Assembly: GCA_013416395.1 (NCBI GenBank)
Contig: JACCEP010000008.1
Coordinates: 62,001-126,000 of the forward strand
Direction of reading: 5' to 3'
Length of the DNA stretch: 64,000 nt
DNA from: Alcaligenaceae bacterium
Lineage (GTDB): Bacteria > Pseudomonadota > Gammaproteobacteria > Burkholderiales > Burkholderiaceae_B
The position numbers and the translations under genes were made by a program. The notes beneath the pieces are model-generated. The model was not told where the DNA came from, ran no database searches, and saw only the letters and a list, made by a program, of their open reading frames with translations. Below are positions 1 to 64,000 of the stretch, in pieces; positions within the stretch are counted from its first letter, which is position 1, and every line of letters begins with the position of its first letter.

Positions 1-747
1 GTCACCAAGTCCAAGTTTGACAACCTGTACGGTTGCCGCGAATCACTGGTTGATGGCATCAAGCGTGCGACCGATGTCATGGTGGCCGGAAAAATTGCCG
101 TCGTGTGCGGTTTTGGCGACGTTGGCAAGGGCTGCGCCCAGGCGTTAGCAGCCTTGCGCGCCCAAGTCTGGGTTACCGAAGTTGATCCCATCTGCGCACT
201 GCAAGCTTCTATGGAAGGCTATCGCGTAGTCACGCTGGAAGAGGCGGCTGACAAGGCTGACATCTTTGTAACGGCTACCGGCAACTACCATGTGATCACC
301 AAAGACCACATGTTCCGCATGAAAGACCAGGCCATTGTGTGCAATATCGGGCACTTTGACAGCGAAATCGATATCGCATCGGTTGAAGACCTTGAGTGGG
401 AAGAAATCAAGCCGCAGGTCGATCATATTATTTTCCCCGATGGCAAGCGCATTATTCTGTTGGCCAAGGGGCGTCTGGTTAACCTGGGTTGCGCCACGGG
501 CCACCCATCGTTCGTGATGTCGGCGTCGTTCGCCAACCAGACCATTGCACAGATCGAGCTCTTTACGCGCGGTGAAGCTTATGAAACCGGCAAAGTGTAT
601 GTGCTGCCCAAGCATCTTGATGAAAAAGTGGCGCGCCTGCATCTTAAAAAGCTGGGTGTACAGCTAACAGAACTGAGTCCTGAGCAGGCCGACTACATTA
701 ACGTGCCTGTCGAAGGGCCCTACAAGCCGGATCACTATCGGTATTAA
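1..747 (+). CDS. ahcY: Adenosylhomocysteinase, C-terminal part (5' end outside window)
   Basis: Hydrolyses S-adenosylhomocysteine to adenosine and homocysteine in the cytoplasm, clearing the product of methyltransferases. The reading frame is open from base 1 and 248 residues are visible. They include the NAD-binding GFGDVGKG loop, the downstream [13 protein letters not shown] block and the canonical C-terminal end KPDHYRY. The catalytic N-terminal half lies outside the window, as would any SAH riboswitch, which is common upstream of ahcY in Betaproteobacteria. It is followed by a small membrane protein and metF, a usual methyl-cycle arrangement in this class. Confidence 0.97.
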
Positions 748-864
748 GCACCGTATCGCTGCAGGGCTGGCTCGCCGCAACGCGACAGGCCTGCAGGCTG
801 GTCTATTATTTGTACCCACCATTGCGTCATACTTGTCGTCAAGGTTTAACTACGGAGCGTCATC

Positions 865-1203
865 ATGGAACTTTTACTTGTCTGGCTACTGAACGCAGTT
901 GCATTGCTTATCGTGGCCTATATTCTTCCAGGCATCACCGTGGCCTCGTTCGGGTCTGCGCTCATCGCTGCTCTGGTGCTTGGCCTGCTTAATACGCTGG
1001 TCAAACCCGTCTTGATCCTGCTCACGTTGCCTATCACGATCGTGACGCTGGGGCTGTTCCTGCTGGTGCTCAACGCGCTGGTGTTTTGGTTTGCCGGGTC
1101 AGTACTCAAAGGTTTCCACGTTAATGGGTTCTGGTGGGCGTTGCTGGGGGCCTTGGTGTACAGCATTGTGTCCGGTCTACTTTCAGGGTTATTGACGTCA
1201 TGA
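865..1203 (+). CDS. Phage-holin-family (DUF360/YvlD-like) 4-TM membrane protein
   Basis: A 112-residue inner-membrane protein that is almost entirely hydrophobic, with four predicted transmembrane stretches (about residues 3-24, 29-50, 56-79 and 86-109). It matches the pattern of the Mycobacterial-4TM/phage-holin family (PF04020) despite no phage context; the biochemical role is unknown. A GGAG-like ribosome site (tacggagcg) lies just before the ATG. Its stop overlaps the metF start as ATGA, so the two are probably translationally coupled. Genes of this type commonly sit between ahcY and metF in Burkholderiales. Confidence 0.85.
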   Translation: MELLLVWLLNAVALLIVAYILPGITVASFGSALIAALVLGLLNTLVKPVLILLTLPITIVTLGLFLLVLNALVFWFAGSVLKGFHVNGFWWALLGALVYSIVSGLLSGLLTS

Positions 1204-2060
1204 GTGGTAAACAGGCCATTAGCCTAGAGTTTTTCCCGCCGCGCGATATTGCCGCCCAAGAAAAGTTAGTAAGGTCAGCCAAGCAGTTGCTGGCGCTACA
1301 GCCCGAATATGTCAGTGTCACATTTGGTGCGGGCGGCTCTACGCGTTCAGGCACGGCCGATACCGTTCGGCTGTTGCAAAACCTGGGCTGCGATGTTGCG
1401 CCCCATTTGTCATGCATCGGCGCCACGCGCGCCGAGTTGGCCGAAATACTCAATAGCTATCGCGCGCAGGGCGTACGACGCATTGTTGCCTTGCGGGGCG
1501 ATTTGCCTTCCGGCATGGGTGGTGATGCGGGCGAGCTGCATTACGCCAGCGAGCTGGTGGCATTTATTCGGGAGCACAGCGCTGACTGGTTTCAGGTTGA
1601 GGTGGCCGCCTACCCCGAGATGCACCCACAGGCACTCACCGCCACTGCTGACCTTGAACATTTCAAGAACAAGGTGCAGGCAGGCGCTCAGGGCGCCATT
1701 ACGCAGTATTTCTTTAACGTGGATGCGTATTTTGACTTTGTCGATCGCGCCCGTGCTGCCGGGGTAAGCATCCCCATCGTGCCGGGCATTATGCCGATTA
1801 CCAACTACACCCAGCTGGCAAGATTTTCAAGCATGTGCGGGGCAGAGATCCCACGCTGGCTGCGTTTAAGGTTGACTGACTTTGGTGATGACCGGGCCTC
1901 GATCAGGGCATTTGGCGCTGAGTTTATCGGGCAACTGTCGCAGGCCTTGCTTGATCGCGGCGCGCCAGGGTTGCACTTTTATACGCTTAATAATGCCGAG
2001 GCAACCATGGCGATCTGGCGTCAGCTGTCGTTGCGAGATACCAGTGTGGCGGTTGCCTGA
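1200..2060 (+). CDS. metF: 5,10-methylenetetrahydrofolate reductase
   Basis: Flavoprotein that reduces methylenetetrahydrofolate to 5-methyltetrahydrofolate for methionine synthesis. The 286-residue TIM barrel shows the N-terminal LEFFPPR block with the conserved glutamate, VTFGAGGSTR, and ALRGDLPSG carrying the FAD/folate aspartate. The family's C-terminal GLHFYTLN signature is also present. An open frame extends upstream to 1134, but the ATG at 1200 overlaps the preceding stop (ATGA) and gives the expected N-terminus MSGKQAISLEFF, so it is chosen. Together with ahcY it forms a methyl-cycle operon. Confidence 0.96.
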   Translation: MSGKQAISLEFFPPRDIAAQEKLVRSAKQLLALQPEYVSVTFGAGGSTRSGTADTVRLLQNLGCDVAPHLSCIGATRAELAEILNSYRAQGVRRIVALRGDLPSGMGGDAGELHYASELVAFIREHSADWFQVEVAAYPEMHPQALTATADLEHFKNKVQAGAQGAITQYFFNVDAYFDFVDRARAAGVSIPIVPGIMPITNYTQLARFSSMCGAEIPRWLRLRLTDFGDDRASIRAFGAEFIGQLSQALLDRGAPGLHFYTLNNAEATMAIWRQLSLRDTSVAVA

Positions 2061-2090
2061 GCACGGGGCCCGACGCTAGCCCGCAGCTGT

Positions 2091-2729
2091 TCAGGCAATG
2101 ACGGGTGCGGGTACCGCCCAGCCTTTGTCTGTCAGTACGCTGTCAAGGCGTACATCGTGCGGGGCGGGCGTAAAGCTGTCTTGCGACAGGTCTCCGGTGG
2201 CCCAGGCTATGCCTATGGTCGTAAACGAGTGGCCTGCTTCTTTAAGGGCTGCCAGTGTGCGATCGTAATACCCTTTGCCGTAACCAATGCGATCGCCCTG
2301 GCGTGTATAGCCCAGGGTGGGTACCAAAATGACATCAGGCGCGTGGGCGATTTCGCCCATAGGTTCTTGTATGCCAAAGGCGCCTTCGTGCATGGGAGCG
2401 CCAGGAACCCAGAACCGAAACTGCAGTGGCATGTCAGGGGCCGTGACGACAGGCAGTGATACGCGGTATCCTTCCTCTTCAACCCATTGTTGTAGTAGGG
2501 GTTGCAGCCCCGGTTCGTCGTCGGTCGACCAGAATGCGGCAATATGCTGTGGCGTTGGTCGCCCAGCCTCGCGCAAACGGGTGCGTGTCGTGGCTAGCCA
2601 GGTGTACAGGCGGCCTCTTATCAGCAACGCGCCGCGGCTGCGGTCTACCGGGTTTTGCGCGTCTCTACGTTCTTTCAGGCGCGCTCTCAACGAGGTTGCG
2701 TTATTTTCTGTGCTGTGATTCATGGGCAA
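2091..2729 (-). CDS. ygfA: 5-formyltetrahydrofolate cyclo-ligase
   Basis: ATP-dependent conversion of 5-formyl-THF to 5,10-methenyl-THF, returning the storage folate to the one-carbon pool next to metF. The 212 residues contain the diagnostic GYGKGYYDRTL phosphate-binding loop near residue 150 and an N-terminal basic helix (LRARLKERRDAQN). The start could be the ATG at 2729 or the second Met two codons in. It is convergent with metF and divergent from slt with almost no space between start codons, so its promoter must lie inside the slt 5' coding region. Confidence 0.93.
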   Translation of the reverse strand: MPMNHSTENNATSLRARLKERRDAQNPVDRSRGALLIRGRLYTWLATTRTRLREAGRPTPQHIAAFWSTDDEPGLQPLLQQWVEEEGYRVSLPVVTAPDMPLQFRFWVPGAPMHEGAFGIQEPMGEIAHAPDVILVPTLGYTRQGDRIGYGKGYYDRTLAALKEAGHSFTTIGIAWATGDLSQDSFTPAPHDVRLDSVLTDKGWAVPAPVIA

Positions 2730-2752
2730 TGTTTATGTCGGGGCAAAACAAA

Positions 2753-4972
2753 ATGTTAATCGATAGTCAACGGTATCAGAAAACCGCAGGCGTGTCTGGC
2801 AGGCTCAGTTTGCCATACTTGCGCCTGGGGAGCTGTATCATGCTCCTGGCCACTATCTCTGCATGTACCGGCGCCGAGCGTACCGCGAGCCGTGCCAATG
2901 CGTCCAGTACAGATGCCAAGGCTCAGCCGGCTGTCGCAGAAGCGTTGAAGCAAACTGACTTGCGCCATGGCCTGGCCCCTCTCGATACCACTGATGTCGT
3001 TCAGGTTGCTTCGTTACAAGGGGCTATGCCGAATCTGGCCGCAGGCGTGCGCGGCCTCGACACCCCTACTGGCCCGGGTACTGTTACCCTGGTCGCCCCC
3101 GAGCGTGCCCGCCAGGCCCTGATTCAGGCACGCGAGGCGCGTCAAAAGAAAGACTGGGTCGCGCTGGACGCGCAATTGCCTGAAGCCCGCGCTGACCTGC
3201 TGCTCGGTGCCTATGCTGAATACTGGAAGCTGTACCAAGCCCTGCAAGACAACTCTCAGTTGACGCCCGAAGGGCAAATACGGGCGTTTATCCAAAAACA
3301 CCACGGCACGTATCTGGGTGATCGCCTGCAGGGCGACTGGCTGGTCGTGGCTACGCGCGCTGGTAACTACAGCCTGGCTGCAAGCCTGGGGCCATTAATC
3401 AATACCGACGCCACCGAGAAGTGTTCTTTGCTGCATGCCATGCATATGACAGGGCAGTCCGTCAGCGCCAGCCAGGCGATTGACGCATTCAAGCCGGTGC
3501 AGGCATGTTGGGTCATGCTTAATCAGCTATCAAAAAGCCAGGTGGTAGGCTGGGACGATATCGAGCCACAATTGCGCGCCATTGTCGAGACCAATAAAAC
3601 GGCTGTCGCGCGCCGCATGGCATCCATACTTTTCACGCCGGCCGAAATGACGCAGTACTCGGCCATGATGAAAAGCCCTAAAAGCTGGCTGGCTGGGCGC
3701 GGCGCGCCTGCTACGCGTGCCGAAACCGAGATCACGACAATCGCTCTGTCGCGCCTGGCTTATGGTGATCAGCGCGATGCCAATGCCGCTTATGTCGAAA
3801 GCCAGTGGGCCAGCCGTCTGCCCCAGCAGAATATCGAATGGGTTTGGAGCCAGTTCGGTCTTATTGCCGCACTCAACCTCGATCCAAATGCGGCGCGCTG
3901 GTACCGGCGCTCGGGTACGCTGCCGCTTACCGATTACAGCCATGCCTGGCAGGTGCGGTCTGAACTTCGTCAGCCCAGCATAGACTGGGCTCGCGTGGCC
4001 AGTGCGATCCAGCGCATGTCTGACAGGCAGGCTGCTGAGCCGGTCTGGGTGTACTGGGCCGGACGGGCTGATGCTGCCCGCGGAGATCAGGCCAGTGCCA
4101 ACAAACGCTACGCGTCCATTGCCGGCGAACTTGATTTTTATGGCCAGCTTGCCACCGACGAATTGGGTAAGACGCCTTCGCTCCCACCCAGGCCAGAGCC
4201 GGTTACTGCTGCCGAAATCAAGCAGGCGCGCAATAACCCGGGCCTGCGTCGTGCGGTAGAGCTCTTCCACCTGGGGTGGCGCCCCGAAGCCGTGCCCGAG
4301 TGGGTCTTTGCCGTGAGAGGCTTAAACGACAGACAGCTGCGGGCTGCTGCCGAGCTGGCGCGGGAAGAGCATATCTATGATCGCGTCGTCAACACGTCAT
4401 TGCTGACACGGGATGAGGTCGATTTTTCGCAGCGATTTATCGCGCCTTTTGAAGGCAAGGTTGCCCAGAAAGCTCATGAAATTAACCTTGACCCAGCCTG
4501 GGTGTACGGGCTGATCCGGCAAGAGTCGCGGTTTATCACCGATGCCAGATCGCATGTAGGCGCTTCAGGGCTAATGCAGCTTATGCCCGCCACGGCACGC
4601 TGGGTGGCCAATAAAATCGGCATGACTGATTTTCGGCCATCGTCGGTCAATGATTTTGATACCAACACAATATTGGGTACCAACTACCTCAGCATGGTGC
4701 TTAATAACCTGAGTGGTAATGAGGTGCTGGCAACGGCAGGCTACAACGCCGGGCCCGGGCGGTCGATTTCCTGGCGATCTACACTGTCGGCCCCGGTAGA
4801 AGGGGCGGTTTTTGCCGAAACCATACCTTTTACTGAAACTCGGCTTTATGTCAAAAACGTTATGTCCAACACCATTTATTACTCCATGATGTTTACCGGC
4901 AAGCCCCAGTCGCTCAAGCAGCGCCTGGGCACTGTTACCCCCGCGCCTGGCCGCCAGGCCAGTCTGCCTTAA
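2753..4972 (+). CDS. slt: Soluble-type lytic murein transglycosylase (Slt70-like), probable lipoprotein
   Basis: Cleaves the MurNAc-GlcNAc bond of peptidoglycan, forming 1,6-anhydro ends in the periplasm. The N-terminus is a short basic stretch plus hydrophobic core ending ISAC, a plausible lipobox near residue 38. A long alpha-helical superhelix follows, then the C-terminal SLT domain (about residues 575-720) with LIRQESRF (catalytic Glu), [10 protein letters not shown] and AGYNAGPG. The open frame runs upstream to 2456 but that part is antisense to ygfA. ATGs at 2729, 2735 and 2753 are possible; 2753 has a GGGG box nine bases upstream and gives the most compact signal peptide. Confidence 0.92.
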
Positions 4973-4992
4973 GCGTTTGCACAAGCTTGACC

Positions 4993-6213
4993 ATGACTAA
5001 ACCAGACACCTCGGCCCGGCCCGAGGGGGCCGCCATCGCTAACCGCCTTCTTGATGCCGACCCGGTCACGCAGGGGCTAAAGGTATATATCGTAGGGGGC
5101 GCCGTGCGCGATGCGCAGCTGGGCCTGCCCGCAGGTGATCGTGACTGGGTAGTCGTGGGCGCCACGCCCGAAGAGATGGCTCGTCGTGGTTTTATCCCGG
5201 TGGGTGGTGATTTTCCGGTGTTTTTGCACCCGATCACCAAAGAAGAGTATGCGCTGGCGCGCACCGAGCGTAAATCAGGCCGCGGTTATAAAGGGTTTAC
5301 GTTTTATACCGGCTCTGATGTCAGCCTCGAAGATGACTTGGGCCGTCGCGACCTTACCGTCAATGCGATTGCTCAGGCACCCGATGGCCATCTTATCGAT
5401 CCTCTCAATGGCTATGCCGATCTGCAGAATAAGGTGCTGCGCCACGTAGGGCAGGCGTTTGTCGAAGACCCCGTCAGACTGCTGCGGTTGGCGCGTTTTG
5501 CAGCTCGGTTTGATACGTTCTCGATTGCGCCGCAAACCTTGCAACTTGCCCGGCGCCTGGTAGAAGAAGGCGAAGTCGATGCGTTGGTGCCCGAGCGGGT
5601 GTGGCGTGAGGTGGCCAAGGGCATGATGACCGCCCAGCCAGGTCGCATGTTTGACGTGTTAAATGATACGGGTGCGCTGGCAAGGGTACTGCCGAGCCTG
5701 TTGTTTGACAGCCAGGTGCTTTCGGGCGAATTGGCGTGTGCGGCCCGCAACGATCTGGGTCTGCCCGCACGTTTTGCAATTTTGTGCCGTCTGTCCGATC
5801 AGCCTGAGCAAATTGGCCGCCACGTTCGTGCGCCCACCGAGTGTATTGATTATTCGCGGCTGTTGCCTGTGTTACTGAGCGTTCTTTTGCCTGCTTCTAG
5901 CTCTAATGCGCCCCAGGGGCAACAGGGGCAACAGGGGCAAACAGAACACTGGCTGGATCTGATGGAGCGTTGCGACGCTTTGCGTAAGCCAGGCCGGTTT
6001 CTGGATCTGCTTGCTGCTGCCGCATGCGTCGGTGATGTGGATATTGCCGCCTGGCGCGCTCGTGTTGATGCTGTGCGCAGTGTGGATGCCGGAGCCGTCG
6101 CCCGGGCTGCAAAGGGTGAACCCGCGAAAATCAAGCCTGCCCTGCGGCAGGCCCGATTAAAGGCACTGGAAGCCGAATGCGCTACAGCCGATCGCGACGA
6201 TCGCCGCGCATAA
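4993..6213 (+). CDS. cca: tRNA nucleotidyltransferase (CCA-adding enzyme)
   Basis: Adds or repairs the 3'-CCA end of tRNAs. The class II nucleotidyltransferase head is clear: YIVGGAVRD at residues 33-41, the metal-binding pair in [18 protein letters not shown], and the neck helix [12 protein letters not shown]. About 406 residues; no HD phosphohydrolase motif was spotted in the C-terminal half. ATG 4993 is used; a TTG two codons upstream (4987) is also possible. The C-terminal region carries a short Gln-Gly repeat. The 3' end overlaps the convergent methyltransferase gene by about 32 bases. Confidence 0.95.
5914..5940 (+). repeat. Three exact 9-bp tandem repeats inside cca (Q-G-Q)
   Basis: CAGGGGCAA occurs three times back to back, in frame, encoding Gln-Gly-Gln repeats in the C-terminal half of the CCA enzyme. 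Copy-number change by slippage would keep the frame. Confidence 0.9.
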
Positions 6214-7396
6214 ACCCGAGTAGCGGGCCGTCGATCTGACGGCTTACAGCGAGCACCTTGAAGAGTTCGCCCATTTCGGCTTCTGACAGCAGCTTTTGTA
6301 CGGCGGACAGATCGCGCCCCTGAACCAAGGCGTCGGCGTCCTGGCCATCGGGCGGGGTAAGCAGATCAATAATGCCTGAATTCATCAAAAATCGCGCTTG
6401 TGAGGTGTAGCCCAGCACGTCCAGGCCGCCCGCCAGGGCGGCATCGGCCATGGCGGTGAAATCGACATGAGCGGTAATGTCTTGCAGGCCAGGGTAAATC
6501 AGTGGCTGGCTGTGGGTATGATGGCGAAAATGGCACATAAGCGTACCTTCAGCCCGCTGGGGGTGGTAATACTCGCGTTGCGGGAAGCCATAATCGATGA
6601 GCAGGGCAGCGCCCTGTTTCAGCCAGCCGCCCAGTTCCCGCACCCACGCCTCGGCCTGCAGGTTTATCTCTGACTGGTAGCCCGGCAAAGCCGGCATGCG
6701 TTCGCTTACGAGTCGCTCAAGCTGAGGTGACGCCCTGCGCAAGGCAAGTTCAAATACTGGGGTGTCATCTGGGCCTTTCGAGGAGGCTGTCGTGTCGGCC
6801 TGCGCCATACGTACGCCAACTTCCAGCAGATCGCCATTGTCATCCCACTTGAACAATGTAGTTGGCATGGCATCGAGTACTTCATTGGCCAGTACGCACC
6901 CGGTGAACGCCTGCGGCAGTTCGGCTAGCCATGTTACCGAGCTTGAAACCCCGGCCAGCGTCGCCTGCTGGCGCGCTCGTAAATCTGGCGAAAGCTCGAG
7001 TATGCGGTAATCAGGCTCTATGCCCAATTGTTGCAGAGCAGGGATGAGCGAGGCTGCCAGTGCGCCGGTACCTGCACCAAACTCAAGCACCTGCGTTGAT
7101 GTGCTGGCCTGCAAAACCTGCGCTACTTGCCGAGCCAGTGCCTGGCCAAACAAAGGTGTCATTTCGGGTGCGGTTGTAAAGTCGCCCTCGGGACTGTGGC
7201 TGGCCAGTTTGGTGCTTCCGGCTACATAGTAGCCAAGCCCGGGCGCATAGAGCGCCAGCCCCATCCACTCTTCAAAAGGCAAAAAGCCATCGTTGGCATG
7301 AATGCGATCTTTAAGCATGTGGCAGACCGTTGTACAGTGTTGCGCTGCATCAGCGTCGAGGCGCGGCAGGCCTTCAGGAATCTGTGAGGAATGCAT
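6182..7396 (-). CDS. MidA/NDUFAF7-like class I SAM-dependent methyltransferase
   Basis: A 404-residue protein of the Methyltransf_28 family (PF02636). The relatives MidA/NDUFAF7 methylate an arginine of a complex I subunit; the substrate here is not known. Visible are the substrate-side GLGYY segment, motif [15 protein letters not shown], and NEVLDAMP, typical of this family. The frame is open to a GTG at 7438. The ATG at 7396 is preferred because it forms TAATG with the stop of the small membrane gene just upstream, suggesting coupled translation. The 3' end overlaps cca tail to tail. Confidence 0.88.
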
Positions 7397-7575
7397 TATT
7401 TGTCTTTTTGCCTGTCTTTTTGCTGATTGATAACCCACAGGCTATGACACATGGAAACCAGAAAACCCGCAAGTAGCGCCACGATAATGGCGACGATATA
7501 GTTGTTGAAGACGATCCATAGCGGAAGCGACAACAGGAAGGAGAGCAGGAGAGGCCTGCGGACCAGCTGATTCAT
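7396..7575 (-). CDS. Small membrane protein, 59 aa, overlapping the methyltransferase start
   Basis: An ATG at 7575 opens a 59-codon frame that ends TAATG at the methyltransferase start. The product begins MNQLVRRPLLLSF, has two hydrophobic stretches (about residues 8-24 and 26-42), and ends in a charged tail rich in Lys, Asp and Gln (QQKDRQKDK). This layout, short basic N-terminus, hydrophobic hairpin and polar tail, is typical of a real small inner-membrane protein. The one-base overlap with the next gene argues for translation. No family is recognised and the Shine-Dalgarno site is weak. Confidence 0.7.
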   Translation of the reverse strand: MNQLVRRPLLLSFLLSLPLWIVFNNYIVAIIVALLAGFLVSMCHSLWVINQQKDRQKDK

Positions 7576-8040
7576 GAGGTGTTAAAACCTGGGGCCGCGC
7601 CGGGTTGCGTAAAGAGTGTAATGCGGCCAGTAGCGGCGCATGCCGCAGCCGCTTATTGTAATGGAGTGGCTGATAGATGACGAAGCAGGCCCGCCAAGGT
7701 GGGAAAGGGCGTGACTGTTTACGTGTGGCGTGAGGTGAAAATAGCCCGCCAGCCGTCGGTATTAATTAGAATGCGCCAGCTATCGGAACAAATGCCGCAG
7801 GCCGCGCAAAATGCTGTCGCGTCTTACGTACGTAATAGGCCGCTGGCATTAATAAAAATGTCTCAGGTATCGAAACAAATACCGGAGGTTGGGGCAAAAT
7901 GCTGCCGCGTCTTGCGCACGTAATGGCCACTGGCACTCATAAAAATGCCCCAGACATCAGGATAAACACCCGAGGCTGGGGCAAGATGCTGTCGCGTCGT
8001 GCCCACGAGCTGTGGGCGCGGGCATCAATGCAAGGCAGGC
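7576..8040. other. 465-bp gene-free interval dominated by tandem repeats
   Basis: Lies downstream of rhlE and upstream of the small membrane gene, both on the minus strand. From about 7755 to 8017 it is filled by three diverged ~87-bp repeats. Frames on the plus strand (7699-7923, 7899-8255) merely read through the repeats without convincing starts. No clear rho-independent terminator was found for rhlE. Confidence 0.7.
7755..8017. repeat. Three imperfect tandem copies of an ~87-bp unit
   Basis: Copies begin near 7755, 7842 and 7929. Landmarks repeat at fixed spacing: an ATG at 7771, 7858 and 7945 (87 apart), and the block ATGCTGYCGCGTC at 7811, 7899 and 7986. Each copy ends in a dyad-rich segment: TTACGTACGTAA (7824-7835) in copy 1, a degenerate form in copy 2, and GCCCAC/GTGGGC (8001-8017) in copy 3. 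Small compensating indels break any shared frame, so the unit is probably non-coding, perhaps structured RNA in the rhlE 3' region. Confidence 0.85.
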
Positions 8041-9708
8041 TTAGCCAGCGAAATCCTCACGGTGAGCGCTGGATTTTGCCGGGCCGCCAGACTTACCCGC
8101 GAAAGCGGGGCGGGCTGGGCGTGCCGACTTGTTGGCTGGCTTGCGGGCAAATTCAGCAGGCCTGGCTGGGCGTGCAGGACGGTCGCCATAAGCAGGACGG
8201 TCGGCAGGAGCACTGCGGCCGGCGCCATTTGCAGGACGATCGCTTCGGCTCTTGAAGCCCTCTGATGAGGCGCTGCGACCAGCATAGCCTTCGCTACGCG
8301 GCTTGTAGGAGTCACCACGTGGCTTGAAGCCTTCACGTGCACCGGCAGAAAACGGGTTGCGGCTGTCAGTGCCACGGTCGCCTGCTGCAGCGCCGCCCTG
8401 GTAGGCGGGTTTGCCACGGCCTTCGTAGGCGGGCTGGTCACCACGTGCAGGACGATCGCCGAACGGTTTGCGGGCCTGGCCAGGTTTGCCGGCATAGCCA
8501 CCGCTACGTGGGGCGCCAAAGCTCTTGCCTTTGCCCTTGTTGCGGTCGGTAAATGTAGGACGTACTGTTTTCTGTGGCTCAAGCCCTGCTATGACTTCCA
8601 TAGGGATGGGTTGACCAATGAAGTGCTCAATACGGCGTATTTTATGGCGCTCGGAATGCATGGCCAGCGTAAACGCCAGGCCACTGTTGCCGGCACGGCC
8701 GGTACGACCGATGCGGTGAACGTAGTCTTCGGCCTGCATAGGCAAGTCATAGTTGACGGCGTGGCTAATGCCTTGAACGTCAATGCCTCGTGATGCCACG
8801 TCGGTAGCGACCAGAATACGCAGCTTACCTTTTTGCAGCAGACCCAGGGTGCGGGTACGCTGACGCTGGTTCATGTCGCCATGCAGGGCCGCAACGGCGT
8901 GACCCTGATTGGACAGACGGTCAGCCAGGTCGTCGGCGCCACGTTTGGTTGAGGTGAAGACGATAGCCTGGTTCAGGTTGGCGTCGCTCAATACGTGGTC
9001 AAGCAGGCGCATTTTGTGCCCGTTGTCGTCGGCGTAGTAAAGGCTTTGGGTAATGTTGGTGTGCTTTTGTTTCTGGTTTGAAATTTCTATGCGTTGCGGA
9101 GTGCGCAGCATTTTGCCAGCCATACGGGCAATGTTGCCATCAAGCGTTGCAGAAAACAGCAGGGTCTGGCGCTCGGCCGGGGTGCGGCTGACAATGTTTT
9201 CGATGTCTTCGATAAAACCCATATCGAGCATGCGGTCGGCTTCGTCCAGCACCAGTGTGTGGACGGTAGACAGGTTGACCCGTCCGGCCTGCAGGTGATC
9301 GATCAGGCGGCCAGGTGTTGCCACCAGCACATCGACGCGACGTGAAAGTGCCTTGAGCTGGGCACCGTAAGGCATGCCGCCAACTACGATGGCAATGCGC
9401 AGGTCTTTAATGTGCGCGCCATACTGTTTGGTAGCATCAGCGACTTGCATGGCAAGTTCGCGAGTGGGTGTCAGCACCAGTACCTGCACGCCAGTGCCCT
9501 TGTTGGATGGCATGTTGGCGATGCGGTTGAGCGCTGGCAGCATGAAGGCGGCGGTTTTGCCACTGCCTGTCTGCGAAGAGACCATCAAGTCGTGGCCTTC
9601 TAGCGCCTGAGGGATGGCAGCGGACTGCACATCAGTAGGGGTAGTGAAGCCAGTTTTTTGGATGGCAGACAGCAGAATGGGCGATAGGCCCAGTGTTTCA
9701 AAAGACAT
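8041..9708 (-). CDS. rhlE: DEAD-box ATP-dependent RNA helicase (RhlE-like)
   Basis: Unwinds RNA duplexes; relatives act in ribosome assembly, RNA decay and cold adaptation. All core motifs are present: Q motif GFTTPTDVQ (20-28), Walker A QTGSGKT (46-52), PTRELA, DEAD (155-158), SAT, ATDVASRGID and HRIGRTGR. After about residue 370 comes a ~185-residue low-complexity basic tail rich in Gly, Arg, Lys, Pro and Ala, of the kind that binds RNA non-specifically. The ATG at 9708 is preceded by AAGGA at good spacing, so the open frame up to 9792 is not used. The likely promoter lies ~250 bases upstream. Confidence 0.95.
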   Translation of the reverse strand: MSFETLGLSPILLSAIQKTGFTTPTDVQSAAIPQALEGHDLMVSSQTGSGKTAAFMLPALNRIANMPSNKGTGVQVLVLTPTRELAMQVADATKQYGAHIKDLRIAIVVGGMPYGAQLKALSRRVDVLVATPGRLIDHLQAGRVNLSTVHTLVLDEADRMLDMGFIEDIENIVSRTPAERQTLLFSATLDGNIARMAGKMLRTPQRIEISNQKQKHTNITQSLYYADDNGHKMRLLDHVLSDANLNQAIVFTSTKRGADDLADRLSNQGHAVAALHGDMNQRQRTRTLGLLQKGKLRILVATDVASRGIDVQGISHAVNYDLPMQAEDYVHRIGRTGRAGNSGLAFTLAMHSERHKIRRIEHFIGQPIPMEVIAGLEPQKTVRPTFTDRNKGKGKSFGAPRSGGYAGKPGQARKPFGDRPARGDQPAYEGRGKPAYQGGAAAGDRGTDSRNPFSAGAREGFKPRGDSYKPRSEGYAGRSASSEGFKSRSDRPANGAGRSAPADRPAYGDRPARPARPAEFARKPANKSARPARPAFAGKSGGPAKSSAHREDFAG

Positions 9709-9956
9709 GAGTATCCTTGGCCGCGAAAAAGCGGCGTGCGCGTAGCGTGGGCAGCTATTTGAAAGCCCGTTACGCTGGTTGATCAGGAGCATCGTGCCGA
9801 CCGAATCAACCTAAGAAACAACGTACAAGGACGCAGCGCAAGGCAAGGAGGTCAGGGAGCGATGGCGTTCGACATGGGTGCTGAGGAGTCAGTCAACTGC
9901 TATGACACAGCGAGAAGCTGTATGAAAATGTCGACGCATTGGAATGCAGTGGCCGA

Positions 9957-9962
9957 ATTATA
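9957..9962 (-). promoter_or_regulatory. Candidate sigma-70 -10 box for rhlE
   Basis: A perfect TATAAT on the minus strand, preceded 16 bases upstream by TTCCCT, a poor -35. It would place the transcript start near 9950 and give rhlE a leader of about 240 bases, as seen in cold-regulated DEAD-box mRNAs of other bacteria. Confidence 0.5.
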
Positions 9963-10049
9963 ACGACATTTTGGTCTAAGGGAAACCCCCAATGTTGTAA
10001 TAATGCTACGGGCAGGTGTAAAACCAGTATTGGCTGGGCCGGTGCAGGG

Positions 10050-10079
10050 GAGCTGTCAGGTTTGTAGGCCCGACAGCTC
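10050..10079. repeat. Inverted repeat near the end of the trp/HIT operon
   Basis: GAGCTGTC (10050-10057) pairs with GACAGCTC (10072-10079), with extra inner GG/CC pairing. It lies just past the HIT stop, but on that strand no U-run follows, so it is only a weak terminator candidate. Confidence 0.4.
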
Positions 10080-10100
10080 TTTCATGCCTGGGTTTGGCCG

Positions 10101-10577
10101 CTAAGCCCCGTGCGACGGTGATTGCCTGGCGCTGGTTTCCAGACGGGCTGCCAGCACCGCGTGGTAGCGCGGTAGCTGTTCGACAATGTCGACCAGTTGC
10201 TCTTCCCACGCGTCATTTTGTGCCTGAGTGCGCTCGGGCGCCCGCGCCCAGATGGCTTCCGGAAAATGGCTGTCAAAGCGCCAACGCGGTATGACATGCC
10301 AGTGCAGGTGCGGCACCATATTGCCGAACTGGGCCAAGTTAATTTTGCTGGGTCGCAGCACATCGCGCTGGGCCTGTTCAACCTGCCACACCACCTCCAT
10401 GATGGCCGCCCGGTCGCTGGGGCTGAGCTGCGTCATTTCGGCCACATGCTGCTTCCATATAACCCGTGTAAAGCCTGGGTAGCGGCGGTCATCAACATGG
10501 ATGACCCGCAGGCTTTCGTTTTGCCACAGCACATTTTCGTCTGTAGGCGTGCATAAGGGGCAGTTGGGATGAGTCAT
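10101..10577 (-). CDS. HIT-family nucleotide-binding hydrolase/transferase
   Basis: A 158-residue histidine-triad protein. The active-site motif HLHWHVI (His-x-His-x-His) is present near residue 92, with a supporting N-terminal block [22 protein letters not shown] typical of the bacterial branch. Such enzymes hydrolyse or transfer nucleoside phosphoramidates or dinucleoside polyphosphates; the substrate here is unknown. The start overlaps the trpC stop by four bases (ATGA), making it the last gene of the trp transcription unit even though it has no known step in tryptophan synthesis. Confidence 0.92.
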
Positions 10578-11365
10578 GTAAAAAACAACTCTTGCAGGGC
10601 AATTCCGGGTTCTGGCGCGCGCATAAAGGCTTCGCCCACCAGAAACGCCTGCACACCGTTGTCGCGCATGAGCTTGACGTCATCAACAGCGAGAATGCCG
10701 CTCTCGGTAATAATGCGTTTATCTTCTGGGATATCTGGCAGCAGGCTGAGTGTGGTTTGCAGCGAGGTTTCAAACGTGCGCAGATTACGGTTATTGATGC
10801 CGAGCAGCGACGTTTTAAGTTGCAAGGCGATTTCGAGCTCTGCCCGGTCATGGACCTCAACCAGAACGTCCATGCCCAGCTCGGTTGCTATGATTTCAAA
10901 CTCTTTAAGCTGGGAGGGAGACAGAGCCGCGACGATAAGCAGAATGCAGTCAGCGCCGATAGCGCGGCCATGGATGATTTGATACGGGTCAATGATGAAG
11001 TCTTTGCGCAGTACGGGCAGGGTGCAGGCAGCGCGCGCTTGACGCAGATAGTCGTAGGAGCCTTGAAAATACTGTACATCGGTCAGTACTGACAGGCAGG
11101 CCGCACCATGTGCGGCATACGATGAGGCGATTTCGGCGGGGTTGAAGCTTTCGCGGATAATGCCTTTGGACGGGGAAGCCTTTTTGATCTCGGCGATAAC
11201 GCCAGGCTTGCCCTGAGCTATTTTTTCTTCAATGGCACGGGCAAAGCCGCGCAGGTCTTTACGGCTTTTTGCTTCGCGCAGAACCTCGGATTCGCTGCGC
11301 ATTTGCCGTGCCGTTGTTACCTCGGCCCTTTTGGTGGCGAGGATCTTGGCAAGAATATCATTCAT
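10574..11365 (-). CDS. trpC: Indole-3-glycerol-phosphate synthase
   Basis: Ring closure and decarboxylation of carboxyphenylaminodeoxyribulose phosphate to indole-3-glycerol phosphate. The 263 residues carry the N-terminal [13 protein letters not shown] helix, catalytic [10 protein letters not shown] (Lys), the LRKDFI strand and [11 protein letters not shown] of the phosphate-binding barrel end. It is a single-function protein, not fused to TrpF. Overlaps of four bases with trpD upstream and with the HIT gene downstream indicate tight coupling. Confidence 0.96.
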
Positions 11366-12393
11366 GCTGAGAGCGTCCTTGTAAGGGTACTGAACTCGTC
11401 CAGCTTGGCCCTGGCCGCGCCGTTTTCAATGGCTTCAAATGCCAGTTTGATGCCGTTGGCAATCGAGTCAGATTTATTGCCTGCATAAATGGCCAGGCCA
11501 GCGTTATAAGCTACGATATCACGGGCAGGCCCCACAACGTTGCCAAGTGCTTCGAGCACCATGGCGGCAGATTCCTGACGGTTACTTACCTTGATGCTGC
11601 GATTGGACACCATGGCCATGCCAAAGTCTTCAGGGTGAATTTCATACTCTCGTACTTTGCCGTCGCGCAGCTCGCCTACCAGCGTGGCCGCGCCCAGTGA
11701 CCCTTCGTCCATGCCATCTTTGCCGTGCACAATCAGCACGTGCTTTGATCCCAGACGCTCGAGTACGCGCACCTGAATACCGACCAGATCGGCATGAAAC
11801 ACGCCCATTAGCTGGTTGGCGGCGCTGGCCGGGTTGGTAAGCGGCCCGAGAATATTGAAGAGAGTGCGCACACCCAGCTCTTTGCGCACAGCTGCCACGT
11901 TTTTCATGGCGCCATGATGGGCTGGCGCAAACATAAAGCCTATACCGCAAAGCGCTATGCACTCTTTGACCTTTTCAGGCGAGAGCGTAATGTGTACGCC
12001 CAGTTCTTCGAGTACATCTGCGCTGCCTGAAGACGATGAGGCGCTGCGCCCGCCATGCTTGGCGATCTTGACCCCCTGTGCAGCGGCCACAAACATGGCG
12101 GCGGTTGAAATGTTGAACGTGCTGGAGCCGTCACCCCCGGTGCCGCACATATCAAGCAGCTCGTCGGGGTTGTCAGTGTGCACCGGCAAGGCAAACTCAC
12201 GCATGACCTCGGCGGCGGCGGCAATTTCGCCGACGGTTTCTTTTTTGACACGCAAGCCCATCAGTAGAGCGCTTGCGATTTGCGGGGTCATCTCACCGCG
12301 CATGAGCATGCGCATGAGGTGCAGCATTTCGTCGTGAAATATTTCGCGATGCTCGATACAGCGGGCCAGTGCTTCGGATGGCGTAATAGTCAT
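11362..12393 (-). CDS. trpD: Anthranilate phosphoribosyltransferase
   Basis: Transfers phosphoribose from PRPP to anthranilate. The 343-residue sequence shows the PRPP-binding [14 protein letters not shown] and the [15 protein letters not shown] loop, plus the glycine-rich C-terminal half. It is an independent protein, separate from the TrpG amidotransferase, as usual in Betaproteobacteria. The stop overlaps the trpC start by four bases; 18 bases separate it from trpG. Confidence 0.96.
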
Positions 12394-12411
12394 GGTTGTC
12401 CTTTGCGTGTG

Positions 12412-12975
12412 TCAGATATCGAGAAAGTTTTGCAGTAATGCGTGACCGTGTTCGCTGAGCACAGATTCGGGATGAAATTGCACACCATATACGGGCAGGG
12501 TTTTGTGTCGCACCCCCATGATCTCGCCGTCGTCCGTTTCGGCGGTGATCTCGAGGCACTCGGGCAGGGTATTGCGATCAATAGCCAGCGAGTGGTAGCG
12601 CGTTACGGTAAAGGGCGAGGGCAGACCCTTGAAAACATCGGTGCCGCGATGGGTAATGCTGGACACCTTGCCGTGCATAATTTGTTGGGCACGCACGATG
12701 TCGCCGCCGTACGCCGCGCCTATGGCCTGATGGCCCAGGCAAACGCCCAGAATAGGCAGTTTGCCCGCAAAGTGGCGAATAAGCGCTATGGATATGCCCG
12801 CTTCAGCGGGTGAACAAGGGCCTGGCGATATGCAAATGCGCGTGGGTGCCAGTGCTGCGATTTCTTCGACCGTAGTCTGGTCGTTGCGCAGCACCTTCAC
12901 CTCTTCGCCCAGCTCGCCAAAATACTGCACCAGGTTGTAGGTAAACGAATCGTAGTTATCAAGCATCAATAGCAT
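12412..12975 (-). CDS. trpG: Anthranilate synthase component II (glutamine amidotransferase)
   Basis: Supplies ammonia from glutamine to TrpE. The 187 residues contain the class I amidotransferase triad: nucleophile Cys in [10 protein letters not shown], and the His-Glu pair in FHPES. The oxyanion strand [12 protein letters not shown] is present too. The N-terminus [19 protein letters not shown] is canonical for this family. A paralogue with the same fold (PabA) cannot be fully excluded by sequence, but the position directly after trpE decides the call. Confidence 0.95.
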
Positions 12976-13005
12976 GCTGTTTCTCCTGGGTTGATGCTTT
13001 GTTGT

Positions 13006-14526
13006 TTAAATGGGTTCATCGAGGCCGTACTGCACTTGTTCTGCGGCGCGCAACACGGCGCGCGCTTTGGCTTCGGTTTCTTGCCATTCTTTTTCGGGGT
13101 CAGAGTCTGCCACGATGCCCGCAGCTGCCTGCACATACAGCATGCCATCCTTGACGATGCCGGTGCGTATGGCAATGGCCACGTCCATTTCGCCACCGTA
13201 GCTGATGTAGCCGGCAGCGCCGCCGTAAATGCCACGACGCACAGGCTCAAGCTCGTCGATAATTTCCATGGCGCGTACTTTGGGGGCGCCAGTAAGCGTG
13301 CCGGCGGGGAAGGCGGCGCGCAATACGTCCATATTGCTCATGCTTTCATCGAGCTCGCCTGCCACATTGGACACCAGATGCATGACGTGTGAATAGCGCT
13401 CAATGCTCATGGTGTCAGTGACCTTGACCGTCCCCGTTTTGGCTACCCGGCCAACGTCGTTGCGTGCCAGGTCAATGAGCATGACGTGTTCGGCACGCTC
13501 TTTGGGATCAGCAAGCAGCTCTTCGGCGAGCGATGCGTCTTCTTCTGGCGTGGATCCGCGCCTGCGGGTGCCTGCAAGTGGCCTGATGGTCGCGATGGTT
13601 TTGCGGCCACCGGCGTCGTGCACGATTTCCTGGCGCACCAGGATTTCAGGCGATGAGCCCACAACCTGGAAGTTGTCGAAGTTCCAGTAGTACATGTATG
13701 GCGACGGGTTGAGCGAACGCAACGCACGGTAAAGCGAGATGGGTGAATCACGAAAGGGTTTGGTAATGACCTGCCCGATCTGCACCTGCATGACGTCGCC
13801 GGCCGTGATGTAGTCTTTGGCCTTGAGCACAGCGTCGATGTAGTCTTTTTTGGCAAAATCGCGACGGATGGTGGTTTGCATGCTGGCGTAGGCATACGGG
13901 ATGACCACAGGCATGCGCAGTTTTTCGCGCAACTCTTTAAGCCGGCGGCGGGCCTGGGCAAAGGCCTCGGGCTGCGTGGGGTCAGCGTAGACCATAAGAT
14001 AGGTACGCCCGGCCAGGTTGTCGACGATAACCAGTTCATCGACCTGCAGCATCATGATGTCGGGGGTGCCTTCGTCTTGCCCCGCAGGGAAAGGTTTTTT
14101 GGCTGGCCCGAGGCGGGGTTCGATATTGCGTACGGCGTCGTAGCCAAAATAGCCTGCCAGCCCGCCTGCAAAGCGTGGCATACCAGGCAGCAGCGCCACC
14201 TTGAAGCGTTGCTGAAATGCTTCGATAAAGGCCAGCGGATCGCCTTCGTGGCGTTCGACCACCTCACCCTTGGTGACGACTTCGGTGGTTTGGCCGCTGG
14301 CGCGAATGATGGTTTTGGCGGGAAGCCCAATAAACGAGTAGCGACCAAAACGTTCGCCGCCCACGACAGACTCCAGAAGGCAGCTATTGCGGCCGCCTTC
14401 GGGGCCGCTGTGCGCCAGCTTGAGATAAATGGCCAGAGGCGTATCAAGATCGGCGTAGGTTTCCGCGATGAGCGGAATACGGTTGTAGCCTTCGGCGGCC
14501 AGGGCGTTGAACTCGAGTTCTGTCAT
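13006..14526 (-). CDS. trpE: Anthranilate synthase component I
   Basis: Converts chorismate and ammonia to anthranilate, the first committed step to tryptophan. The 506 residues include the tryptophan feedback site LLES (residues 50-53) and a complete chorismate-binding domain with IRPLAGTRRRG, DLARNDVGRV and PAGTLTGAPKVRAMEI. The frame extends seven codons upstream to an ATG at 14547. The ATG at 14526 is chosen because it has a GAG six bases upstream and matches the usual MTELEF start. The gene is preceded by a leader-peptide attenuator. Confidence 0.95.
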   Translation of the reverse strand: MTELEFNALAAEGYNRIPLIAETYADLDTPLAIYLKLAHSGPEGGRNSCLLESVVGGERFGRYSFIGLPAKTIIRASGQTTEVVTKGEVVERHEGDPLAFIEAFQQRFKVALLPGMPRFAGGLAGYFGYDAVRNIEPRLGPAKKPFPAGQDEGTPDIMMLQVDELVIVDNLAGRTYLMVYADPTQPEAFAQARRRLKELREKLRMPVVIPYAYASMQTTIRRDFAKKDYIDAVLKAKDYITAGDVMQVQIGQVITKPFRDSPISLYRALRSLNPSPYMYYWNFDNFQVVGSSPEILVRQEIVHDAGGRKTIATIRPLAGTRRRGSTPEEDASLAEELLADPKERAEHVMLIDLARNDVGRVAKTGTVKVTDTMSIERYSHVMHLVSNVAGELDESMSNMDVLRAAFPAGTLTGAPKVRAMEIIDELEPVRRGIYGGAAGYISYGGEMDVAIAIRTGIVKDGMLYVQAAAGIVADSDPEKEWQETEAKARAVLRAAEQVQYGLDEPI

Positions 14527-14565
14527 AGGGGTCTCTGTGGTTTGCATACAGACCGGGACAGAATC

Positions 14566-14601
14566 AAAAAAAGCCCGGCCAAATTATTGGGTTCCGGGCT
14601 T
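14566..14601 (-). terminator. trp attenuator hairpin upstream of trpE
   Basis: On the minus strand AAGCCCGG pairs with CCGGGCTT (plus coordinates 14594-14601 with 14571-14578), with an inner CCAA/TTGG stem, followed by a run of seven T. It is a textbook intrinsic terminator placed 20-40 bases before the trpE start and about 70 bases after the leader-peptide stop. Two upstream segments offer alternative pairing: 14652-14659 (CCGGCGCT) can pair with the terminator's 5' arm, and 14614-14626 can pair with the Trp-codon region. Confidence 0.88.
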
Positions 14602-14672
14602 GATTTTGCTGGTAACACTGGCGGCGCATGGATCAGGTAAGTACGAGACCTAGCGCCGGGAAGAGATTACCG

Positions 14673-14744
14673 CTACCCAGAACACAAACGCCACCAGCGC
14701 CAGGAGGCGCGGGGCGTGTTGCGATAATAATGGGTAGCGTTCAT
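14673..14744 (-). CDS. trpL: trp operon leader peptide (23 aa)
   Basis: An ATG at 14744 opens a 24-codon frame starting MNATHYYRN and containing Trp at codons 15, 17 and 18 (W-R-W-W), followed by CGT and a TAG stop. Three Trp codons in four positions is the hallmark of ribosome-mediated trp attenuation. Its ATG overlaps the gph stop as ATGA, and there is no evident Shine-Dalgarno site, so translation may be coupled to gph. CTGGTGGCG, spanning the Trp codons (14689-14697), is complementary to CGCCGCCAG (14618-14626), giving a 1:2-type hairpin. Confidence 0.85.
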   Translation of the reverse strand: MNATHYYRNTPRASWRWWRLCSG

Positions 14745-15433
14745 ATTCTTGTAGAGTGTGTAGTGTGGCGAGCAGCCCACTTGGCTGCATCAGCAATAGT
14801 CGAAACTATATCATCGACCTGAAGATTGCGCACGTCCATGCCTTCATTGTAACCGTATGGCACAGCCAAGACGGTGATGCCGGCAGCGCGCGCAGCCAGC
14901 GCATCATTGACTGAATCACCGATGGCCAAAGCCTGTTGCGGCTTTGTGCCCAACTGTTCGCAGGCATACAGCATGGGCATGGGGTCTGGCTTTTTCTCGG
15001 CGCACGTGTCGCCGCATACCACGGCAGAAAACAGTGAGGCGATGCCAAAACGCGCGAGCAAGGGGTGGGTAAATTCAGTTGGCTTGTTGGTAACAATGGC
15101 CAATTTGCAGCCTGCCGCCGCAAAGGCTTCAAGGCCCTCTAGGACACCCGGGTACATGCGGGTACCGTCGCCATTGATGCGTAGGTAATGCGTGCCCATT
15201 ATCGCCAGGCCCTGCTCTATCATGGCCTCGTCGGGTGACTTGCCTTCGGGGTTGTTGGCAAGTGTTTTTTGCACGAGCACCTTCATGCCCTTGCCCACAT
15301 AAGTAGCCAGCAGAGCCTGATCCAGGGGCACCATGCCCAGGTCTTGTCGCATGGCGTTGGCAGCTGCGGCCAGATCAGGAATGGTATCGAGCAGGGTTCC
15401 GTCAAGATCCAGCAGTATGGCATTGAAAGACAT
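14741..15433 (-). CDS. gph: Phosphoglycolate phosphatase
   Basis: Dephosphorylates 2-phosphoglycolate, a by-product of DNA-end repair and photorespiration-like chemistry. The 230-residue HAD-superfamily protein shows motif I DLDGTLLDT, a helical cap, VTNKP (motif II), the KPDP lysine block and motif IV GDSVNDALAA. It lies directly downstream of rpe, a conserved pairing in proteobacteria. The stop codon overlaps the trp leader-peptide start, which physically joins this operon to trpEGDC. Confidence 0.94.
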   Translation of the reverse strand: MSFNAILLDLDGTLLDTIPDLAAAANAMRQDLGMVPLDQALLATYVGKGMKVLVQKTLANNPEGKSPDEAMIEQGLAIMGTHYLRINGDGTRMYPGVLEGLEAFAAAGCKLAIVTNKPTEFTHPLLARFGIASLFSAVVCGDTCAEKKPDPMPMLYACEQLGTKPQQALAIGDSVNDALAARAAGITVLAVPYGYNEGMDVRNLQVDDIVSTIADAAKWAARHTTHSTRI

Positions 15434-15460
15434 GGTGGTATTCCGTGGGAAGTACAGGCG

Positions 15461-16162
15461 TCAGACTGAGATGGATTCGCCCTTGATGATTTCGACGCGC
15501 ATGGCGTCAATGACGGCTTTGTAGTCTGGATGCCCAAAAATGGCGGAGCCGGCTACGAAGGTATCGGCACCGGCGGCGCGAATGGCCGCGATATTGTCAA
15601 CCTTGATGCCCCCGTCTACTTCGAGCGCGATAGGGTGGCCACCCGCCGCCACCCAGGCATCAATTTTGGCGCGTGCCTGTCTGACCTTGGCAATGGTGCT
15701 CGGAATGAATTTTTGCCCACCAAAGCCGGGGTTGACGGACATGAGCAGCACGACATCGACTTTTTCCATGACGAAGTTCAACCAGTCGAGCGGGGTGGCC
15801 GGGTTGAAAACCAGGCCGGCCAGACAGCCGTGTTCTTTGATGAGCGACAGGGTGCGATCGACGTGTCGTGTCGCCTCAGGGTGAAACGTGATGATATCGG
15901 CGCCCGCCTCGGCAAATTGCGGGATAATGGCATCAACCGGCTCAACCATCAGATGCACGTCTATGGGCGCTTTGGTGTGGGGGCGCAAAGCCTCGCATAC
16001 CATTGGGCCCATCGTCAGGTTGGGTACATAGTGATTATCCATTACGTCAAAATGGATCCAGTCAGCGCCAGCGTCGACGACGTTTTTAACTTCTTCGCCC
16101 AAGCGGGCGAAGTCAGCGGCCAGAAGGCTGGGGGCGATACGGGTGGGCTTGGAAAATGGCAT
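15461..16162 (-). CDS. rpe: Ribulose-phosphate 3-epimerase
   Basis: Interconverts ribulose-5-phosphate and xylulose-5-phosphate in the pentose phosphate pathway. The 233-residue TIM barrel carries [16 protein letters not shown], the metal/active-site [26 protein letters not shown] and the catalytic-loop LEVDGGI. It starts the minus-strand block rpe-gph-trpL-trpE and is divergent from apaG with a 111-bp spacer. The pathway also feeds PRPP and erythrose-4-phosphate, precursors for tryptophan. Confidence 0.96.
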
Positions 16163-16273
16163 GATCGTAATTGTGCAGAGTGCAAAAGCAGAACAGGGAT
16201 TGTGTCATTATTGCAGGTTATCGCCCGTTCGCCTGTTAAAACATGGCTTAATCCATTCATCCGGAACCCGCGA

Positions 16274-16648
16274 ATGAAACCATACGATATTTCGGTTACC
16301 GTTACACCACAGTACTTGCCAGACCAATCCAGGCCTGACGAGCAGCAGTTTGTTTTCGCCTATACGGTGCGCATTACCAATCGCGGCCAGCATGCCGCCC
16401 AGGTGATCAGCCGTCATTGGTTCATTACCGATGGCTTGCAACAAACCCAAGAGGTTCGCGGCTTGGGGGTAGTGGGTCAGCAGCCGTTGCTGGCGCCTGG
16501 TGAAACATTTGAATACACCAGCGGCTGTCCACTTCCAACCCCTGTGGGTACGATGCGAGGTACCTATCATTGTGTGGGTGAAAACGGCGTGCCGTTCGAG
16601 GTGCCTATTGACGAGTTCATGCTGGCCATGCCGCGCACACTGCATTAA
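16274..16648 (+). CDS. apaG: ApaG family protein
   Basis: A 124-residue beta-sandwich protein of the ApaG/FBXO3-C family, historically linked to Co2+/Mg2+ resistance; its molecular function is unclear. The characteristic blocks FAYTVRITN, VISRHWFITD, VRGLGVVGQQPLLAPGETFEYTSG and GTMRGTY are all present. The open frame begins at 15530, but everything before 16274 is antisense to rpe. The ATG at 16274 gives the standard family length. Often found near apaH or ksgA elsewhere; here it precedes mltA. Confidence 0.95.
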   Translation: MKPYDISVTVTPQYLPDQSRPDEQQFVFAYTVRITNRGQHAAQVISRHWFITDGLQQTQEVRGLGVVGQQPLLAPGETFEYTSGCPLPTPVGTMRGTYHCVGENGVPFEVPIDEFMLAMPRTLH

Positions 16649-16746
16649 TACCCATCGTATTCTGTCGCCTGTCATGGCTGCATGGTTTTTGCGGCCAGGT
16701 CGCACAAAGCCAGGCTATGTATTAACCCCTGTCATTACGCGAACGT

Positions 16747-18027
16747 ATGAAAAAAATCCTGTTTTCGGCAACGCTTCTGGGTCTGCTTTCCGCCTGCAGC
16801 TCTGTGCTGGTCTCTCCTGAGGTGCAGGCGCCAGGTCAGGTGGCCGACATTGCTGCATTGCCATTGACCGTGCCAGCACTTGAAGCCATTCCTGAAACAC
16901 CAGCCCGCCCTCTGCAAGGCACGTTTCAGCAGGTGTCCTGGACGGCGCTGCCTGGGTGGCAGGACGACAGCCTTGATCATGTCTGGAAGGCGTTCATCAA
17001 CAACTGCAAGGGGCTGATGCGGCCGGTGTCAGGGTCTTTGGCTCAGCAGGCGCGCGCCACACCTCGGGTGTGGCAGCCTGTGTGCGCCGCCGCCGTTCAG
17101 TCGGGTCTCGATCCTGAAAACGCCAACACCGTAGCCGTGCGGCAGTTTCTCGAACAACAGCTTCAGCCCTGGCGCCTGCTCGATGCCGCAGGCAAACCTG
17201 CACGCAACACCGTAACAGGCTATTACGAGCCTTTGGTGTACGCATCGCGCAAGCGCGAGGGCACCTACCAGTGGCCTTTGTATGCCGTGCCCGCTGACTT
17301 GCTAACCATAGACCTGGGTTCGGTTTATCCCGAGCTGGCGGGCAAGCGCGTACGGGGCAAGCTCGATGGTAATCGTGTTGTGCCTTATGACACGCGTGCG
17401 CAAATCGCCGCGTCGCCCGAGCGTCAGCCTGAGGTGCTGGCCTGGGTTAATGACCCCGTTGAAGCGTTTTTCTTGCAGATACAGGGCTCGGGTCGAGCCC
17501 AACTGCCCGATGGCAGCATGATGCGCTTGGCCTATGCCGATCATAATGGTCGTCCTTATGCTTCCATTGCTACATGGCTGGCCAATAAAGGCGAAATGCC
17601 GCTGGCCAAGGCATCCATGAGCAATATCAAAGCCTGGGCCCGCAGCCACCCGGAGCGTGTCCAGGAAATGCTCAATGCCAACCCTGCCATGGTGTTCTTT
17701 CGCGAAGAAGCAATTGTTGACCCTGAGCTTGGGCCCAAGGGTGCCTATGCCATCCCCCTGATCGGACAGCGCTCCGTGGCGGTTGATACAAGCTATGTAC
17801 CGCTGGGGTCGCCGCTTTATCTCGTCACCACCCATCCGGGATCAAGCCGGCCACTTCAGCGGCTGGTCATGGCCCAGGATACTGGCGCGGCCATCAAGGG
17901 CCCGGGTCGTACAGACTTTTACTGGGGCTTTGGCGATGAGGCCGGGGCCGAGGCGGGCCGCATGAAGCAAAGCGGCGACACATGGGTGTTGTGGCCTAAA
18001 CAGGCGGGAGCACCTTCGGCACGATGA
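16747..18027 (+). CDS. mltA: Membrane-bound lytic murein transglycosylase A
   Basis: Outer-membrane lipoprotein that cleaves peptidoglycan to 1,6-anhydromuropeptides. The signal peptide ends in LLSAC (lipobox, Cys about residue 18). The MltA body (GYYEPLVYASRK) is followed by the 3D domain containing MAQDTGAAIKGPGRTDFYWG, with its catalytic aspartate, near residue 375. The 426-residue length fits the family. The stop overlaps the next start by four bases (ATGA), so it is cotranscribed with the hydroxylase. Confidence 0.95.
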   Translation: MKKILFSATLLGLLSACSSVLVSPEVQAPGQVADIAALPLTVPALEAIPETPARPLQGTFQQVSWTALPGWQDDSLDHVWKAFINNCKGLMRPVSGSLAQQARATPRVWQPVCAAAVQSGLDPENANTVAVRQFLEQQLQPWRLLDAAGKPARNTVTGYYEPLVYASRKREGTYQWPLYAVPADLLTIDLGSVYPELAGKRVRGKLDGNRVVPYDTRAQIAASPERQPEVLAWVNDPVEAFFLQIQGSGRAQLPDGSMMRLAYADHNGRPYASIATWLANKGEMPLAKASMSNIKAWARSHPERVQEMLNANPAMVFFREEAIVDPELGPKGAYAIPLIGQRSVAVDTSYVPLGSPLYLVTTHPGSSRPLQRLVMAQDTGAAIKGPGRTDFYWGFGDEAGAEAGRMKQSGDTWVLWPKQAGAPSAR

Positions 18028-19217
18028 AAAAAGAAAGACACGACAATATTGTTGTATGCGGCACAAGTCTGGCGGGTCTGGCTACTGCGCTCGGGCTGAC
18101 CAAGGCAGGTTTTAGTGTGGCACTTTTGGGGCCACGCAGCGTGCCTTCAACGCCCGCGCCTGACGTTTACCATCCACGGGTATACGCTATTTCGGCCACC
18201 AGCCAGGCTTTTCTTGCCCGTCTGGGGGGCTGGAATCTTATGGATGCCCGACGCATCACGCCGGTGCAGGCCATGGAGGTTCATGGTGACGCCAGCGGGG
18301 TCGTTAATCTTGATGCCTGGCAGGGTGCCGAAACCGCACTCGCCTGGATCGTTGAGTCTGGCGAAATGGAGCGCGCCCTGCAGCAGGCCGTGCAGTTTTT
18401 CGGGATCACCTGGCACGCTGAAAAATTCGAACGCCTCGAGAGCGGGGTGGTACATACCGACAGTGGTCGTGTGTTGCGCCCTGACCTGCTTATAGGTGCT
18501 GATGGCGGGCAGTCGCCCGTACGCAAAGCAGCGAGCATTAGCCATCACTCACGGGCCTATGGCGATACCGGCGTTGTAACGCATCTGACCACTGAGCGCC
18601 GGCACCAGAACACGGCAGTACAGTGGTTTACGGGCGATTCCGTGCTGGCCCTGCTGCCCATGCCTGATACCACCGATGGTCATCAGGTATCCATGGTCTG
18701 GTCCATGCCTGAAGCCATGGCTCATGAATTGCTGGCTTTGTCTTCCGAGGGGCGCGCCTCCTGGCTTGAGTCCAGGCTGGCTGCCGCAACCGGTGGTCGT
18801 CTGGGCGCCTTGTCAGTCCGCAGTCCGGTATTTGGTTTTCCCTTGTTCATCGAGCACAGCAGTATGGTCGCGCCAGGTGTTGCTCTGGTCAGCGATGCTG
18901 CACACAGAGTCCATCCTCTTGCAGGCCAGGGGCTTAATCTTGGTCTTGGTGATATTGAGGCGCTTGTAGACATTTTGTCTGCCAAAGAATCATTTCGTGG
19001 CGCTGGTGATATACGCGTACTGAACCGTTACCGGCGCGCACGCGCAGAACCAATTCTAGCCATGCGTTTAGCAACTGATGGTCTGCATAAGCTTTTTGCA
19101 TCTCAGGCAGCACCGGTCGTACTGGCGCGCAACGTTGGCATGCAGTGCGCTGATCGCCTGCCCTTTGTCAAACGGTTGCTCATTAACGCCGCCGCCGGGG
19201 GCAAGCCTGGCGTATGA
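18024..19217 (+). CDS. UbiH/UbiF/Coq6-family FAD-dependent hydroxylase
   Basis: A 397-residue FAD monooxygenase of the ubiquinone-hydroxylase group, which hydroxylates the quinone ring using O2 and reducing power. GADGGQSPVR (the DG motif) and SDAAHRVHPLAGQGLNLGLGD (FAD ribityl site) are clear. The N-terminal dinucleotide loop reads VVCGTSLAGLATALGL rather than the common GGGxxG, so the first glycines are partly replaced. Which ring position it hydroxylates cannot be told. It is coupled to mltA and followed by dsbC. Confidence 0.88.
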   Translation: MKKERHDNIVVCGTSLAGLATALGLTKAGFSVALLGPRSVPSTPAPDVYHPRVYAISATSQAFLARLGGWNLMDARRITPVQAMEVHGDASGVVNLDAWQGAETALAWIVESGEMERALQQAVQFFGITWHAEKFERLESGVVHTDSGRVLRPDLLIGADGGQSPVRKAASISHHSRAYGDTGVVTHLTTERRHQNTAVQWFTGDSVLALLPMPDTTDGHQVSMVWSMPEAMAHELLALSSEGRASWLESRLAAATGGRLGALSVRSPVFGFPLFIEHSSMVAPGVALVSDAAHRVHPLAGQGLNLGLGDIEALVDILSAKESFRGAGDIRVLNRYRRARAEPILAMRLATDGLHKLFASQAAPVVLARNVGMQCADRLPFVKRLLINAAAGGKPGV

Positions 19218-19254
19218 TGATTGACGAAATTTAAGCATTGCAACAGGAGCACAT

Positions 19255-20109
19255 ATGCGTTTGCGTTTAGCGGGCTGGCTGGCTACAGCAGCACTGGTCA
19301 GTCTGCCGGTTTACGGTGTACATGCGTGGGCACAACAGGCCACAACGACCGAATCAACCGAAAAAGTCACGATCGAACAGCCCGAGCAGGGCGTCAAACC
19401 TCAACCGCAGCAAGATGCAGTCGGTGTGTCTGCGTCAACGGCGGGCAATAGTGGCAGTGCAGCAGCAGCCACCACGGCGGCTGTTCAGAAAGCATTTGAA
19501 AAGCGCTTTCCCGAAATTGATGTCGGCGGGGTGGCACCAACGCCATTTGCGGGCCTATACGAGGTTCAGGTTGGCTCAGACTTGCTGTACGTTAATGCTG
19601 ATGTCGATTACATATTGCAGGGGTCGCTCATTGACGCCAAGCGTCGCACTGACCTGACGGCCGAACGTATAGATGCGCTGTCGCGGGTTGATTTTGCCGA
19701 CCTGCCGCTCGATATCGCCATCAAGCAGGTCAAGGGTGACGGCTCACGTGTCATGGCTATTTTTGAAGACCCTAACTGCGGTTACTGCAAGCAGTTGCAC
19801 AAAACGCTGAATGACGTTGATAACGTTACGATCTATAGTTTTTTATTCCCCATTTTGTCACCTGATTCGACCACAAAGGCCCGAAATATCTGGTGTGCAA
19901 AAGATAAAACAGAGGTCTGGCGCGACTGGATGCTGCGTGGCAAAAAGCCGGCAGAGGCTGAGTGCGAGACACCGATCGAGCAGTCGCTGGCGTTGGGCAG
20001 AAAGCTCAATGTTCAGGGCACGCCGGCTATTTTCTTTGCCGATGGCAGCCGCATCAACGGAGCCTTGCCTCTAAACGCACTGAAGCAAAAACTCGACACG
20101 CTGAAATAG
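19255..20109 (+). CDS. dsbC: Thiol:disulfide interchange protein DsbC
   Basis: Periplasmic disulfide isomerase that repairs wrongly paired cysteines. A Sec signal peptide (about residues 1-25, ending VHAWA) is followed by an unusually long linker of about 50 residues rich in Thr, Gln, Ala and Ser. Then come the dimerisation domain (KRFPEIDVGGVAPTPFAGLYEVQ) and the thioredoxin domain with CGYC near residue 175 and the cis-proline loop GTPAIFF. A second, structural Cys pair is visible. AGGAG precedes the ATG. The linker makes the protein longer (284) than E. coli DsbC. Confidence 0.95.
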   Translation: MRLRLAGWLATAALVSLPVYGVHAWAQQATTTESTEKVTIEQPEQGVKPQPQQDAVGVSASTAGNSGSAAAATTAAVQKAFEKRFPEIDVGGVAPTPFAGLYEVQVGSDLLYVNADVDYILQGSLIDAKRRTDLTAERIDALSRVDFADLPLDIAIKQVKGDGSRVMAIFEDPNCGYCKQLHKTLNDVDNVTIYSFLFPILSPDSTTKARNIWCAKDKTEVWRDWMLRGKKPAEAECETPIEQSLALGRKLNVQGTPAIFFADGSRINGALPLNALKQKLDTLK

Positions 20110-20166
20110 TCTGGCTTGTCTTGCTGCCCGTTCATCATTATGGTGAGCAAGGCATGATATACCTGC

Positions 20167-20191
20167 ATGCGCCCACGCTTTGTGGGCGCAT
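20167..20191 (+). terminator. Hairpin downstream of dsbC (probable terminator)
   Basis: Perfect 10-bp stem ATGCGCCCAC / GTGGGCGCAT with a five-base loop, 57 bases after the dsbC stop, followed by only three T. Strong stem, weak U-tract. Confidence 0.5.
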
Positions 20192-20281
20192 TTGCGGTGT
20201 TTCGGCGCTTGGCATCAGGGCCATGTGTGGCTTGGGGTTATGCTTATAGGGTCACGGGCAGTCTGTTTAAAGGGAGCCGGT

Positions 20282-20449
20282 ATGTCCGATCGCGATGTCT
20301 TGCACGATAATCATCAGCCTAGGCCACGCGTGTGGCATCTGTTTCTGGGTTTGGTGCTTATTGTTGTGCTGGCCGTCGCCTTGGCGAGTTACTTTACCCC
20401 TGTAATCGCCATAGACTGGACCAGTCTGGTCACTATGTGCGGGTTTTGA
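20282..20449 (+). CDS. Small single-span membrane protein (55 aa)
   Basis: No family recognised. An ATG at 20282 with a good AGGGAG ribosome site opens a 55-residue frame: a polar, His/Arg-containing N-terminus (MSDRDVLHDNHQPRPRVW), one hydrophobic segment (about residues 19-38), and a short C-terminal tail ending TMCGF. The inner-membrane topology would be N-in by the positive-inside rule. It stands alone between dsbC and the GhrA-like gene. The longer frame from 20180 has no ribosome site and crosses the terminator hairpin. Confidence 0.6.
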   Translation: MSDRDVLHDNHQPRPRVWHLFLGLVLIVVLAVALASYFTPVIAIDWTSLVTMCGF

Positions 20450-20532
20450 CGCTGCAGGTCTGATAGCAGCAGGTTGAGCGGCCCGGTGATCATGGCTCGC
20501 CGGGCATGGGCAAATTGGCTATCATGGCCGTT

Positions 20533-21465
20533 ATGAAAGCTATCTTTGCCGCCAGCTCTGGCCTTAATTCCGACGACTGGGTCGCCCCACTGCAAAACGC
20601 CTTGCCGGAGGTCGATTTTTACACCTGGGTGCCTGAAGGCCCCGCCATTGGCGCCGAAATCGCTGTCGTCTGGCAGCCGCCCGCCGATATTTTTCAGCGT
20701 GAACCTGGCCTGAGGGCTGTGTTTAACCTGGGCGCGGGTGTTGACGCCTTGCTGCGCCTGCCGGGTCTTAGCAAAAATGTCGCCATTGTTCGTCTTGAAG
20801 ACGGTGGCATGGCTGTGCAGATGGCCGAGTACGCCATTTATGCACTCACCAGGGCCTCACGTCAGTTTGATGTGTATCAGCGCCTGCAATCACAAGAACA
20901 ATGGCAGCCCCAGCCAGACATTCGTCGCGCCGACTGGTCTGTAGGGGTCATGGGCATGGGGGTTATGGGTAAAAGAGTGGCCCAGGCCATCGCAACACTG
21001 GGTTACCCGGTGGCTGGGTGGGCCCGCAGCGGCAAGCAGGTACCGGGTATCGACAATTATGCAGGTAGAAGCCAGTTTGAGGCTTTTCTGAAACGTACTC
21101 GTGTGCTGGTCAATACGCTACCGCTAACGCCCGAAACCACAGGCATTCTCAATCGCCAAACTCTGGGGCTGCTGCAGCCGGGGGCGCATTTGATCAACAT
21201 GGCCCGCGGCGAACACCTGGTCGAAGAAGACCTGCTCGCGCTGCTCGACAGCGGTCATATGCACGGTGCAACGCTCGATGTGTTTCAGCAAGAGCCTTTG
21301 CCGGCAGGGCATGCTTTCTGGCAACACCCCAATATTACGGTTACGCCCCATATTGCAGGTGCGACACTGCTCGAAGAAGCGGTGTTGCAGGTTTCAGAGA
21401 AAGTCCGCCAGTTTCTGCGCGGCGAATCGGTGACGGGGCTGGTGTTGCGCGAACGAGGCTATTAG
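20533..21465 (+). CDS. ghrA: Glyoxylate/hydroxypyruvate reductase A (D-2-hydroxyacid dehydrogenase)
   Basis: NAD(P)H-dependent reductase of 2-keto acids such as glyoxylate and hydroxypyruvate. About 310 residues show the Rossmann loop GMGVMGKRVA, the substrate/NADP segment NTLPLTPETTG, the catalytic Arg in INMARGEHLVEEDLL, the Glu in DVFQQEPLP and the His in TPHIAG. The start is uncertain (ATGs at 20506, 20524 and 20533, none with a good ribosome site); 20533 aligns best with the family's N-terminus. Reducing glyoxylate would complement gph, which yields glycolate. Confidence 0.85.
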   Translation: MKAIFAASSGLNSDDWVAPLQNALPEVDFYTWVPEGPAIGAEIAVVWQPPADIFQREPGLRAVFNLGAGVDALLRLPGLSKNVAIVRLEDGGMAVQMAEYAIYALTRASRQFDVYQRLQSQEQWQPQPDIRRADWSVGVMGMGVMGKRVAQAIATLGYPVAGWARSGKQVPGIDNYAGRSQFEAFLKRTRVLVNTLPLTPETTGILNRQTLGLLQPGAHLINMARGEHLVEEDLLALLDSGHMHGATLDVFQQEPLPAGHAFWQHPNITVTPHIAGATLLEEAVLQVSEKVRQFLRGESVTGLVLRERGY

Positions 21466-21476
21466 CTGCTCTGCCG

Positions 21477-21869
21477 TTATCGGCGGTGGTGGTGGCCACG
21501 GTGGCCGTGATGCCTGTTGCGCGAGTACTTTGCTTTCTTGTAATGGCCACGGTTCCAGTTTTTGCCGCGGTGATCCCAGCCGTGTTTCTTGTAGTGCTTG
21601 TGCCCACGAGAATTTTTGTAATGCTTGTGCCCGTGCGAATGGCTATGGCTGTTTACGGTTAGCACATTACCTAGTACGCCACCGGCTGCGGCACCGCCCA
21701 ATATGAGCATGGGGTCGCCCTCTGACATGACGGCACCTGCTGCGGCGCCCAGGCCGGCCCCAAGCAATGTATTGGTGGTTTTGCGGTCAGAGGCGTGGGC
21801 GCCGCTGGCCATTGCAATAGCAATAGCGCCAACACAGGCGAATCGGGCAAACGTATGCATGAGCTTCAT
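21477..21869 (-). CDS. Exported glycine-zipper protein with His-rich C-terminal tail
   Basis: A 130-residue protein of unknown function. A signal peptide (residues 1-26, ending AHAS) is followed by a glycine/alanine-rich hydrophobic segment with glycine-zipper spacing (LLGAGLGAAAGAV and LILGGAAAGGVLG). A strongly basic tail of about 55 residues carries many His, Lys and Arg, including two GHKHYK repeats and a HGHRGHHHRR end. AGGAG before the ATG supports the start. The tail could bind metal ions, nucleic acid or anionic surfaces; none is proven. Convergent with ghrA, 11 bases apart. Confidence 0.75.
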   Translation of the reverse strand: MKLMHTFARFACVGAIAIAMASGAHASDRKTTNTLLGAGLGAAAGAVMSEGDPMLILGGAAAGGVLGNVLTVNSHSHSHGHKHYKNSRGHKHYKKHGWDHRGKNWNRGHYKKAKYSRNRHHGHRGHHHRR

Positions 21870-22221
21870 GGCACTGCTCCTGAAAGTATCGAAAATTACA
21901 AGTTGGGCCCAGCGTATCGTCGATAACCTAGGGGGGCAAGCCGATCAGGCTGTTCTGAAGCCACTTGAAATAATTGCGGCCAATAGTGCTACGGTTGTTA
22001 CGAGTTTGTTGCCAAAGTGAAGCAATACCCTACGTATTGCGAAGGCGAAGGCGGGAGTTGAGACCGAAATCGACACCGAATTTCAATCGGCACCAACACT
22101 GGCATTGAAATCGAAAATGACGCCAAGGTGGTGGGCGCGTAGATGCACATGGCATGTGCAGCAACGGCTGAAATGGGCCGATACGCTGCGTCGGCCATGT
22201 CAGCGTTAACGTCAGCCCGGA
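21870..22221. other. 352-bp interval without a recognised gene
   Basis: Separates the His-rich protein start from the hydrolase stop. I see only short shadow frames, and no convincing hairpin, repeat or RNA gene. The promoter of the His-rich protein should lie at its left end. Confidence 0.5.
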
Positions 22222-23166
22222 TCAGTGGGGGTAATTTCTGGCCAGCCTTACTACGGTCACGCCCGCGCGCAATTGGCGCAATGAGGGCATGATAAGCGTG
22301 CACTGATCATAAGGCGTGACGATAGGCTTGCCATCTGCGTAGCCGATCAGGTCGCCGGCCTTGGGCAGGGTGTCTAGCCCTTGCCAGTTTTGCGCGAAAC
22401 TGACGTTCATGGATGGTGCCACAACGGCTTGGGTTACTTCGAGCACACGCTGCGAGTCAGGCTGCTGCAGCAACCACTGGGCGGGGGTTTGGTCTGCATC
22501 GGCCAGCCCTGATTCACGCAGCATGCGTGCCACCATATCGAGCGCGACCCTATGTGATGCTGGGTCACCATGAAAGCCGCACTCCAGCAACAAGGCGCAG
22601 GCCTCTTCCCGAGACACATCGCCAAATTGTTCAAAGTCACGCAGACGGGTGCCGTCTTTATGGCCTGCGTCAATAATGACATGCCTGGGGGTTTTAAGCC
22701 TTTGGGCAAGCGCGATGTTGCGCGGCAGCGTGCCAGTCATTAACAATGGTTTGCAAGGCTCATGCATAGAATGCAGATCAAGCAGCCAGTCAGCCTGTTG
22801 CACCCATGGCAATAACGCCAGGGCGCGCTTGCGTTCTCGGGTGGTAGGGGCCGAGAGCTTTTCAGCTGTCCATACGCGGTTGAGGTCTTCATCGACATAA
22901 CGGCTGGCGTCATGATGCTGCAGGTTAAATGCATCGTAGCCGTCAAGATTGCAAAACGCCAGAATAAGCCTGCCTCGCCGTGGGCGAAAACCTGTAGCCA
23001 GCAGGTCTTTTAACGCCCAGGCGCCACAGAGCTCATTGCCATGGATCAGGGCCGATATCATGAGGGTGCGACCGGGAACGCCAGAGTCAAAAAGCCATAC
23101 TCCAGGCGTGCCTGTATTGCCTGTGCGTTCGTTGTCGAGCTGAGGGTAAGCAAGCGTGAAGTCCAT
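22222..23166 (-). CDS. Succinylglutamate desuccinylase/aspartoacylase-family metal hydrolase
   Basis: A 314-residue zinc carboxypeptidase-like amidohydrolase (AstE/AspA, PF04952). Zinc ligands are visible as HGNE (SALIHGNELCG, His and Glu) and a downstream His in LLDLHSMHE. Family members remove acyl groups from N-acyl amino acids or similar amides. The ATG at 23166 follows GCAGGAG; the frame upstream to 23214 overlaps the intergenic region and is not used. It lies 50 bases after the TTT receptor gene on the same strand, suggesting that the receptor captures this enzyme's substrate or product. Confidence 0.85.
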   Translation of the reverse strand: MDFTLAYPQLDNERTGNTGTPGVWLFDSGVPGRTLMISALIHGNELCGAWALKDLLATGFRPRRGRLILAFCNLDGYDAFNLQHHDASRYVDEDLNRVWTAEKLSAPTTRERKRALALLPWVQQADWLLDLHSMHEPCKPLLMTGTLPRNIALAQRLKTPRHVIIDAGHKDGTRLRDFEQFGDVSREEACALLLECGFHGDPASHRVALDMVARMLRESGLADADQTPAQWLLQQPDSQRVLEVTQAVVAPSMNVSFAQNWQGLDTLPKAGDLIGYADGKPIVTPYDQCTLIMPSLRQLRAGVTVVRLARNYPH

Positions 23167-23216
23167 GGCGGGAGGCTCCTGCGGCCCCGTATTCAGGGGC
23201 CGGTTGCGTGGCAAGG

Positions 23217-24203
23217 TTATTCGGGCTGTATGTTAGCCAGTTTAACCAGACGCGCATATTTTTCTACTTCGCCGCGTTGAAAGGCGACTGGATCAAGGCC
23301 TGGTTTATAGAGCGTTGCGCCACTTGCAGACAGCCTGTCGCGCAACGTGGTCGACTGCAGGCTTTCATTGAGCGCGCTGCGCAGTGTCGACGTAACGTGC
23401 TCAGGCAGTTCGGCCGGCCCGTAGAGCGCAAACCATACGTTGATGTCAACCTTCTCGAATCCGGCTGTTTCAGCCAGAGCCGGGATGTCAGGCGCGGCTT
23501 GTGAACGCTGTTTTTCGGTGATGCCTAGCGGCACGATAGAACCAGCCTTGACTTGCGGCAAACCCGAAGAAAGCACCAGGTACGCCAGATCAAGCTGCCC
23601 ACTCATCAGGTCGGAAACCAGCGGTGCGACACCACGGTAGGGCACATGCAGCGTCGACGTGCCGGTTGCTTCGTTGACCATTTCGCCAGAAAGGTGCAGT
23701 GCCGTGCCAACGCCAGAGGAGCCGAAGCTGTAGTGGTTGGGTGCCGAAGCCTTCAGTTTTTTCAGGTAGTCGGCGGCAGATTTGATGCCAGACTCTTTGG
23801 AGGCTGCCAGAAGCATGGGTTGCGATGCAATCATGCCGATGGGGGTAAAGTCTTTCTGGCCGTCGTATCGTACTGCCTTGTTGATCATGCTGGCGATAAC
23901 CATTTCATTGGTCGAGCCCAGCAACAGGGTATACCCGTCGGCGTTGCTGCGCGCGACACGCTGCGCAGCTATGGTGCCACCAGCGCCGCCGGCGTTTTCG
24001 ACAATAACGCTCTTGCCCAGCCGTGATGACAGCTCTTCACCCAGTATGCGGGCCGTAAGATCGACACTGCCTCCGGCCGGGTAGCCGACGACAATGGTGA
24101 TGGGTCTGGACGGGTACGTGTCGGCATGTGCTGCAGCCCCCATTAATGCGCTAATAGAGAAAAACGCGGCAAGTACGCCGCGCATTGGTTTGGCCATAGA
24201 CAT
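23217..24203 (-). CDS. TTT (Bug-family) periplasmic solute receptor 1
   Basis: A 328-residue tripartite tricarboxylate transporter receptor (PF03401). It has a Sec signal peptide ending AAAHA, then the family motif YPSRPITIVVGYPAGGSVDLTAR, conserved ENAGGAGGTIAAQRV and SNADGYTLLLGS, and the C-terminal domain. Such receptors bind carboxylates or amides through water-mediated contacts and deliver them to TctAB-type permeases; none is encoded nearby, so it is an orphan. GGGGAG before the ATG fixes the start. It precedes the AstE/AspA-like hydrolase. Confidence 0.94.
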   Translation of the reverse strand: MSMAKPMRGVLAAFFSISALMGAAAHADTYPSRPITIVVGYPAGGSVDLTARILGEELSSRLGKSVIVENAGGAGGTIAAQRVARSNADGYTLLLGSTNEMVIASMINKAVRYDGQKDFTPIGMIASQPMLLAASKESGIKSAADYLKKLKASAPNHYSFGSSGVGTALHLSGEMVNEATGTSTLHVPYRGVAPLVSDLMSGQLDLAYLVLSSGLPQVKAGSIVPLGITEKQRSQAAPDIPALAETAGFEKVDINVWFALYGPAELPEHVTSTLRSALNESLQSTTLRDRLSASGATLYKPGLDPVAFQRGEVEKYARLVKLANIQPE

Positions 24204-24260
24204 ATGTCTATCTCCCCTTCAAGTAGTGTTGGTGTGGTGTGAATAAGCCCTTCGCCTGGT

Positions 24261-24284
24261 TGGCTTGCCGTATGAAGGCAAGCC
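24261..24284. promoter_or_regulatory. Inverted repeat upstream of TTT receptor 1
   Basis: GGCTTGCC and GGCAAGCC (8-bp perfect arms, 7-base spacer) sit about 60-80 bases upstream of the receptor start, downstream of the lysR stop. It could be an operator for the adjacent LysR protein or a transcription-ending hairpin of lysR; no U-run supports the latter. Confidence 0.4.
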
Positions 24285-24426
24285 GTTTGCCAAAGGACGG
24301 GTCGGGCTATTCTGGGGTGCCTTCAGGCGGAAGATGTGCGGTTTTGGCACATGATGGTGCTGGTTGAATGCGTGCCATACGCCGTGCGCGTGCCGTGTGC
24401 CGTGGGTCGCGTGCGCCGAGCCCCGA

Positions 24427-25341
24427 TTATCGGGACTGCTGTGTAAACGACCATACCGCTTCGGCCAGATCAGACATTTGACCGCGCAGGCGATACAGGC
24501 GCACCTCGAAGGCAATCTCATCGCCGCGTCCGCCCAACTGTGTCAGTACGCCACGGCGACACTCGCCGGTAACCATGGACAGGGGTAGCCAGGCGATACC
24601 CAGGCCCTTGAGCACCGAACCCATGGCTGTGTCGGGTGAGTCGCAGCTTAAGGTGGTTACCAGTGGATAGGGGCAGCTCTGGAGCCGATCACCCAGAATG
24701 CGCGCCATGGCCAGACCGCATGCATAAGTGATGAGCGGCAGTGAAGTGCCGGCGCGATCAGACAGGGCGTAGCGGGGTGTGCCATCGGGCCGTGTATGGC
24801 ATACCGGCACAAGCTTGTCGATGGCCAGCGTCATATGGGTAAACTGGTCGGATAACAGCTCAGTAGAAAGCGCCGGGTGCTCGTAGCAGCACAACAGGTC
24901 AATCTTGCCCTGAGCCAGCAGTCTGGCCATGTCGGCCATCATGCCGGTGGTCACATCAATTTGCGTGCCGGGTTTTAGAACGGGCTTGCGTCCTTTGTAC
25001 AAGCGAGCAATCCAGTCTGCCACCAACGTGCGCGCAAGGCTGCGCCCAGTTGCAATACGAAGGCGGCCGTGGCCCCCCGGCTCTGCATTGCGGGCTTGAT
25101 AGCGCACGCGGTTCAGTTGTTCGACGATCTGACAGGCGGTTCTGTAGACGGTTTCACCTTGTTCGGTGAGCGTCGCAGGCAGCGTTGAGCGGTTTACCAG
25201 TGGTGCGCCAATCCAGCTCTCAAGTGCTTTGATACGGCGTCCGAACGCCGGGTGGGTGACATGGCGCTGCTCGGCGGCGCGCACAAAGCTGCCGGCGCGG
25301 GCCAGCGCGATAAAATCTTCAAGCAGTTTCAGTTGAGGCAT
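24427..25341 (-). CDS. LysR-family transcriptional regulator
   Basis: A 304-residue LysR-type regulator with an N-terminal winged helix (residues 1-60: LKLLEDFIALARAGSFVRAAEQRHVTHPAFGRRIKALE) and a periplasmic-binding-like effector domain (from about residue 90). It lies upstream of, and on the same strand as, the TTT receptor and hydrolase genes, so it probably controls them. It is back to back with yjbQ. The effector is unknown. Confidence 0.9.
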   Translation of the reverse strand: MPQLKLLEDFIALARAGSFVRAAEQRHVTHPAFGRRIKALESWIGAPLVNRSTLPATLTEQGETVYRTACQIVEQLNRVRYQARNAEPGGHGRLRIATGRSLARTLVADWIARLYKGRKPVLKPGTQIDVTTGMMADMARLLAQGKIDLLCCYEHPALSTELLSDQFTHMTLAIDKLVPVCHTRPDGTPRYALSDRAGTSLPLITYACGLAMARILGDRLQSCPYPLVTTLSCDSPDTAMGSVLKGLGIAWLPLSMVTGECRRGVLTQLGGRGDEIAFEVRLYRLRGQMSDLAEAVWSFTQQSR

Positions 25342-25418
25342 GATGTGGCGGGTTCTTGGAGCGCATGGCGGTATATTGGTGTCTTATGGGGTCAATAACT
25401 AAGCCGGACGCAAACATA

Positions 25419-25850
25419 ATGTGGTTTCAAAAAGAGCTGACACTGGTCGCAAGGCCACGCGGTTTCCATTTGGTTACTCAAGAACTTGTCGGGCAGTTGC
25501 CTGAGCTGGCGTCCGTCAACGTGGGCCTGATGCATGTGTTCATACAACACACATCGGCATCATTAACGATTAACGAGAATGCCGATCCAACTGTCAGGGA
25601 CGACTTCGAGCGCTATTTCAATCGAGCAGTGCCAGAGAACCAGCCGTATTACGAACACACGTATGAAGGCAGTGATGACCTTCCGGCGCATATAAAAAGT
25701 AGTTTGCTCGGAGCCAGTGTAAGTGTGCCGGTCTGGCGCGGGCGATTGCGCCTGGGCACATGGCAGGGCGTTTATCTTTGCGAGCACCGCAATCATGGTG
25801 GGCCCAGAACTGTCGTGGTAACACTGCAAGGCGAACGTCAGCAGGCGTAA
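25419..25850 (+). CDS. yjbQ: YjbQ/UPF0047 family (secondary thiamine-phosphate synthase-type) protein
   Basis: A 143-residue protein with the UPF0047 signature: [43 protein letters not shown] and [17 protein letters not shown]. The conserved His, Glu and Asp residues of the family's metal/active site are present. E. coli YjbQ has weak thiamine-phosphate synthase activity in vivo; the physiological function is unsettled. The ATG at 25419 gives the normal length; the 21-codon upstream extension overlaps the lysR promoter region and is not used. Confidence 0.9.
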
Positions 25851-26084
25851 GCATGCGCCTGCGCATACGTTGTGTTATGCAGGTTGGACGAGACGGTCAA
25901 CGGCTCGGGCCACGATCGCCGCCTGATTGCGGTGCTTAAGCCTGAGCTGACAAGTCATCATTTTTGTGCAGATCAGCAAAAAGTATTGCCGCTACATGCT
26001 AGTCATCGTGCCAGTCGCCTTGGTAAGATTGCTGCAGTATCGCCGGGTTTTTTCGCTGTTGCTACTAACTAACAAGGAACCGAA

Positions 26085-26663
26085 ATGAGCAAGAAAATAT
26101 TGATGCTTGTAGGAGACTACGCAGAAGATTACGAAACCATGGTGCCGTACCAAACACTGCTAACTGTCGGCCATACTGTGCACGCGGTGTGCCCCAATAA
26201 GAAAGCGGGCGATACGGTGGCCACAGCTATCCATGACTTTGAAGGCGCACAAACCTACAGCGAGAAGCCCGGCCACCGGTTTGCGCTGAATTATGACTTT
26301 GACAAGGTAGACCCGGCTGAGTACGACGCGCTGCTTATCCCCGGCGGTCGTGCCCCTGAATACCTGCGCATGGACGACACTGTGCTCGACATCGTGCGCC
26401 ATTTTGATGCAACCAAAAAGCCTATTGCCTCTGTGTGCCATGGCGCCCAGTTGCTGGCGGCTGCGGGTGTTCTTAAAGGGCGTACCTGCTCAGCTTACCC
26501 GGCCTGCGCCGCAGAGGTGCAGCTAGCAGGCGGTACCTATGCCGACATAGCCATAGACCAGGCGCATACCGATGGCAATCTGGTCAGCGCACCGGCCTGG
26601 CCGGCGCACCCCGCCTGGATGGCCCAGTTTCTTAAGGTGCTGGGAACAAAAATAGAGACTTGA
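26085..26663 (+). CDS. DJ-1/PfpI superfamily protein
   Basis: A 192-residue cytosolic protein of the PfpI class. The nucleophile elbow [14 protein letters not shown] contains the reactive cysteine (near residue 115), and the partner glutamate is in [12 protein letters not shown]. Members act as glyoxalases, deglycases or, less certainly, proteases. An AAGGAA ribosome site precedes the ATG. It stands alone: the flanking 234-bp and 230-bp intervals hold no genes. Confidence 0.88.
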
Positions 26664-26833
26664 ACTTGTTGGAAAGGCTGGCTGGTTATCACACCTGTCC
26701 TGCTCGCTCAAACTGCATGGATAATTCGTAAGCGTCCGCCCAGCCCGTTAAAGCGGCCTTGAGCGGGTGCTTATGATGACTCAGTTTCCGAAGAAGCCGG
26801 AAACAAAAGCAGAAACCTGAGCCTGCCTTGAGC

Positions 26834-26887
26834 GCTGACCTGAAGTGTAGCCTTATGCAACTTGGAGTCAGGTCAGCCGTTTCGAAG
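26834..26887. repeat. Inverted repeat between convergent genes
   Basis: GCTGACCTGA (26834-26843) and TCAGGTCAGC (26878-26887), perfect 10-bp arms with a 34-base loop, lie between the DJ-1 gene and the stop of TTT receptor 2. Possibly a bidirectional transcription stop; no U-run. Confidence 0.4.
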
Positions 26888-26893
26888 TTTTGC

Positions 26894-27877
26894 TTAATCG
26901 AGCTTGATCTGGTTCTGTTCGATCACTTTCTTCCACATCTGTCGGTCTTTTGACACATAGGCTTCAATTTCCTTTTTGTCACGAACCGGCTGCATCACCA
27001 TGCCACCTGCTTCCATTCTCTGGCGGATGTTCTGATCAACGATGGCTTTGCTAATGGCCTCATGCAAAATGGCTTTGTTTTCGTCCGACACGGCGGCCGG
27101 CGTAGCAACACCAAACCAGGTGGCTGCTTGAAACCCCGGAACAGCGCTTTCCGCCACGGTCATGGTATCGGGCAGAACGGGCAGGCGTTTTTCAGACGCA
27201 ACCGCCAGAGCCTTTAGCCTGCCTTCCTTGATAAAGGGCAGCGAGGTAATAATGCCGTCTACCATAAGTTGAGTATCATTTGCGACCAAAGACGACAAGG
27301 CTGGCGCACTGCCGTTGTAGGGCACATGTACGATGTCGAGGTCGGTTGCGCTGACCAGCATCTGGGTGGCCAGTTGTAGTGGGTTACCAAGGCCGACCGA
27401 TGCGTAATTGAGCTTGCCAGGATTTGCCTTGGCATACTCAATGAATTCAGGCAGCGTGTTGGCGGGCACATCTTTGCCGGTAACAACAACCAGCGGCATC
27501 TCCAGAACAATGCCGATGACCTCATAATCTTTGACCGGGTCATACTCGATCGTGCTGTACAGCATGGGGTTTAGCACCATGCTCGAGTTGCTGGCAAGAA
27601 ACAGGGTGTAGCCGTCGGGTGCCGATCGGGCCACCATGTTGGCGGCGATGCGGGTACTGGCACCGGGCTTGTTCTCGACAATAACGGGTTGCCCCAGTGT
27701 TTTGCTCATATGTTCAGCCATCAGGCGGCTGAGCATATCCGCACTGCCACCTGGCGTATAGGGCACAACCAATTTAACCGGCCGATCAGGAAAGCTCGCC
27801 AAAGCAGGGGTCGAGATCATTAATGCGATTGCTGCTGTCGTCAAAAGGCGCAGGCTTTTTGTAAGAGTAGATGCCAT
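26894..27877 (-). CDS. TTT (Bug-family) periplasmic solute receptor 2
   Basis: A 327-residue receptor of the tripartite tricarboxylate family, with a signal peptide (about residues 1-27, ending PALA) and FPDRPVKLVVPYTPGGSADMLSR. The conserved ENKPGASTRIAANMVARSAPDGYTL is present. The first family glycine cluster GASG/GAGG is altered to GAST here. GGAG precedes the ATG. It is the third gene of an apparent operon after the SDR and acyl-CoA synthetase genes, implying uptake of the acid that the synthetase activates. No TctA or TctB gene is adjacent. Confidence 0.93.
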   Translation of the reverse strand: MASTLTKSLRLLTTAAIALMISTPALASFPDRPVKLVVPYTPGGSADMLSRLMAEHMSKTLGQPVIVENKPGASTRIAANMVARSAPDGYTLFLASNSSMVLNPMLYSTIEYDPVKDYEVIGIVLEMPLVVVTGKDVPANTLPEFIEYAKANPGKLNYASVGLGNPLQLATQMLVSATDLDIVHVPYNGSAPALSSLVANDTQLMVDGIITSLPFIKEGRLKALAVASEKRLPVLPDTMTVAESAVPGFQAATWFGVATPAAVSDENKAILHEAISKAIVDQNIRQRMEAGGMVMQPVRDKKEIEAYVSKDRQMWKKVIEQNQIKLD

Positions 27878-27951
27878 GTTGTCTCCGGGTTATTAAAAAT
27901 TGATTATTAAAATGGGCATCAAGGCCCTGGTTCACTGCAAACGTCTTGGTG

Positions 27952-29442
27952 TCATACTTTGGTTTTTTGCTCAGCCCAGTATTCAGATCTAAGCTTGCGT
28001 TTCATGATCTTGCCGCTATCGTCTCTGGGCAGATTGGGGTGTACGCGTATGTCGCGCGGGATCTTATAGCCCGCAAGCCGGGGCTTGAGCCATTGCCGAA
28101 GCGCGTCTTGGTCGAGCGGCCGTTCGTCGGCAGTCTGTATCAATGCAAGAAGCTGTTCGCCGTATTCTTGGTCGGGTATGCCAAAGACCACGCAGTCTGC
28201 AACGCCTGGGTACTGAAAAATATGCTGTTCGATTTCTGCCGGGTAGATATTTACGCCGCCTGAAATAACCATGTCAGATTCTCGATCACATACATACAAA
28301 TAGCCCTGCTCGTCGACAAAGCCAAGGTCTCCCAGGCCGATCAGGCCTTGCTGTTCGATTTCTGCCCGTGCTCCCGGGTTACCGCGATAGGTAAAGTCTG
28401 CATAAGCCTGCTGGCGTACGAAGATGCGACCCACTGTGCCAGGCTCGGCCGTGGCGCCGGTTTCGTCGAGTATGCGAACGGTGCCACCTGGCAAAGGCCG
28501 GCCTACGCTGCCTGGTCGCTCCAGTGCCTCACTCGAGTCGATAAGGGTTACGAGACCAGCTTCGCTGGATGCATAGGTCTCATAAATGATCGGACCAAAC
28601 CATTCGATCATGGCCCGCTTGACCTCGATAGGGCACGGTGAACCGGTCGAAACGACAAACTTCAGTGAAGAAACATCGTAGGTGTTGCGTTCGGCCACAG
28701 ACAGTCGCAGCAAGCGCACGTACATGATGGGCACCATGTACAACGTCTCTATTCGGTGCTGTTGAATCAGTTGCAAGATTTCGTGCGGATCGAATCTTTC
28801 CGTGACCACAAATGTGCTTGCCTTGAGCAGCGCCATCTGCGTATACAAGCTGGGGGCGCTGTGATAAATAGGTGCAGACAACAAAGCACGAACGCCTGGG
28901 CGCAGGCCATAGGCTTGTGCGACCAACGCCTCCGATGTTGCTTTTCGGGCTTGCAATTCATCAGCAGGAAATGGGTAGCGCACCACGCCCTTGGGTTTAC
29001 CAGTCGTGCCTGAGGTGTACGCCATATGGCCGCGCGGCGCTACCTCTGGCCCGTTGAAAACACCATGGCTGTCTCGCCAGGGAACGTAGCCCAGCTCACT
29101 TTGGTCGGCGTCAATAAGAAACACCCGTACCTTGGCCGGGATCTTCTCGCGTACACGCTCAAAAAATACGCTATCGGTAATGAGAACACGGGCGCCGCTG
29201 TCTTCCAGCAGATAGGCGACTTCGTCGGGGGTGAAATGCCAATTGATGGGACAGTAATAGCAACCTAATTTGCGCGCTGCCAGGATGATTTCCAGGTAGG
29301 GCATGCAGTTTCTGAGCATGACCGCAACCGTGTCGCCTTCGCGCACGCCTGTGCTGGCGAGTGCGCTGGCTGTCTTGAGGGCATTTTCTGCCAGTGCGGC
29401 TTTAGAAAGCTGATCTTTGCCGGCAACAATGTAATCGTTCAT
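27952..29442 (-). CDS. Acyl-CoA synthetase (AMP-forming)
   Basis: A 496-residue ANL-superfamily ligase that activates a carboxylic acid to its CoA thioester via an acyl-adenylate. Motif A3 YTSGTTGKPKGVV, A5 YASSEAG, the hinge VCDRESDMVISGGVNIYPAEIE and the C-terminal catalytic Lys in DDSGKIMKRKLR are all present. The substrate (short, medium or aromatic acid) is unclear. The start overlaps the SDR stop by four bases, and a TTT receptor follows 74 bases on, so the three genes are one operon. Confidence 0.92.
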   Translation of the reverse strand: MNDYIVAGKDQLSKAALAENALKTASALASTGVREGDTVAVMLRNCMPYLEIILAARKLGCYYCPINWHFTPDEVAYLLEDSGARVLITDSVFFERVREKIPAKVRVFLIDADQSELGYVPWRDSHGVFNGPEVAPRGHMAYTSGTTGKPKGVVRYPFPADELQARKATSEALVAQAYGLRPGVRALLSAPIYHSAPSLYTQMALLKASTFVVTERFDPHEILQLIQQHRIETLYMVPIMYVRLLRLSVAERNTYDVSSLKFVVSTGSPCPIEVKRAMIEWFGPIIYETYASSEAGLVTLIDSSEALERPGSVGRPLPGGTVRILDETGATAEPGTVGRIFVRQQAYADFTYRGNPGARAEIEQQGLIGLGDLGFVDEQGYLYVCDRESDMVISGGVNIYPAEIEQHIFQYPGVADCVVFGIPDQEYGEQLLALIQTADERPLDQDALRQWLKPRLAGYKIPRDIRVHPNLPRDDSGKIMKRKLRSEYWAEQKTKV

Positions 29443-30341
29443 GCCTTGACCTGTGCTGTTCGCTGTTGTTTGTCACCCGCCGTTCTTTCCATGGAGGCCA
29501 TACGTGCAGCGCTCCAGTCTTCGTCCGTCCAGTCAAAGTACTGTTTGTAATAGGCGCCATTGGCGAGCCAGTCTGCCCCATCGAGTGCAATCGTCTGGCC
29601 GTTGATCCAGCCATTTTCTTCGGCCAGAAGAAATGCGGCGAGGTCGCCGATATCTTGCCCTGTTCCTAGTCTTTTCATGGGGTTCTGATCAATAATCTCT
29701 TGAGAATCCGTGTTTTTTGGACGTAACCGCGCGGAGGCGCCTTCGGTTGGTATCACCCCTGGGGCGATGGCATTTAGGCGTATGCCATACCGACCCCACT
29801 CAACGGCCAGCGATTTGGTCATAGCATCAAGTCCGGCTTTTGACATGGCGGATGGCACTACAAATGGTGAACCCGTCCAGATCCATGTAACCAGAATAGA
29901 AACCACAGACCCTGGCCGTCCCGTTGCTATCCAATGTTTGCCTGCGGCCTGCGTGACATAAAACGACCCGCGAAACACGATATCGGCAATGGCGTTAAAC
30001 CCTCGCGGCGACAGGCTTTCTGTTTTGCTGATGAAGTTTCCGGCGGCGTTATTGATCAGGCCATCTATGCCACCGTGGTCGCGCCAGATTTCGTCCATCA
30101 TTGCATTGACGGCGTCAACGTCGCGAATGTCGACGACGTGAGACCAAGTACGAACGCCGTACTTTTGGCTTAGCGTTGCCGCAGCCTCTGCAACGATGCC
30201 TCCTCTTCGCCCACACAGGTGAATATTGGCACCCAGTTGCGCCAGCTGTTCTGCCATGGCAAAGCCCAGCCCTGTCGCACCTCCGGTAACAAGTACGCTC
30301 TTACCTTTGAAGAGTTGTGGGCGCAGGGTGCTGGTTTGCAT
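29439..30341 (-). CDS. SDR-family oxidoreductase, 2,4-dienoyl-CoA reductase-like
   Basis: A 300-residue short-chain dehydrogenase. The NAD(P) loop TGGATGLG (19-26) and NNAAGNF are clear. The classical YxxxK is replaced by SAMSK (164-168), with serine where tyrosine should be. This matches the atypical 2,4-dienoyl-CoA/trans-enoyl-CoA reductase branch, together with its LAVEWGRYGIRLNAIAPG block. The operon with an acyl-CoA synthetase fits a CoA-thioester substrate. The ATG at 30341 has AGGA nine bases upstream; the frame extends to 30389 without support. Confidence 0.88.
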   Translation of the reverse strand: MQTSTLRPQLFKGKSVLVTGGATGLGFAMAEQLAQLGANIHLCGRRGGIVAEAAATLSQKYGVRTWSHVVDIRDVDAVNAMMDEIWRDHGGIDGLINNAAGNFISKTESLSPRGFNAIADIVFRGSFYVTQAAGKHWIATGRPGSVVSILVTWIWTGSPFVVPSAMSKAGLDAMTKSLAVEWGRYGIRLNAIAPGVIPTEGASARLRPKNTDSQEIIDQNPMKRLGTGQDIGDLAAFLLAEENGWINGQTIALDGADWLANGAYYKQYFDWTDEDWSAARMASMERTAGDKQQRTAQVKA

Positions 30342-30429
30342 GGAAAGGTATCCTGTTGTGGGCCTGTGAGGCGTATTGATGAACCTCACCAGAGTATCAA
30401 TGAGTGATCATGGAAACAATGGCATTAAA

Positions 30430-30446
30430 TACACATACACTGTGTA
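30430..30446. promoter_or_regulatory. Candidate operator upstream of the SDR-ACS-TTT operon
   Basis: TACACA and TGTGTA, 6-bp perfect arms with a 5-base spacer, lie about 90 bases upstream of the SDR start, within the 192-bp gap after lysR. The T-N11-A-like dyad would suit a LysR-type regulator; assignment is inferred. Confidence 0.35.
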
Positions 30447-30533
30447 CTGTGGTGAGACAATAGGTGTGCGCTTAGGGCACGCATATGTAGGCATGCACCT
30501 TTAAGGCGTTTCAACCTATCAGGCAATAACGCG

Positions 30534-31463
30534 CTAGCGTAATCCAGGGTTGCGCGTTTCGCTGTAGTCACCGATTAGCTTTCGCAACTCTCTGCGGAAA
30601 AAATCAATAACCATGGTGACGGCTGATGACGGGTAGAGGTTTCGGGTGGTAAGTATCCACAATCTGTCGCCAGGCCCTTCTACTTCATGGCCCGGCAGCA
30701 CTTTCTGCAAGCTTCCCTCACGTATTTCTTCTTGCACCATATAGTTGGGCAGAAGCGCAACGCCTGCACCCAAAACGGCGGCTTGCTTGAGAAAAGAAAA
30801 ATCTTCAGTCTGAATTTTTGGCTCAAGAAGAATATGTTTGCGTTGAGCATCCACCTTGAAAGTGATGTCGGCGAGCGGCCCTTCGCAAGGTGGGCATAGG
30901 TAACAGGCCTTGGTCAGATCGGTGGGTTGGGCAATTTCGGGTAATGTGGAAAGATACTCAGGTGATGCATACAGGTGCCACTCTACCTTGCATACTTCGC
31001 GCGCCACATAGTCTTGGGGCGGGTCGCTTACTACCCTTAAGGCGATATCAATTTCAGACTGCAATAAGTCACTGACCCTGTTTGAAAACAGAATGCGCAG
31101 CCGCAGATCGGGGTATTGCCTGGACAGATCGGCCATGAGCGGACGCAGGTTCAGAGAACTTAAACCGGTGGGCAAGCTGATGCGTACGTAGCCCACTGGC
31201 ATGGCACGCAAGGTGCTTACTGCAAGCTGTGCTGCCTCGACCTCGCCAGCAATGCGCACTGCATGCTCGTACACGATTCGGCCTTGTTGGGTCAGCTCTA
31301 TGTGGCGTGTTGTTCGCCGCAGCAGCTGTGCGCCCATGGTGGCTTCGAGTTCTTTTAGTTTGCGGCTAACAAGAGAGCGCGTTATGCCATGGCGTACCGC
31401 CGCTTCGCTAAGCGTACCTGCATCGACAATGGTGGCAAACAGATTGAGCAGGTTTAAATCCAT
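30534..31463 (-). CDS. LysR-family transcriptional regulator
   Basis: A 309-residue regulator of the small-domain CrgA/YafC-like branch. The N-terminal helix-turn-helix (DLNLLNLFATIVDAGTLSEAAVRHGITRSLVSRKLKELE) is followed by LLRRTTRHIELTQQG, and the effector domain starts near residue 90. It lies upstream of the SDR-acyl-CoA synthetase-TTT operon on the same strand and is its probable regulator. The ATG at 31463 gives the family's standard MDLNLL start; the ten upstream codons of open frame are ignored. Confidence 0.9.
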   Translation of the reverse strand: MDLNLLNLFATIVDAGTLSEAAVRHGITRSLVSRKLKELEATMGAQLLRRTTRHIELTQQGRIVYEHAVRIAGEVEAAQLAVSTLRAMPVGYVRISLPTGLSSLNLRPLMADLSRQYPDLRLRILFSNRVSDLLQSEIDIALRVVSDPPQDYVAREVCKVEWHLYASPEYLSTLPEIAQPTDLTKACYLCPPCEGPLADITFKVDAQRKHILLEPKIQTEDFSFLKQAAVLGAGVALLPNYMVQEEIREGSLQKVLPGHEVEGPGDRLWILTTRNLYPSSAVTMVIDFFRRELRKLIGDYSETRNPGLR

Positions 31464-31598
31464 GGGCGGTCGCCTGAAAATAATGCTGAACAAGAAGGTT
31501 TATCGCAGCCGCCTTCGAATGCGCTTAGCCAGCGCGGCGGCGGGCGCCGCATGGCGTGGTGTTGGCGAACAGATCCTGTGCAGAGCAACATACCGCCT

Positions 31599-32291
31599 TT
31601 AGCGCTGCAATGCGATGCGCTCAAGAAAATAAGCAAGAATTTGCTCGGCATGGAGGTCGTCGGCATGAGACTGGCCAGGCAGATGGTACATGCCCATGCC
31701 ATCGCCCAGGGCCATAAAGCCCAGCGCGAGCTGCTCTGCAGGAAGCGGAAGCGTCAAGCCCGTGCGCGCAGCAAACTTGTAAACGTATTGGGTAATTGTG
31801 GCCAGAATGTCTTGTTGAAACGCATTGAACTGCGTACAGAAATTGGCATCGCGGCTGGCATGCAGCCTGGCTTCCAGCCATAAGGTGTAGAACTGAGTGT
31901 CGCGATAAATGCGGCTGTAGTAATGGATGAGTTGGGTTTCTATGGGCGAGCGGTTGCCATCGACGGCGAGTGCGGGTTGGTCGTGAGTTCCGACGAGCTC
32001 GGCTGCGACACGGTGACTGACGGGGTGGTCTGGTGTGTCAGGGTTGTCGAGTATGGTTTGAAGACCCGCCAAAATGCGCTGATGATCCCGTGTGAGCAAT
32101 TCAATAAACAATTGCGTCTTGCTTTTGAAATTGGAGTAGAACGCACCGCGTGAATAGCCAGCGGCCAGAGTGATGTGCTCGACGCTGGTGGCACCAAAGC
32201 CTTTTTTCACAAAAAGGGCCTGTGCCGCATCGAGCAGCCGTTGCTGGGTTTGAGCCTGGCTTTGTTGGCGTGTAAGGCGGACTTTTTTCAT
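31599..32291 (-). CDS. TetR/AcrR-family repressor of the adjacent RND operon
   Basis: A 230-residue TetR-family regulator. The DNA-binding domain occupies about residues 10-60 (QQRLLDAAQALFVKKGFGATSVEHITLAAGYSRGAFYSNFKSK), followed by a ligand-binding helical domain ending EQILAYFLERIAL. It is divergent from the efflux operon at 32454, with an AT-rich 160-bp spacer in which operators are expected. By analogy with AcrR/MexR-type systems, it likely represses efflux until a toxic ligand binds. The ATG at 32291 (MKKVRL) is preferred over 32309. Confidence 0.9.
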   Translation of the reverse strand: MKKVRLTRQQSQAQTQQRLLDAAQALFVKKGFGATSVEHITLAAGYSRGAFYSNFKSKTQLFIELLTRDHQRILAGLQTILDNPDTPDHPVSHRVAAELVGTHDQPALAVDGNRSPIETQLIHYYSRIYRDTQFYTLWLEARLHASRDANFCTQFNAFQQDILATITQYVYKFAARTGLTLPLPAEQLALGFMALGDGMGMYHLPGQSHADDLHAEQILAYFLERIALQR

Positions 32292-32453
32292 AAAAACATC
32301 ATAGAACATTTTTGTTTCGAATACATGTTTGTATTTGAATTCATCTATGAATTAGAATAGACCTCATTTGGGGCGTCGGTTTATGTGGGCGCGCCACCGC
32401 TTCCGCTTCTTTGTGCCCGTGTTATTGGCATACCAACTATTTTTATTTATTTC

Positions 32454-33572
32454 ATGACTTCTGCCATGACGCATTCTGCCTCACGCTGGGTATATCGCCT
32501 CGCTGCCATTGCCTGCAGCACACTCGTGCTGGCTGCATGCGGCAAGCACGAAACTGACGTAGTTCGGCAGAAACAGGTGTCTGTTGTAAAGGTGTCAGCC
32601 TCGTCGGGGCCCGGCCAATGGCAGGTGCCAGGGCAGGTGGGCGCTCGCGAAGAAACCACGCTGTCTTTTCGCACTGACGGAAAAATCATTGAAAGGGCTG
32701 TGCGCATAGGCGATCAGGTTGCAAAAGACCAGGTGCTGGCCCAGCTTGACCCGGTGCCGGCCAGGCAGGGTCATGACAGCGCACAGGCTCAGCTTGCTGC
32801 AGCACGCAAAGGGCTTGAGTTCGCGACCAGTCAGCGCAAGCGTGACCAGCAGCAGGCGCGTGCCCAGCTAATCTCGCGTGCTCAGCTTGAGCAGAGCGAA
32901 AACGCCTATGCCCAGGCCAAGGCCGCATTAACGCAGGCAGAGCAGCAGGCTGCCCAGGCCTCAGATCGGCTTTCCTATACCAAACTTAAGGCCATGCACG
33001 CAGGCGTTATCACCGCCGAACACGCCCAGACCGGCCAAAATGTCGCGCCGGGCCAACCTGTGTATTCGCTGGCGTGGTCCGAAGGCAAGGATGTTATCGG
33101 CGATATCCCCGAGCGCTTGCTGGCGTCTGTGTCAGTGGGCCAGCAGGCCAGTGTTCGGCTTAATGCCCTGCCAGATCAGGTGTTCCCGGCCACGGTGCGA
33201 GAAATCGCCCCTGCAGCCGACCCGGTTAGTCGCACTTTCCGCGTAAAACTCACGCTTGATCCGGGTGCCGTGCAGGCTCGACTTGGTATGACGGCAAGCA
33301 TCGTTTTTACTTACCCCGACGATGAGGGCGCATCACCCCGGTTCAGCTTGCCGGCAACCGCTTTGTTTCATGACGGTGATGTGCCAGCCGTGTGGCTGGT
33401 GCAGCAGCCTGACAGCACGCTTGTATTGCGCCAGGTTACCGTCATCAGCCAGGGGGCGAACACCGTTGAGGTGTCCGGAGACCTCAAGCCTGGTGACATG
33501 GTTGTGGCACAGGGGGTTCATACGGTGTCAAAGGGCATGAAGGTTGTGGCATCGCAAGAGCAGGCACCGTGA
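32454..33572 (+). CDS. RND efflux periplasmic adaptor (membrane-fusion lipoprotein)
   Basis: Links the inner-membrane RND pump to the outer-membrane channel. The 372 residues have a lipoprotein signal peptide (LVLAAC lipobox, Cys near residue 24), a lipoyl-like half (FRTDGKIIERAVRIGDQVAKDQVLAQLD), a Gln/Ala-rich alpha-hairpin (about residues 100-175) and the beta-barrel. GHD-family adaptors share this layout. It is the first gene of a three-gene tripartite operon. No strong ribosome site is seen; an ATG at 32466 is an alternative. Confidence 0.93.
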   Translation: MTSAMTHSASRWVYRLAAIACSTLVLAACGKHETDVVRQKQVSVVKVSASSGPGQWQVPGQVGAREETTLSFRTDGKIIERAVRIGDQVAKDQVLAQLDPVPARQGHDSAQAQLAAARKGLEFATSQRKRDQQQARAQLISRAQLEQSENAYAQAKAALTQAEQQAAQASDRLSYTKLKAMHAGVITAEHAQTGQNVAPGQPVYSLAWSEGKDVIGDIPERLLASVSVGQQASVRLNALPDQVFPATVREIAPAADPVSRTFRVKLTLDPGAVQARLGMTASIVFTYPDDEGASPRFSLPATALFHDGDVPAVWLVQQPDSTLVLRQVTVISQGANTVEVSGDLKPGDMVVAQGVHTVSKGMKVVASQEQAP

Positions 33573-33582
33573 GGGCCAACGC

Positions 33583-36500
33583 ATGACCAAGTCTGACAAC
33601 AAAGACGCACCGGGGCGGTTTAACCTCTCGGCCTGGGCCCTGCAGCACCGCGCTCTGGTGGTGTTTCTTATTGTCATGCTTACCGTCAGTGGTGCGCTTG
33701 CCTATACTCGCCTGGCGCAGTCTGAAGACCCGCCGTTTACCTTTCGCGTTATGGTCATCAAAACGCTTTGGCCGGGGGCAACCGCCAGACAGGTGCAGCA
33801 GCAGGTGTCGGATCGCATAGAACGTACGCTGCAAGACATGCCTTTGCGCGATCACACGGCCAGTTACTCGCGCCCGGGCGAATCTACTATTTTTTATTTT
33901 ATGAACGATGCCGCGCCGGCCAGCAAAGTGCCTGACGAGTGGTATCAGTTACGAAAAAAAATTGGCGATATGGCGGGCGAGTTGCCATCAGATGTTATTG
34001 GGCCTTTTTTCAATGACGAATTTGGTGACGTCTACACCAATATCTATGCGCTTAAAGGTGATGGATACTCGCCAGCCCAATTGCGTGATTACGCCGACAA
34101 AATACGCACGGTACTGGTGCGGGCTGAGGGCGTGGCCAAAGTGCATTACTTTGGCGATCAGGAAGAGCGCATCGTCGTGCAGGTGCCAAATGCCACGCTG
34201 TCGCAGTCGGGCCTGTCTCCACACCGCATCGCCGAGGCCATTGCCGCACAAAATGCCATGGCCTATACAGGCGTAGTTACCACCGCAAACGATCGCGTGT
34301 TTGTCAGGCCAACAGGGCAGTACGATCAGGTGCAAGCGTTGTCCGATACACTGATCGAGGCCAACGGGCGGCTGGTTCGCCTGGGCGATGTTGCCACCAT
34401 TGAACGTGGCTATGAAGACCCGCCTTCCACGCAAATGCGCTACCAGGGCCAGCCGGTGCTGGGCATTGGTGTTACCGCCAGCAAGGGCTTTGATGTGGTG
34501 CATCTGGGTAAAAACCTGGATGAGCTGGTTGCGGGGGTACGCGATGCGCTACCCGCCGGGCTGGTGTTGGATGAAGTGGCCAGCATGCCCGATGCTGTGT
34601 CCACGTCTGTTGACGAGTTCACGCGGTCTGTAGGCGAAGCGGTGATTATAGTGCTGCTGGTTAGCCTGGTTTCGCTGGGGCTGCGTACAGGCATGATTGT
34701 TGTTATTTCTATACCCGTGGTGCTGGCATTGACGGCCTTGTTCATGTACTGGTTCGACATAGGCCTGCACAAGGTGTCTTTGGGTACGCTTATTTTGGCA
34801 CTCGGGCTGCTGGTGGATGATGCCATTATTGCCATCGAAATGATGGCGGTAAAGCTGGAGCAGGGCTGGGATCGCACTCGGGCGGCGGCGTTTGCCTATA
34901 CGAGTACGGCGTTTCCCATGCTTACCGGCACCCTGGTTACGGTGGCAGGCTTTTTGCCCATCGCATTGGCCGAATCAAGTACCGGCGAATATACCCGCTC
35001 TATTTTTCAAGTATCGGCCATTGCACTGCTGGTCTCATGGTTTGCCGCCGTCATATTGATCCCGCTACTGGGGTATGCCTTGCTCAAGCCGCGCCCGCTG
35101 CCAGAACAGTCACAGCAGAGCGAGGCCGGGCACCAGGTTGATGAGCATGATATCTACGCATCAAAGTTTTATACGCGCCTGCGAGGCTGGTTGCGCTGGT
35201 GCGTTACACGCCGCGTTCTGGTGTTGCTGCTGACCGCCTTGCTGTTTGCAGCAGCCATGGTCAGCTTTCAGTTTATTCCCAAGCAGTTTTTTCCAGACTC
35301 AGAGCGCCCCGAGCTGCTGGTTGATCTGCGTCTTAGAGAAAGCGCTTCGTTTCATGCCACGCTTGATCAAGTGGAGCGCCTGGAAACGTTGCTTAAAGGC
35401 CGAGATGAAATCGATCACTCGATCAGCTTTGTTGGCACGGGGGCGCCTCGCTTTTATCTACCCCTAAATCAAGAATTGCCTCAGAGCAATTTTGCCCAGC
35501 TTGTGGTGACCGCCAAGTCGATCCAGGACCGTGAAACACTCAAAAAATGGCTCGATGTTGAACTGGCCGAGAAGTTTCCTGCAGTCAGGGGCAGGGTGTC
35601 ACGGCTGGAGTCTGGCCCACCAGTAGGGTTTCCCGTGCAGTTCAGGGTAAGTGGCGATGATATCTCTCAGGTGCAGCGTCTGGCCTTGCGGGTTGCTGAG
35701 GTCATGAAGTCTAACGCCGACGTGCTGAACGTGCAGTACGACTGGGATGAGCCGTCAGCGCGCTCAAGCCGTTTTGAAATCGACCAGCAGGCAGCCCGTC
35801 GTCTGGGTGTTTCGTCGAAGGATGTCTCTGATTTTCTGGCGATGACACTCTCGGGTTATACCGTGTCGCAATATCGTGAAGGCGACAAGCTGATACGTAT
35901 CGATTTGCGCGCACCAGAGCATGAGCGTGCCGACCCGTCAAGCCTTATGGGGCTTTCATTGCCTACGCCCAATGGCCCGGTGCCGTTATCGGCGCTCGGC
36001 ACGATGACCAATGGGTTGGAGCATGCCATTATCTGGGAATACGATAGGCAGCCCACCATCATCGTGCGCTCGGATGTGGCTGCGGGTGCCGAGGGCATCA
36101 ATGTCACACAGTCTGTGGACCAGCAGTTGAATGATCTGCGGGCCGAACTGCCCCTGGGCTATCGTATAGAGGTGGGTGGGTCGGTTGAGGCCAATACCAA
36201 GGCCGAGCAGTCTATTTCCGCAAAAATGGTGTTTTTTGTGGTGGCGGTGCTTGTAATACTGATGCTGCAGCTTCAAAGTTTTTCACGCGTGATGCTGGTG
36301 GTACTGACTGCGCCGCTGGGGCTAATTGGCGTGGCTGCCACCCTGCTCATTTTTGGCCAGCCGTTTGGTTTTGTCGCCATGCTGGGGGTAATAGCCATGT
36401 TTGGCATCATTATGCGCAACTCCGTTATTTTGGTTGATCAAATCGAACAAGATATCGCGGCAGGTCATGGTCGTTTTGACGCCATTATTGATGCCACGGT

Positions 36501-36735
36501 CCGTCGCTTTCGGCCTATTACGCTGACCGCTGTGGCGGCGGTGCTGGCACTTATCCCCTTGCTGCGCAGCACATTTTTTGGCCCTATGGCGTCTGCGCTT
36601 ATGGGGGGCATTACCAGCGCCACGATACTGACAGTTTTCGTCTTGCCGGCGCTTTATGCCTTCGCGTTCAGGGTTCGCAATAATGAGACCACTGAAGCAC
36701 GCGCCTCGTCAGCGCGTCAGGAGCATGCATCGTGA
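33583..36735 (+). CDS. RND efflux transporter permease (AcrB/HAE-like)
   Basis: A 1050-residue proton-driven exporter with 12 expected membrane helices and two large periplasmic loops. Visible are the first helix (ALVVFLIVMLTVSGALA), the TM4 proton-relay segment LALGLLVDDAIIAIEMM, and the matching second-half block FGFVAMLGVIAMFGIIMRNSVILVDQIEQD. The AcrB-like internal duplication is intact. The ATG at 33583 has GAGG nine bases upstream. The sequence resembles the shorter-adaptor 'TriC/MexK-like' branch more than drug pumps of the AcrB type; the substrate is unknown. Confidence 0.95.
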   Translation: MTKSDNKDAPGRFNLSAWALQHRALVVFLIVMLTVSGALAYTRLAQSEDPPFTFRVMVIKTLWPGATARQVQQQVSDRIERTLQDMPLRDHTASYSRPGESTIFYFMNDAAPASKVPDEWYQLRKKIGDMAGELPSDVIGPFFNDEFGDVYTNIYALKGDGYSPAQLRDYADKIRTVLVRAEGVAKVHYFGDQEERIVVQVPNATLSQSGLSPHRIAEAIAAQNAMAYTGVVTTANDRVFVRPTGQYDQVQALSDTLIEANGRLVRLGDVATIERGYEDPPSTQMRYQGQPVLGIGVTASKGFDVVHLGKNLDELVAGVRDALPAGLVLDEVASMPDAVSTSVDEFTRSVGEAVIIVLLVSLVSLGLRTGMIVVISIPVVLALTALFMYWFDIGLHKVSLGTLILALGLLVDDAIIAIEMMAVKLEQGWDRTRAAAFAYTSTAFPMLTGTLVTVAGFLPIALAESSTGEYTRSIFQVSAIALLVSWFAAVILIPLLGYALLKPRPLPEQSQQSEAGHQVDEHDIYASKFYTRLRGWLRWCVTRRVLVLLLTALLFAAAMVSFQFIPKQFFPDSERPELLVDLRLRESASFHATLDQVERLETLLKGRDEIDHSISFVGTGAPRFYLPLNQELPQSNFAQLVVTAKSIQDRETLKKWLDVELAEKFPAVRGRVSRLESGPPVGFPVQFRVSGDDISQVQRLALRVAEVMKSNADVLNVQYDWDEPSARSSRFEIDQQAARRLGVSSKDVSDFLAMTLSGYTVSQYREGDKLIRIDLRAPEHERADPSSLMGLSLPTPNGPVPLSALGTMTNGLEHAIIWEYDRQPTIIVRSDVAAGAEGINVTQSVDQQLNDLRAELPLGYRIEVGGSVEANTKAEQSISAKMVFFVVAVLVILMLQLQSFSRVMLVVLTAPLGLIGVAATLLIFGQPFGFVAMLGVIAMFGIIMRNSVILVDQIEQDIAAGHGRFDAIIDATVRRFRPITLTAVAAVLALIPLLRSTFFGPMASALMGGITSATILTVFVLPALYAFAFRVRNNETTEARASSARQEHAS

Positions 36736-38222
36736 TCAAGTCAATACATAGCGCAGCGCGGTTTGCGACGATGGGCGTGGCAATGCTTGCAACCGGGTGT
36801 GCGTTTGGCCCTGGCAAAGCGTTGCCCGAGGTGGCGCAGCCAAACCAGTATGGTACCGAGATCGCGCCCGAGCGCACGGTTCAGGCCGAGGGTGTGGCCC
36901 AGCGCATTGTGCCGGTGCCGTCGCCTCAGCCATACTGGTGGCGTGCCTATGGGTCTGATGCACTCAATCAGCTTGTCGACGAGGCTCTGGCCAATAATCT
37001 TGATCTCAAGACCGCAACACACCGCCTGGCTGCAGCACGTGAACAGTGGGTGGCTCAAACGGGTGCCACCACGCTGCCTACAGTTGGGGTGGGTGGCGAT
37101 GCGGCGCGTCAGCGTGCGCTGGGCTTGCCGATTCCGGGTACGCCCAACACGTCGCTGTACAACACGTTTGTCGGCCAGGCAGAGGTGCGCTACACCTTTG
37201 ATCTGTTTGGGGCTATTCGCTATGACAACGAGGCGCTGGGCGAGCGCGTAGGTCAGCAGGCCTATCAGTTGCAGGCAGCCCGCAATGCCGTGGCGGCCAA
37301 CGTGGTGTCGGGGGTGATCACTCTGGCAGGCACGCAGGCACAGATTCGCGAAATGAAGCGCATTATTGAACTGTCGGAACATGATGCCCGCGACCGTGCA
37401 CGCCAGGTCGAGTTGGGCGCTGCTTCCCGTACCGCACTGCTTGATGCACAGCGCATTGCCGCTGCGCTGACGGCGCAGTTGCCCGGCCTTCAGGCACAAG
37501 CACGCGCCTCACGTCATGCGCTGGCCGTTTTGCTGGGCCGTACGCCTGATCTTGCACCCTTTGATATCGGCTTTGATCAGCTCTCGGTGCCTGACACTGT
37601 GCCTGTTGTTGTGCCATCTGCCTTGTTGCAGTCGCGCCCCGACATTGCGGCGGCGGGTGCCGCCTTGCGAGCAGCCTCTGCCGATGTGGGGCTGGCCACG
37701 GCAAATATGTTTCCACGCTTGAGCCTCTCGGCCAGCATGGGGCAGGCCGGCTTTGACTGGTCTACGGCGGTGTCAGGTGCGGGAGCCATATGGAGCGCCG
37801 CTGCATCATTGACGGCGCCGCTGTTCCAGGGGGGGGCGCTGCGCGCGCAACGCCGTGCGGCACTGCAAAGCTATGAGGCCGCAGTTTCGTCTTACCGTCA
37901 AACGGTTTTGTCGGCCTTCCAAGAGGTGGCAGACGCGCTTGCCGAGCTGGAACACGGCAACCAGTCGCTGGCTGCAGCTGACGCGGCATGGCGCGCGGCT
38001 CAGGCGCAGTACGAAAGCACTAACATGCAGGTGCAGCTGGGCGCGGTGCCGCCGTATGTGGCGCGGGCCACAGCACAGCAGGCGTCGCAAGCGCATCAGG
38101 ACGCCTTGCGCTTTGCCACCGCCCGACTGCTTGAAACCGCCAGGCTATTTCATGCCATGGGCGGCCTGGACGATGCGCGTGACGATACCCCACAACTGCC
38201 AGTTGCAGGGTCGTTGCAATAA
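36732..38222 (+). CDS. RND efflux outer-membrane channel lipoprotein (NodT/OprM family)
   Basis: TolC-like trimeric channel closing the tripartite pump. The 496 residues begin with a lipobox signal (AMLATGC, Cys near residue 23), followed by the WWRAYGSDALNQLVDEALANNLDLKTA start of the first OEP repeat. The second repeat includes SRPDIAAAGAALRAASADVGLATANMFPRLSLSAS. The GTG start overlaps the pump gene's stop (GTGA), so the two are translationally coupled. A strong hairpin follows the gene. Confidence 0.94.
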   Translation: MIKSIHSAARFATMGVAMLATGCAFGPGKALPEVAQPNQYGTEIAPERTVQAEGVAQRIVPVPSPQPYWWRAYGSDALNQLVDEALANNLDLKTATHRLAAAREQWVAQTGATTLPTVGVGGDAARQRALGLPIPGTPNTSLYNTFVGQAEVRYTFDLFGAIRYDNEALGERVGQQAYQLQAARNAVAANVVSGVITLAGTQAQIREMKRIIELSEHDARDRARQVELGAASRTALLDAQRIAAALTAQLPGLQAQARASRHALAVLLGRTPDLAPFDIGFDQLSVPDTVPVVVPSALLQSRPDIAAAGAALRAASADVGLATANMFPRLSLSASMGQAGFDWSTAVSGAGAIWSAAASLTAPLFQGGALRAQRRAALQSYEAAVSSYRQTVLSAFQEVADALAELEHGNQSLAAADAAWRAAQAQYESTNMQVQLGAVPPYVARATAQQASQAHQDALRFATARLLETARLFHAMGGLDDARDDTPQLPVAGSLQ

Positions 38223-38251
38223 GATCCTTTGCTTAGCCCATACAAAACAAT

Positions 38252-38273
38252 ACGCCGTCGGCTCCGACGGCGT
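38252..38273. terminator. Bidirectional hairpin between RND and ABC operons
   Basis: ACGCCGTCG / CGACGGCGT, a 9-bp perfect stem with a 4-base loop, lies 30 bases past the channel gene and 11 bases past the end of the convergent permease gene. The minus strand is followed by ATTGTTTT. Likely ends both transcripts. Confidence 0.55.
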
Positions 38274-38283
38274 TACTGCAGGG

Positions 38284-39966
38284 CTACATCCCTTGTCGCC
38301 GCTTAAAATATGCGCCGGTATACATCGCCAGCATGACCAGCCCCGTGGAGATCAGAATCATGATGATGCCAAGGGCAGACAGTTTGCCCCAGAGCCCGTC
38401 TTCAGCGTAGTTCAGAATCTGCACCGCCAGCACCTCGGTGCCTGGACGCGACAGCACAACGGATACGGTCAGCTCGCGTATAAACATGGTCGCCATCAGT
38501 ATCCACGCCGACACCACGCCTGGTATTAGCAAAGGCACAATAATGCGCCGCATCGTCGTCAGCGAACTGGCTCCGCACACTTGAGATGATTCTTCCAGGT
38601 GGGCATGTACCTGCACAAAGGCACTGGACAGCGGCCTGATGCCATAGGGCAGGTAGGCAGCGATATAGGCCAGCAACAACGCTGTCAGCGTGGCATACAG
38701 TGGTGTCTGCACGAAAAACCACATAAAGCCTATGCCGATGACGATGCCAGGAAACGAAAACGACAGAAAGCTCAATGTGTCGAGCAGACCGGCCGCACGC
38801 GTACGCAGTTTGACGACAACATAAGCAACAAACAGCGATAGCAGCACACCCAGGGTGGCACCCACAATGGCCAGGAAAAGACTGTTCTTGAGCGCCAGTT
38901 GTGAGATGGGATCTTGCATTACATCGATCCAGTTCTGCCAGCTCATCATGCCAAATGCTTTAGCGCTGGGCACCATGGAGTATGGAATCATTGAGGTGTA
39001 CAGCAACACTGCCACCGGCAGCACAATCATCAATACACAGAGCACGCCGACAACAATAAATAACGGTGTCTTGGCACGCTTGAGCTCAATCATGGTTGGC
39101 TTGAAACCGCGACTGGAAATGGTGACGTACTTGCCGCTTTCTGACGTAAGAACGCGGTAGAGGACGATCAGGCCTATCGACGCTGAAAGCACACTCATGC
39201 CCAGTGCGGCCGCCTTGCCGTAATCTGGCGCAAAGCCTGTCGATATCATCTCAAACAGATAGGTGGCCAGTACATCTACACGGCCTGGCGTACCCAAGAC
39301 CCGCGGCACGGCATACGAAGCGAGACTGCGCACAATGGCCAGAATGAATGCGGCAAGTAAGGCGGGGCGCAGCACAGGCAGGGTGACGCGCACCAATGTA
39401 CGCCAGACACCGGCACCAAAAACCCTGGACGACTCTTCAAGAGATACGTCAAAAGAAGCCATGGCCGGTGCAATGATCAGATAGGCAATGGGCATGTTCA
39501 GCAGGCCCTCTACCAGAATCATGCCCCACAACGAGTAGATGTTAAGTGGCGCATCTTCCAGCCCGAACATGCTCTGCAGCACCATGTTGATCAAGCCATT
39601 TGAGGGGTTGAGCAGCAGGGCCCAGCTTACCGCGAACAGCAGATGGGGAATCATCATCGGCACAATGGACAGCACGGTGAACACGCCCTTAAAAGGCATA
39701 TTGGTGCGTGTGTTCAGGTAAGCCAGAAACATGGCCAGCACTGTGGAGAACAGTGATGAGCCGATGACAAAAATAAGGGTATTAAGCGTAACCTCAAAAA
39801 GATACGGGTCGGTATAGGCGGCTACATACTTGGCCGTCGTGAAGCTGCCAAAGGCGGTCAGACCCTCAGAGAAGCTGCCAAGCAGCAGCATCAGTACCGG
39901 ACATAGCGTCAAAAAACCCACAATGACGATAAGCGTCCAGGTAAGCGGCGTGCGCGACTGATTCAT
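38284..39966 (-). CDS. ABC transporter permease, two fused BPD domains (FbpB-like)
   Basis: A 560-residue inner-membrane protein with two tandem binding-protein-dependent permease domains and about 12 helices. EAA-like loops for contact with the ATPase are visible in each half (EESSRVFGAGVWRTLVRVTLPVL and EESSQVCGASSLTTMRRIIVPLL). Fused permeases of this form serve ferric iron, thiamine and 2-aminoethylphosphonate importers. It is the last gene of a binding protein-ATPase-permease operon; the ATPase gene ends 14 bases upstream. Confidence 0.92.
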   Translation of the reverse strand: MNQSRTPLTWTLIVIVGFLTLCPVLMLLLGSFSEGLTAFGSFTTAKYVAAYTDPYLFEVTLNTLIFVIGSSLFSTVLAMFLAYLNTRTNMPFKGVFTVLSIVPMMIPHLLFAVSWALLLNPSNGLINMVLQSMFGLEDAPLNIYSLWGMILVEGLLNMPIAYLIIAPAMASFDVSLEESSRVFGAGVWRTLVRVTLPVLRPALLAAFILAIVRSLASYAVPRVLGTPGRVDVLATYLFEMISTGFAPDYGKAAALGMSVLSASIGLIVLYRVLTSESGKYVTISSRGFKPTMIELKRAKTPLFIVVGVLCVLMIVLPVAVLLYTSMIPYSMVPSAKAFGMMSWQNWIDVMQDPISQLALKNSLFLAIVGATLGVLLSLFVAYVVVKLRTRAAGLLDTLSFLSFSFPGIVIGIGFMWFFVQTPLYATLTALLLAYIAAYLPYGIRPLSSAFVQVHAHLEESSQVCGASSLTTMRRIIVPLLIPGVVSAWILMATMFIRELTVSVVLSRPGTEVLAVQILNYAEDGLWGKLSALGIIMILISTGLVMLAMYTGAYFKRRQGM

Positions 39967-39980
39967 GGTTGTGCGCCCTC

Positions 39981-41066
39981 TTATGCCGACAACAGCAGGC
40001 AGTGGGCCGGGTCCAGGCTAATGCTGACCTTGTCGCCTTCTTTAACCTGTACATCGGGATCAATACGCGCCAGCAGCTGTTCATCACCCACCTGTATCTC
40101 GGCCTCGTACACTTCACCGACAAACTCCAGCGATGCAACGGTGCCCTGGACAATGTTCTGGCCAGCATTAGCAGCATGGCTGGTAACGCGGACAAACTCG
40201 GGGCGTATGCACAGCGTCACCTCGACACCCAGCGCGAGATCGCGTGACTGGCACTGAATCGAGCCCAAACCACACTTGACTACAGTGAGGCCGTTTTCCT
40301 GTGCGGTTACGGTCGCCGTGATCTGGTTGGCGCGGCCAATAAAGTCTGCAACAAAGCGGTGGTCTGCATTGAAATAGATTTTTTGTGGCGAGCCGATCTC
40401 GACGATGCGGCCAGCACGCATGACGGCAATCGCGTCTGACAGTGCAAGCGCTTCGACGCGGTCATGGGTTACGTAAACGGCAGTGATGTCCAGTTCGCTG
40501 AGAAAACGGCGTAATTCTTTGCGGGTTTCTTCGCGAAGTTTGGCATCGAGGTTGCTTAACGGCTCGTCAAACAGAATGACCTTGGGCTCGGCAACCAGTG
40601 CCCGGGCCAGTGCCACCCTTTGTTGCTGCCCACCAGACAGCTTGGTGGCAGAGCGCTTTTCTACGCCTTCAAGTTGTACAAACTTAAGCGTGCGCAATAC
40701 TTTTTCGCGGATAACGTCTTTGCGCTCGCCACGCACTTGCAATGGGTAGGCGATGTTATCGAACACGGTCATGTGCGGCCAGATGGCATACGTCTGGAAC
40801 ACCATGCCCAGCCCGCGCTTTTCAGGCGGGACAGCAATGCCTTTGGCTTTGGACCACACCACTTCACCGCCAATGCGGATCTCGCCTTCGTCAGGTGTTT
40901 CTAGCCCGACGATGCAGCGCAGCAACGTTGTCTTGCCACAGCCACTTGGACCCAGCAGTGTGAAAAATTGGTTAGCGGGAATGGTCAGGTCGATGTGATC
41001 GAGCGCCTTGACTGTTTTACCCTCTGAGACATAGTTCTTGCAGAGGCCCTCGATCTGGATTTCCAT
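39981..41066 (-). CDS. ABC transporter ATP-binding protein (FbpC/PotA-like)
   Basis: A 361-residue ATPase of the CUT1/ferric/polyamine class. It has Walker A GPSGCGKTTLLR (about residues 38-49), Q-loop QTYAIWPHMT, signature LSGGQQQRVALARAL, Walker B ILFDEPLSNLD and the switch His in VTHDRVEALAL. The C-terminal ~120 residues form a TOBE regulatory domain. It energises the fused permease; the binding-protein gene lies 79 bases upstream. Confidence 0.94.
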   Translation of the reverse strand: MEIQIEGLCKNYVSEGKTVKALDHIDLTIPANQFFTLLGPSGCGKTTLLRCIVGLETPDEGEIRIGGEVVWSKAKGIAVPPEKRGLGMVFQTYAIWPHMTVFDNIAYPLQVRGERKDVIREKVLRTLKFVQLEGVEKRSATKLSGGQQQRVALARALVAEPKVILFDEPLSNLDAKLREETRKELRRFLSELDITAVYVTHDRVEALALSDAIAVMRAGRIVEIGSPQKIYFNADHRFVADFIGRANQITATVTAQENGLTVVKCGLGSIQCQSRDLALGVEVTLCIRPEFVRVTSHAANAGQNIVQGTVASLEFVGEVYEAEIQVGDEQLLARIDPDVQVKEGDKVSISLDPAHCLLLSA

Positions 41067-41145
41067 TTTTTATTCTGATCCGGTAAATGCATGACGAGGC
41101 GCATAAGCGCCTCGCGTTGAAAAAATTGTTTATGAGCGCGGCAGC

Positions 41146-42180
41146 TTACCTGACCGAGAAAATCTTGCCAAATTCACGGCCCCACTTTGTGAGCTCTTCG
41201 TCGCCCAGATCGCGCACGGGCTGAACGTCGGCCTTGTCCATGCCTTCGATAGGCGGATGCACGCCGGGTGCCAGCACGTACTCGCCCACTTTGCTGGCAA
41301 GAATGCTCATGGCTTCTTTGCTTAGCCAGTAATCAAGGAATACTTTGGCGGCGTCGGGGTGTGGCGGTTTGGCGGTAAGCGCAATAGCGCGCGGCGAGCC
41401 CAGCAAGGGCTGCCCTGACTGTGGTCCCCAGGCCAGCGGTGCGGGCGCTTTGGTCACAATATATTTGGGCATAGAAATGGCGATCAGCTTTTCACCGCTT
41501 TCTATCGGTGCAGGCGTGGGCCCGAACGAGGCGACAAACATGGGGTTGTTGGCGGCCAGACCCTTCAGATACTGCATCCAGTCGTCTTCGCTTTTGAACA
41601 CTTTTTCTTTAAGCCCTACCAGCCAGCCTATCGTCGATGCGTGGCTTGAAGGGTTGGCCATGACGATTTTGCCTTTCCATTTGGGATCGGCAAGGTCTTC
41701 GTAACGTGCCGGTGCATCGGCTTTTTTGACGTGATCGGTGTTGTACAGGTATGAGACATACTCAATGCCAAACTGAACAATGGCGTCATCTGCAGTGGCC
41801 CACTCAGGGTAGCCCTGCAGTGAGGGAGAGCGATAAGGGGTTAGTACGCCGTGCTCTTTGAGCATTTGCAGCATGGGCAGCGGGGCTTGCACGACGTCGG
41901 CAAGCAGCTTGCCTGCGTTGAACTCGGTCAAAACCGTGGGAATGAATTTGGAGCTGGAAATGCGGGTGTACTGACCTTTTACGCCCGTGGCGCTTTCAAA
42001 CGCCTTCATTATGGGTTCAACAGCCGTAATGTTGGCGTAGAACACTGCCTGGCCCTCTGCCTTTGCCTTGTCCATCATGGCCGCGTCTGCGGCGCGGGCT
42101 AGCGGTATGCCACCTGCAAGACTGGTAACGCCTGCGGCGCCGGCCAGTTTCAGGAAATAACGACGGTCGAATTTTTCCAT
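41146..42180 (-). CDS. ABC transporter substrate-binding protein, Tat-exported (ferric/AEP-like)
   Basis: A 344-residue type II periplasmic binding protein (FbpA/AfuA-like). The N-terminus has a twin-arginine signal (DRRYFLKLAGAAG, cleavage about ARA at residue 30), so it should be exported folded. EGQAVFYANI and VVQAPLPMLQMLKEHGVLTPY mark the lobes; a GKIVMANPSSHAS hinge follows. The substrate is undecided between ferric complexes, phosphonates and carboxylates. AGGAG precedes the ATG. A LysR gene lies 224 bp upstream on the same strand. Confidence 0.9.
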   Translation of the reverse strand: MEKFDRRYFLKLAGAAGVTSLAGGIPLARAADAAMMDKAKAEGQAVFYANITAVEPIMKAFESATGVKGQYTRISSSKFIPTVLTEFNAGKLLADVVQAPLPMLQMLKEHGVLTPYRSPSLQGYPEWATADDAIVQFGIEYVSYLYNTDHVKKADAPARYEDLADPKWKGKIVMANPSSHASTIGWLVGLKEKVFKSEDDWMQYLKGLAANNPMFVASFGPTPAPIESGEKLIAISMPKYIVTKAPAPLAWGPQSGQPLLGSPRAIALTAKPPHPDAAKVFLDYWLSKEAMSILASKVGEYVLAPGVHPPIEGMDKADVQPVRDLGDEELTKWGREFGKIFSVR

Positions 42181-42404
42181 GATTTTCTCACTCCTCTGAT
42201 TGGAAATGCGGCTGCTGCGTGGCCGGCCGCTTTGTTTGGGATGGTAATCGTTCGGTACTTACTTATCAACAAAGCTTGTAAATAGACCTGAAGAGAATGG
42301 GAGCCGGGCAAGCAAGGAGCGAGCGTTTATGTCAACGGTTTTGCACATGTGCGCCATTGCTGATGCCGGAGGTGGCAACTAGACTGGACGAGACTGTTGC
42401 CTGG

Positions 42405-43331
42405 TCAAGGTAACCGCCGCCAGCTTGGCTCATGCGTGCTGATCTGCTTTGTGATGTAGTCCATAAGTGTTCGCGTTGCCAGCGTGGTGTAGCGGTTGGG
42501 TGCAGTAAGCAGATAGAGGCCATTGCCGACGCCTTCGGGCTCATACTGCGGCATGATCTCTTTTAGCGTGCCTGCTTGCAAGTGACGCCATATGGCATAG
42601 CGTGGCAACAGAGCAACCCCAAGCCCGGCTAGGGCGGCTTCAAGCAAATAGGGGTAGTCGCCCGACTGCAATCGAGGCGTGGCGCGCATGACCAGCTGCA
42701 TACCGTCTTTTTCCAGCTTCAGGTCAAAGCGTTTGCCCAACGACGCGGGTGCAATCATGGGGCACTTTATTAGCTGTTCGAGTGACTCGATGTCGCCTGC
42801 CTTGGCGACAAAGGCCGGGGATGCACAGAGGCTCCAGGCAATATTGCAGATACGACGGGCCACATGATCATCGGGAGGCGTCGAGGTGATTTTGAGGGCC
42901 AGGTCGACTTCAGCGTGAACGACATCACCGATAAAGTCATTAATAAGCACCCGCAGCGAGACGTCGGGATACTCTTTTGCAAACTGCAGCAGTACTTTTG
43001 TTAGATACAGGTGACCTAGCCCGGTGGGCAAGCGTATGCGAACGTCGCCACGCACCGACTTGCCCAGGCTATCGATGGAAGCGCAGGCCATTTCCATTTC
43101 TTCGAGCATACGCAGCCCGTGCGCGTAAAGCAGTTGCCCCGCTTCTGTGACTTCGGTATGGCGGGTAGTGCGCCGCAAAAGCTGGGCACCCACGGCCTGC
43201 TCCAATGCCTTTAACTGACGTGAGGCATTGGACCGCGTCATACCGGTACGACGCGCCGCTTCGCTGAGGTTACGGCACTGAACCACGGCCACAAATAATT
43301 TGAGCAGGTTCAGATCCAGCTTATTGTCCAT
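42405..43331 (-). CDS. LysR-family transcriptional regulator
   Basis: A 308-residue LysR regulator of the same subgroup as the one at 30534: DLNLLKLFVAVVQCRNLSEAARRTGMTRSNASRQLKALE, then the near-identical LLRRTTRHTEVTEAG linker. The effector domain covers about residues 90-295. Its position suits control of either the ABC operon downstream or the divergent CoA-transferase operon; the 112-bp divergent spacer with dyad symmetry favours the latter. Confidence 0.9.
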   Translation of the reverse strand: MDNKLDLNLLKLFVAVVQCRNLSEAARRTGMTRSNASRQLKALEQAVGAQLLRRTTRHTEVTEAGQLLYAHGLRMLEEMEMACASIDSLGKSVRGDVRIRLPTGLGHLYLTKVLLQFAKEYPDVSLRVLINDFIGDVVHAEVDLALKITSTPPDDHVARRICNIAWSLCASPAFVAKAGDIESLEQLIKCPMIAPASLGKRFDLKLEKDGMQLVMRATPRLQSGDYPYLLEAALAGLGVALLPRYAIWRHLQAGTLKEIMPQYEPEGVGNGLYLLTAPNRYTTLATRTLMDYITKQISTHEPSWRRLP

Positions 43332-43368
43332 TATTACTCAACATTAAAGTCATTATTTGCGTAATTGT

Positions 43369-43397
43369 ATTCATAAAGTTGCAATGCTAGGATGAAT
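43369..43397. promoter_or_regulatory. Candidate LysR operator between lysR and the CoA-transferase operon
   Basis: ATTCAT (43369-43374) and ATGAAT (43392-43397) form an interrupted dyad with a 17-base spacer, within an AT-rich divergent promoter region. Assignment is inferred from position only. Confidence 0.3.
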
Positions 43398-43443
43398 TCT
43401 TGCCTCTGCGGCGTGTTTAACACACTCAAGAAGAAGCCATTAC

Positions 43444-44643
43444 GTGAAACCTTTATTGCCATTTTCCAAGCTGTCCGTACTCGACATTAGTCAGGGCATT
43501 GCTGGCCCCTACTGCACCGAAATACTCTGGCAGCAGGGCGCCCATGTCATCAAGATAGAGCCTCCTGAAGGCGACTGGGGGCGGCATGTAGGTGCGGCAC
43601 GCAATGGTCACAGTTCATTATCGATTAGCTATAACGCCGGCAAGCAAAGTGTATGTGTGGATGGGCGAACGGCAGAAGGTAAACAGGTATTGCGCCGACT
43701 TGCTGCGCAGGCAGACGTTGTCGTGCAAAATTTTCGTCCTGGCGTGGCAGAGCGCCTGGGAATGGGCTACGAAGACCTTATCAAAACCAATCCCGACCTG
43801 ATTTATGTGTCGATAAGTGGTTATGGCGTCGATGGGCCTTATGCGCAAGCGCCGGCCTCCGATTCGGTGATGCAGGCTGATTCTGGCCTGATGTTTGCCA
43901 ACCAGGATGCGGCAGGCTCGCCCCGCAGGTTTGGCATGCTAATGGCCGACATTGCCACCGCTTTGTATGCAGCGCAGCAAACCTCGGCCGCCCTGTTTCA
44001 CCGTGCAATGACCAAAGAAGGCATGCATCTTAAGCTTAGCCTGTTCGAAGCATGCGCTGCCTTGCAGGTAAACGACATTACGGCTTTCGGCCTGGAAGGT
44101 GAACGTGTGCCGGGGGCTGTCAGTGCGCCAAACGGCATATTCGATACCGCTGACGGAGCAATATCTGTATTGGCGCTCAATAATGACCAGTTTGCACGCC
44201 TCAGTCGTGCGTTAAACCGCCCCGACTGGCTCAAGGACGAACGCTTTGAAAGCAACGAAAAAAGGATGGTGCATCGCGGGGTGTTGCACCAACAGGTAGG
44301 CGAGCAGTTACGTGAACAAAACACGCAACACTGGATGGCGATGTTCAGTGAGCATGATGTGCTCCATGCGCCTGTTCGCGATTACACGATGCTTGCTGCT
44401 CACCCGCAGGCAGAGCATCTTGGCATGTTCCAACCGGTTGAACAGCCCGACGTGGGCCTGCTGAATCTGCCGGGCTTGCCAGGCGCGGGCCTGCATCGCC
44501 CGTTGCAGGCGTCACCGCGGGTCGGTGAGCACACAACAGCAATTCTGAGCAAGGCCGGGTTTAGCGCAGCCGAGATTGCTCAGTTGCTTCAGGCCGGGGC
44601 TATTAAACAGGCAGCAATTACGACAAATGAGGTAACGCAATGA
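43444..44643 (+). CDS. CaiB/BaiF family (class III) CoA-transferase
   Basis: Moves CoA from a donor thioester to an acid such as carnitine, formate, succinate or mesaconate. The 399 residues begin with VLDISQGIAGPYCTEILWQQGAHVIKIEPPEGDWGR, and VVVQNFRPG follows. The catalytic aspartate is in FGMLMADIATALYAAQ (near residue 166). The start codon is GTG, preceded by AAGAAG. It overlaps the next gene by four bases, and the set ends in a TTT receptor. A role in CoA activation of the acid captured by that receptor is likely. Confidence 0.93.
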   Translation: MKPLLPFSKLSVLDISQGIAGPYCTEILWQQGAHVIKIEPPEGDWGRHVGAARNGHSSLSISYNAGKQSVCVDGRTAEGKQVLRRLAAQADVVVQNFRPGVAERLGMGYEDLIKTNPDLIYVSISGYGVDGPYAQAPASDSVMQADSGLMFANQDAAGSPRRFGMLMADIATALYAAQQTSAALFHRAMTKEGMHLKLSLFEACAALQVNDITAFGLEGERVPGAVSAPNGIFDTADGAISVLALNNDQFARLSRALNRPDWLKDERFESNEKRMVHRGVLHQQVGEQLREQNTQHWMAMFSEHDVLHAPVRDYTMLAAHPQAEHLGMFQPVEQPDVGLLNLPGLPGAGLHRPLQASPRVGEHTTAILSKAGFSAAEIAQLLQAGAIKQAAITTNEVTQ

Positions 44644-45668
44644 TGCGAGCGCTGCAATGTGCGCAGTACGGCCCTGTAGAAGATGTTCAACTGGTTACGG
44701 TTGACAAGCCATCGGCACCTGGCCCGCACGAAGTCGTTCTGGAAGTGGCGTATGCCAGCGTGAGCCATGCCACCGGCCTGATGATAGAAGGCAAATATCA
44801 GACCAAGCCAGCACTTCCCTTTACGCCTGGCACTGAAGCCGTAGGCCGAGTTGTGTCGGTCGGGAAATCCGTCACTAGGCTAAAGCCCGGCGATAACGCG
44901 GTGGCGATCGCCAACTGGGGCTGTTTTGCCGAGCAGATCAAGGTGCCGGAATACACGGTTTACCCATTGCCTGATGGGTTGCCGCTTTTGGCAGCGCTGC
45001 CCATCCCGATTTCTTATGGAACGGCCTATACAGGTTTGCTTTGGCGCTGCGGTTTGCAGCCGGGTGAAACCGTGCTGGTTCTGGGGGCGGGTTCTGGCGT
45101 TGGTCTGGCCGCTGTCGAGATAGCCAGACAAATGGGGGCCGATGTGATCGCCTGTGCGAGCACGCAAGAAAAACGCGATACGGCGCTGGCGCGTGGGGCA
45201 CAGGCTGTTGTCGTACCCGGGCCAGACATGGCGGCAGATGTAAAAGCGCTGACGCAAGGATGTGGTGCGGATATTGTGGTCGACCCTGTGGGCGGTGAGC
45301 TGTTTTCATACGCGGTGCGTGCAGCTGCTCACAACGCAAGGTTGCTCAGCATAGGGTTTGCCAGTGGCTCTTTGCCTGTCGTGCCTGCCAATATTTTGCT
45401 GGTCAAAAACCTGACCTTGCATGGGTTTTTCTATGGGCGGTTTATTGGATGGACCCCGGCCGACGAGCGTGCCGTTCACGCGCCAGCCTTGCAGCACGCC
45501 ATGCGCACCATGCTGAACTGGGCGAATGACAAGCGCATTTTTCCGGAGATTTCGCGGGTCTATGCAATTGACGAATTAAGCAGTGCACTCGATGCGCTTC
45601 ACTCGCGCAAGGTTATCGGAAAATTAGCCATATCAATACAACCGGAGACAATGAATGAAGATCACTAA
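44640..45668 (+). CDS. Quinone oxidoreductase-like MDR-family NADPH dehydrogenase
   Basis: A 342-residue medium-chain dehydrogenase/reductase without the zinc-binding cysteines. It shows the N-terminal PFTPGTEAVGRVVSVGKSV block and the NADPH-binding LGAGSGVGLAAVEIARQMGADVIACAS loop near residue 145. Relatives reduce quinones, enones or enoyl-CoA thioesters; the operon with a CoA-transferase makes an enoyl-CoA substrate possible. It overlaps the CoA-transferase by four bases and the receptor gene by 14. Confidence 0.9.
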   Translation: MMRALQCAQYGPVEDVQLVTVDKPSAPGPHEVVLEVAYASVSHATGLMIEGKYQTKPALPFTPGTEAVGRVVSVGKSVTRLKPGDNAVAIANWGCFAEQIKVPEYTVYPLPDGLPLLAALPIPISYGTAYTGLLWRCGLQPGETVLVLGAGSGVGLAAVEIARQMGADVIACASTQEKRDTALARGAQAVVVPGPDMAADVKALTQGCGADIVVDPVGGELFSYAVRAAAHNARLLSIGFASGSLPVVPANILLVKNLTLHGFFYGRFIGWTPADERAVHAPALQHAMRTMLNWANDKRIFPEISRVYAIDELSSALDALHSRKVIGKLAISIQPETMNEDH

Positions 45669-46638
45669 AAAAATAACGGCCGTGGTGGCCCAGTGTGCCA
45701 TGTTGGCCATTTGCGCAAGTGGCGCGGTTAACGCTGCAGACGCCTACCCCGACAAGACAATCAAGATGGTCTTGCCGTACCCGCCAGGTGGGCCTACAGA
45801 TATCATCGGCCGCAGCGCATCCATCGCCATGTCCGAGATACTCAAGCAAACCATTATCGTAGACAACAAAGCCGGTGCCAGCGGCATGATTGGCGCAGAC
45901 TCCGTGGCCAGGGCAGCACCAGATGGCTATACCATTTTGGCCAATGCATCACTGCACGTTATTTACCCCAGCATCTACAAAAGCATGAGCTTCAATTCGT
46001 TTGATGACTTCGTGCCTGTGTCGCAACTTGCCGCCGTGCCCTTGGTATTGGTGGTGCCCAAGAACTCTTCTGTGCAGACACCCAAAGATATTGTTGAAAT
46101 GGCACGTCAGGGCAAGAAGAGCCTGAACTTTGGCTCTGCCGGAACAGCTTCGGCTCAACATCTTTCAGGTGAACTGTTCAAGCAGAAGTCAGGCGCAGAC
46201 ATGCTGCATATTCCGTACAAAGGCAGTGCGCCTGCCCTTACTGATCTGATAGGCGAGCAGCTTGATCTGATGTTTGATTCTATGCCGTCTGCCATGCCTT
46301 TTATTAAATCAGGGCAACTGCGGGCTATTGCCGTAACAACGCCCCAGCGCGTTGCGGCATTGCCTGACGTACCCACCATGGCCGAATCGGGCTACCCTGG
46401 TTTCGATACCAGCACCTGGTACGCACTATGGGCCCCAAAAGGCACGCCAGACGCCATTGTGCAAACCTTAAGCAAAGCGGCTAACGAAGCGGTGCACACG
46501 ACCAAGGTGAAAGAGCTTTATGAGTCTATGGGTGCTCAGCCTGTTGGATCTTCGCCAGAAGAGTTCGCTGCGTATGTGAAATCAGAAGCTGCAAAGTGGG
46601 CCAAGCTGGTTGAACTGGCTGGTGTTCCTAAGCAATAG
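45655..46638 (+). CDS. TTT (Bug-family) periplasmic solute receptor 3
   Basis: A 327-residue tripartite tricarboxylate receptor. The signal peptide ends GAVNA (near residue 25), then YPDKTIKMVLPYPPGGPTDIIGR, DNKAGASGMIGADSVARAAPDGYTIL and the C-terminal domain. GGAG seven bases before the ATG fixes the start within the end of the preceding gene. It is the third orphan TTT receptor in the window; coupling to a CoA-transferase and reductase suggests a dicarboxylate or branched-acid substrate. Confidence 0.94.
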   Translation: MKITKKITAVVAQCAMLAICASGAVNAADAYPDKTIKMVLPYPPGGPTDIIGRSASIAMSEILKQTIIVDNKAGASGMIGADSVARAAPDGYTILANASLHVIYPSIYKSMSFNSFDDFVPVSQLAAVPLVLVVPKNSSVQTPKDIVEMARQGKKSLNFGSAGTASAQHLSGELFKQKSGADMLHIPYKGSAPALTDLIGEQLDLMFDSMPSAMPFIKSGQLRAIAVTTPQRVAALPDVPTMAESGYPGFDTSTWYALWAPKGTPDAIVQTLSKAANEAVHTTKVKELYESMGAQPVGSSPEEFAAYVKSEAAKWAKLVELAGVPKQ

Positions 46639-46667
46639 TCTTTGCAGCATACTGGCTGCAACGTCTT

Positions 46668-46703
46668 CCAACCTGTTGCGCTGCACGTGTTGCATCAGGT
46701 TGG
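46668..46703. terminator. Inverted repeat between convergent TTT receptor 3 and iclR
   Basis: CCAACCTG and CAGGTTGG, 8-bp perfect arms with a 20-base loop, the right arm spanning the iclR stop. Possible bidirectional transcription stop; no U-run. Confidence 0.35.
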
Positions 46704-47549
46704 CTTATTGCCTGCAGGCTCGAAGCTGCCCAGATATTGAGTGGGGCGTCGTAGCGCAGGGTCGAAGGGGTTGATCATGTTGCCGATACGATCTGCTTCG
46801 GCACGCAGCAATTGAACAATATGAGGCAGGCGTTCAGCATTAAGGCGTTCAGCCAGTGCGCCCACGCTTAGGGCGCCGATAACCTGGCCCTGGCGATCAA
46901 CAATGCCCACCGATACACCCCCCATCTCGGGCAACGGGCCTTTCCCCAGGCTAAGTGCGTAGTTGTTTTTGGCGGCCTTCTCAGTGGCGACGCGCAGCGA
47001 GACCTCATCAAAGTAGCCCAGATGCAGCAGACGGGGCACGTTAAACCGAATGATTTCTTCACGCTCTGTCTGGGGCAGTAGGGCCAAAATAATGGACCCC
47101 GCCTGACCCATACCCAGTGGCACACGACCGCCGACGTCTCCGGTGAGCGAGCGTATTGGCAGCGGCCCTTCGATGCGATCAAGGCAGACCACGTCAAAGC
47201 CGGTGCGCACCATAAGAAATACCGTGTCGTTAAGTGAGCCCGCCAGGCGTAACAGCGAAGGCCTGCACTGTTCGCGAAACCGCGAATAGCCTCCCCCGGA
47301 ACGGGCCGCCAGCGAGTACAGATCGAGGCTGAGCCGATAGTTTTTGCTGTTGCTCATTTGCTCGATGACGTTTTCGCCTTCGAGGGACTTTAGCAGGCGA
47401 TGCACGGTTGCCTGCGCCAGGCCGGCGCGTGTGGCAATTTCTTTGAGACGAAAGCCCTCGGCGGGCGCGTCGGCCAGCAGACGAATAATGGCAAAACCTC
47501 GGCTGAGGCCATTGGAGGGGGCTTTGTCGTTAATGTCTGGTGAGTTCAT
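46695..47549 (-). CDS. IclR-family transcriptional regulator
   Basis: A 284-residue regulator with an N-terminal winged helix (about residues 12-70: GLSRGFAIIRLLADAPAEGFRLKEIATRAGLAQATVHRLLKSLE) and a GAF-like IclR effector domain (RIEGPLPIRSLTGDVGGRVPLGMGQAG). It is divergent from the ABC/dehydrogenase operon, with an AT-rich spacer of 217 bp holding repeated dyads. It probably controls that operon and itself. The ligand is unknown, plausibly the imported amine or a breakdown product. Confidence 0.92.
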   Translation of the reverse strand: MNSPDINDKAPSNGLSRGFAIIRLLADAPAEGFRLKEIATRAGLAQATVHRLLKSLEGENVIEQMSNSKNYRLSLDLYSLAARSGGGYSRFREQCRPSLLRLAGSLNDTVFLMVRTGFDVVCLDRIEGPLPIRSLTGDVGGRVPLGMGQAGSIILALLPQTEREEIIRFNVPRLLHLGYFDEVSLRVATEKAAKNNYALSLGKGPLPEMGGVSVGIVDRQGQVIGALSVGALAERLNAERLPHIVQLLRAEADRIGNMINPFDPALRRPTQYLGSFEPAGNKPT

Positions 47550-47578
47550 TTTTCAAGGAATAGAGGTTAATACCTAGA

Positions 47579-47597
47579 TAATAAATGGAATTTATTA
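47579..47597. promoter_or_regulatory. IclR-type operator candidate O1
   Basis: TAATAAAT and ATTTATTA, perfect 8-bp arms around a 3-base centre GGA, 30-48 bases upstream of iclR. Expected site of autoregulation. Confidence 0.6.
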
Positions 47598-47620
47598 ATG
47601 TGATTTTATCTATTATGCAT

Positions 47621-47639
47621 TAATAAATGAAATTTACAT
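47621..47639. promoter_or_regulatory. IclR-type operator candidate O2
   Basis: TAATAAAT, GAA, then ATTTACAT: the same left arm and near-identical core as O1, exactly 42 bp (about four helical turns) away, so both would face the same side of the DNA. Confidence 0.55.
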
Positions 47640-47647
47640 ATATTTTA

Positions 47648-47664
47648 TTCCATAAATAGTGGAA
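47648..47664. promoter_or_regulatory. Third dyad in the iclR/ABC spacer
   Basis: TTCCA and TGGAA arms around a 7-base AT-rich centre, about 27 bp from O2 (start to start). It differs in spacing from O1 and O2 and may be a separate or weaker site. Confidence 0.4.
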
Positions 47665-47766
47665 ATCCGTTGACGTTGATATGCCTGGCTTCATAGACTT
47701 GAAAAAATCAATTGTTAAGCATCGTCAGGCGTGAGCGTCCGACATGCATAAGAAGGCTAAACAGGC

Positions 47767-48825
47767 ATGTCATTCTTAAAACTCCAGGGCATTAGCAAGT
47801 CATACGGGCAGATTCGTGTCGTGTCCGATATAGATTTGTCTGTCGAGAAGGGCGAGTTTGTGTCTTTGCTGGGCCCGTCAGGCTGCGGCAAAACAACTAC
47901 TCTGCAAATGATTGCGGGCTTTGTTGAACCCAGTAGTGGCTCCATAGAGCTCGATGGGCGCGACATTACACATGCACGTCCCAACACCCGCGGCTTGGGT
48001 ATTGTGTTTCAGACATACGCGTTGTTTCCCCACATGACGGTTACCCAGAACGTAGCGTTCGGGCTGGTTACGCGCAAAGTGCCCGCTGCAGAGCAAGCCG
48101 AGCGGGTAAAACAGGCTCTCGCACTGGTTAAGCTGGATCAGCACGGTGACCGTTACCCGCGCGAACTTTCGGGTGGCCAGCGCCAGCGTGTTGCGCTGGC
48201 ACGCGCTTTGGTCATCAGGCCTCCCATCTTGTTGCTCGATGAGCCCTTATCCAATCTTGATGCCAAATTGCGCGAAGAAATGCAGTATGAACTACGGTCT
48301 ATCCAGCGCAGCGTAGGAACGACCACTATCATGGTCACGCATGACCAGAGCGAGGCCTTGTCCACCAGTGATCGGGTTGTGGTTATGCAGGAAGGCCGGG
48401 CCATCCAGATTGATGAACCCTATAAAGTGTATGAGCACCCCGAAAGCAGTTTCATCTCGCAGTTTGTGGGCAAAACTAATTTTATTGATGGCCAGATCGA
48501 CGACGAGGATGGCGGGCAGGTCATACGCTGTGGCGCCACCACGCTTGCCGTTTCATTGCCCATGTCGCAGCCAGGGCAACGCGTGCGCCTGTCATTGCGC
48601 CCTGAAAAGCTGCTTCTGGTTGATGAGGGCAATGGGCAGCTGCCTTCCTGTAAGGTTACAAGCCGCTTTTTTCTGGGCAGCCAGTGGCTATACAAACTGG
48701 ACACACCGCTTGGTTCGTTGACCGTCGTGTCGCCCAACACAGGCTATGCCCCGCTGGCGGTTAACGATCAGGCCGGTATTGACTGGGTTGGCCAGGCAAT
48801 GCGCATTCTGCCACTTGACGCGTAA
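47767..48825 (+). CDS. ABC transporter ATP-binding protein (PotA-like)
   Basis: A 352-residue ATPase of the spermidine/putrescine class: Walker A GPSGCGKTTTLQ (about residues 38-49), Q-loop QTYALFPHMT, signature LSGGQRQRVALARAL, Walker B ILLLDEPLSNLD, switch His in MVTHDQSEAL, and a C-terminal TOBE domain (about residues 245-350). It is the first gene of an eight-gene-long region that includes two permeases, three dehydrogenase subunits and a binding protein. Divergent from iclR. Confidence 0.94.
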   Translation: MSFLKLQGISKSYGQIRVVSDIDLSVEKGEFVSLLGPSGCGKTTTLQMIAGFVEPSSGSIELDGRDITHARPNTRGLGIVFQTYALFPHMTVTQNVAFGLVTRKVPAAEQAERVKQALALVKLDQHGDRYPRELSGGQRQRVALARALVIRPPILLLDEPLSNLDAKLREEMQYELRSIQRSVGTTTIMVTHDQSEALSTSDRVVVMQEGRAIQIDEPYKVYEHPESSFISQFVGKTNFIDGQIDDEDGGQVIRCGATTLAVSLPMSQPGQRVRLSLRPEKLLLVDEGNGQLPSCKVTSRFFLGSQWLYKLDTPLGSLTVVSPNTGYAPLAVNDQAGIDWVGQAMRILPLDA

Positions 48826-48836
48826 AGAGGCCTGAA

Positions 48837-49691
48837 ATGTCTACTGCCACCATGCATGCAAGGCGGGCCAGGCTGGCAACCTTACCGCTTGCTGTACTGT
48901 TTTTCACGCTTGTGCTGGTGCCGCTGTTACTGACGGTGGTGCTGTCATTTCATCAGTTTGATTATCAGAAAGGCATTTTGCCCGACTACACGCTCGAGCA
49001 ATACCTGACGGTTCTGACTGACGGGTATTTTCTGGAGATATTCTGGCGCACGCTGTGGATCTCTCTGGTCACGACCGTATTGTGCATACTTATTGGCGCG
49101 CCCGAAGCGTATGTGCTGAGCCGCATGCGCCGCCCATGGCGTTCGATTTTCTTGCTCGTGGTTTTGTCGCCCTTGCTGGTGTCGCTGGTGGTGCGTGCAT
49201 TTGGATGGAGCATTTTGCTCAACCCCGAAGGCGTGGTTGGCTCGGCCGTCGCGGCGCTTGGGTTTGGCCCCATTCTGTACAGCCCTGTCGCTGTCATTAT
49301 CGGGCTGGTACACATTATGTTGCCGTTCATGGTGATACCCGTCTGGACATCACTGCAAAAAATCGATCCATCCGTGGAGTATGCGGCGTACTCGTTGAGT
49401 GCGAGCCGGTTTCAGACGCTGTCGCGCGTGATTTTTCCGCAAGCCTTGCCTGGCGTTTTGTCAGGTAGCCTTATTGTGTTTGGCCTGACGGCCAGCTCAT
49501 TTGCCATACCGGCACTATTGGGTGGCCGACGGGTAAAGATGGTGGCTACGGTGGTGTATGACCAATTTTTGGTTGAACTTAACTGGCCTTTAGGCGCTGC
49601 CATCGCCATTATTTTGTTGCTTGCCAACGTGGCCATTATGTTGTCGTATAGCCGGGTGGTTGAGCGCTCATACAAACGGAGCCTGGGTTAA
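48837..49691 (+). CDS. ABC transporter permease (PotB-like)
   Basis: A 284-residue inner-membrane protein with six predicted helices. The first is at about residues 14-36 (LATLPLAVLFFTLVLVPLLLTVVL), and the ATPase-contact EAA-type loop is SVEYAAYSLSASRFQTLSRVIFPQALPG. It follows the ATPase gene by 11 bases with AGAGG upstream of the start, and the second permease follows two bases after its stop. It forms the heterodimeric channel with its neighbour. Confidence 0.93.
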   Translation: MSTATMHARRARLATLPLAVLFFTLVLVPLLLTVVLSFHQFDYQKGILPDYTLEQYLTVLTDGYFLEIFWRTLWISLVTTVLCILIGAPEAYVLSRMRRPWRSIFLLVVLSPLLVSLVVRAFGWSILLNPEGVVGSAVAALGFGPILYSPVAVIIGLVHIMLPFMVIPVWTSLQKIDPSVEYAAYSLSASRFQTLSRVIFPQALPGVLSGSLIVFGLTASSFAIPALLGGRRVKMVATVVYDQFLVELNWPLGAAIAIILLLANVAIMLSYSRVVERSYKRSLG

Positions 49692-49693
49692 TT

Positions 49694-50488
49694 ATGTTGA
49701 GAAACGGTCCGCTGGCGCTGCTGTTTAATGCGCTGGTCATCATATTTATTCTTGCTCCTCTGGTCATTGTTTGTTGGGTCGCCTTTACGCCTGCGTCCAC
49801 GCTTACGCTGCCGACTACTGAGTTTTCGCTGCGCTGGTTTCGTGCCATTTTTGAGCATTCAAATTTTATTACCTCGTTCAAGAACAGCCTCTGGCTGGCG
49901 TTCTTTTCGGCCACGCTTGCCGTTGTGCTTGCCGTGCCTGCCGCCATTGCCATCAGTCGCTACGAGTTTCGCGGCAAACAGTTTCTGAATGGGCTTTTTC
50001 TTTCTCCGTTGATGATTCCGCATTTGGTCCTGGGTATTGCGATGTTGCGGTTTTTCGCCTTGATCGGGCAGACCGGCACGTTCTCATGGTTGATGCTCGG
50101 ACACGTGATCGTCATCACCCCCTATGTCATGCGGCTGGTGCTGGCTTCGCTGGTGGGTTTTGACCGCAGCATTGAGGATGCGGCCATTTCGCTTGGCGCC
50201 GGTCGTGCGCGTACGTTTGTGCGGGTAACTCTGCCCATGATCATGCCCGGAATCGCCGGAGGCTGGTTGCTGGCCTTCATTAACAGCTTTGATGAATTGA
50301 CTATGTCCATTTTTATTACGTCGCCTTCCACCATAACCCTGCCGGTGCGCATGTACACCTATGCAACAGAGTCTATCGACCCCATGATGGCGGCCGTTTC
50401 CGCCATGGTCATTGCCCTGACGGCCGTGGCCATGGTGCTGCTTGACCGTGTATATGGGCTCGACAGAATTCTTGTCGGGCAGCATTGA
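49694..50488 (+). CDS. ABC transporter permease (PotC-like)
   Basis: A 264-residue six-helix permease, partner of the preceding gene. The EAA loop SIEDAAISLGAGRARTFVRVTLPMIMPGIAGG is canonical for the polyamine-type permease. The gene starts two bases after the previous stop. A C-terminal segment (AVSAMVIALTAVAMVLLDRVYGLDRIL) is the last helix and tail. The small ferredoxin-like gene begins 26 bases downstream. Confidence 0.93.
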   Translation: MLRNGPLALLFNALVIIFILAPLVIVCWVAFTPASTLTLPTTEFSLRWFRAIFEHSNFITSFKNSLWLAFFSATLAVVLAVPAAIAISRYEFRGKQFLNGLFLSPLMIPHLVLGIAMLRFFALIGQTGTFSWLMLGHVIVITPYVMRLVLASLVGFDRSIEDAAISLGAGRARTFVRVTLPMIMPGIAGGWLLAFINSFDELTMSIFITSPSTITLPVRMYTYATESIDPMMAAVSAMVIALTAVAMVLLDRVYGLDRILVGQH

Positions 50489-50514
50489 GCACACAGGCGC
50501 CGGAGCAAAGAATA

Positions 50515-50808
50515 ATGGGTGGTTTACTCTTTCGTGTCGCTGAGCAAAATCGAGCGACATTGGTTTTTCATCTTGATGGCGTAGCGTGTTCCGCGCTTGA
50601 AGGCGATACCGTGCTTACTGCCGTGCTTGCGCACCAGACGCGACTGCGTACGTCAGAATTTGATGGTATGCCACGCGCGGGCTTTTGCATGATGGGAGCC
50701 TGTCAAGATTGCTGGATTTGGCTGGAAACGGGTGAACGCATTCGTGCATGCACGACTCTGGTTGGTGCTGGCATGCGGTTGTGCAGTTATGCCGGAGCGG
50801 TGGCATGA
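50515..50808 (+). CDS. [2Fe-2S] small subunit of amine/opine-type dehydrogenase (HcnA/SoxA-like)
   Basis: A 97-residue ferredoxin-like subunit. Four cysteines bind a plant-type cluster: GFCMMGACQDCW (three) and a fourth in RAC. The family is Fer2_4, shared by HCN synthase alpha, opine oxidase and proline/hydroxyproline dehydrogenase small subunits. The frame is open to a TTG at 50485, but ATG 50515 has GGAG nine bases upstream. The stop overlaps the next start (ATGA). In relatives this subunit passes electrons between the two flavin subunits. Confidence 0.88.
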   Translation: MGGLLFRVAEQNRATLVFHLDGVACSALEGDTVLTAVLAHQTRLRTSEFDGMPRAGFCMMGACQDCWIWLETGERIRACTTLVGAGMRLCSYAGAVA

Positions 50809-52238
50809 CTGCCCTGTTGCCAGTAATTATTGGTGCCGGCCCGGCAGGGCTGCGGGCTGCGGCTGCCCTGGTGGAAGCTGGCCTGCGCCCCGTGCTGCTT
50901 GATGAAAGCCCTGCGGCAGGCGGGCAAATCTACCGACAACCGCCAGTCGGATTTCGGCGCAGCCGCAAGTCGCTCTATGGGTTCGAGCACAGAAAGGCAG
51001 CGTCTTTGCATGCCTTGGGTACGCGTCTACAGCACCAGCTCGATTATCGCCCCGGCGTTCTGGTCTGGAATGCGCAGGACGGTGTGGTATCGACATTGGC
51101 TGGGGGGCATGTGCAAACCGTGCCCTACACCCATCTTATTGTGGCTACCGGAGCAACCGACCGCGTACTGCCGTTTCCTGGCTGGCTGACGCCTGGGGTG
51201 TATACGCTGGGCGGCTCGCAGGTGGCACTTAAGTATCAGGGATGCAGCATCGGGAAAAATGTTGTGTTTGCCGGTACGGGGCCGCTGCTTTATCTCGTGG
51301 CGTATCAATATGCCAAGGCGGGTGCGCGTGTGGCGGCTGTTCTGGACACAGCCCGGGCGACTGATCGTCGTGCTGCACTGCCTGGGCTACTGCGCGCGCC
51401 GGCACTACTGGCCAAGGGTCTTTATTACATGGGGTGGCTGAAGGCACATGGGGTACCCATAAAAAGCGGTGTGCAGCAGCTTGAAGTGCTGGGTGTTGAG
51501 CGGGTAGAAGGGATTACATGGACGCAGCAGGGGCAGAGTGCCGTGCACGAGCTTGCCTGTGATGGTGTTGGTTTTGGCTACGCATTGCGCTCTGAAACCC
51601 AACTGGCAGATTTGCTGGGGTGCCGTTTCAGCTTTAATGAGCCAGATCGTGCGTGGCTGCCTGAGCGTGATGCCTATGGGCGAGCCAGCAAAGAAGGGGT
51701 GTATCTGGCGGGTGACGGTGCGAGTATAGGTGGTGCCGATGCGGCGGAATTGGGTGGCGAACTCGCCGCCTACGCATTGCTGCAAGATTTAGGTTTTGAT
51801 ACGTCCACCGCCCGCACGCAGCAGTTGTTATCGCAGCGTGCCGCCACGAGCAAAGTACGCCGAGCCCTGGATCATGCTTTCCCGTTTCCTGAAGACTGGG
51901 CAGCGCAGGCAGATGACGACACGGTTATTTGTCGATGTGAAGAGATCAGGGTTGGCCAGCTGCGCGAGGCAATACGGTTTTATGGCGTGTCTGAGATCAA
52001 TCGACTCAAGGCCGTTTGCCGCGTTGGTATGGGCCGCTGCCAGGGCCGTGTTTGTGGTGTGGCGGCTATTGAGGTGCTTGCCCACGAAACCGGCATGCAG
52101 GTGGCGCAAGTGGGTCGTATGCGTGCGCAGGCGCCCATTAAGCCAGTACCGATATCTGCATTTGAAACATCGCGTGTAATGGCTTCGAACACGCATGATG
52201 AGGCCATGGCAGAGCAACTCGGAGGCGACAATGTCTGA
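50805..52238 (+). CDS. FAD/NAD-binding subunit with BFD-like [2Fe-2S] domain (HcnB/OoxA-like)
   Basis: A 477-residue pyridine-nucleotide-disulfide-type oxidoreductase. IIGAGPAGLRAAAALVEAGLRPVLLDE opens the FAD fold, GGQIYRQPP follows, and VIVATGATDRVLPFPG and LAGDGASIGGADAAELGGE complete it. The last ~90 residues carry VICRCEE, then CRVGMGRCQGRVCG, a BFD-like [2Fe-2S] domain. Relatives are HcnB, opine oxidase A and sarcosine/hydroxyproline dehydrogenase alpha subunits. It overlaps the small subunit by four bases and the next gene by eight. Confidence 0.9.
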   Translation: MTALLPVIIGAGPAGLRAAAALVEAGLRPVLLDESPAAGGQIYRQPPVGFRRSRKSLYGFEHRKAASLHALGTRLQHQLDYRPGVLVWNAQDGVVSTLAGGHVQTVPYTHLIVATGATDRVLPFPGWLTPGVYTLGGSQVALKYQGCSIGKNVVFAGTGPLLYLVAYQYAKAGARVAAVLDTARATDRRAALPGLLRAPALLAKGLYYMGWLKAHGVPIKSGVQQLEVLGVERVEGITWTQQGQSAVHELACDGVGFGYALRSETQLADLLGCRFSFNEPDRAWLPERDAYGRASKEGVYLAGDGASIGGADAAELGGELAAYALLQDLGFDTSTARTQQLLSQRAATSKVRRALDHAFPFPEDWAAQADDDTVICRCEEIRVGQLREAIRFYGVSEINRLKAVCRVGMGRCQGRVCGVAAIEVLAHETGMQVAQVGRMRAQAPIKPVPISAFETSRVMASNTHDEAMAEQLGGDNV

Positions 52239-53343
52239 AGCCATTAAAACCGATGTTGTCATCATAGGCGGCGGTATTGTGGGTGCAAGTGCTGCGCTGT
52301 TCTTGCGAACGCGCGGTGTTCAGGTCATTTTGATCGATGCGGCCCAATGCGGCTCCAAGGCCAGCGGCGTGAATTACGGCGGTGTCAGGCGCCAGGGCCG
52401 CAGCCTCGAGCTGCTGCCGCTCAGTCAGCGCGCTTTTGATCTGTGGGCGCAGATCAAAATGCTGATTGGTATCGATGGCGAATACATTCGTTCGGGTCAC
52501 TTGAAGTTGGCTCGAAATCGTGATGACTTTGGCGTGCTGGAAGCTTACCGGGAGCAAACCCGCGGCTTTGGCATGCATTTGGAATTAATGTCTGGCGCAG
52601 CGCTGCAAAAGCGGTTTCCATGGGTGGGCCCCAGCGTGTACGGCGCATCGCTATGCCCCGAAGATGGACATGCCAATCCACGTATTGTTTCTCCAGCGTT
52701 CGCGCGGGCAGCGCTGCGTGCCGGGGCGGTCATCATGGAGAACACGCGTGTGGTGGCGGCAAGTCGTTCAAGCCAGGGGTTTGAGCTGCAATGCGACAAC
52801 GGCCAACACCTGCAATGTGCCCAGCTCCTAAACTGCGCTGGCGCCTGGGGTGCCGACATAGCCCGCCTGTTTGGCGAGGACACGCCGCTGGTTGCCATCC
52901 ATCCTGCCATGGCGGTAACAGAGCCTTTGCCTGCGTTTATTGATGTGAATATTGGCATACAGGGCGGGGGTGCTTACATCAGGCAAGTTGAGCGCGGCAA
53001 CTGTGTTGTAGGGGGTGCGCGCGGTTTCGCGACAGACAACAACTACGCCAAGCCTGGTGGTGAGGCCATCGGCGTCATTATGCAGCGCCTTGGCGAACTG
53101 GTGCCGGGTCTGCGCCACGCCCAGCTTATACGTACCTGGAGTGGCTATGAGGGTTCGTTTGGCGACGGCAAGCCGGTTATTGGGCCCAGTGCCACGACAC
53201 CTGGCCTTTATCACGCATTCGGTTTTTGTGGCGAGGGGTTTCAGACGGGACCAGCAGTAGGAGAAATGCTGGCCGATTTCGTAACCAAGGGCGAAACCGG
53301 TATCCCGGTGGCGCCATTTAGCATACAACGGTTCGGGCGATAG
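52231..53343 (+). CDS. FAD-dependent DAO-family oxidoreductase (HcnC/OoxB-like catalytic subunit)
   Basis: A 370-residue flavoprotein of the D-amino-acid/glycine/sarcosine oxidase fold. The FAD motif VIIGGGIVGASAALFLRTRGVQVILID is followed by GVNYGGVRRQGRS; a C-terminal GFCGEGFQTGPAVGEMLADF block closes the FAD site. It is the likely amine-oxidising subunit of the complex with the two preceding genes. The ATG at 52231 follows GGAG and starts inside the preceding gene; a binding protein gene follows 48 bases on. Confidence 0.9.
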   Translation: MSEAIKTDVVIIGGGIVGASAALFLRTRGVQVILIDAAQCGSKASGVNYGGVRRQGRSLELLPLSQRAFDLWAQIKMLIGIDGEYIRSGHLKLARNRDDFGVLEAYREQTRGFGMHLELMSGAALQKRFPWVGPSVYGASLCPEDGHANPRIVSPAFARAALRAGAVIMENTRVVAASRSSQGFELQCDNGQHLQCAQLLNCAGAWGADIARLFGEDTPLVAIHPAMAVTEPLPAFIDVNIGIQGGGAYIRQVERGNCVVGGARGFATDNNYAKPGGEAIGVIMQRLGELVPGLRHAQLIRTWSGYEGSFGDGKPVIGPSATTPGLYHAFGFCGEGFQTGPAVGEMLADFVTKGETGIPVAPFSIQRFGR

Positions 53344-53391
53344 CTCAGGGCTCTTGAACCGTTTCTAATTATCCTGAGCGGAGGAAGTGAC

Positions 53392-54432
53392 ATGAGATTT
53401 TCAATCAAACGTTCAGCGCATTTTGGCGTCGTTGCGTTGGGCTTTTCCCTGGCTGGGCTGGGGGTGAGTGCCGCGTCTGCCGAGACTACTCTGTATATCG
53501 GTATGAATGGTGGCGACATGGAGAGAGCATTTTCCCAGTACGTTTTTCCACCTTTCGAACAAGCCAATAATGTGAAAGTCGTTGTTGTGCCCGGCACCTC
53601 GGCAGATGTGCTGGCTAAAGCGCAGGCGTATAAAGACAAGCCGCAAATGCATGTCATGTTCCTGGATGACGGGGTAATGAACCGCGCGGTGTCCATGGGC
53701 CTGTGCGAAAAACTGAAGCCCTCGCCAGAACTTGATCAGCTCTACAAAACGGCTCGTGTCAAAGACGATATGTCGGCCGCGATTGACATGGGGCTTACCG
53801 GCCTGGCCTATAACACCAAGCTTTTTAAAGAAAAGGGCTGGGCACCACCTACATCGTGGGCCGATCTTGCTGACCCCAAGTACAAAGGCAAGGTTGTCTT
53901 CCAGTCTATGTCTACCAGCACATTCGGCCTGCATGCCTTCCTGATGTTTAACCGTACACTGGGTGGCGATGATGCCAATGTAGAGCCAGCATTCGATAAG
54001 TGGTCGGAAACGGTAGGCCCCAACGTGCTTGAGTACATTCCAAGCTCAGCCAAGGTTGCAGAAATGCTTCAGACGGGTGAAGCAGGGTTGTTCCCGCTCA
54101 CCTACACGTCGGTCAGCCGCCTGAAAAAGCGCGGTATGCCGATTGAGTATGTGGCGCCTAAAGAAGGTGCAGTTGTGCTGTCGGTAGGCGAATGCGTCAT
54201 TGCCAAGAATGATCAGCCCGAACTCGCCCAGAAACTGGCGCAGTACCTGCTTTCTGCTAAAGCACAGGGTCTGGCGCTGCAGTACAGCGGAAACGAGCCG
54301 TCCAACCCGACAGCCCCAGGTGCGGGCGAAATGAAAGATGCCCTCGAGGCCGCCACGGTAATTGACTGGTCAGCCATTAATAAGAACCGTGCTGCCTGGA
54401 ACGTGCGCTGGAATCGGTCGGTGGAGCGATAA
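53392..54432 (+). CDS. ABC transporter substrate-binding protein (PotD-like)
   Basis: A 346-residue periplasmic binding protein. The signal peptide ends SAASA (near residue 26), then ETTLYIGMNGGDMERAFSQYVFPPFEQANNVKVVVVPG, the opening strand typical of the spermidine/putrescine and AfuA-like group. GGAGG lies upstream of the ATG. As the last gene of the operon, it should deliver the ligand oxidised by the co-encoded three-subunit enzyme. A terminator hairpin follows. Confidence 0.91.
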   Translation: MRFSIKRSAHFGVVALGFSLAGLGVSAASAETTLYIGMNGGDMERAFSQYVFPPFEQANNVKVVVVPGTSADVLAKAQAYKDKPQMHVMFLDDGVMNRAVSMGLCEKLKPSPELDQLYKTARVKDDMSAAIDMGLTGLAYNTKLFKEKGWAPPTSWADLADPKYKGKVVFQSMSTSTFGLHAFLMFNRTLGGDDANVEPAFDKWSETVGPNVLEYIPSSAKVAEMLQTGEAGLFPLTYTSVSRLKKRGMPIEYVAPKEGAVVLSVGECVIAKNDQPELAQKLAQYLLSAKAQGLALQYSGNEPSNPTAPGAGEMKDALEAATVIDWSAINKNRAAWNVRWNRSVER

Positions 54433-54520
54433 ACAATAACGGCAGCTTTTGTTCGGGGGGCGAAGCAGGTTTTAAGCGCAGTCGTCGCCCCGATGCGTGG
54501 TCTTGTAAAGCAAGCGCAAG

Positions 54521-54555
54521 AAGAGCCGGCATTGCTACGGGCCATGCCGGCTCTT
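54521..54555 (+). terminator. Terminator hairpin after the ABC/dehydrogenase operon
   Basis: AAGAGCCGGCAT (54521-54532) and ATGCCGGCTCTT (54544-54555), perfect 12-bp stem with an 11-base loop, 88 bases after the binding-protein stop; the T-run is short. Confidence 0.65.
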
Positions 54556-54742
54556 TGCATGGTAATCACCGTAGTGGCTGGTGCACGACTAATGAAACGC
54601 TAATGTGGCAAGGATACGGGTAGCAAAAACGAGTGCGCGCTGGCTGTGTGCCACGCCATACTTGTGGCTGCGCCTGTATGGATCAGTACGGCCTGTTTGT
54701 GTTGCTTATCGTGCACAGCGCAATTACTAGTTGGTTTTGTTG

Positions 54743-54764
54743 TCACACTGTTGATAAAGTGTGA
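54743..54764. promoter_or_regulatory. Operator-like dyad upstream of the GMC oxidoreductase
   Basis: TCACACT and AGTGTGA, perfect 7-bp arms with an 8-base spacer, 184 bases upstream of the GMC start. No regulator gene is adjacent. Confidence 0.35.
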
Positions 54765-54947
54765 TCTGGGCGCGGTGTTTTGTGCCAAATAATTATACGT
54801 ATATGACGAAGGCAGTGGCCCCTGTTTCGGGCCGTATTCTTGATCTGCCCTAAGTCGTTCTAATATCGGGTGTGTGGCGCGCACGGGCAGGGTGCATGAA
54901 GTACCCTGCTGATAAGCAACCTTAGCCGTGCGACAGTGGGGAAGACA

Positions 54948-56612
54948 ATGGCAAACCTGGAATTCGATTATGTAATCGTCGGCGCCGGCACGGCGGGTTG
55001 CCTGCTGGCTAATCGCCTTAGTGCGAACCCGGCCCATCGGGTGCTGCTCATCGAGGCTGGTGGTAAAGACAATTATCATTGGATACATATTCCGGTTGGC
55101 TATCTGTACTGCATCGGCAACAGCCGCACAGACTGGCTGTACAACACAGAGCCTGACCAAGGGTTAAACGGTCGTGTGCTGCGGTATCCCCGAGGCAAAA
55201 CACTGGGTGGGTGCTCAAGCATTAACGGCATGATCTACATGCGCGGGCAGGCGCGTGATTACGACCATTGGGCTGATCTTGTGGGTGACGACGCATGGCG
55301 CTGGGAAGCATGTCTGCAAAGCTTTAAGGCTCACGAAAACCATTACCGACTTGATCGTAGTGCAACATCAAGCGACACAGAGCGCCAACAGTTATCCAGA
55401 TTTCACGGCTCAGGCGGCGAGTGGCGGGTAGAAAAACAGCGCCTGCGCTGGGACATACTCGATGCTTTTGCACAGGCCGCGCAGCAGGCGGGCATCCCAG
55501 CTTCTGACGATTTCAATCAAGGGGTAAATGAAGGCGTCGGGTATTTTGAGGTCAATCAGAAAAGCGGCTGGCGCTGGAATACCGCCAAGGCGTTTCTGCG
55601 ACCTGTCTGCATGTCGCGGCCCAACTTTATGTTGTGGACGTCGTCGAGCGCAAACACCCTGTGCATAGAGCGTGGTGCCGATGGCGCCTTGCGTTGCACA
55701 GGGGTTCAGGTGGTGCACAAGGGCGAACTGGTAACGGTCAAGGCAAGCAAAGAGGTGGTGCTCAGTGCCGGAAGCATCAATACCCCCAAGCTGTTGCAGT
55801 TGTCTGGGGTGGGGCCAGCGGCATTGCTGGCCAAGCATGGCATTGAGACCGTGCTGGATCGCCCGGGTGTGGGTGCGAACCTTCAAGACCATCTTCAGAT
55901 CCGTACGGTCTTCAAGGTAGAAGGCGTTAAAACGCTTAATACACTGGCCAGTTCGGTACTGGGCAAGGCGGCCATTGGGCTTGAGTATATGTTTACACGC
56001 AGCGGGCCCATGAGCATGGCACCGTCCCAACTGGGGGCGTTTACGCGCAGTGACCCGTCTAAGCCTTATGCCAATATTCAGTACCATGTGCAGCCCTTGA
56101 GCCTGGAGGCATTTGGCGACCCGTTGCATACCTTTAATGCCTTTACGGCAAGCGTTTGCAACCTGAACCCCACCAGTCGCGGCACGGTAGAGATCAAATC
56201 AAACCGCGTTGAAGACGCACCAGCCATTTCCCCCAACTATCTGAGCACGCCAGAAGACCGCCAAGTCGCCGCAGACTCTCTGCGCGTTACACGCAATATT
56301 GTTGCGCAGCCAGCGCTGGCGAAGTTCAGGCCCGAAGAGTTTAAACCTGGTGTGCAGTTTCAGACCGATGAAGAGCTGGCACGTCTGGCAGGCGATATAG
56401 CCACAACCATTTTTCACCCGGTTGGCACGGCTTGCATGGGCCGTGTCGATGACCCATTCGCCGTGGTGGATGCACATCTGCGCGTACACGGCATAGCCGG
56501 TTTGCGTATTGCGGACGCCAGCATTATGCCGACGATTACCAGCGGCAACACCAACAGCCCGACACTCATGATTGCCGAGAAAGCGGCGCAGTGGATTACG
56601 GCGGATGCCTGA
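54948..56612 (+). CDS. GMC-family oxidoreductase (choline dehydrogenase-like)
   Basis: A 554-residue FAD-dependent alcohol dehydrogenase. The FAD loop DYVIVGAGTAGCLLANRLS sits near residue 5. GMC signature 1 is RGKTLGGCSSINGMIYMRGQ, signature 2 is GSINTPKLLQLSGVGP, and the catalytic His is in FHPVGTACMG. The C-terminal block DASIMPTITSGNTNSPTLMIAEKAA is standard. No signal peptide is seen, so it acts in the cytoplasm on an unknown alcohol. ATG 54948 follows GGGGAAG closely; a GTG four codons upstream is possible. It is transcribed alone. Confidence 0.93.
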   Translation: MANLEFDYVIVGAGTAGCLLANRLSANPAHRVLLIEAGGKDNYHWIHIPVGYLYCIGNSRTDWLYNTEPDQGLNGRVLRYPRGKTLGGCSSINGMIYMRGQARDYDHWADLVGDDAWRWEACLQSFKAHENHYRLDRSATSSDTERQQLSRFHGSGGEWRVEKQRLRWDILDAFAQAAQQAGIPASDDFNQGVNEGVGYFEVNQKSGWRWNTAKAFLRPVCMSRPNFMLWTSSSANTLCIERGADGALRCTGVQVVHKGELVTVKASKEVVLSAGSINTPKLLQLSGVGPAALLAKHGIETVLDRPGVGANLQDHLQIRTVFKVEGVKTLNTLASSVLGKAAIGLEYMFTRSGPMSMAPSQLGAFTRSDPSKPYANIQYHVQPLSLEAFGDPLHTFNAFTASVCNLNPTSRGTVEIKSNRVEDAPAISPNYLSTPEDRQVAADSLRVTRNIVAQPALAKFRPEEFKPGVQFQTDEELARLAGDIATTIFHPVGTACMGRVDDPFAVVDAHLRVHGIAGLRIADASIMPTITSGNTNSPTLMIAEKAAQWITADA

Positions 56613-56779
56613 AGGTATATGGCCGCGTGCGCGTGCTCTGCTTGTATTGTGTGAACATAATGAAGGGCGGCGTTACGGCTGGTCTGAGTCAGAGCGTAAG
56701 CCCAGCGCCCGTCGTCCTTCCTGAATAATGATAGCTAAGTGATTAGGGCCAGCGACAGGCGGGCCATGAGGAGAGCTGT

Positions 56780-57388
56780 TTGGCCATTGAGCAAGCGTTG
56801 ACGCCATCGATTACTGCGCCTGAGGCGTTTGTGCATGTCCGAATAATTATCGGTATTGTTCTTGGCCTTTGCATATCCCGAGTATTGATTGGCTCAGCCA
56901 GTTTGGTGCAGCACCCCCATCGAAAAAAAACGTGTTTCACCCACATCGCCTGGGTTGCCTATGCGCTGTTGTCGGTGGTGCATTTTTGGTGGCTGGAATT
57001 TAACTTGAGAACGATCCAGGTCTGGAACTTCGAAACTTATCTTTTTATTATTTTTTTTGCCGCCTTGCATTTCCTGTTGTGCGCCATGCTGTTCCCAGAG
57101 CACATGCAAGAATATGCGAGTTATCACGATTATTTTATTTCACGCCGCAGATGGTTTTTTGGGCTATTGATCACGATACAGTTGGCCGATGTTTACGACA
57201 CTGTCCTGAAAGGCTGGGATCATTTTTACAATTACGGCGCTGAATACCCATTGGCCGTTGCCATTATTGTTGGTCTTAGCATTATCGCGATGGTGACCCG
57301 AAAGGCGTGGTTTCATGCATGGTTTGCTGCGCTGGCTTTGCTGTATGCAATTACCTTTTCACTGCGGCATTTCAGCACGCTAGGCTGA
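56780..57388 (+). CDS. Multi-spanning membrane protein of unknown function (202 aa)
   Basis: Not recognised. The start codon is TTG, with a good AGGAGAG site before it. About six hydrophobic helices can be drawn (residues 19-41, 54-74, 84-105, 124-146, 157-175 and 178-196), with cytoplasmic-facing basic loops HPHRKK and SRRRW. Conserved-looking features are a tryptophan-rich FWWLEFNLR after the second helix and HFLLCAMLFPEHMQEYASYHDYF in the third. Transcribed alone, it has no clear functional neighbours; a dyad-containing spacer follows it. Confidence 0.7.
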   Translation: MAIEQALTPSITAPEAFVHVRIIIGIVLGLCISRVLIGSASLVQHPHRKKTCFTHIAWVAYALLSVVHFWWLEFNLRTIQVWNFETYLFIIFFAALHFLLCAMLFPEHMQEYASYHDYFISRRRWFFGLLITIQLADVYDTVLKGWDHFYNYGAEYPLAVAIIVGLSIIAMVTRKAWFHAWFAALALLYAITFSLRHFSTLG

Positions 57389-57431
57389 ATCACTGTGTCG
57401 CGAGTCGATGTGCTCAATAATACGTGTGCAA

Positions 57432-57455
57432 TATTGTTCAGAATGATGAACAATA
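57432..57455. repeat. Perfect 9-bp inverted repeat upstream of the SYLF gene
   Basis: TATTGTTCA and TGAACAATA flank a 6-base spacer, 44 bases past the membrane-protein stop and 108 bases before the next start. AT-rich arms and no T-run make an operator more likely than a terminator. Confidence 0.55.
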
Positions 57456-57562
57456 CTATGGCAAGCTGCGCGCACGGTATTCAGGGCCGGAAGCGGCACG
57501 AAACTTGCTGAGTGATATTTACGGTAGGCCTGACCACCGCCCCAATAAGATGGAGATACGCT

Positions 57563-58159
57563 ATGCAAAAAAAAACCTCAGTAGTTCGCCGTGCTAGCTC
57601 GGTAATCGCACTGGCCGCTTTTACCAGCTTGGCCTTTACGGCCTGCACGACCACGGCTCCTCGCGACCCCGCCACGGCTGCCCAGCAACGGGAAGACATC
57701 AATACGCGCACTGACGCGGCGCTCAAGCGCCTGTATAGCGTGGCGCCAGACTCTCAGGCGTTGGTTGAAAAAGCCAAGGGTGTGCTGGTGTTTCCGAAGG
57801 TGCTGGAAGCAAGCTTTGTCGTCGGCGGTGAGCATGGCGATGGTGTTTTGAGAATTAACGGCAAAAACCAGGGCTACTACAGCACGACGTCGGGCTCTAT
57901 AGGTTTACAGGCCGGTGCCCAATCCAAAGCCATCGTGATCTTGTTTATGACTGATGAGGCCCTGCAACAGTTTCGTGCCAGCGACGGCTGGACGGCCGGG
58001 GTGGATGCAACAATCGCCGTTGCCAACATCGGCGCAAACGGCAGTATAGACACTGCTACGATTAATAAACCGGTAGTCGGGTTTGTTATGACCAATGCCG
58101 GCGTGATGGCGGGTGTGTCGCTTAACGGCACCAAAATTAACAAGAAGGAACTTCTCTAA
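57563..58159 (+). CDS. SYLF/YSC84-domain lipoprotein
   Basis: A 198-residue protein with a signal peptide ending FTACTTT (lipobox Cys near residue 28), then a complete SYLF lipid-binding domain: AKGVLVFPKVLEASFVVGGEHGDGVLRIN, GYYSTTSGSIGLQAGAQSKAIVILFMT. SYLF domains bind phosphoinositides or lipids in eukaryotes; bacterial members are envelope lipoproteins of undefined role. The ATG at 57563 has GGAG eight bases upstream. A strong bidirectional terminator follows. Confidence 0.9.
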   Translation: MQKKTSVVRRASSVIALAAFTSLAFTACTTTAPRDPATAAQQREDINTRTDAALKRLYSVAPDSQALVEKAKGVLVFPKVLEASFVVGGEHGDGVLRINGKNQGYYSTTSGSIGLQAGAQSKAIVILFMTDEALQQFRASDGWTAGVDATIAVANIGANGSIDTATINKPVVGFVMTNAGVMAGVSLNGTKINKKELL

Positions 58160-58170
58160 ATAGCGTACAG

Positions 58171-58191
58171 GCCGCGACCTAGTGTCGCGGC
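58171..58191. repeat. 8-bp inverted repeat just after the SYLF gene
   Basis: GCCGCGAC and GTCGCGGC with a 5-base loop, 12 bases after the stop; no T-run. May assist the stronger terminator at 58271. Confidence 0.5.
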
Positions 58192-58270
58192 AGCGGTTGG
58201 AAACTGTGGATCATCGGCTTCGGGTCTATCCTGTAGTGCTGGATGTTCGTTACGTGACCACCGCTTGAAC

Positions 58271-58309
58271 AAAAAAACCGATGCAGCTAGCCGCTGCATC
58301 GGTTTTTTT
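58271..58309. terminator. Strong bidirectional rho-independent terminator
   Basis: CCGATGCAGC and GCTGCATCGG, perfect 10-bp stem with a 5-base loop, flanked by seven A on the left and seven T on the right. It works on either strand and ends the SYLF transcript. Confidence 0.92.
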
Positions 58310-58432
58310 AACGCTTTTTGTGCTGCATTGCAGAAATCAATTTTGTTCTTGGTAGGAATACCAGTAGGCAAATCGATATAAATGGCCTATTCTTTTGTCG
58401 ATCGCGACCGTAACGCACCCGTCCGCCTGGTT

Positions 58433-58453
58433 TAATTCTGCAGTGCAGAATTA
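58433..58453. promoter_or_regulatory. 21-bp palindromic operator upstream of the TRAP operon
   Basis: Arms TAATTCTGCA and TGCAGAATTA are exact reverse complements around a single G, 63 bases before the dctP-type start and just before a TATAAA-like -10. It is a probable repressor or activator site for transporter control; the regulator gene is not in the window. Confidence 0.65.
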
Positions 58454-58516
58454 CCCTTGCAATACGATATAAACAGGGCGCATCCATAACATCAGCTTTT
58501 CACAGGAGACAACTCG

Positions 58517-59590
58517 ATGTCCGTACAGACTCGACCCAATTCAGGCCTTTTTAACAAACTTCGCACCGGCTTAGTGCGCAATACAACGCTGGCGGTACTC
58601 ATTGCGGGCGGTGTCTTTGCCGTGTCTGCCACCGCTTCCGCCGCCGAGGTCATCAAGTGGCGCCTACAGTCTCATTTCCCCACCTCAAGTAGTTCTTACA
58701 AAGACAGCGTTGAACGTTTGCAAAAAGTGGTGGCCGAGCGTACCGATGGCCGTCTGCAGATCGAGATTTTTCCGGCAGGCACGCTGTTCAAGGCAAATGA
58801 AACCTTTAATGCAGTCAGTCGCGGCGTCATCCAGATGGGTACGATCTCTCCGGGCTATGTGCAAGACAAGCTGACACTTGCCGGTATTGCTTCAGGCTTG
58901 CCCTTTGCCTTCCGCGAAGTCTGGGAAACCGCCTACTTTCATACCCAGCTTGGCTTTGAAGACATGCTGCGCAAAGAAGCGGCCAAGTACAACGTGTATT
59001 ACTCGACCGACAAGGTATACCCCACCGAAATGGTCGTGAAGAAGCCCATCAACAGCTGGGAAGACTTCAAGGGCCTGAAAATTCGTTCGTCCGGCATTTT
59101 GCAGCGCTTCCTGACTGATGCCGGCGCTTCGGGCGTTTACCTGCCAGGTACTGAGGTGTACTCGGCACTGGCCAGTGGTGTGGTTGACGGCGCTCACTGG
59201 GGTGCCTCACAAGGTGCCAAGAGCACCGGTCTGTATGAAGTGGCTAAATACCATGTCAAGCCGCCGCTGAACATTGCGGGCACTGACGCCTTCATTATTA
59301 ACCAGAAGGCGCTCGACAAGCTGCCCGACGACGTGCGCACTATTTTGGTGCAAGCGCTGGATGAGCAGTTCTGGTTACGTACCAATGAGTATCTGTACAA
59401 AGAACAGATCACCTTGGCCAAGGCCCAAAAAGAAGACGGCGTCAAAGTTATTGTGCTGCCTGAAGATGTGCAGCAAAGGCTGACAGAAAGCGCCCAAAAG
59501 CTATGGGACACCGAGGCTGAGCGCAGCCCTGAAGCCAAAGATGCCGTAGAGCGTCTGCGCAAGTTCCTCGGCGAACTCGGCTACCTGTAA
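58517..59590 (+). CDS. TRAP transporter substrate-binding protein (DctP family)
   Basis: A 357-residue periplasmic receptor. The signal peptide (about residues 17-42, ending ASA) is followed by AEVIKWRLQSHFPTSSS, FPAGTLFKANETFNAVSRGVIQMG and the core KIRSSGILQRFLTDAGASGVYLPGTEVYSALASGVVDGAHWG. The arginine in KIRSSG is the usual carboxylate ligand, as in DctP/TakP-like proteins. A GGAG site precedes the ATG. It is transcribed with dctQM, but a terminator lies between them. Confidence 0.94.
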   Translation: MSVQTRPNSGLFNKLRTGLVRNTTLAVLIAGGVFAVSATASAAEVIKWRLQSHFPTSSSSYKDSVERLQKVVAERTDGRLQIEIFPAGTLFKANETFNAVSRGVIQMGTISPGYVQDKLTLAGIASGLPFAFREVWETAYFHTQLGFEDMLRKEAAKYNVYYSTDKVYPTEMVVKKPINSWEDFKGLKIRSSGILQRFLTDAGASGVYLPGTEVYSALASGVVDGAHWGASQGAKSTGLYEVAKYHVKPPLNIAGTDAFIINQKALDKLPDDVRTILVQALDEQFWLRTNEYLYKEQITLAKAQKEDGVKVIVLPEDVQQRLTESAQKLWDTEAERSPEAKDAVERLRKFLGELGYL

Positions 59591-59603
59591 AACCTGCTAC
59601 CTC

Positions 59604-59630
59604 AACCCGCCCGTTCTTCGGGCGGGTTTT
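59604..59630 (+). terminator. Internal terminator between the TRAP receptor and DctQ genes
   Basis: AACCCGCCCG and CGGGCGGGTT, perfect 10-bp stem with a 5-base loop, then TT and C. It probably sets a higher receptor:permease ratio by partial read-through. Confidence 0.85.
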
Positions 59631-59659
59631 TCAGTGCAAAGACGTACTGGAGACCACGA

Positions 59660-60199
59660 ATGCGTGCAATTTTTATCGCCATGAATGGCATCACCCGGCT
59701 CAATGACATTGTTGGCCGGTTGATTTCGCTACTCGTGGTTTTTATGTCGGCGTTTCTTCTGATTGAAGTGTTCTGCCGCTACGTGCTGTCGTCGCCCACC
59801 GTATGGGCAAATGAGCTTACCCAACTTGTCTTTGGCTTTTACGCCATTATGTCGGGTGGCTACATTCTCGCGCATCACGGTCATGTCAATGTCGACATTT
59901 TTTACTCCAAGTTTCCACCGCGCGTCAGAGCCATGGTCGACGTCGTGACATCGCTGCTGTTCTTTATGTTTCTTGCCGCGCTGCTTTATTTTGGCAGTTC
60001 GATGGCTTATGAGTCGGTTTCGAATCTGGAAACTTCTTTTTCAGCATGGAATGCGCCGGTCTGGCCTGCCAAGCTTGCCATACCCGTGGGCTGCGTGCTG
60101 TTGCTTCTGCAAGGCCTGGTAAAACTGGCGCACGATATATGCGCGGTGATGCACCCAGAGCAAGCTTGTGTCGAACCTTCTTCAGGGGAGCAGGCCTGA
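59660..60199 (+). CDS. TRAP transporter small permease (DctQ family)
   Basis: A 179-residue inner-membrane subunit with four predicted helices: about residues 18-41, 52-70, 92-116 and 132-153. The family's FCRYVLSSPTVWANELTQLVFGFYAIMSGGYIL stretch is present. GGAG lies before the ATG. The stop overlaps the DctM start by one base (TGATG), so they are co-translated. The polar tail holds two cysteines. Confidence 0.92.
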   Translation: MRAIFIAMNGITRLNDIVGRLISLLVVFMSAFLLIEVFCRYVLSSPTVWANELTQLVFGFYAIMSGGYILAHHGHVNVDIFYSKFPPRVRAMVDVVTSLLFFMFLAALLYFGSSMAYESVSNLETSFSAWNAPVWPAKLAIPVGCVLLLLQGLVKLAHDICAVMHPEQACVEPSSGEQA

Positions 60200-61509
60200 T
60201 GAGCGTCGAAGTCCTTACTCTGCTGTTTTTTGGCTCGCTGTTGTTCTTTCTGTTTCTAGGGGTGCCGCTGGCATTTGTGCTGGGCGGTGTGTCCGTTGTT
60301 TTCCTGTATTTCACCTGGGGCATTGACTCGTTTTACATGGTGGCTTCACAAGTTTGGAGCACGATGGAGAGCTTCACGCTGGTGGCCATACCGCTGTTTG
60401 TCTTCATGTCGATGATTCTCGAGCGTACGGGCGTCGCCAGTGATCTCTACCGGGCCATGCACTTGTGGTTTGGCGGTTTTCGCGGCGGGTTAGCGATAGG
60501 CACATTGTTTATCTGTGCCATTTTTGCCGCCATGGTGGGTGTCAGTGGCGCCACGGTTGTGGCCATGGGCACCATTGCCTTGCCAGCCATGCTAGAGAGG
60601 GGTTACTCCAAAACACTGGCCTTAGGGTGTATTAATACGGGTGGCGGCTGGGGTATTTTGATTCCGCCGAGCATCATGATGATTCTCTACTCCATCATCA
60701 CGGGTGCGTCGGTAGGCCGCATGTTTGCGGCAGGCATATTGCCCGGCCTGTTGCTGGTGGTGCTGGTGTCGCTGTACGTAGGCATACGCTGCTACCTGCA
60801 GCCGTCGCTTGGCCCTGCGCTACCCAAAGGCGAACGCGGCACGTTGGCAGAAAAACTTGCGTCCACCAAGGCAGTGCTGCTGCCCATCATGATTGTGGTC
60901 ATGGTCATGGGTTCGATCATGGCGGGTATTACAACCCCCACTGAAGCTGCTGCCATGGGCGTGCTGGGTTCCCTGTTGTCGGCGGCGGTGTACCGCAAAC
61001 TTACCTGGTCGATGATTCAAGAATCGTCCATACGCACGCTCAGGCTCACGGGCATGATTATGTGGATTCTGTTTGGCGCGCACGCATTCAGTGCCGCCTA
61101 TCAGGGCATGGGGGCGCAGCAGTTTATTGAGGGGCTGATGCACCTGTTGCCGGGCGGGCCCTGGGGCATCATTATTACCATGATGTTGGTTATCTTCCTG
61201 TTGGGCATGGTGCTGGACCCTGTAGGCATTATGTTGATTACGCTGCCGGTTTTCATCCCGGTGGTCGAGTCACTGGGTTTTGACCTGATCTGGTTCGGCA
61301 TTTTGTTTGTCATCAACATGGAGCTAGGCTACATGACGCCGCCGTTTGGTTTTAATCTGTTCTATCTTAAAGGTGTGGTCCCGCCGGGTATTACCATGGG
61401 TGATATTTACCGATCGGTCTGGCCGTTTGTGATTGTGCAGATTATTGGCATGGGTATTCTGATGGCGTTTCCAAGCATTGTTACCTGGCTGCCGCAACAA
61501 CTCTTCTGA
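60199..61509 (+). CDS. TRAP transporter large permease (DctM family)
   Basis: A 436-residue inner-membrane protein of about 12 helices that translocates the substrate using an ion gradient. Blocks LGVPLAFVLGG, FAAMVGVSGATVVAMGTIALPAML, GCINTGGGWGILIPPSIMMILY and ELGYMTPPFGFNLFYLKG match DctM. The open frame extends upstream to 60046, but the ATG at 60199 overlapping the dctQ stop is chosen. A terminator follows at once. Confidence 0.95.
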   Translation: MSVEVLTLLFFGSLLFFLFLGVPLAFVLGGVSVVFLYFTWGIDSFYMVASQVWSTMESFTLVAIPLFVFMSMILERTGVASDLYRAMHLWFGGFRGGLAIGTLFICAIFAAMVGVSGATVVAMGTIALPAMLERGYSKTLALGCINTGGGWGILIPPSIMMILYSIITGASVGRMFAAGILPGLLLVVLVSLYVGIRCYLQPSLGPALPKGERGTLAEKLASTKAVLLPIMIVVMVMGSIMAGITTPTEAAAMGVLGSLLSAAVYRKLTWSMIQESSIRTLRLTGMIMWILFGAHAFSAAYQGMGAQQFIEGLMHLLPGGPWGIIITMMLVIFLLGMVLDPVGIMLITLPVFIPVVESLGFDLIWFGILFVINMELGYMTPPFGFNLFYLKGVVPPGITMGDIYRSVWPFVIVQIIGMGILMAFPSIVTWLPQQLF

Positions 61510-61525
61510 GCGGGCGCCTGTGTGT

Positions 61526-61567
61526 AAAAGCCGCTGCGGTCAAGTGCCGTAGCGGCTTTTGTTTTTT
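61526..61567 (+). terminator. Terminator after DctM (copy 1 of a repeated hairpin)
   Basis: AAAAGCCGCT and AGCGGCTTTT arms (61526-61535 and 61551-61560) with additional CGG/CCG pairing inside, then GTTTTTT. The sequence recurs almost exactly at 63181 in the same orientation. Confidence 0.9.
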
Positions 61568-61689
61568 GGGATGGCGGTGAGGTAAGGTGCGTGCCGCTGT
61601 GCAAGAACCATGTCTTCGTAAAGTATCAAAGCGGCCCTATATCTGCATGATCAAAGCACGGCGCGCCGCGTCGGTTTTCAGCGAGAGAT

Positions 61690-62484
61690 TTAGGCGTGCT
61701 GCTTCCAGTAATTGCTGATGCGCATGCGTGATGTGTCGACGCCCCTGTCTTCGCTTAAGTGACGCTGCAGCTCGCGCATTTGTGCGGACTCGCCCGCACC
61801 CCAGATATAGCCTTGACCAGAGGGCCACTTTATTTCCGTGACCGCAGTTAGCAGAGGGTCGGTATGGAGCTTAACCGCGTCCGACGCATGACGATAAACC
61901 CACTGGATATGGACATTTGCGTGTGTTTTCACGATCTGCCGCTCGCTTGCATCATGCACCAACGCAATCACGTAGATGTGTTTGCCTTCAGGCGCCTCTT
62001 CGAGACGACGCGTGATTGCTGGCAATGCCGTCTCGTCGCCGATCATCATCTGCCAGTCGTAGGTATCGGGAATAATAAAAGACCCGCGGGGCCCGGCTGC
62101 GATGAGTACATCACCTGCCTGGGCCTGTGACACCCAGTTCGATGCCGGGCCATCGCCATGTAGCAGAAAATCAATGTCGAGTTCGTTTTCGTTTTGTCGG
62201 TATCGTCGGGGCGTATAGTCGCGTGCGACCGGCCGCTCAACACCGTCGGGAAACCGCAAGCCATCCGCGCTTGCTTCGGGCATGATCGGCTGACCGTCTG
62301 CTGGAAAAAAGAGTTTGATGTGATCGTCGAATGACGCAGAAACAAAGTCTGCCAGATCGGCGCTGTAAAACGTAACGCTAAGCATCTTGGGTGTTACGGT
62401 GACGATGTTGCGAACCTGTAATCGTCGCGCCTTAAGCGGATGTCGAAGGCGTATAACGCTGAGGTCGGTAGGTGTTTTTGACAT
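61690..62484 (-). CDS. Siderophore-interacting protein / NADPH-dependent ferric reductase (YqjH/ViuB-like)
   Basis: A 264-residue flavoprotein that reduces ferric-siderophore or ferric-chelate complexes to release iron in the cytoplasm. The FAD motif RDYTPRRY (near residue 93) and the NADPH-binding GDETALPAI and WGAGESAQMRELQRHL are visible. The ATG at 62484 lies seven bases after the PadR stop. The upstream open frame overlaps the PadR gene and has no ribosome site. Paired with a PadR regulator, as in E. coli yqjH/yqjI. Confidence 0.92.
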   Translation of the reverse strand: MSKTPTDLSVIRLRHPLKARRLQVRNIVTVTPKMLSVTFYSADLADFVSASFDDHIKLFFPADGQPIMPEASADGLRFPDGVERPVARDYTPRRYRQNENELDIDFLLHGDGPASNWVSQAQAGDVLIAAGPRGSFIIPDTYDWQMMIGDETALPAITRRLEEAPEGKHIYVIALVHDASERQIVKTHANVHIQWVYRHASDAVKLHTDPLLTAVTEIKWPSGQGYIWGAGESAQMRELQRHLSEDRGVDTSRMRISNYWKQHA

Positions 62485-62491
62485 GGTTTGT

Positions 62492-63064
62492 TCAGTCTGG
62501 TTTCGAGGTGGTGTCATTGATGAGACGTGTTGCGTTCTCGAGGATTGCGGCCATGCGTTTCTGCTCTTGCGGCCCCGCCGTGCTTTTGAGCAATAAAGCG
62601 CGTTTGAGTTTGAGCCTGGCCTCGACAAACTCGGTCAACCACGCATCATCGCCAGATGACTCGTTGTTTGCGGCTATGGCACCCTCGATGTATTTCATTT
62701 TTCGGGCCATATGTACCAGCGTGGCGAGCAGCTCTTGCGCTTCGTCGCGATGGGCGTTCAGGTGCTCAAGCCCAAGAGACAGCAAGGCATATGATTTTTT
62801 ATTACCTTCTGCTGTCGCAGAGGTAAAGCCCAACTCTTGCAGATAAGTGAGTGCCGGGTAGACCATGCCGGGGCTGGGGGCCCAATACCCTCCAGAGCGT
62901 GCGTCCAGTTCTTTGACCAGCTCATAGCCATGGCTGGGCTTTACTTCAAGCAAGGCCAGCAGCATTAACTGTAGGTCATCTGATGAGAACTTGCGGCCAC
63001 GGGTAAAACTGCCGTCACGCCCTCTGCGGGCTCGGGATTGACGAGATTGAATAGGTACATTCAT
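62492..63064 (-). CDS. PadR-family regulator (YqjI-like)
   Basis: A 190-residue PadR regulator. The winged helix spans about residues 28-105 (LQLMLLALLEVKPSHGYELVKELDARSGGYWAPSPGMVYPALTYLQELG), followed by a helical dimerisation tail. The basic N-terminal extension (about 25 residues, rich in Arg, Ser and Gly) is where E. coli YqjI binds metals, but here it lacks clusters of Cys or His, so metal sensing is uncertain. It lies upstream of the ferric reductase on the same strand, seven bases apart, and likely controls that gene and itself. Confidence 0.92.
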   Translation of the reverse strand: MNVPIQSRQSRARRGRDGSFTRGRKFSSDDLQLMLLALLEVKPSHGYELVKELDARSGGYWAPSPGMVYPALTYLQELGFTSATAEGNKKSYALLSLGLEHLNAHRDEAQELLATLVHMARKMKYIEGAIAANNESSGDDAWLTEFVEARLKLKRALLLKSTAGPQEQKRMAAILENATRLINDTTSKPD

Positions 63065-63085
63065 AATATTAAATAGTCTTAAAAC

Positions 63086-63107
63086 ATATCGTAAGATATA
63101 TATTACG
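63086..63107. promoter_or_regulatory. PadR operator candidate
   Basis: Two overlapping dyads: ATATC/GATAT (63086-63099, 4-base spacer) and CGTAA/TTACG (63090-63107, 8-base spacer), within AT-rich DNA 22-43 bases upstream of the padR start. PadR proteins often bind dyads of this kind; inferred by position. Confidence 0.5.
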
Positions 63108-63180
63108 GCTGGATTATCAACTGTGCAAGCTGTTTATGCAAAAATATATCTCCGTTTTTCCGACGCGGGAGCGGCTGTAT

Positions 63181-63215
63181 AAAAGCCGCTGCGGTTAAAT
63201 GCCGTAGCGGCTTTT
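63181..63215. terminator. Repeated hairpin, copy 2 (bidirectional terminator)
   Basis: 33 of 35 bases match the hairpin at 61526, in the same orientation. Upstream and downstream homology is partial. It ends the minus-strand TRAP permease transcript before the PadR promoter; TTTT follows the stem on both strands. Confidence 0.8.
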
Positions 63216-63276
63216 AAGCTTTTGGGGTTGCAGCAAGTGCTAGGCTGATCCGCGTACAAGGAACCAGCACTAATAA

Positions 63277-63328
63277 GGTATGGTGTGAGCAAAGCCATCG
63301 CAAATCCTGGCCAGGCTCGCACCGTACC
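63277..63328. repeat. Imperfect 14-bp inverted repeat past the TRAP permease stop
   Basis: GGTATGGTGTGAGC (63277-63290) and GCTCGCACCGTACC (63315-63328) are complementary at 12 of 14 positions (the two others are G-U in plus-strand RNA), with a 24-base loop. Confidence 0.45.
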
Positions 63329-63341
63329 TCAAAGACACGCC

Positions 63342-64000
63342 TTAGGTCCGCGGTGCCACTGACCCACGGCGAAGCCGGAAGCTAAGGTAAATCAAGATGA
63401 TCATGATCAGGCCCACAGCATCGCTATAGGGCTCGGGGTACACCAGCAATGCGCCGTTTATGAACACGAGCAGGCGGCTGACCATTCCAAGCGCGCCGAC
63501 ACCGTAAAGATAACCCTCAAGTGCCGATGCGAAGAGCCACACAGCCACCAATGCCGTGAATGATGCCTGGATGATTTCCAGTGCACCGCCCTGCATGATG
63601 AGGGCCGGGTTGATGACGAACAGAAAGGGCAGGATGAACAGAATGCTGCCCAGACGCATGGCCTGGAAACCGGTTTTTATCGGGTTCGCACCAGCAAGCC
63701 CTGCAGCGGTAATCGATGCCAGTGCTACAGGCGGCGTGATGTAAGACATCATGCCCCAGTACAAAATAAACAGGTGGCTGGCCAGCGGGTTCAGGCCGGC
63801 TGCGATCAAGGCGGGTGCCAGCAGAATCGACAAAAAGATATAGCAGGCGCTGACCGTCATGCCCATGCCCAGCACAAAGCTGGTGACTGCACCGGCGATC
63901 AGCATGAGCGGAACGCTTCCACCTGCGTAAAGCAGCAATTCTCGTGAGAAAGCGCCCGCCACGCCTGTGTACGACAAGCCGCCAACCACCAGGCCGATGC
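63342..64000 (-). CDS. TRAP transporter fused permease (4TM/12TM), C-terminal part; 5' end outside window
   Basis: 219 codons of the C-terminal end are visible; the frame stays open to base 64000. Hydrophobic segments with TRAP-type features (VLGMGMTVSACYIFLSILLAPALIAAGLNPLASHLFILYWGMMSYITPPVALASITAAGLAG, summarised here by its ends) match the fused TAXI-linked permease family whose C-terminus carries a DUF3394-like tail. The GTG at 63989 is not the true start. It probably works with a TAXI-type receptor encoded beyond the window. Confidence 0.85.
   Translation of the reverse strand, partial: IGLVVGGLSYTGVAGAFSRELLLYAGGSVPLMLIAGAVTSFVLGMGMTVSACYIFLSILLAPALIAAGLNPLASHLFILYWGMMSYITPPVALASITAAGLAGANPIKTGFQAMRLGSILFILPFLFVINPALIMQGGALEIIQASFTALVAVWLFASALEGYLYGVGALGMVSRLLVFINGALLVYPEPYSDAVGLIMIILIYLSFRLRRGSVAPRT

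Follow-up and report, generated by a model that had tools for sequence, protein, structure and literature searches.

The window analysed here is a stretch of 64,000 nucleotides from an Alcaligenaceae bacterium (assembly GCA_013416395.1, contig JACCEP010000008.1), and the locus of interest lies on its minus strand. There, a phosphoglycolate phosphatase-like gene (14741–15433), for which we kept the name gph from a preliminary description of the sequence, is followed by a short leader ORF and trpE (13006–14526), and the genes 3' of trpE read like trpG, trpD and trpC when named by eye. The leader (14673–14744), delimited by ORF reading and its homologues, encodes 23 amino acids (MNATHYYRNTPRASWRWWRLCSG), ends at a TAG stop codon (14675–14673), and contains the Trp control codons UGG CGC UGG UGG (14691–14702), whose alignment columns are often invariant or nearly so. 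As that description had reported, this minus-strand frame carries W-R-W-W, its ATG at 14744 overlaps the gph TGA (14743–14741) as ATGA, and a terminator with seven T lies ahead of trpE (stem, 14600–14573; T tract, 14572–14566); each of its positions that we compared with the sequence proved correct. ORF and homologue comparison identified the ATG at 14526 (ATGACAGA) as the trpE start kept in the family (among 40 starts listed), as opposed to the ATG of the longest ORF, at 14547. A 36-base core pattern of the leader region, searched with up to three mismatches, occurred once in the window and in 0 of 100 shuffles. An Rfam search (E up to 10) gave no match in the leader region, the one result with a bearing on TRAP, T-box or riboswitch control of trp, and two weak matches elsewhere in 10000–20000. 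A plasmid search gave no match.

The leader was also said to lack a clear ribosome site, and family-wide anti-Shine-Dalgarno (SD) energies agreed: the mean 5' of the leader start was −0.61 kcal/mol (143 genomes, including the window), no better than that of shuffled upstream sequence (−0.85), whereas trpE starts reached −3.13 (n = 121). The sequence thus supports reading the locus as a putative ribosome-mediated trp attenuator, whose leader carries Trp codons, lacks an SD and is followed by a terminator.

TrpE was matched in 194 of 200 genomes of the window's family, and 150 among the matches listed, including the window, were analysed; the closest relative among them (G102) shared 99% TrpE identity. 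A Trp-rich leader built on W-R-W-W or a close variant of it was scored 5' of trpE in 143 of the 150 genomes, one further leader was recognised by eye (G196), and no clear leader was found in the remaining six (G001, G004, G076, G099, G111, and G181). A gph homologue was located 5' of trpE in 141 of the 150. In a named genome collection, the core pattern matched 43 contigs, titled Achromobacter, Bordetella, Pusillimonas, Pollutimonas, Parapusillimonas, Paralcaligenes, Candidimonas, Allopusillimonas or 'Alcaligenaceae bacterium', all of which we take to be Alcaligenaceae. A trpE-like start followed within 260 nt downstream of the core in 42 of these contigs, and the locus on the 43rd ends 57 nt past the match. 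Both the Trp codons and the stems were conserved in an alignment of relatives, a comparison that the preliminary description had proposed. At one locus (L005, genome G024), a GGGGTCAGACCCC-type repeat lies between gph and the leader, whose ATG is found 118 nt past the gph stop.

Helices were compared in an alignment of one genome each for 34 of 36 genera (g12 and g43 were omitted as poorly alignable), in which the helix columns were picked by hand. The intrinsic terminator, AGCCCGG..CCGGGCU plus seven U (14566–14600), was paired in 95.8% of cells across the 34 representatives, with weak covariation, and appeared in the minimum free energy (MFE) structure of 127 of 143 genomes when its 3' arm was present. 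A terminator scan did not list it; the sole hit in 14450–15500 was a stem of the Trp codons (14701–14687), at chance level. Covariation and folding point to a predicted antiterminator between segment 2, GUUCUGGG (14676–14683), in the last leader codons just before the stop, and segment 3, CCCGGAAC (14591–14598), which also serves as the terminator 5' arm; by sequence and folding, the antiterminator and terminator are mutually exclusive. Between the leader stop and the terminator, covariation and MFE folding placed a central hairpin (14611–14672).

This arrangement settled an ambiguity in the preliminary description, in which CCGGCGCT (14659–14652) was offered either the terminator arm or GCGCCG (14627–14622) as its partner. 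Both elements lie at these positions, and the pairing with GCGCCG stands as part of the central hairpin (CCGGCGC:GCGCCG), while that with the terminator arm does not. We rejected CCGGCGCT as an antiterminator arm, since it is part of the hairpin and, by eye, is carried only by the window's row among the 34. Also confirmed was the complementarity between CTGGTGGCG (14697–14689) and CGCCGCCAG (14626–14618). With regard to this pairing, the Trp-codon segment scored −15.4 with the region before the terminator versus −13.1 with shuffled sequence; covariation cannot test it because the Trp side hardly varies, and the window MFE structure does not use it.

Across 36 genera, the antiterminator formed 248.8 of 288 cells with its own partner versus 238.1 in between-genus shuffles, which do not fully remove shared ancestry, and a fraction of 0.003 of the shuffles was as good. 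In the 34-genus alignment, its seven-pair core was paired in 94.8% of cells, with two pairs changed on both sides (GCGCCGGG/CCCGGCGC is a compensated example from one genus), and its outermost pair formed in 73.5%. The central hairpin showed changes on both sides in 9 of 12 pairs, and its two helices were paired in 67.5% and 75.4% of cells. The whole structure, antiterminator and central hairpin together, beat the shuffles on most measures: 0, 1, 0, 34 and 1 of 500 were as high on the five used, with 0 of 500 reaching the paired percentage and 1 of 500 the covariation score. Slid controls were likewise beaten except on pair types, for which one slid version had 27 versus 25.

A further helix would shield segment 2. 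Segment 1, approximately the first leader codons AACGCUACCC (14732–14741), pairs with the last part of segment 2 and with the stop region in the ribosome-free MFE structure, so that the GGG of segment 2 has partners in both segment 1 and segment 3. The first 22 leader nucleotides paired the stop region at −14.3 kcal/mol per genus versus −12.3 for shuffled sequence, and 0 of 180 between-genus shuffles were as good as the own-partner energy; in one genus, AUGAAAAUCCC pairs with GGGAUUUUCA. Ribosome-free folds contained this 1:2 helix in the MFE structure of 81 of 143 genomes and the antiterminator in 48. The protector is clear in the window (9 pairs) and not universal in the family. When folding was confined to the RNA downstream of a ribosome placed on the first Trp codon, with the terminator 3' arm unmade, the antiterminator was present in the MFE structure of 135 of 143 genomes, at −34.0 kcal/mol in the window, where segment 2 would lie partly under a ribosome on the third Trp codon. 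The blocking of the antiterminator by a ribosome at the leader stop is a consequence of the masking used.

Past the U tract, segment 5, CCCGGUC (14551–14557), is complementary to the terminator 3' arm GGCCGGG. This pairing reached −8 kcal/mol or lower in 141 of 143 genomes, with a per-genus mean of −14.6 kcal/mol, compared with −13.3 for partners taken from a different genus and −9.1 for shuffled sequence, and 0 of 180 shuffles were as good as the own-partner pairing. These values were obtained by script, as the 34-genus alignment was misregistered in this region in several rows. Three genera (g4, g15, and g36) have an extra A in the 3' arm (GGACCGGG) and a matching U in the downstream segment; because this A is read as unpaired in the terminator, the match would be independent evidence for the helix. 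The spacing of segment 5 varies, which argues against a protein-bound DNA dyad.

Upstream of the leader, conservation and comparison identified a putative extended −10 element, TGATATAGT (14805–14813), which has no recognisable −35 and sits within gph, 60 nt 5' of the leader ATG. A consensus promoter scan of the window region found nothing and recognised no −35; the tool requires a −35, which explains the empty result. Of 135 genomes examined, 127 carry the motif TGNTATART in the region that begins 160 nt ahead of the gph stop, and all 40 named genomes having enough sequence carry it within 330 nt upstream. The Ile codon inside the element was ATA in 124 of the 132 genomes scored, ATT in 6 and ATC in 2 (the 132 are those of the 141 gph-adjacent genomes to which the search motif could be fitted; nine did not match it), versus ATA at 122 of 1,190 remaining Ile codons of gph. 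Two neighbouring third positions were T at genus-weighted frequencies of 0.99 and 0.96.

The DNA upstream of trpE gave no gph hit in nine of the 150 genomes. One was truncated by a contig end (G176) and one had neither the motif nor a leader (G111); the remaining seven (G011, G050, G031, G033, G065, G044, and G196) carry a TGNTATAGT-like motif ahead of the leader, reading TGGTATATT by eye in G031. Four of the seven have a detached gph orthologue elsewhere (>54% identity), with ATC as the Ile codon in G196, G011 and G050 and Val at that position in G031. As the motif stays without an adjacent gph and three detached gph genes use ATC, the motif follows trp rather than gph. Five more divergent genomes with trpE beside gph had ATA in two cases and TAT, GTC or ATT in the others, and one gph-adjacent genome (G025) had ATT and no motif; with ATA missing from 8 of the 132 scored genomes and 3 of these 5 divergent ones, the promoter position is not universal. 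Overall, the pattern suggests that the attenuator has its own promoter within the 3' end of gph, which may be held there by an uncommon codon.

Such a promoter bears on the interpretation offered in the preliminary description, in which ribosomes that terminate at gph would restart on the overlapping ATG. No other ribosomes might then translate the leader, and Trp sensing would depend on transcription and translation of rpe-gph. The ATGA overlap is present in the window, a start at this position is constant among sampled members of g1 (5/5), g20 (4/4) and g29 (9/9), and no SD signal precedes the leader, all of which would fit this proposal. However, an in-frame start at −4 of the gph stop was found in just 31 of 136 gph-adjacent genomes (ATG in 30, GTG in 1), distributed over 12 genera, and the overlap was thus not conserved in the other 105. 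A four-base SD motif occurred in 2 of 23 leaders with the overlap and 7 of 120 without it (here the start was set at the in-frame ATG lying furthest upstream within 108 nt; this sometimes precedes the −4 ATG, hence 23 overlaps). Since the SD is lacking with and without the overlap, its absence is a family trait and no sign of coupling. The leader also persists where gph is not directly upstream, and the −10 element is conserved inside gph. In the window, moreover, the gph frame contains no ATG, GTG or TTG between the putative transcript start (predicted near 14799–14796) and the gph stop, and ribosomes on the short transcript cannot therefore be finishing gph. Exclusive translation by such ribosomes was accordingly left unsupported by the conserved −10, the leaders without adjacent gph and the rarity of the overlap, and it appears improbable; the evidence for the internal promoter likewise left the tie to rpe-gph unsupported as the main mechanism.

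A supply from two sources is a less demanding alternative, with the internal promoter giving most of the leader RNA and minor, gph-primed read-through from rpe-gph giving a basal Trp response. This would fit both the overlap and the gene order rpe-gph-trpE (rpe and gph are upstream of trpE in many relatives), and the terminator scan gave no hit in the gph-leader interval, yet the same scan missed the trp terminator. We found no evidence that read-through matters, and the overlap comes and goes inside genera (3/5 in g28, 1/9 in g26); we regard this arrangement as possible, though less likely than not. Coupling on a longer rpe-gph read-through mRNA is possible, and on the present evidence it would be at most a side route. 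As for the conserved stretch itself, its constraint might come from a protein read in a different frame (...LALVAFVFWVAVI...; window 14650–14790, minus strand) instead of an attenuator. This frame is open and hydrophobic over the Trp codons in many genera, but an upstream in-frame ATG exists in only 14 of 143 genomes, and much of the conservation is explained by the helices. We rejected this explanation as extremely unlikely.

We therefore consider it very probable that the locus attenuates trp transcription by a ribosome-mediated mechanism and that most of its RNA starts at an extended −10 promoter of its own, within the gph 3' end. The leader, the terminator, the alternative helices and the conservation of the −10 element were read from sequence and comparison, and from them we infer the ribosome positions, termination efficiency, promoter activity and role of the post-terminator helix in the following model. 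With charged tRNA-Trp, the leading ribosome would pass UGG-CGC-UGG-UGG, reach UAG and cover GUUCUGGG; CCCGGAAC would then pair as the terminator, and RNA polymerase would halt before trpE. Under a shortage of Trp-tRNA, the ribosome would stall on the first UGG and GUUCUGGG would stay available for pairing with CCCGGAAC around the central hairpin; with the antiterminator formed no terminator would arise, allowing transcription of trpE and the following genes. If no ribosome is present, the first leader codons would pair the GGGUAGC stop region as the 1:2 helix and thereby disable the antiterminator. The 4:5 helix, between the terminator 3' arm and the segment beyond the U tract, could form only after read-through, at which point CCCGG(U/C)C pairing the 3' arm may secure the antiterminated form. 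More tentatively, the Alcaligenaceae trp attenuator might act as a five-segment switch, with read-through made irreversible by 4:5 and start-stop pairing limiting sensing to the first ribosome, a reading that we regard as possible rather than probable.

Among the matches listed in a search of published work, we found no account of this attenuator in Alcaligenaceae, which is not proof of its absence from print. Vitreschak et al. (2004) reportedly treat proteobacterial attenuators and may already list some of these. The trp attenuator of E. coli switches among mutually exclusive 1:2, 2:3 and 3:4 helices, counterparts of which are proposed here. The locus resembles E. coli trpL-trpE in having a short ORF with adjacent Trp codons and an intrinsic terminator before trpE. 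Set against the E. coli arrangement as it is generally known, several features differ: the final leader codons here contain the 5' arm of the antiterminator, segment 1 falls on the codons that open the leader, segments 2 and 3 have a hairpin between them, the leader has no SD, and the putative promoter is inside the upstream gene. The post-terminator partner is conserved here, whereas the best E. coli partner, tested in a similar way, paired imperfectly at −8.5 kcal/mol.

In Sinorhizobium meliloti, trpL/rnTrpL is an attenuator 5' of trpE with a Trp-containing leader peptide, similar in these respects to the present locus, and rnTrpL starts at the leader ATG and is described as a possible leaderless mRNA (PMC7298713); in contrast, a 5' UTR of roughly 50 nt is predicted here. 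Classical trp attenuators have also been predicted in Corynebacterium and Streptomyces, with double or triple UGG codons, a GC-rich terminator and alternative helices found by comparison (PMC1262725), as in the present case. These genera belong to another phylum.

The switch is thus likely of an ordinary kind, well conserved in the family, with its likely working parts now assigned. It provides a concrete family-wide model of Trp control in Alcaligenaceae (Achromobacter, Pusillimonas, Bordetella and relatives), and should the conserved post-terminator partner prove functional, the textbook cycle of attenuation would gain a further step. The likely promoter would be kept within a coding gene by an uncommon codon, and the motif is also seen in other families of the order. 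Of 67 loci examined at the order level, 16 carry the TGNTATAGT motif close to the end of gph, and these come from 12 other families (L156, L157, L158, L159, L162, L179, L182, L193, L195, L196, L199, L206, L208, L210, L211, and L214). A loose scan returned Trp-rich frames 5' of trpE in other families as well, some surely by chance, and some of the order-level motif loci, and others, have Trp-rich frames before trpE that encode different peptides.
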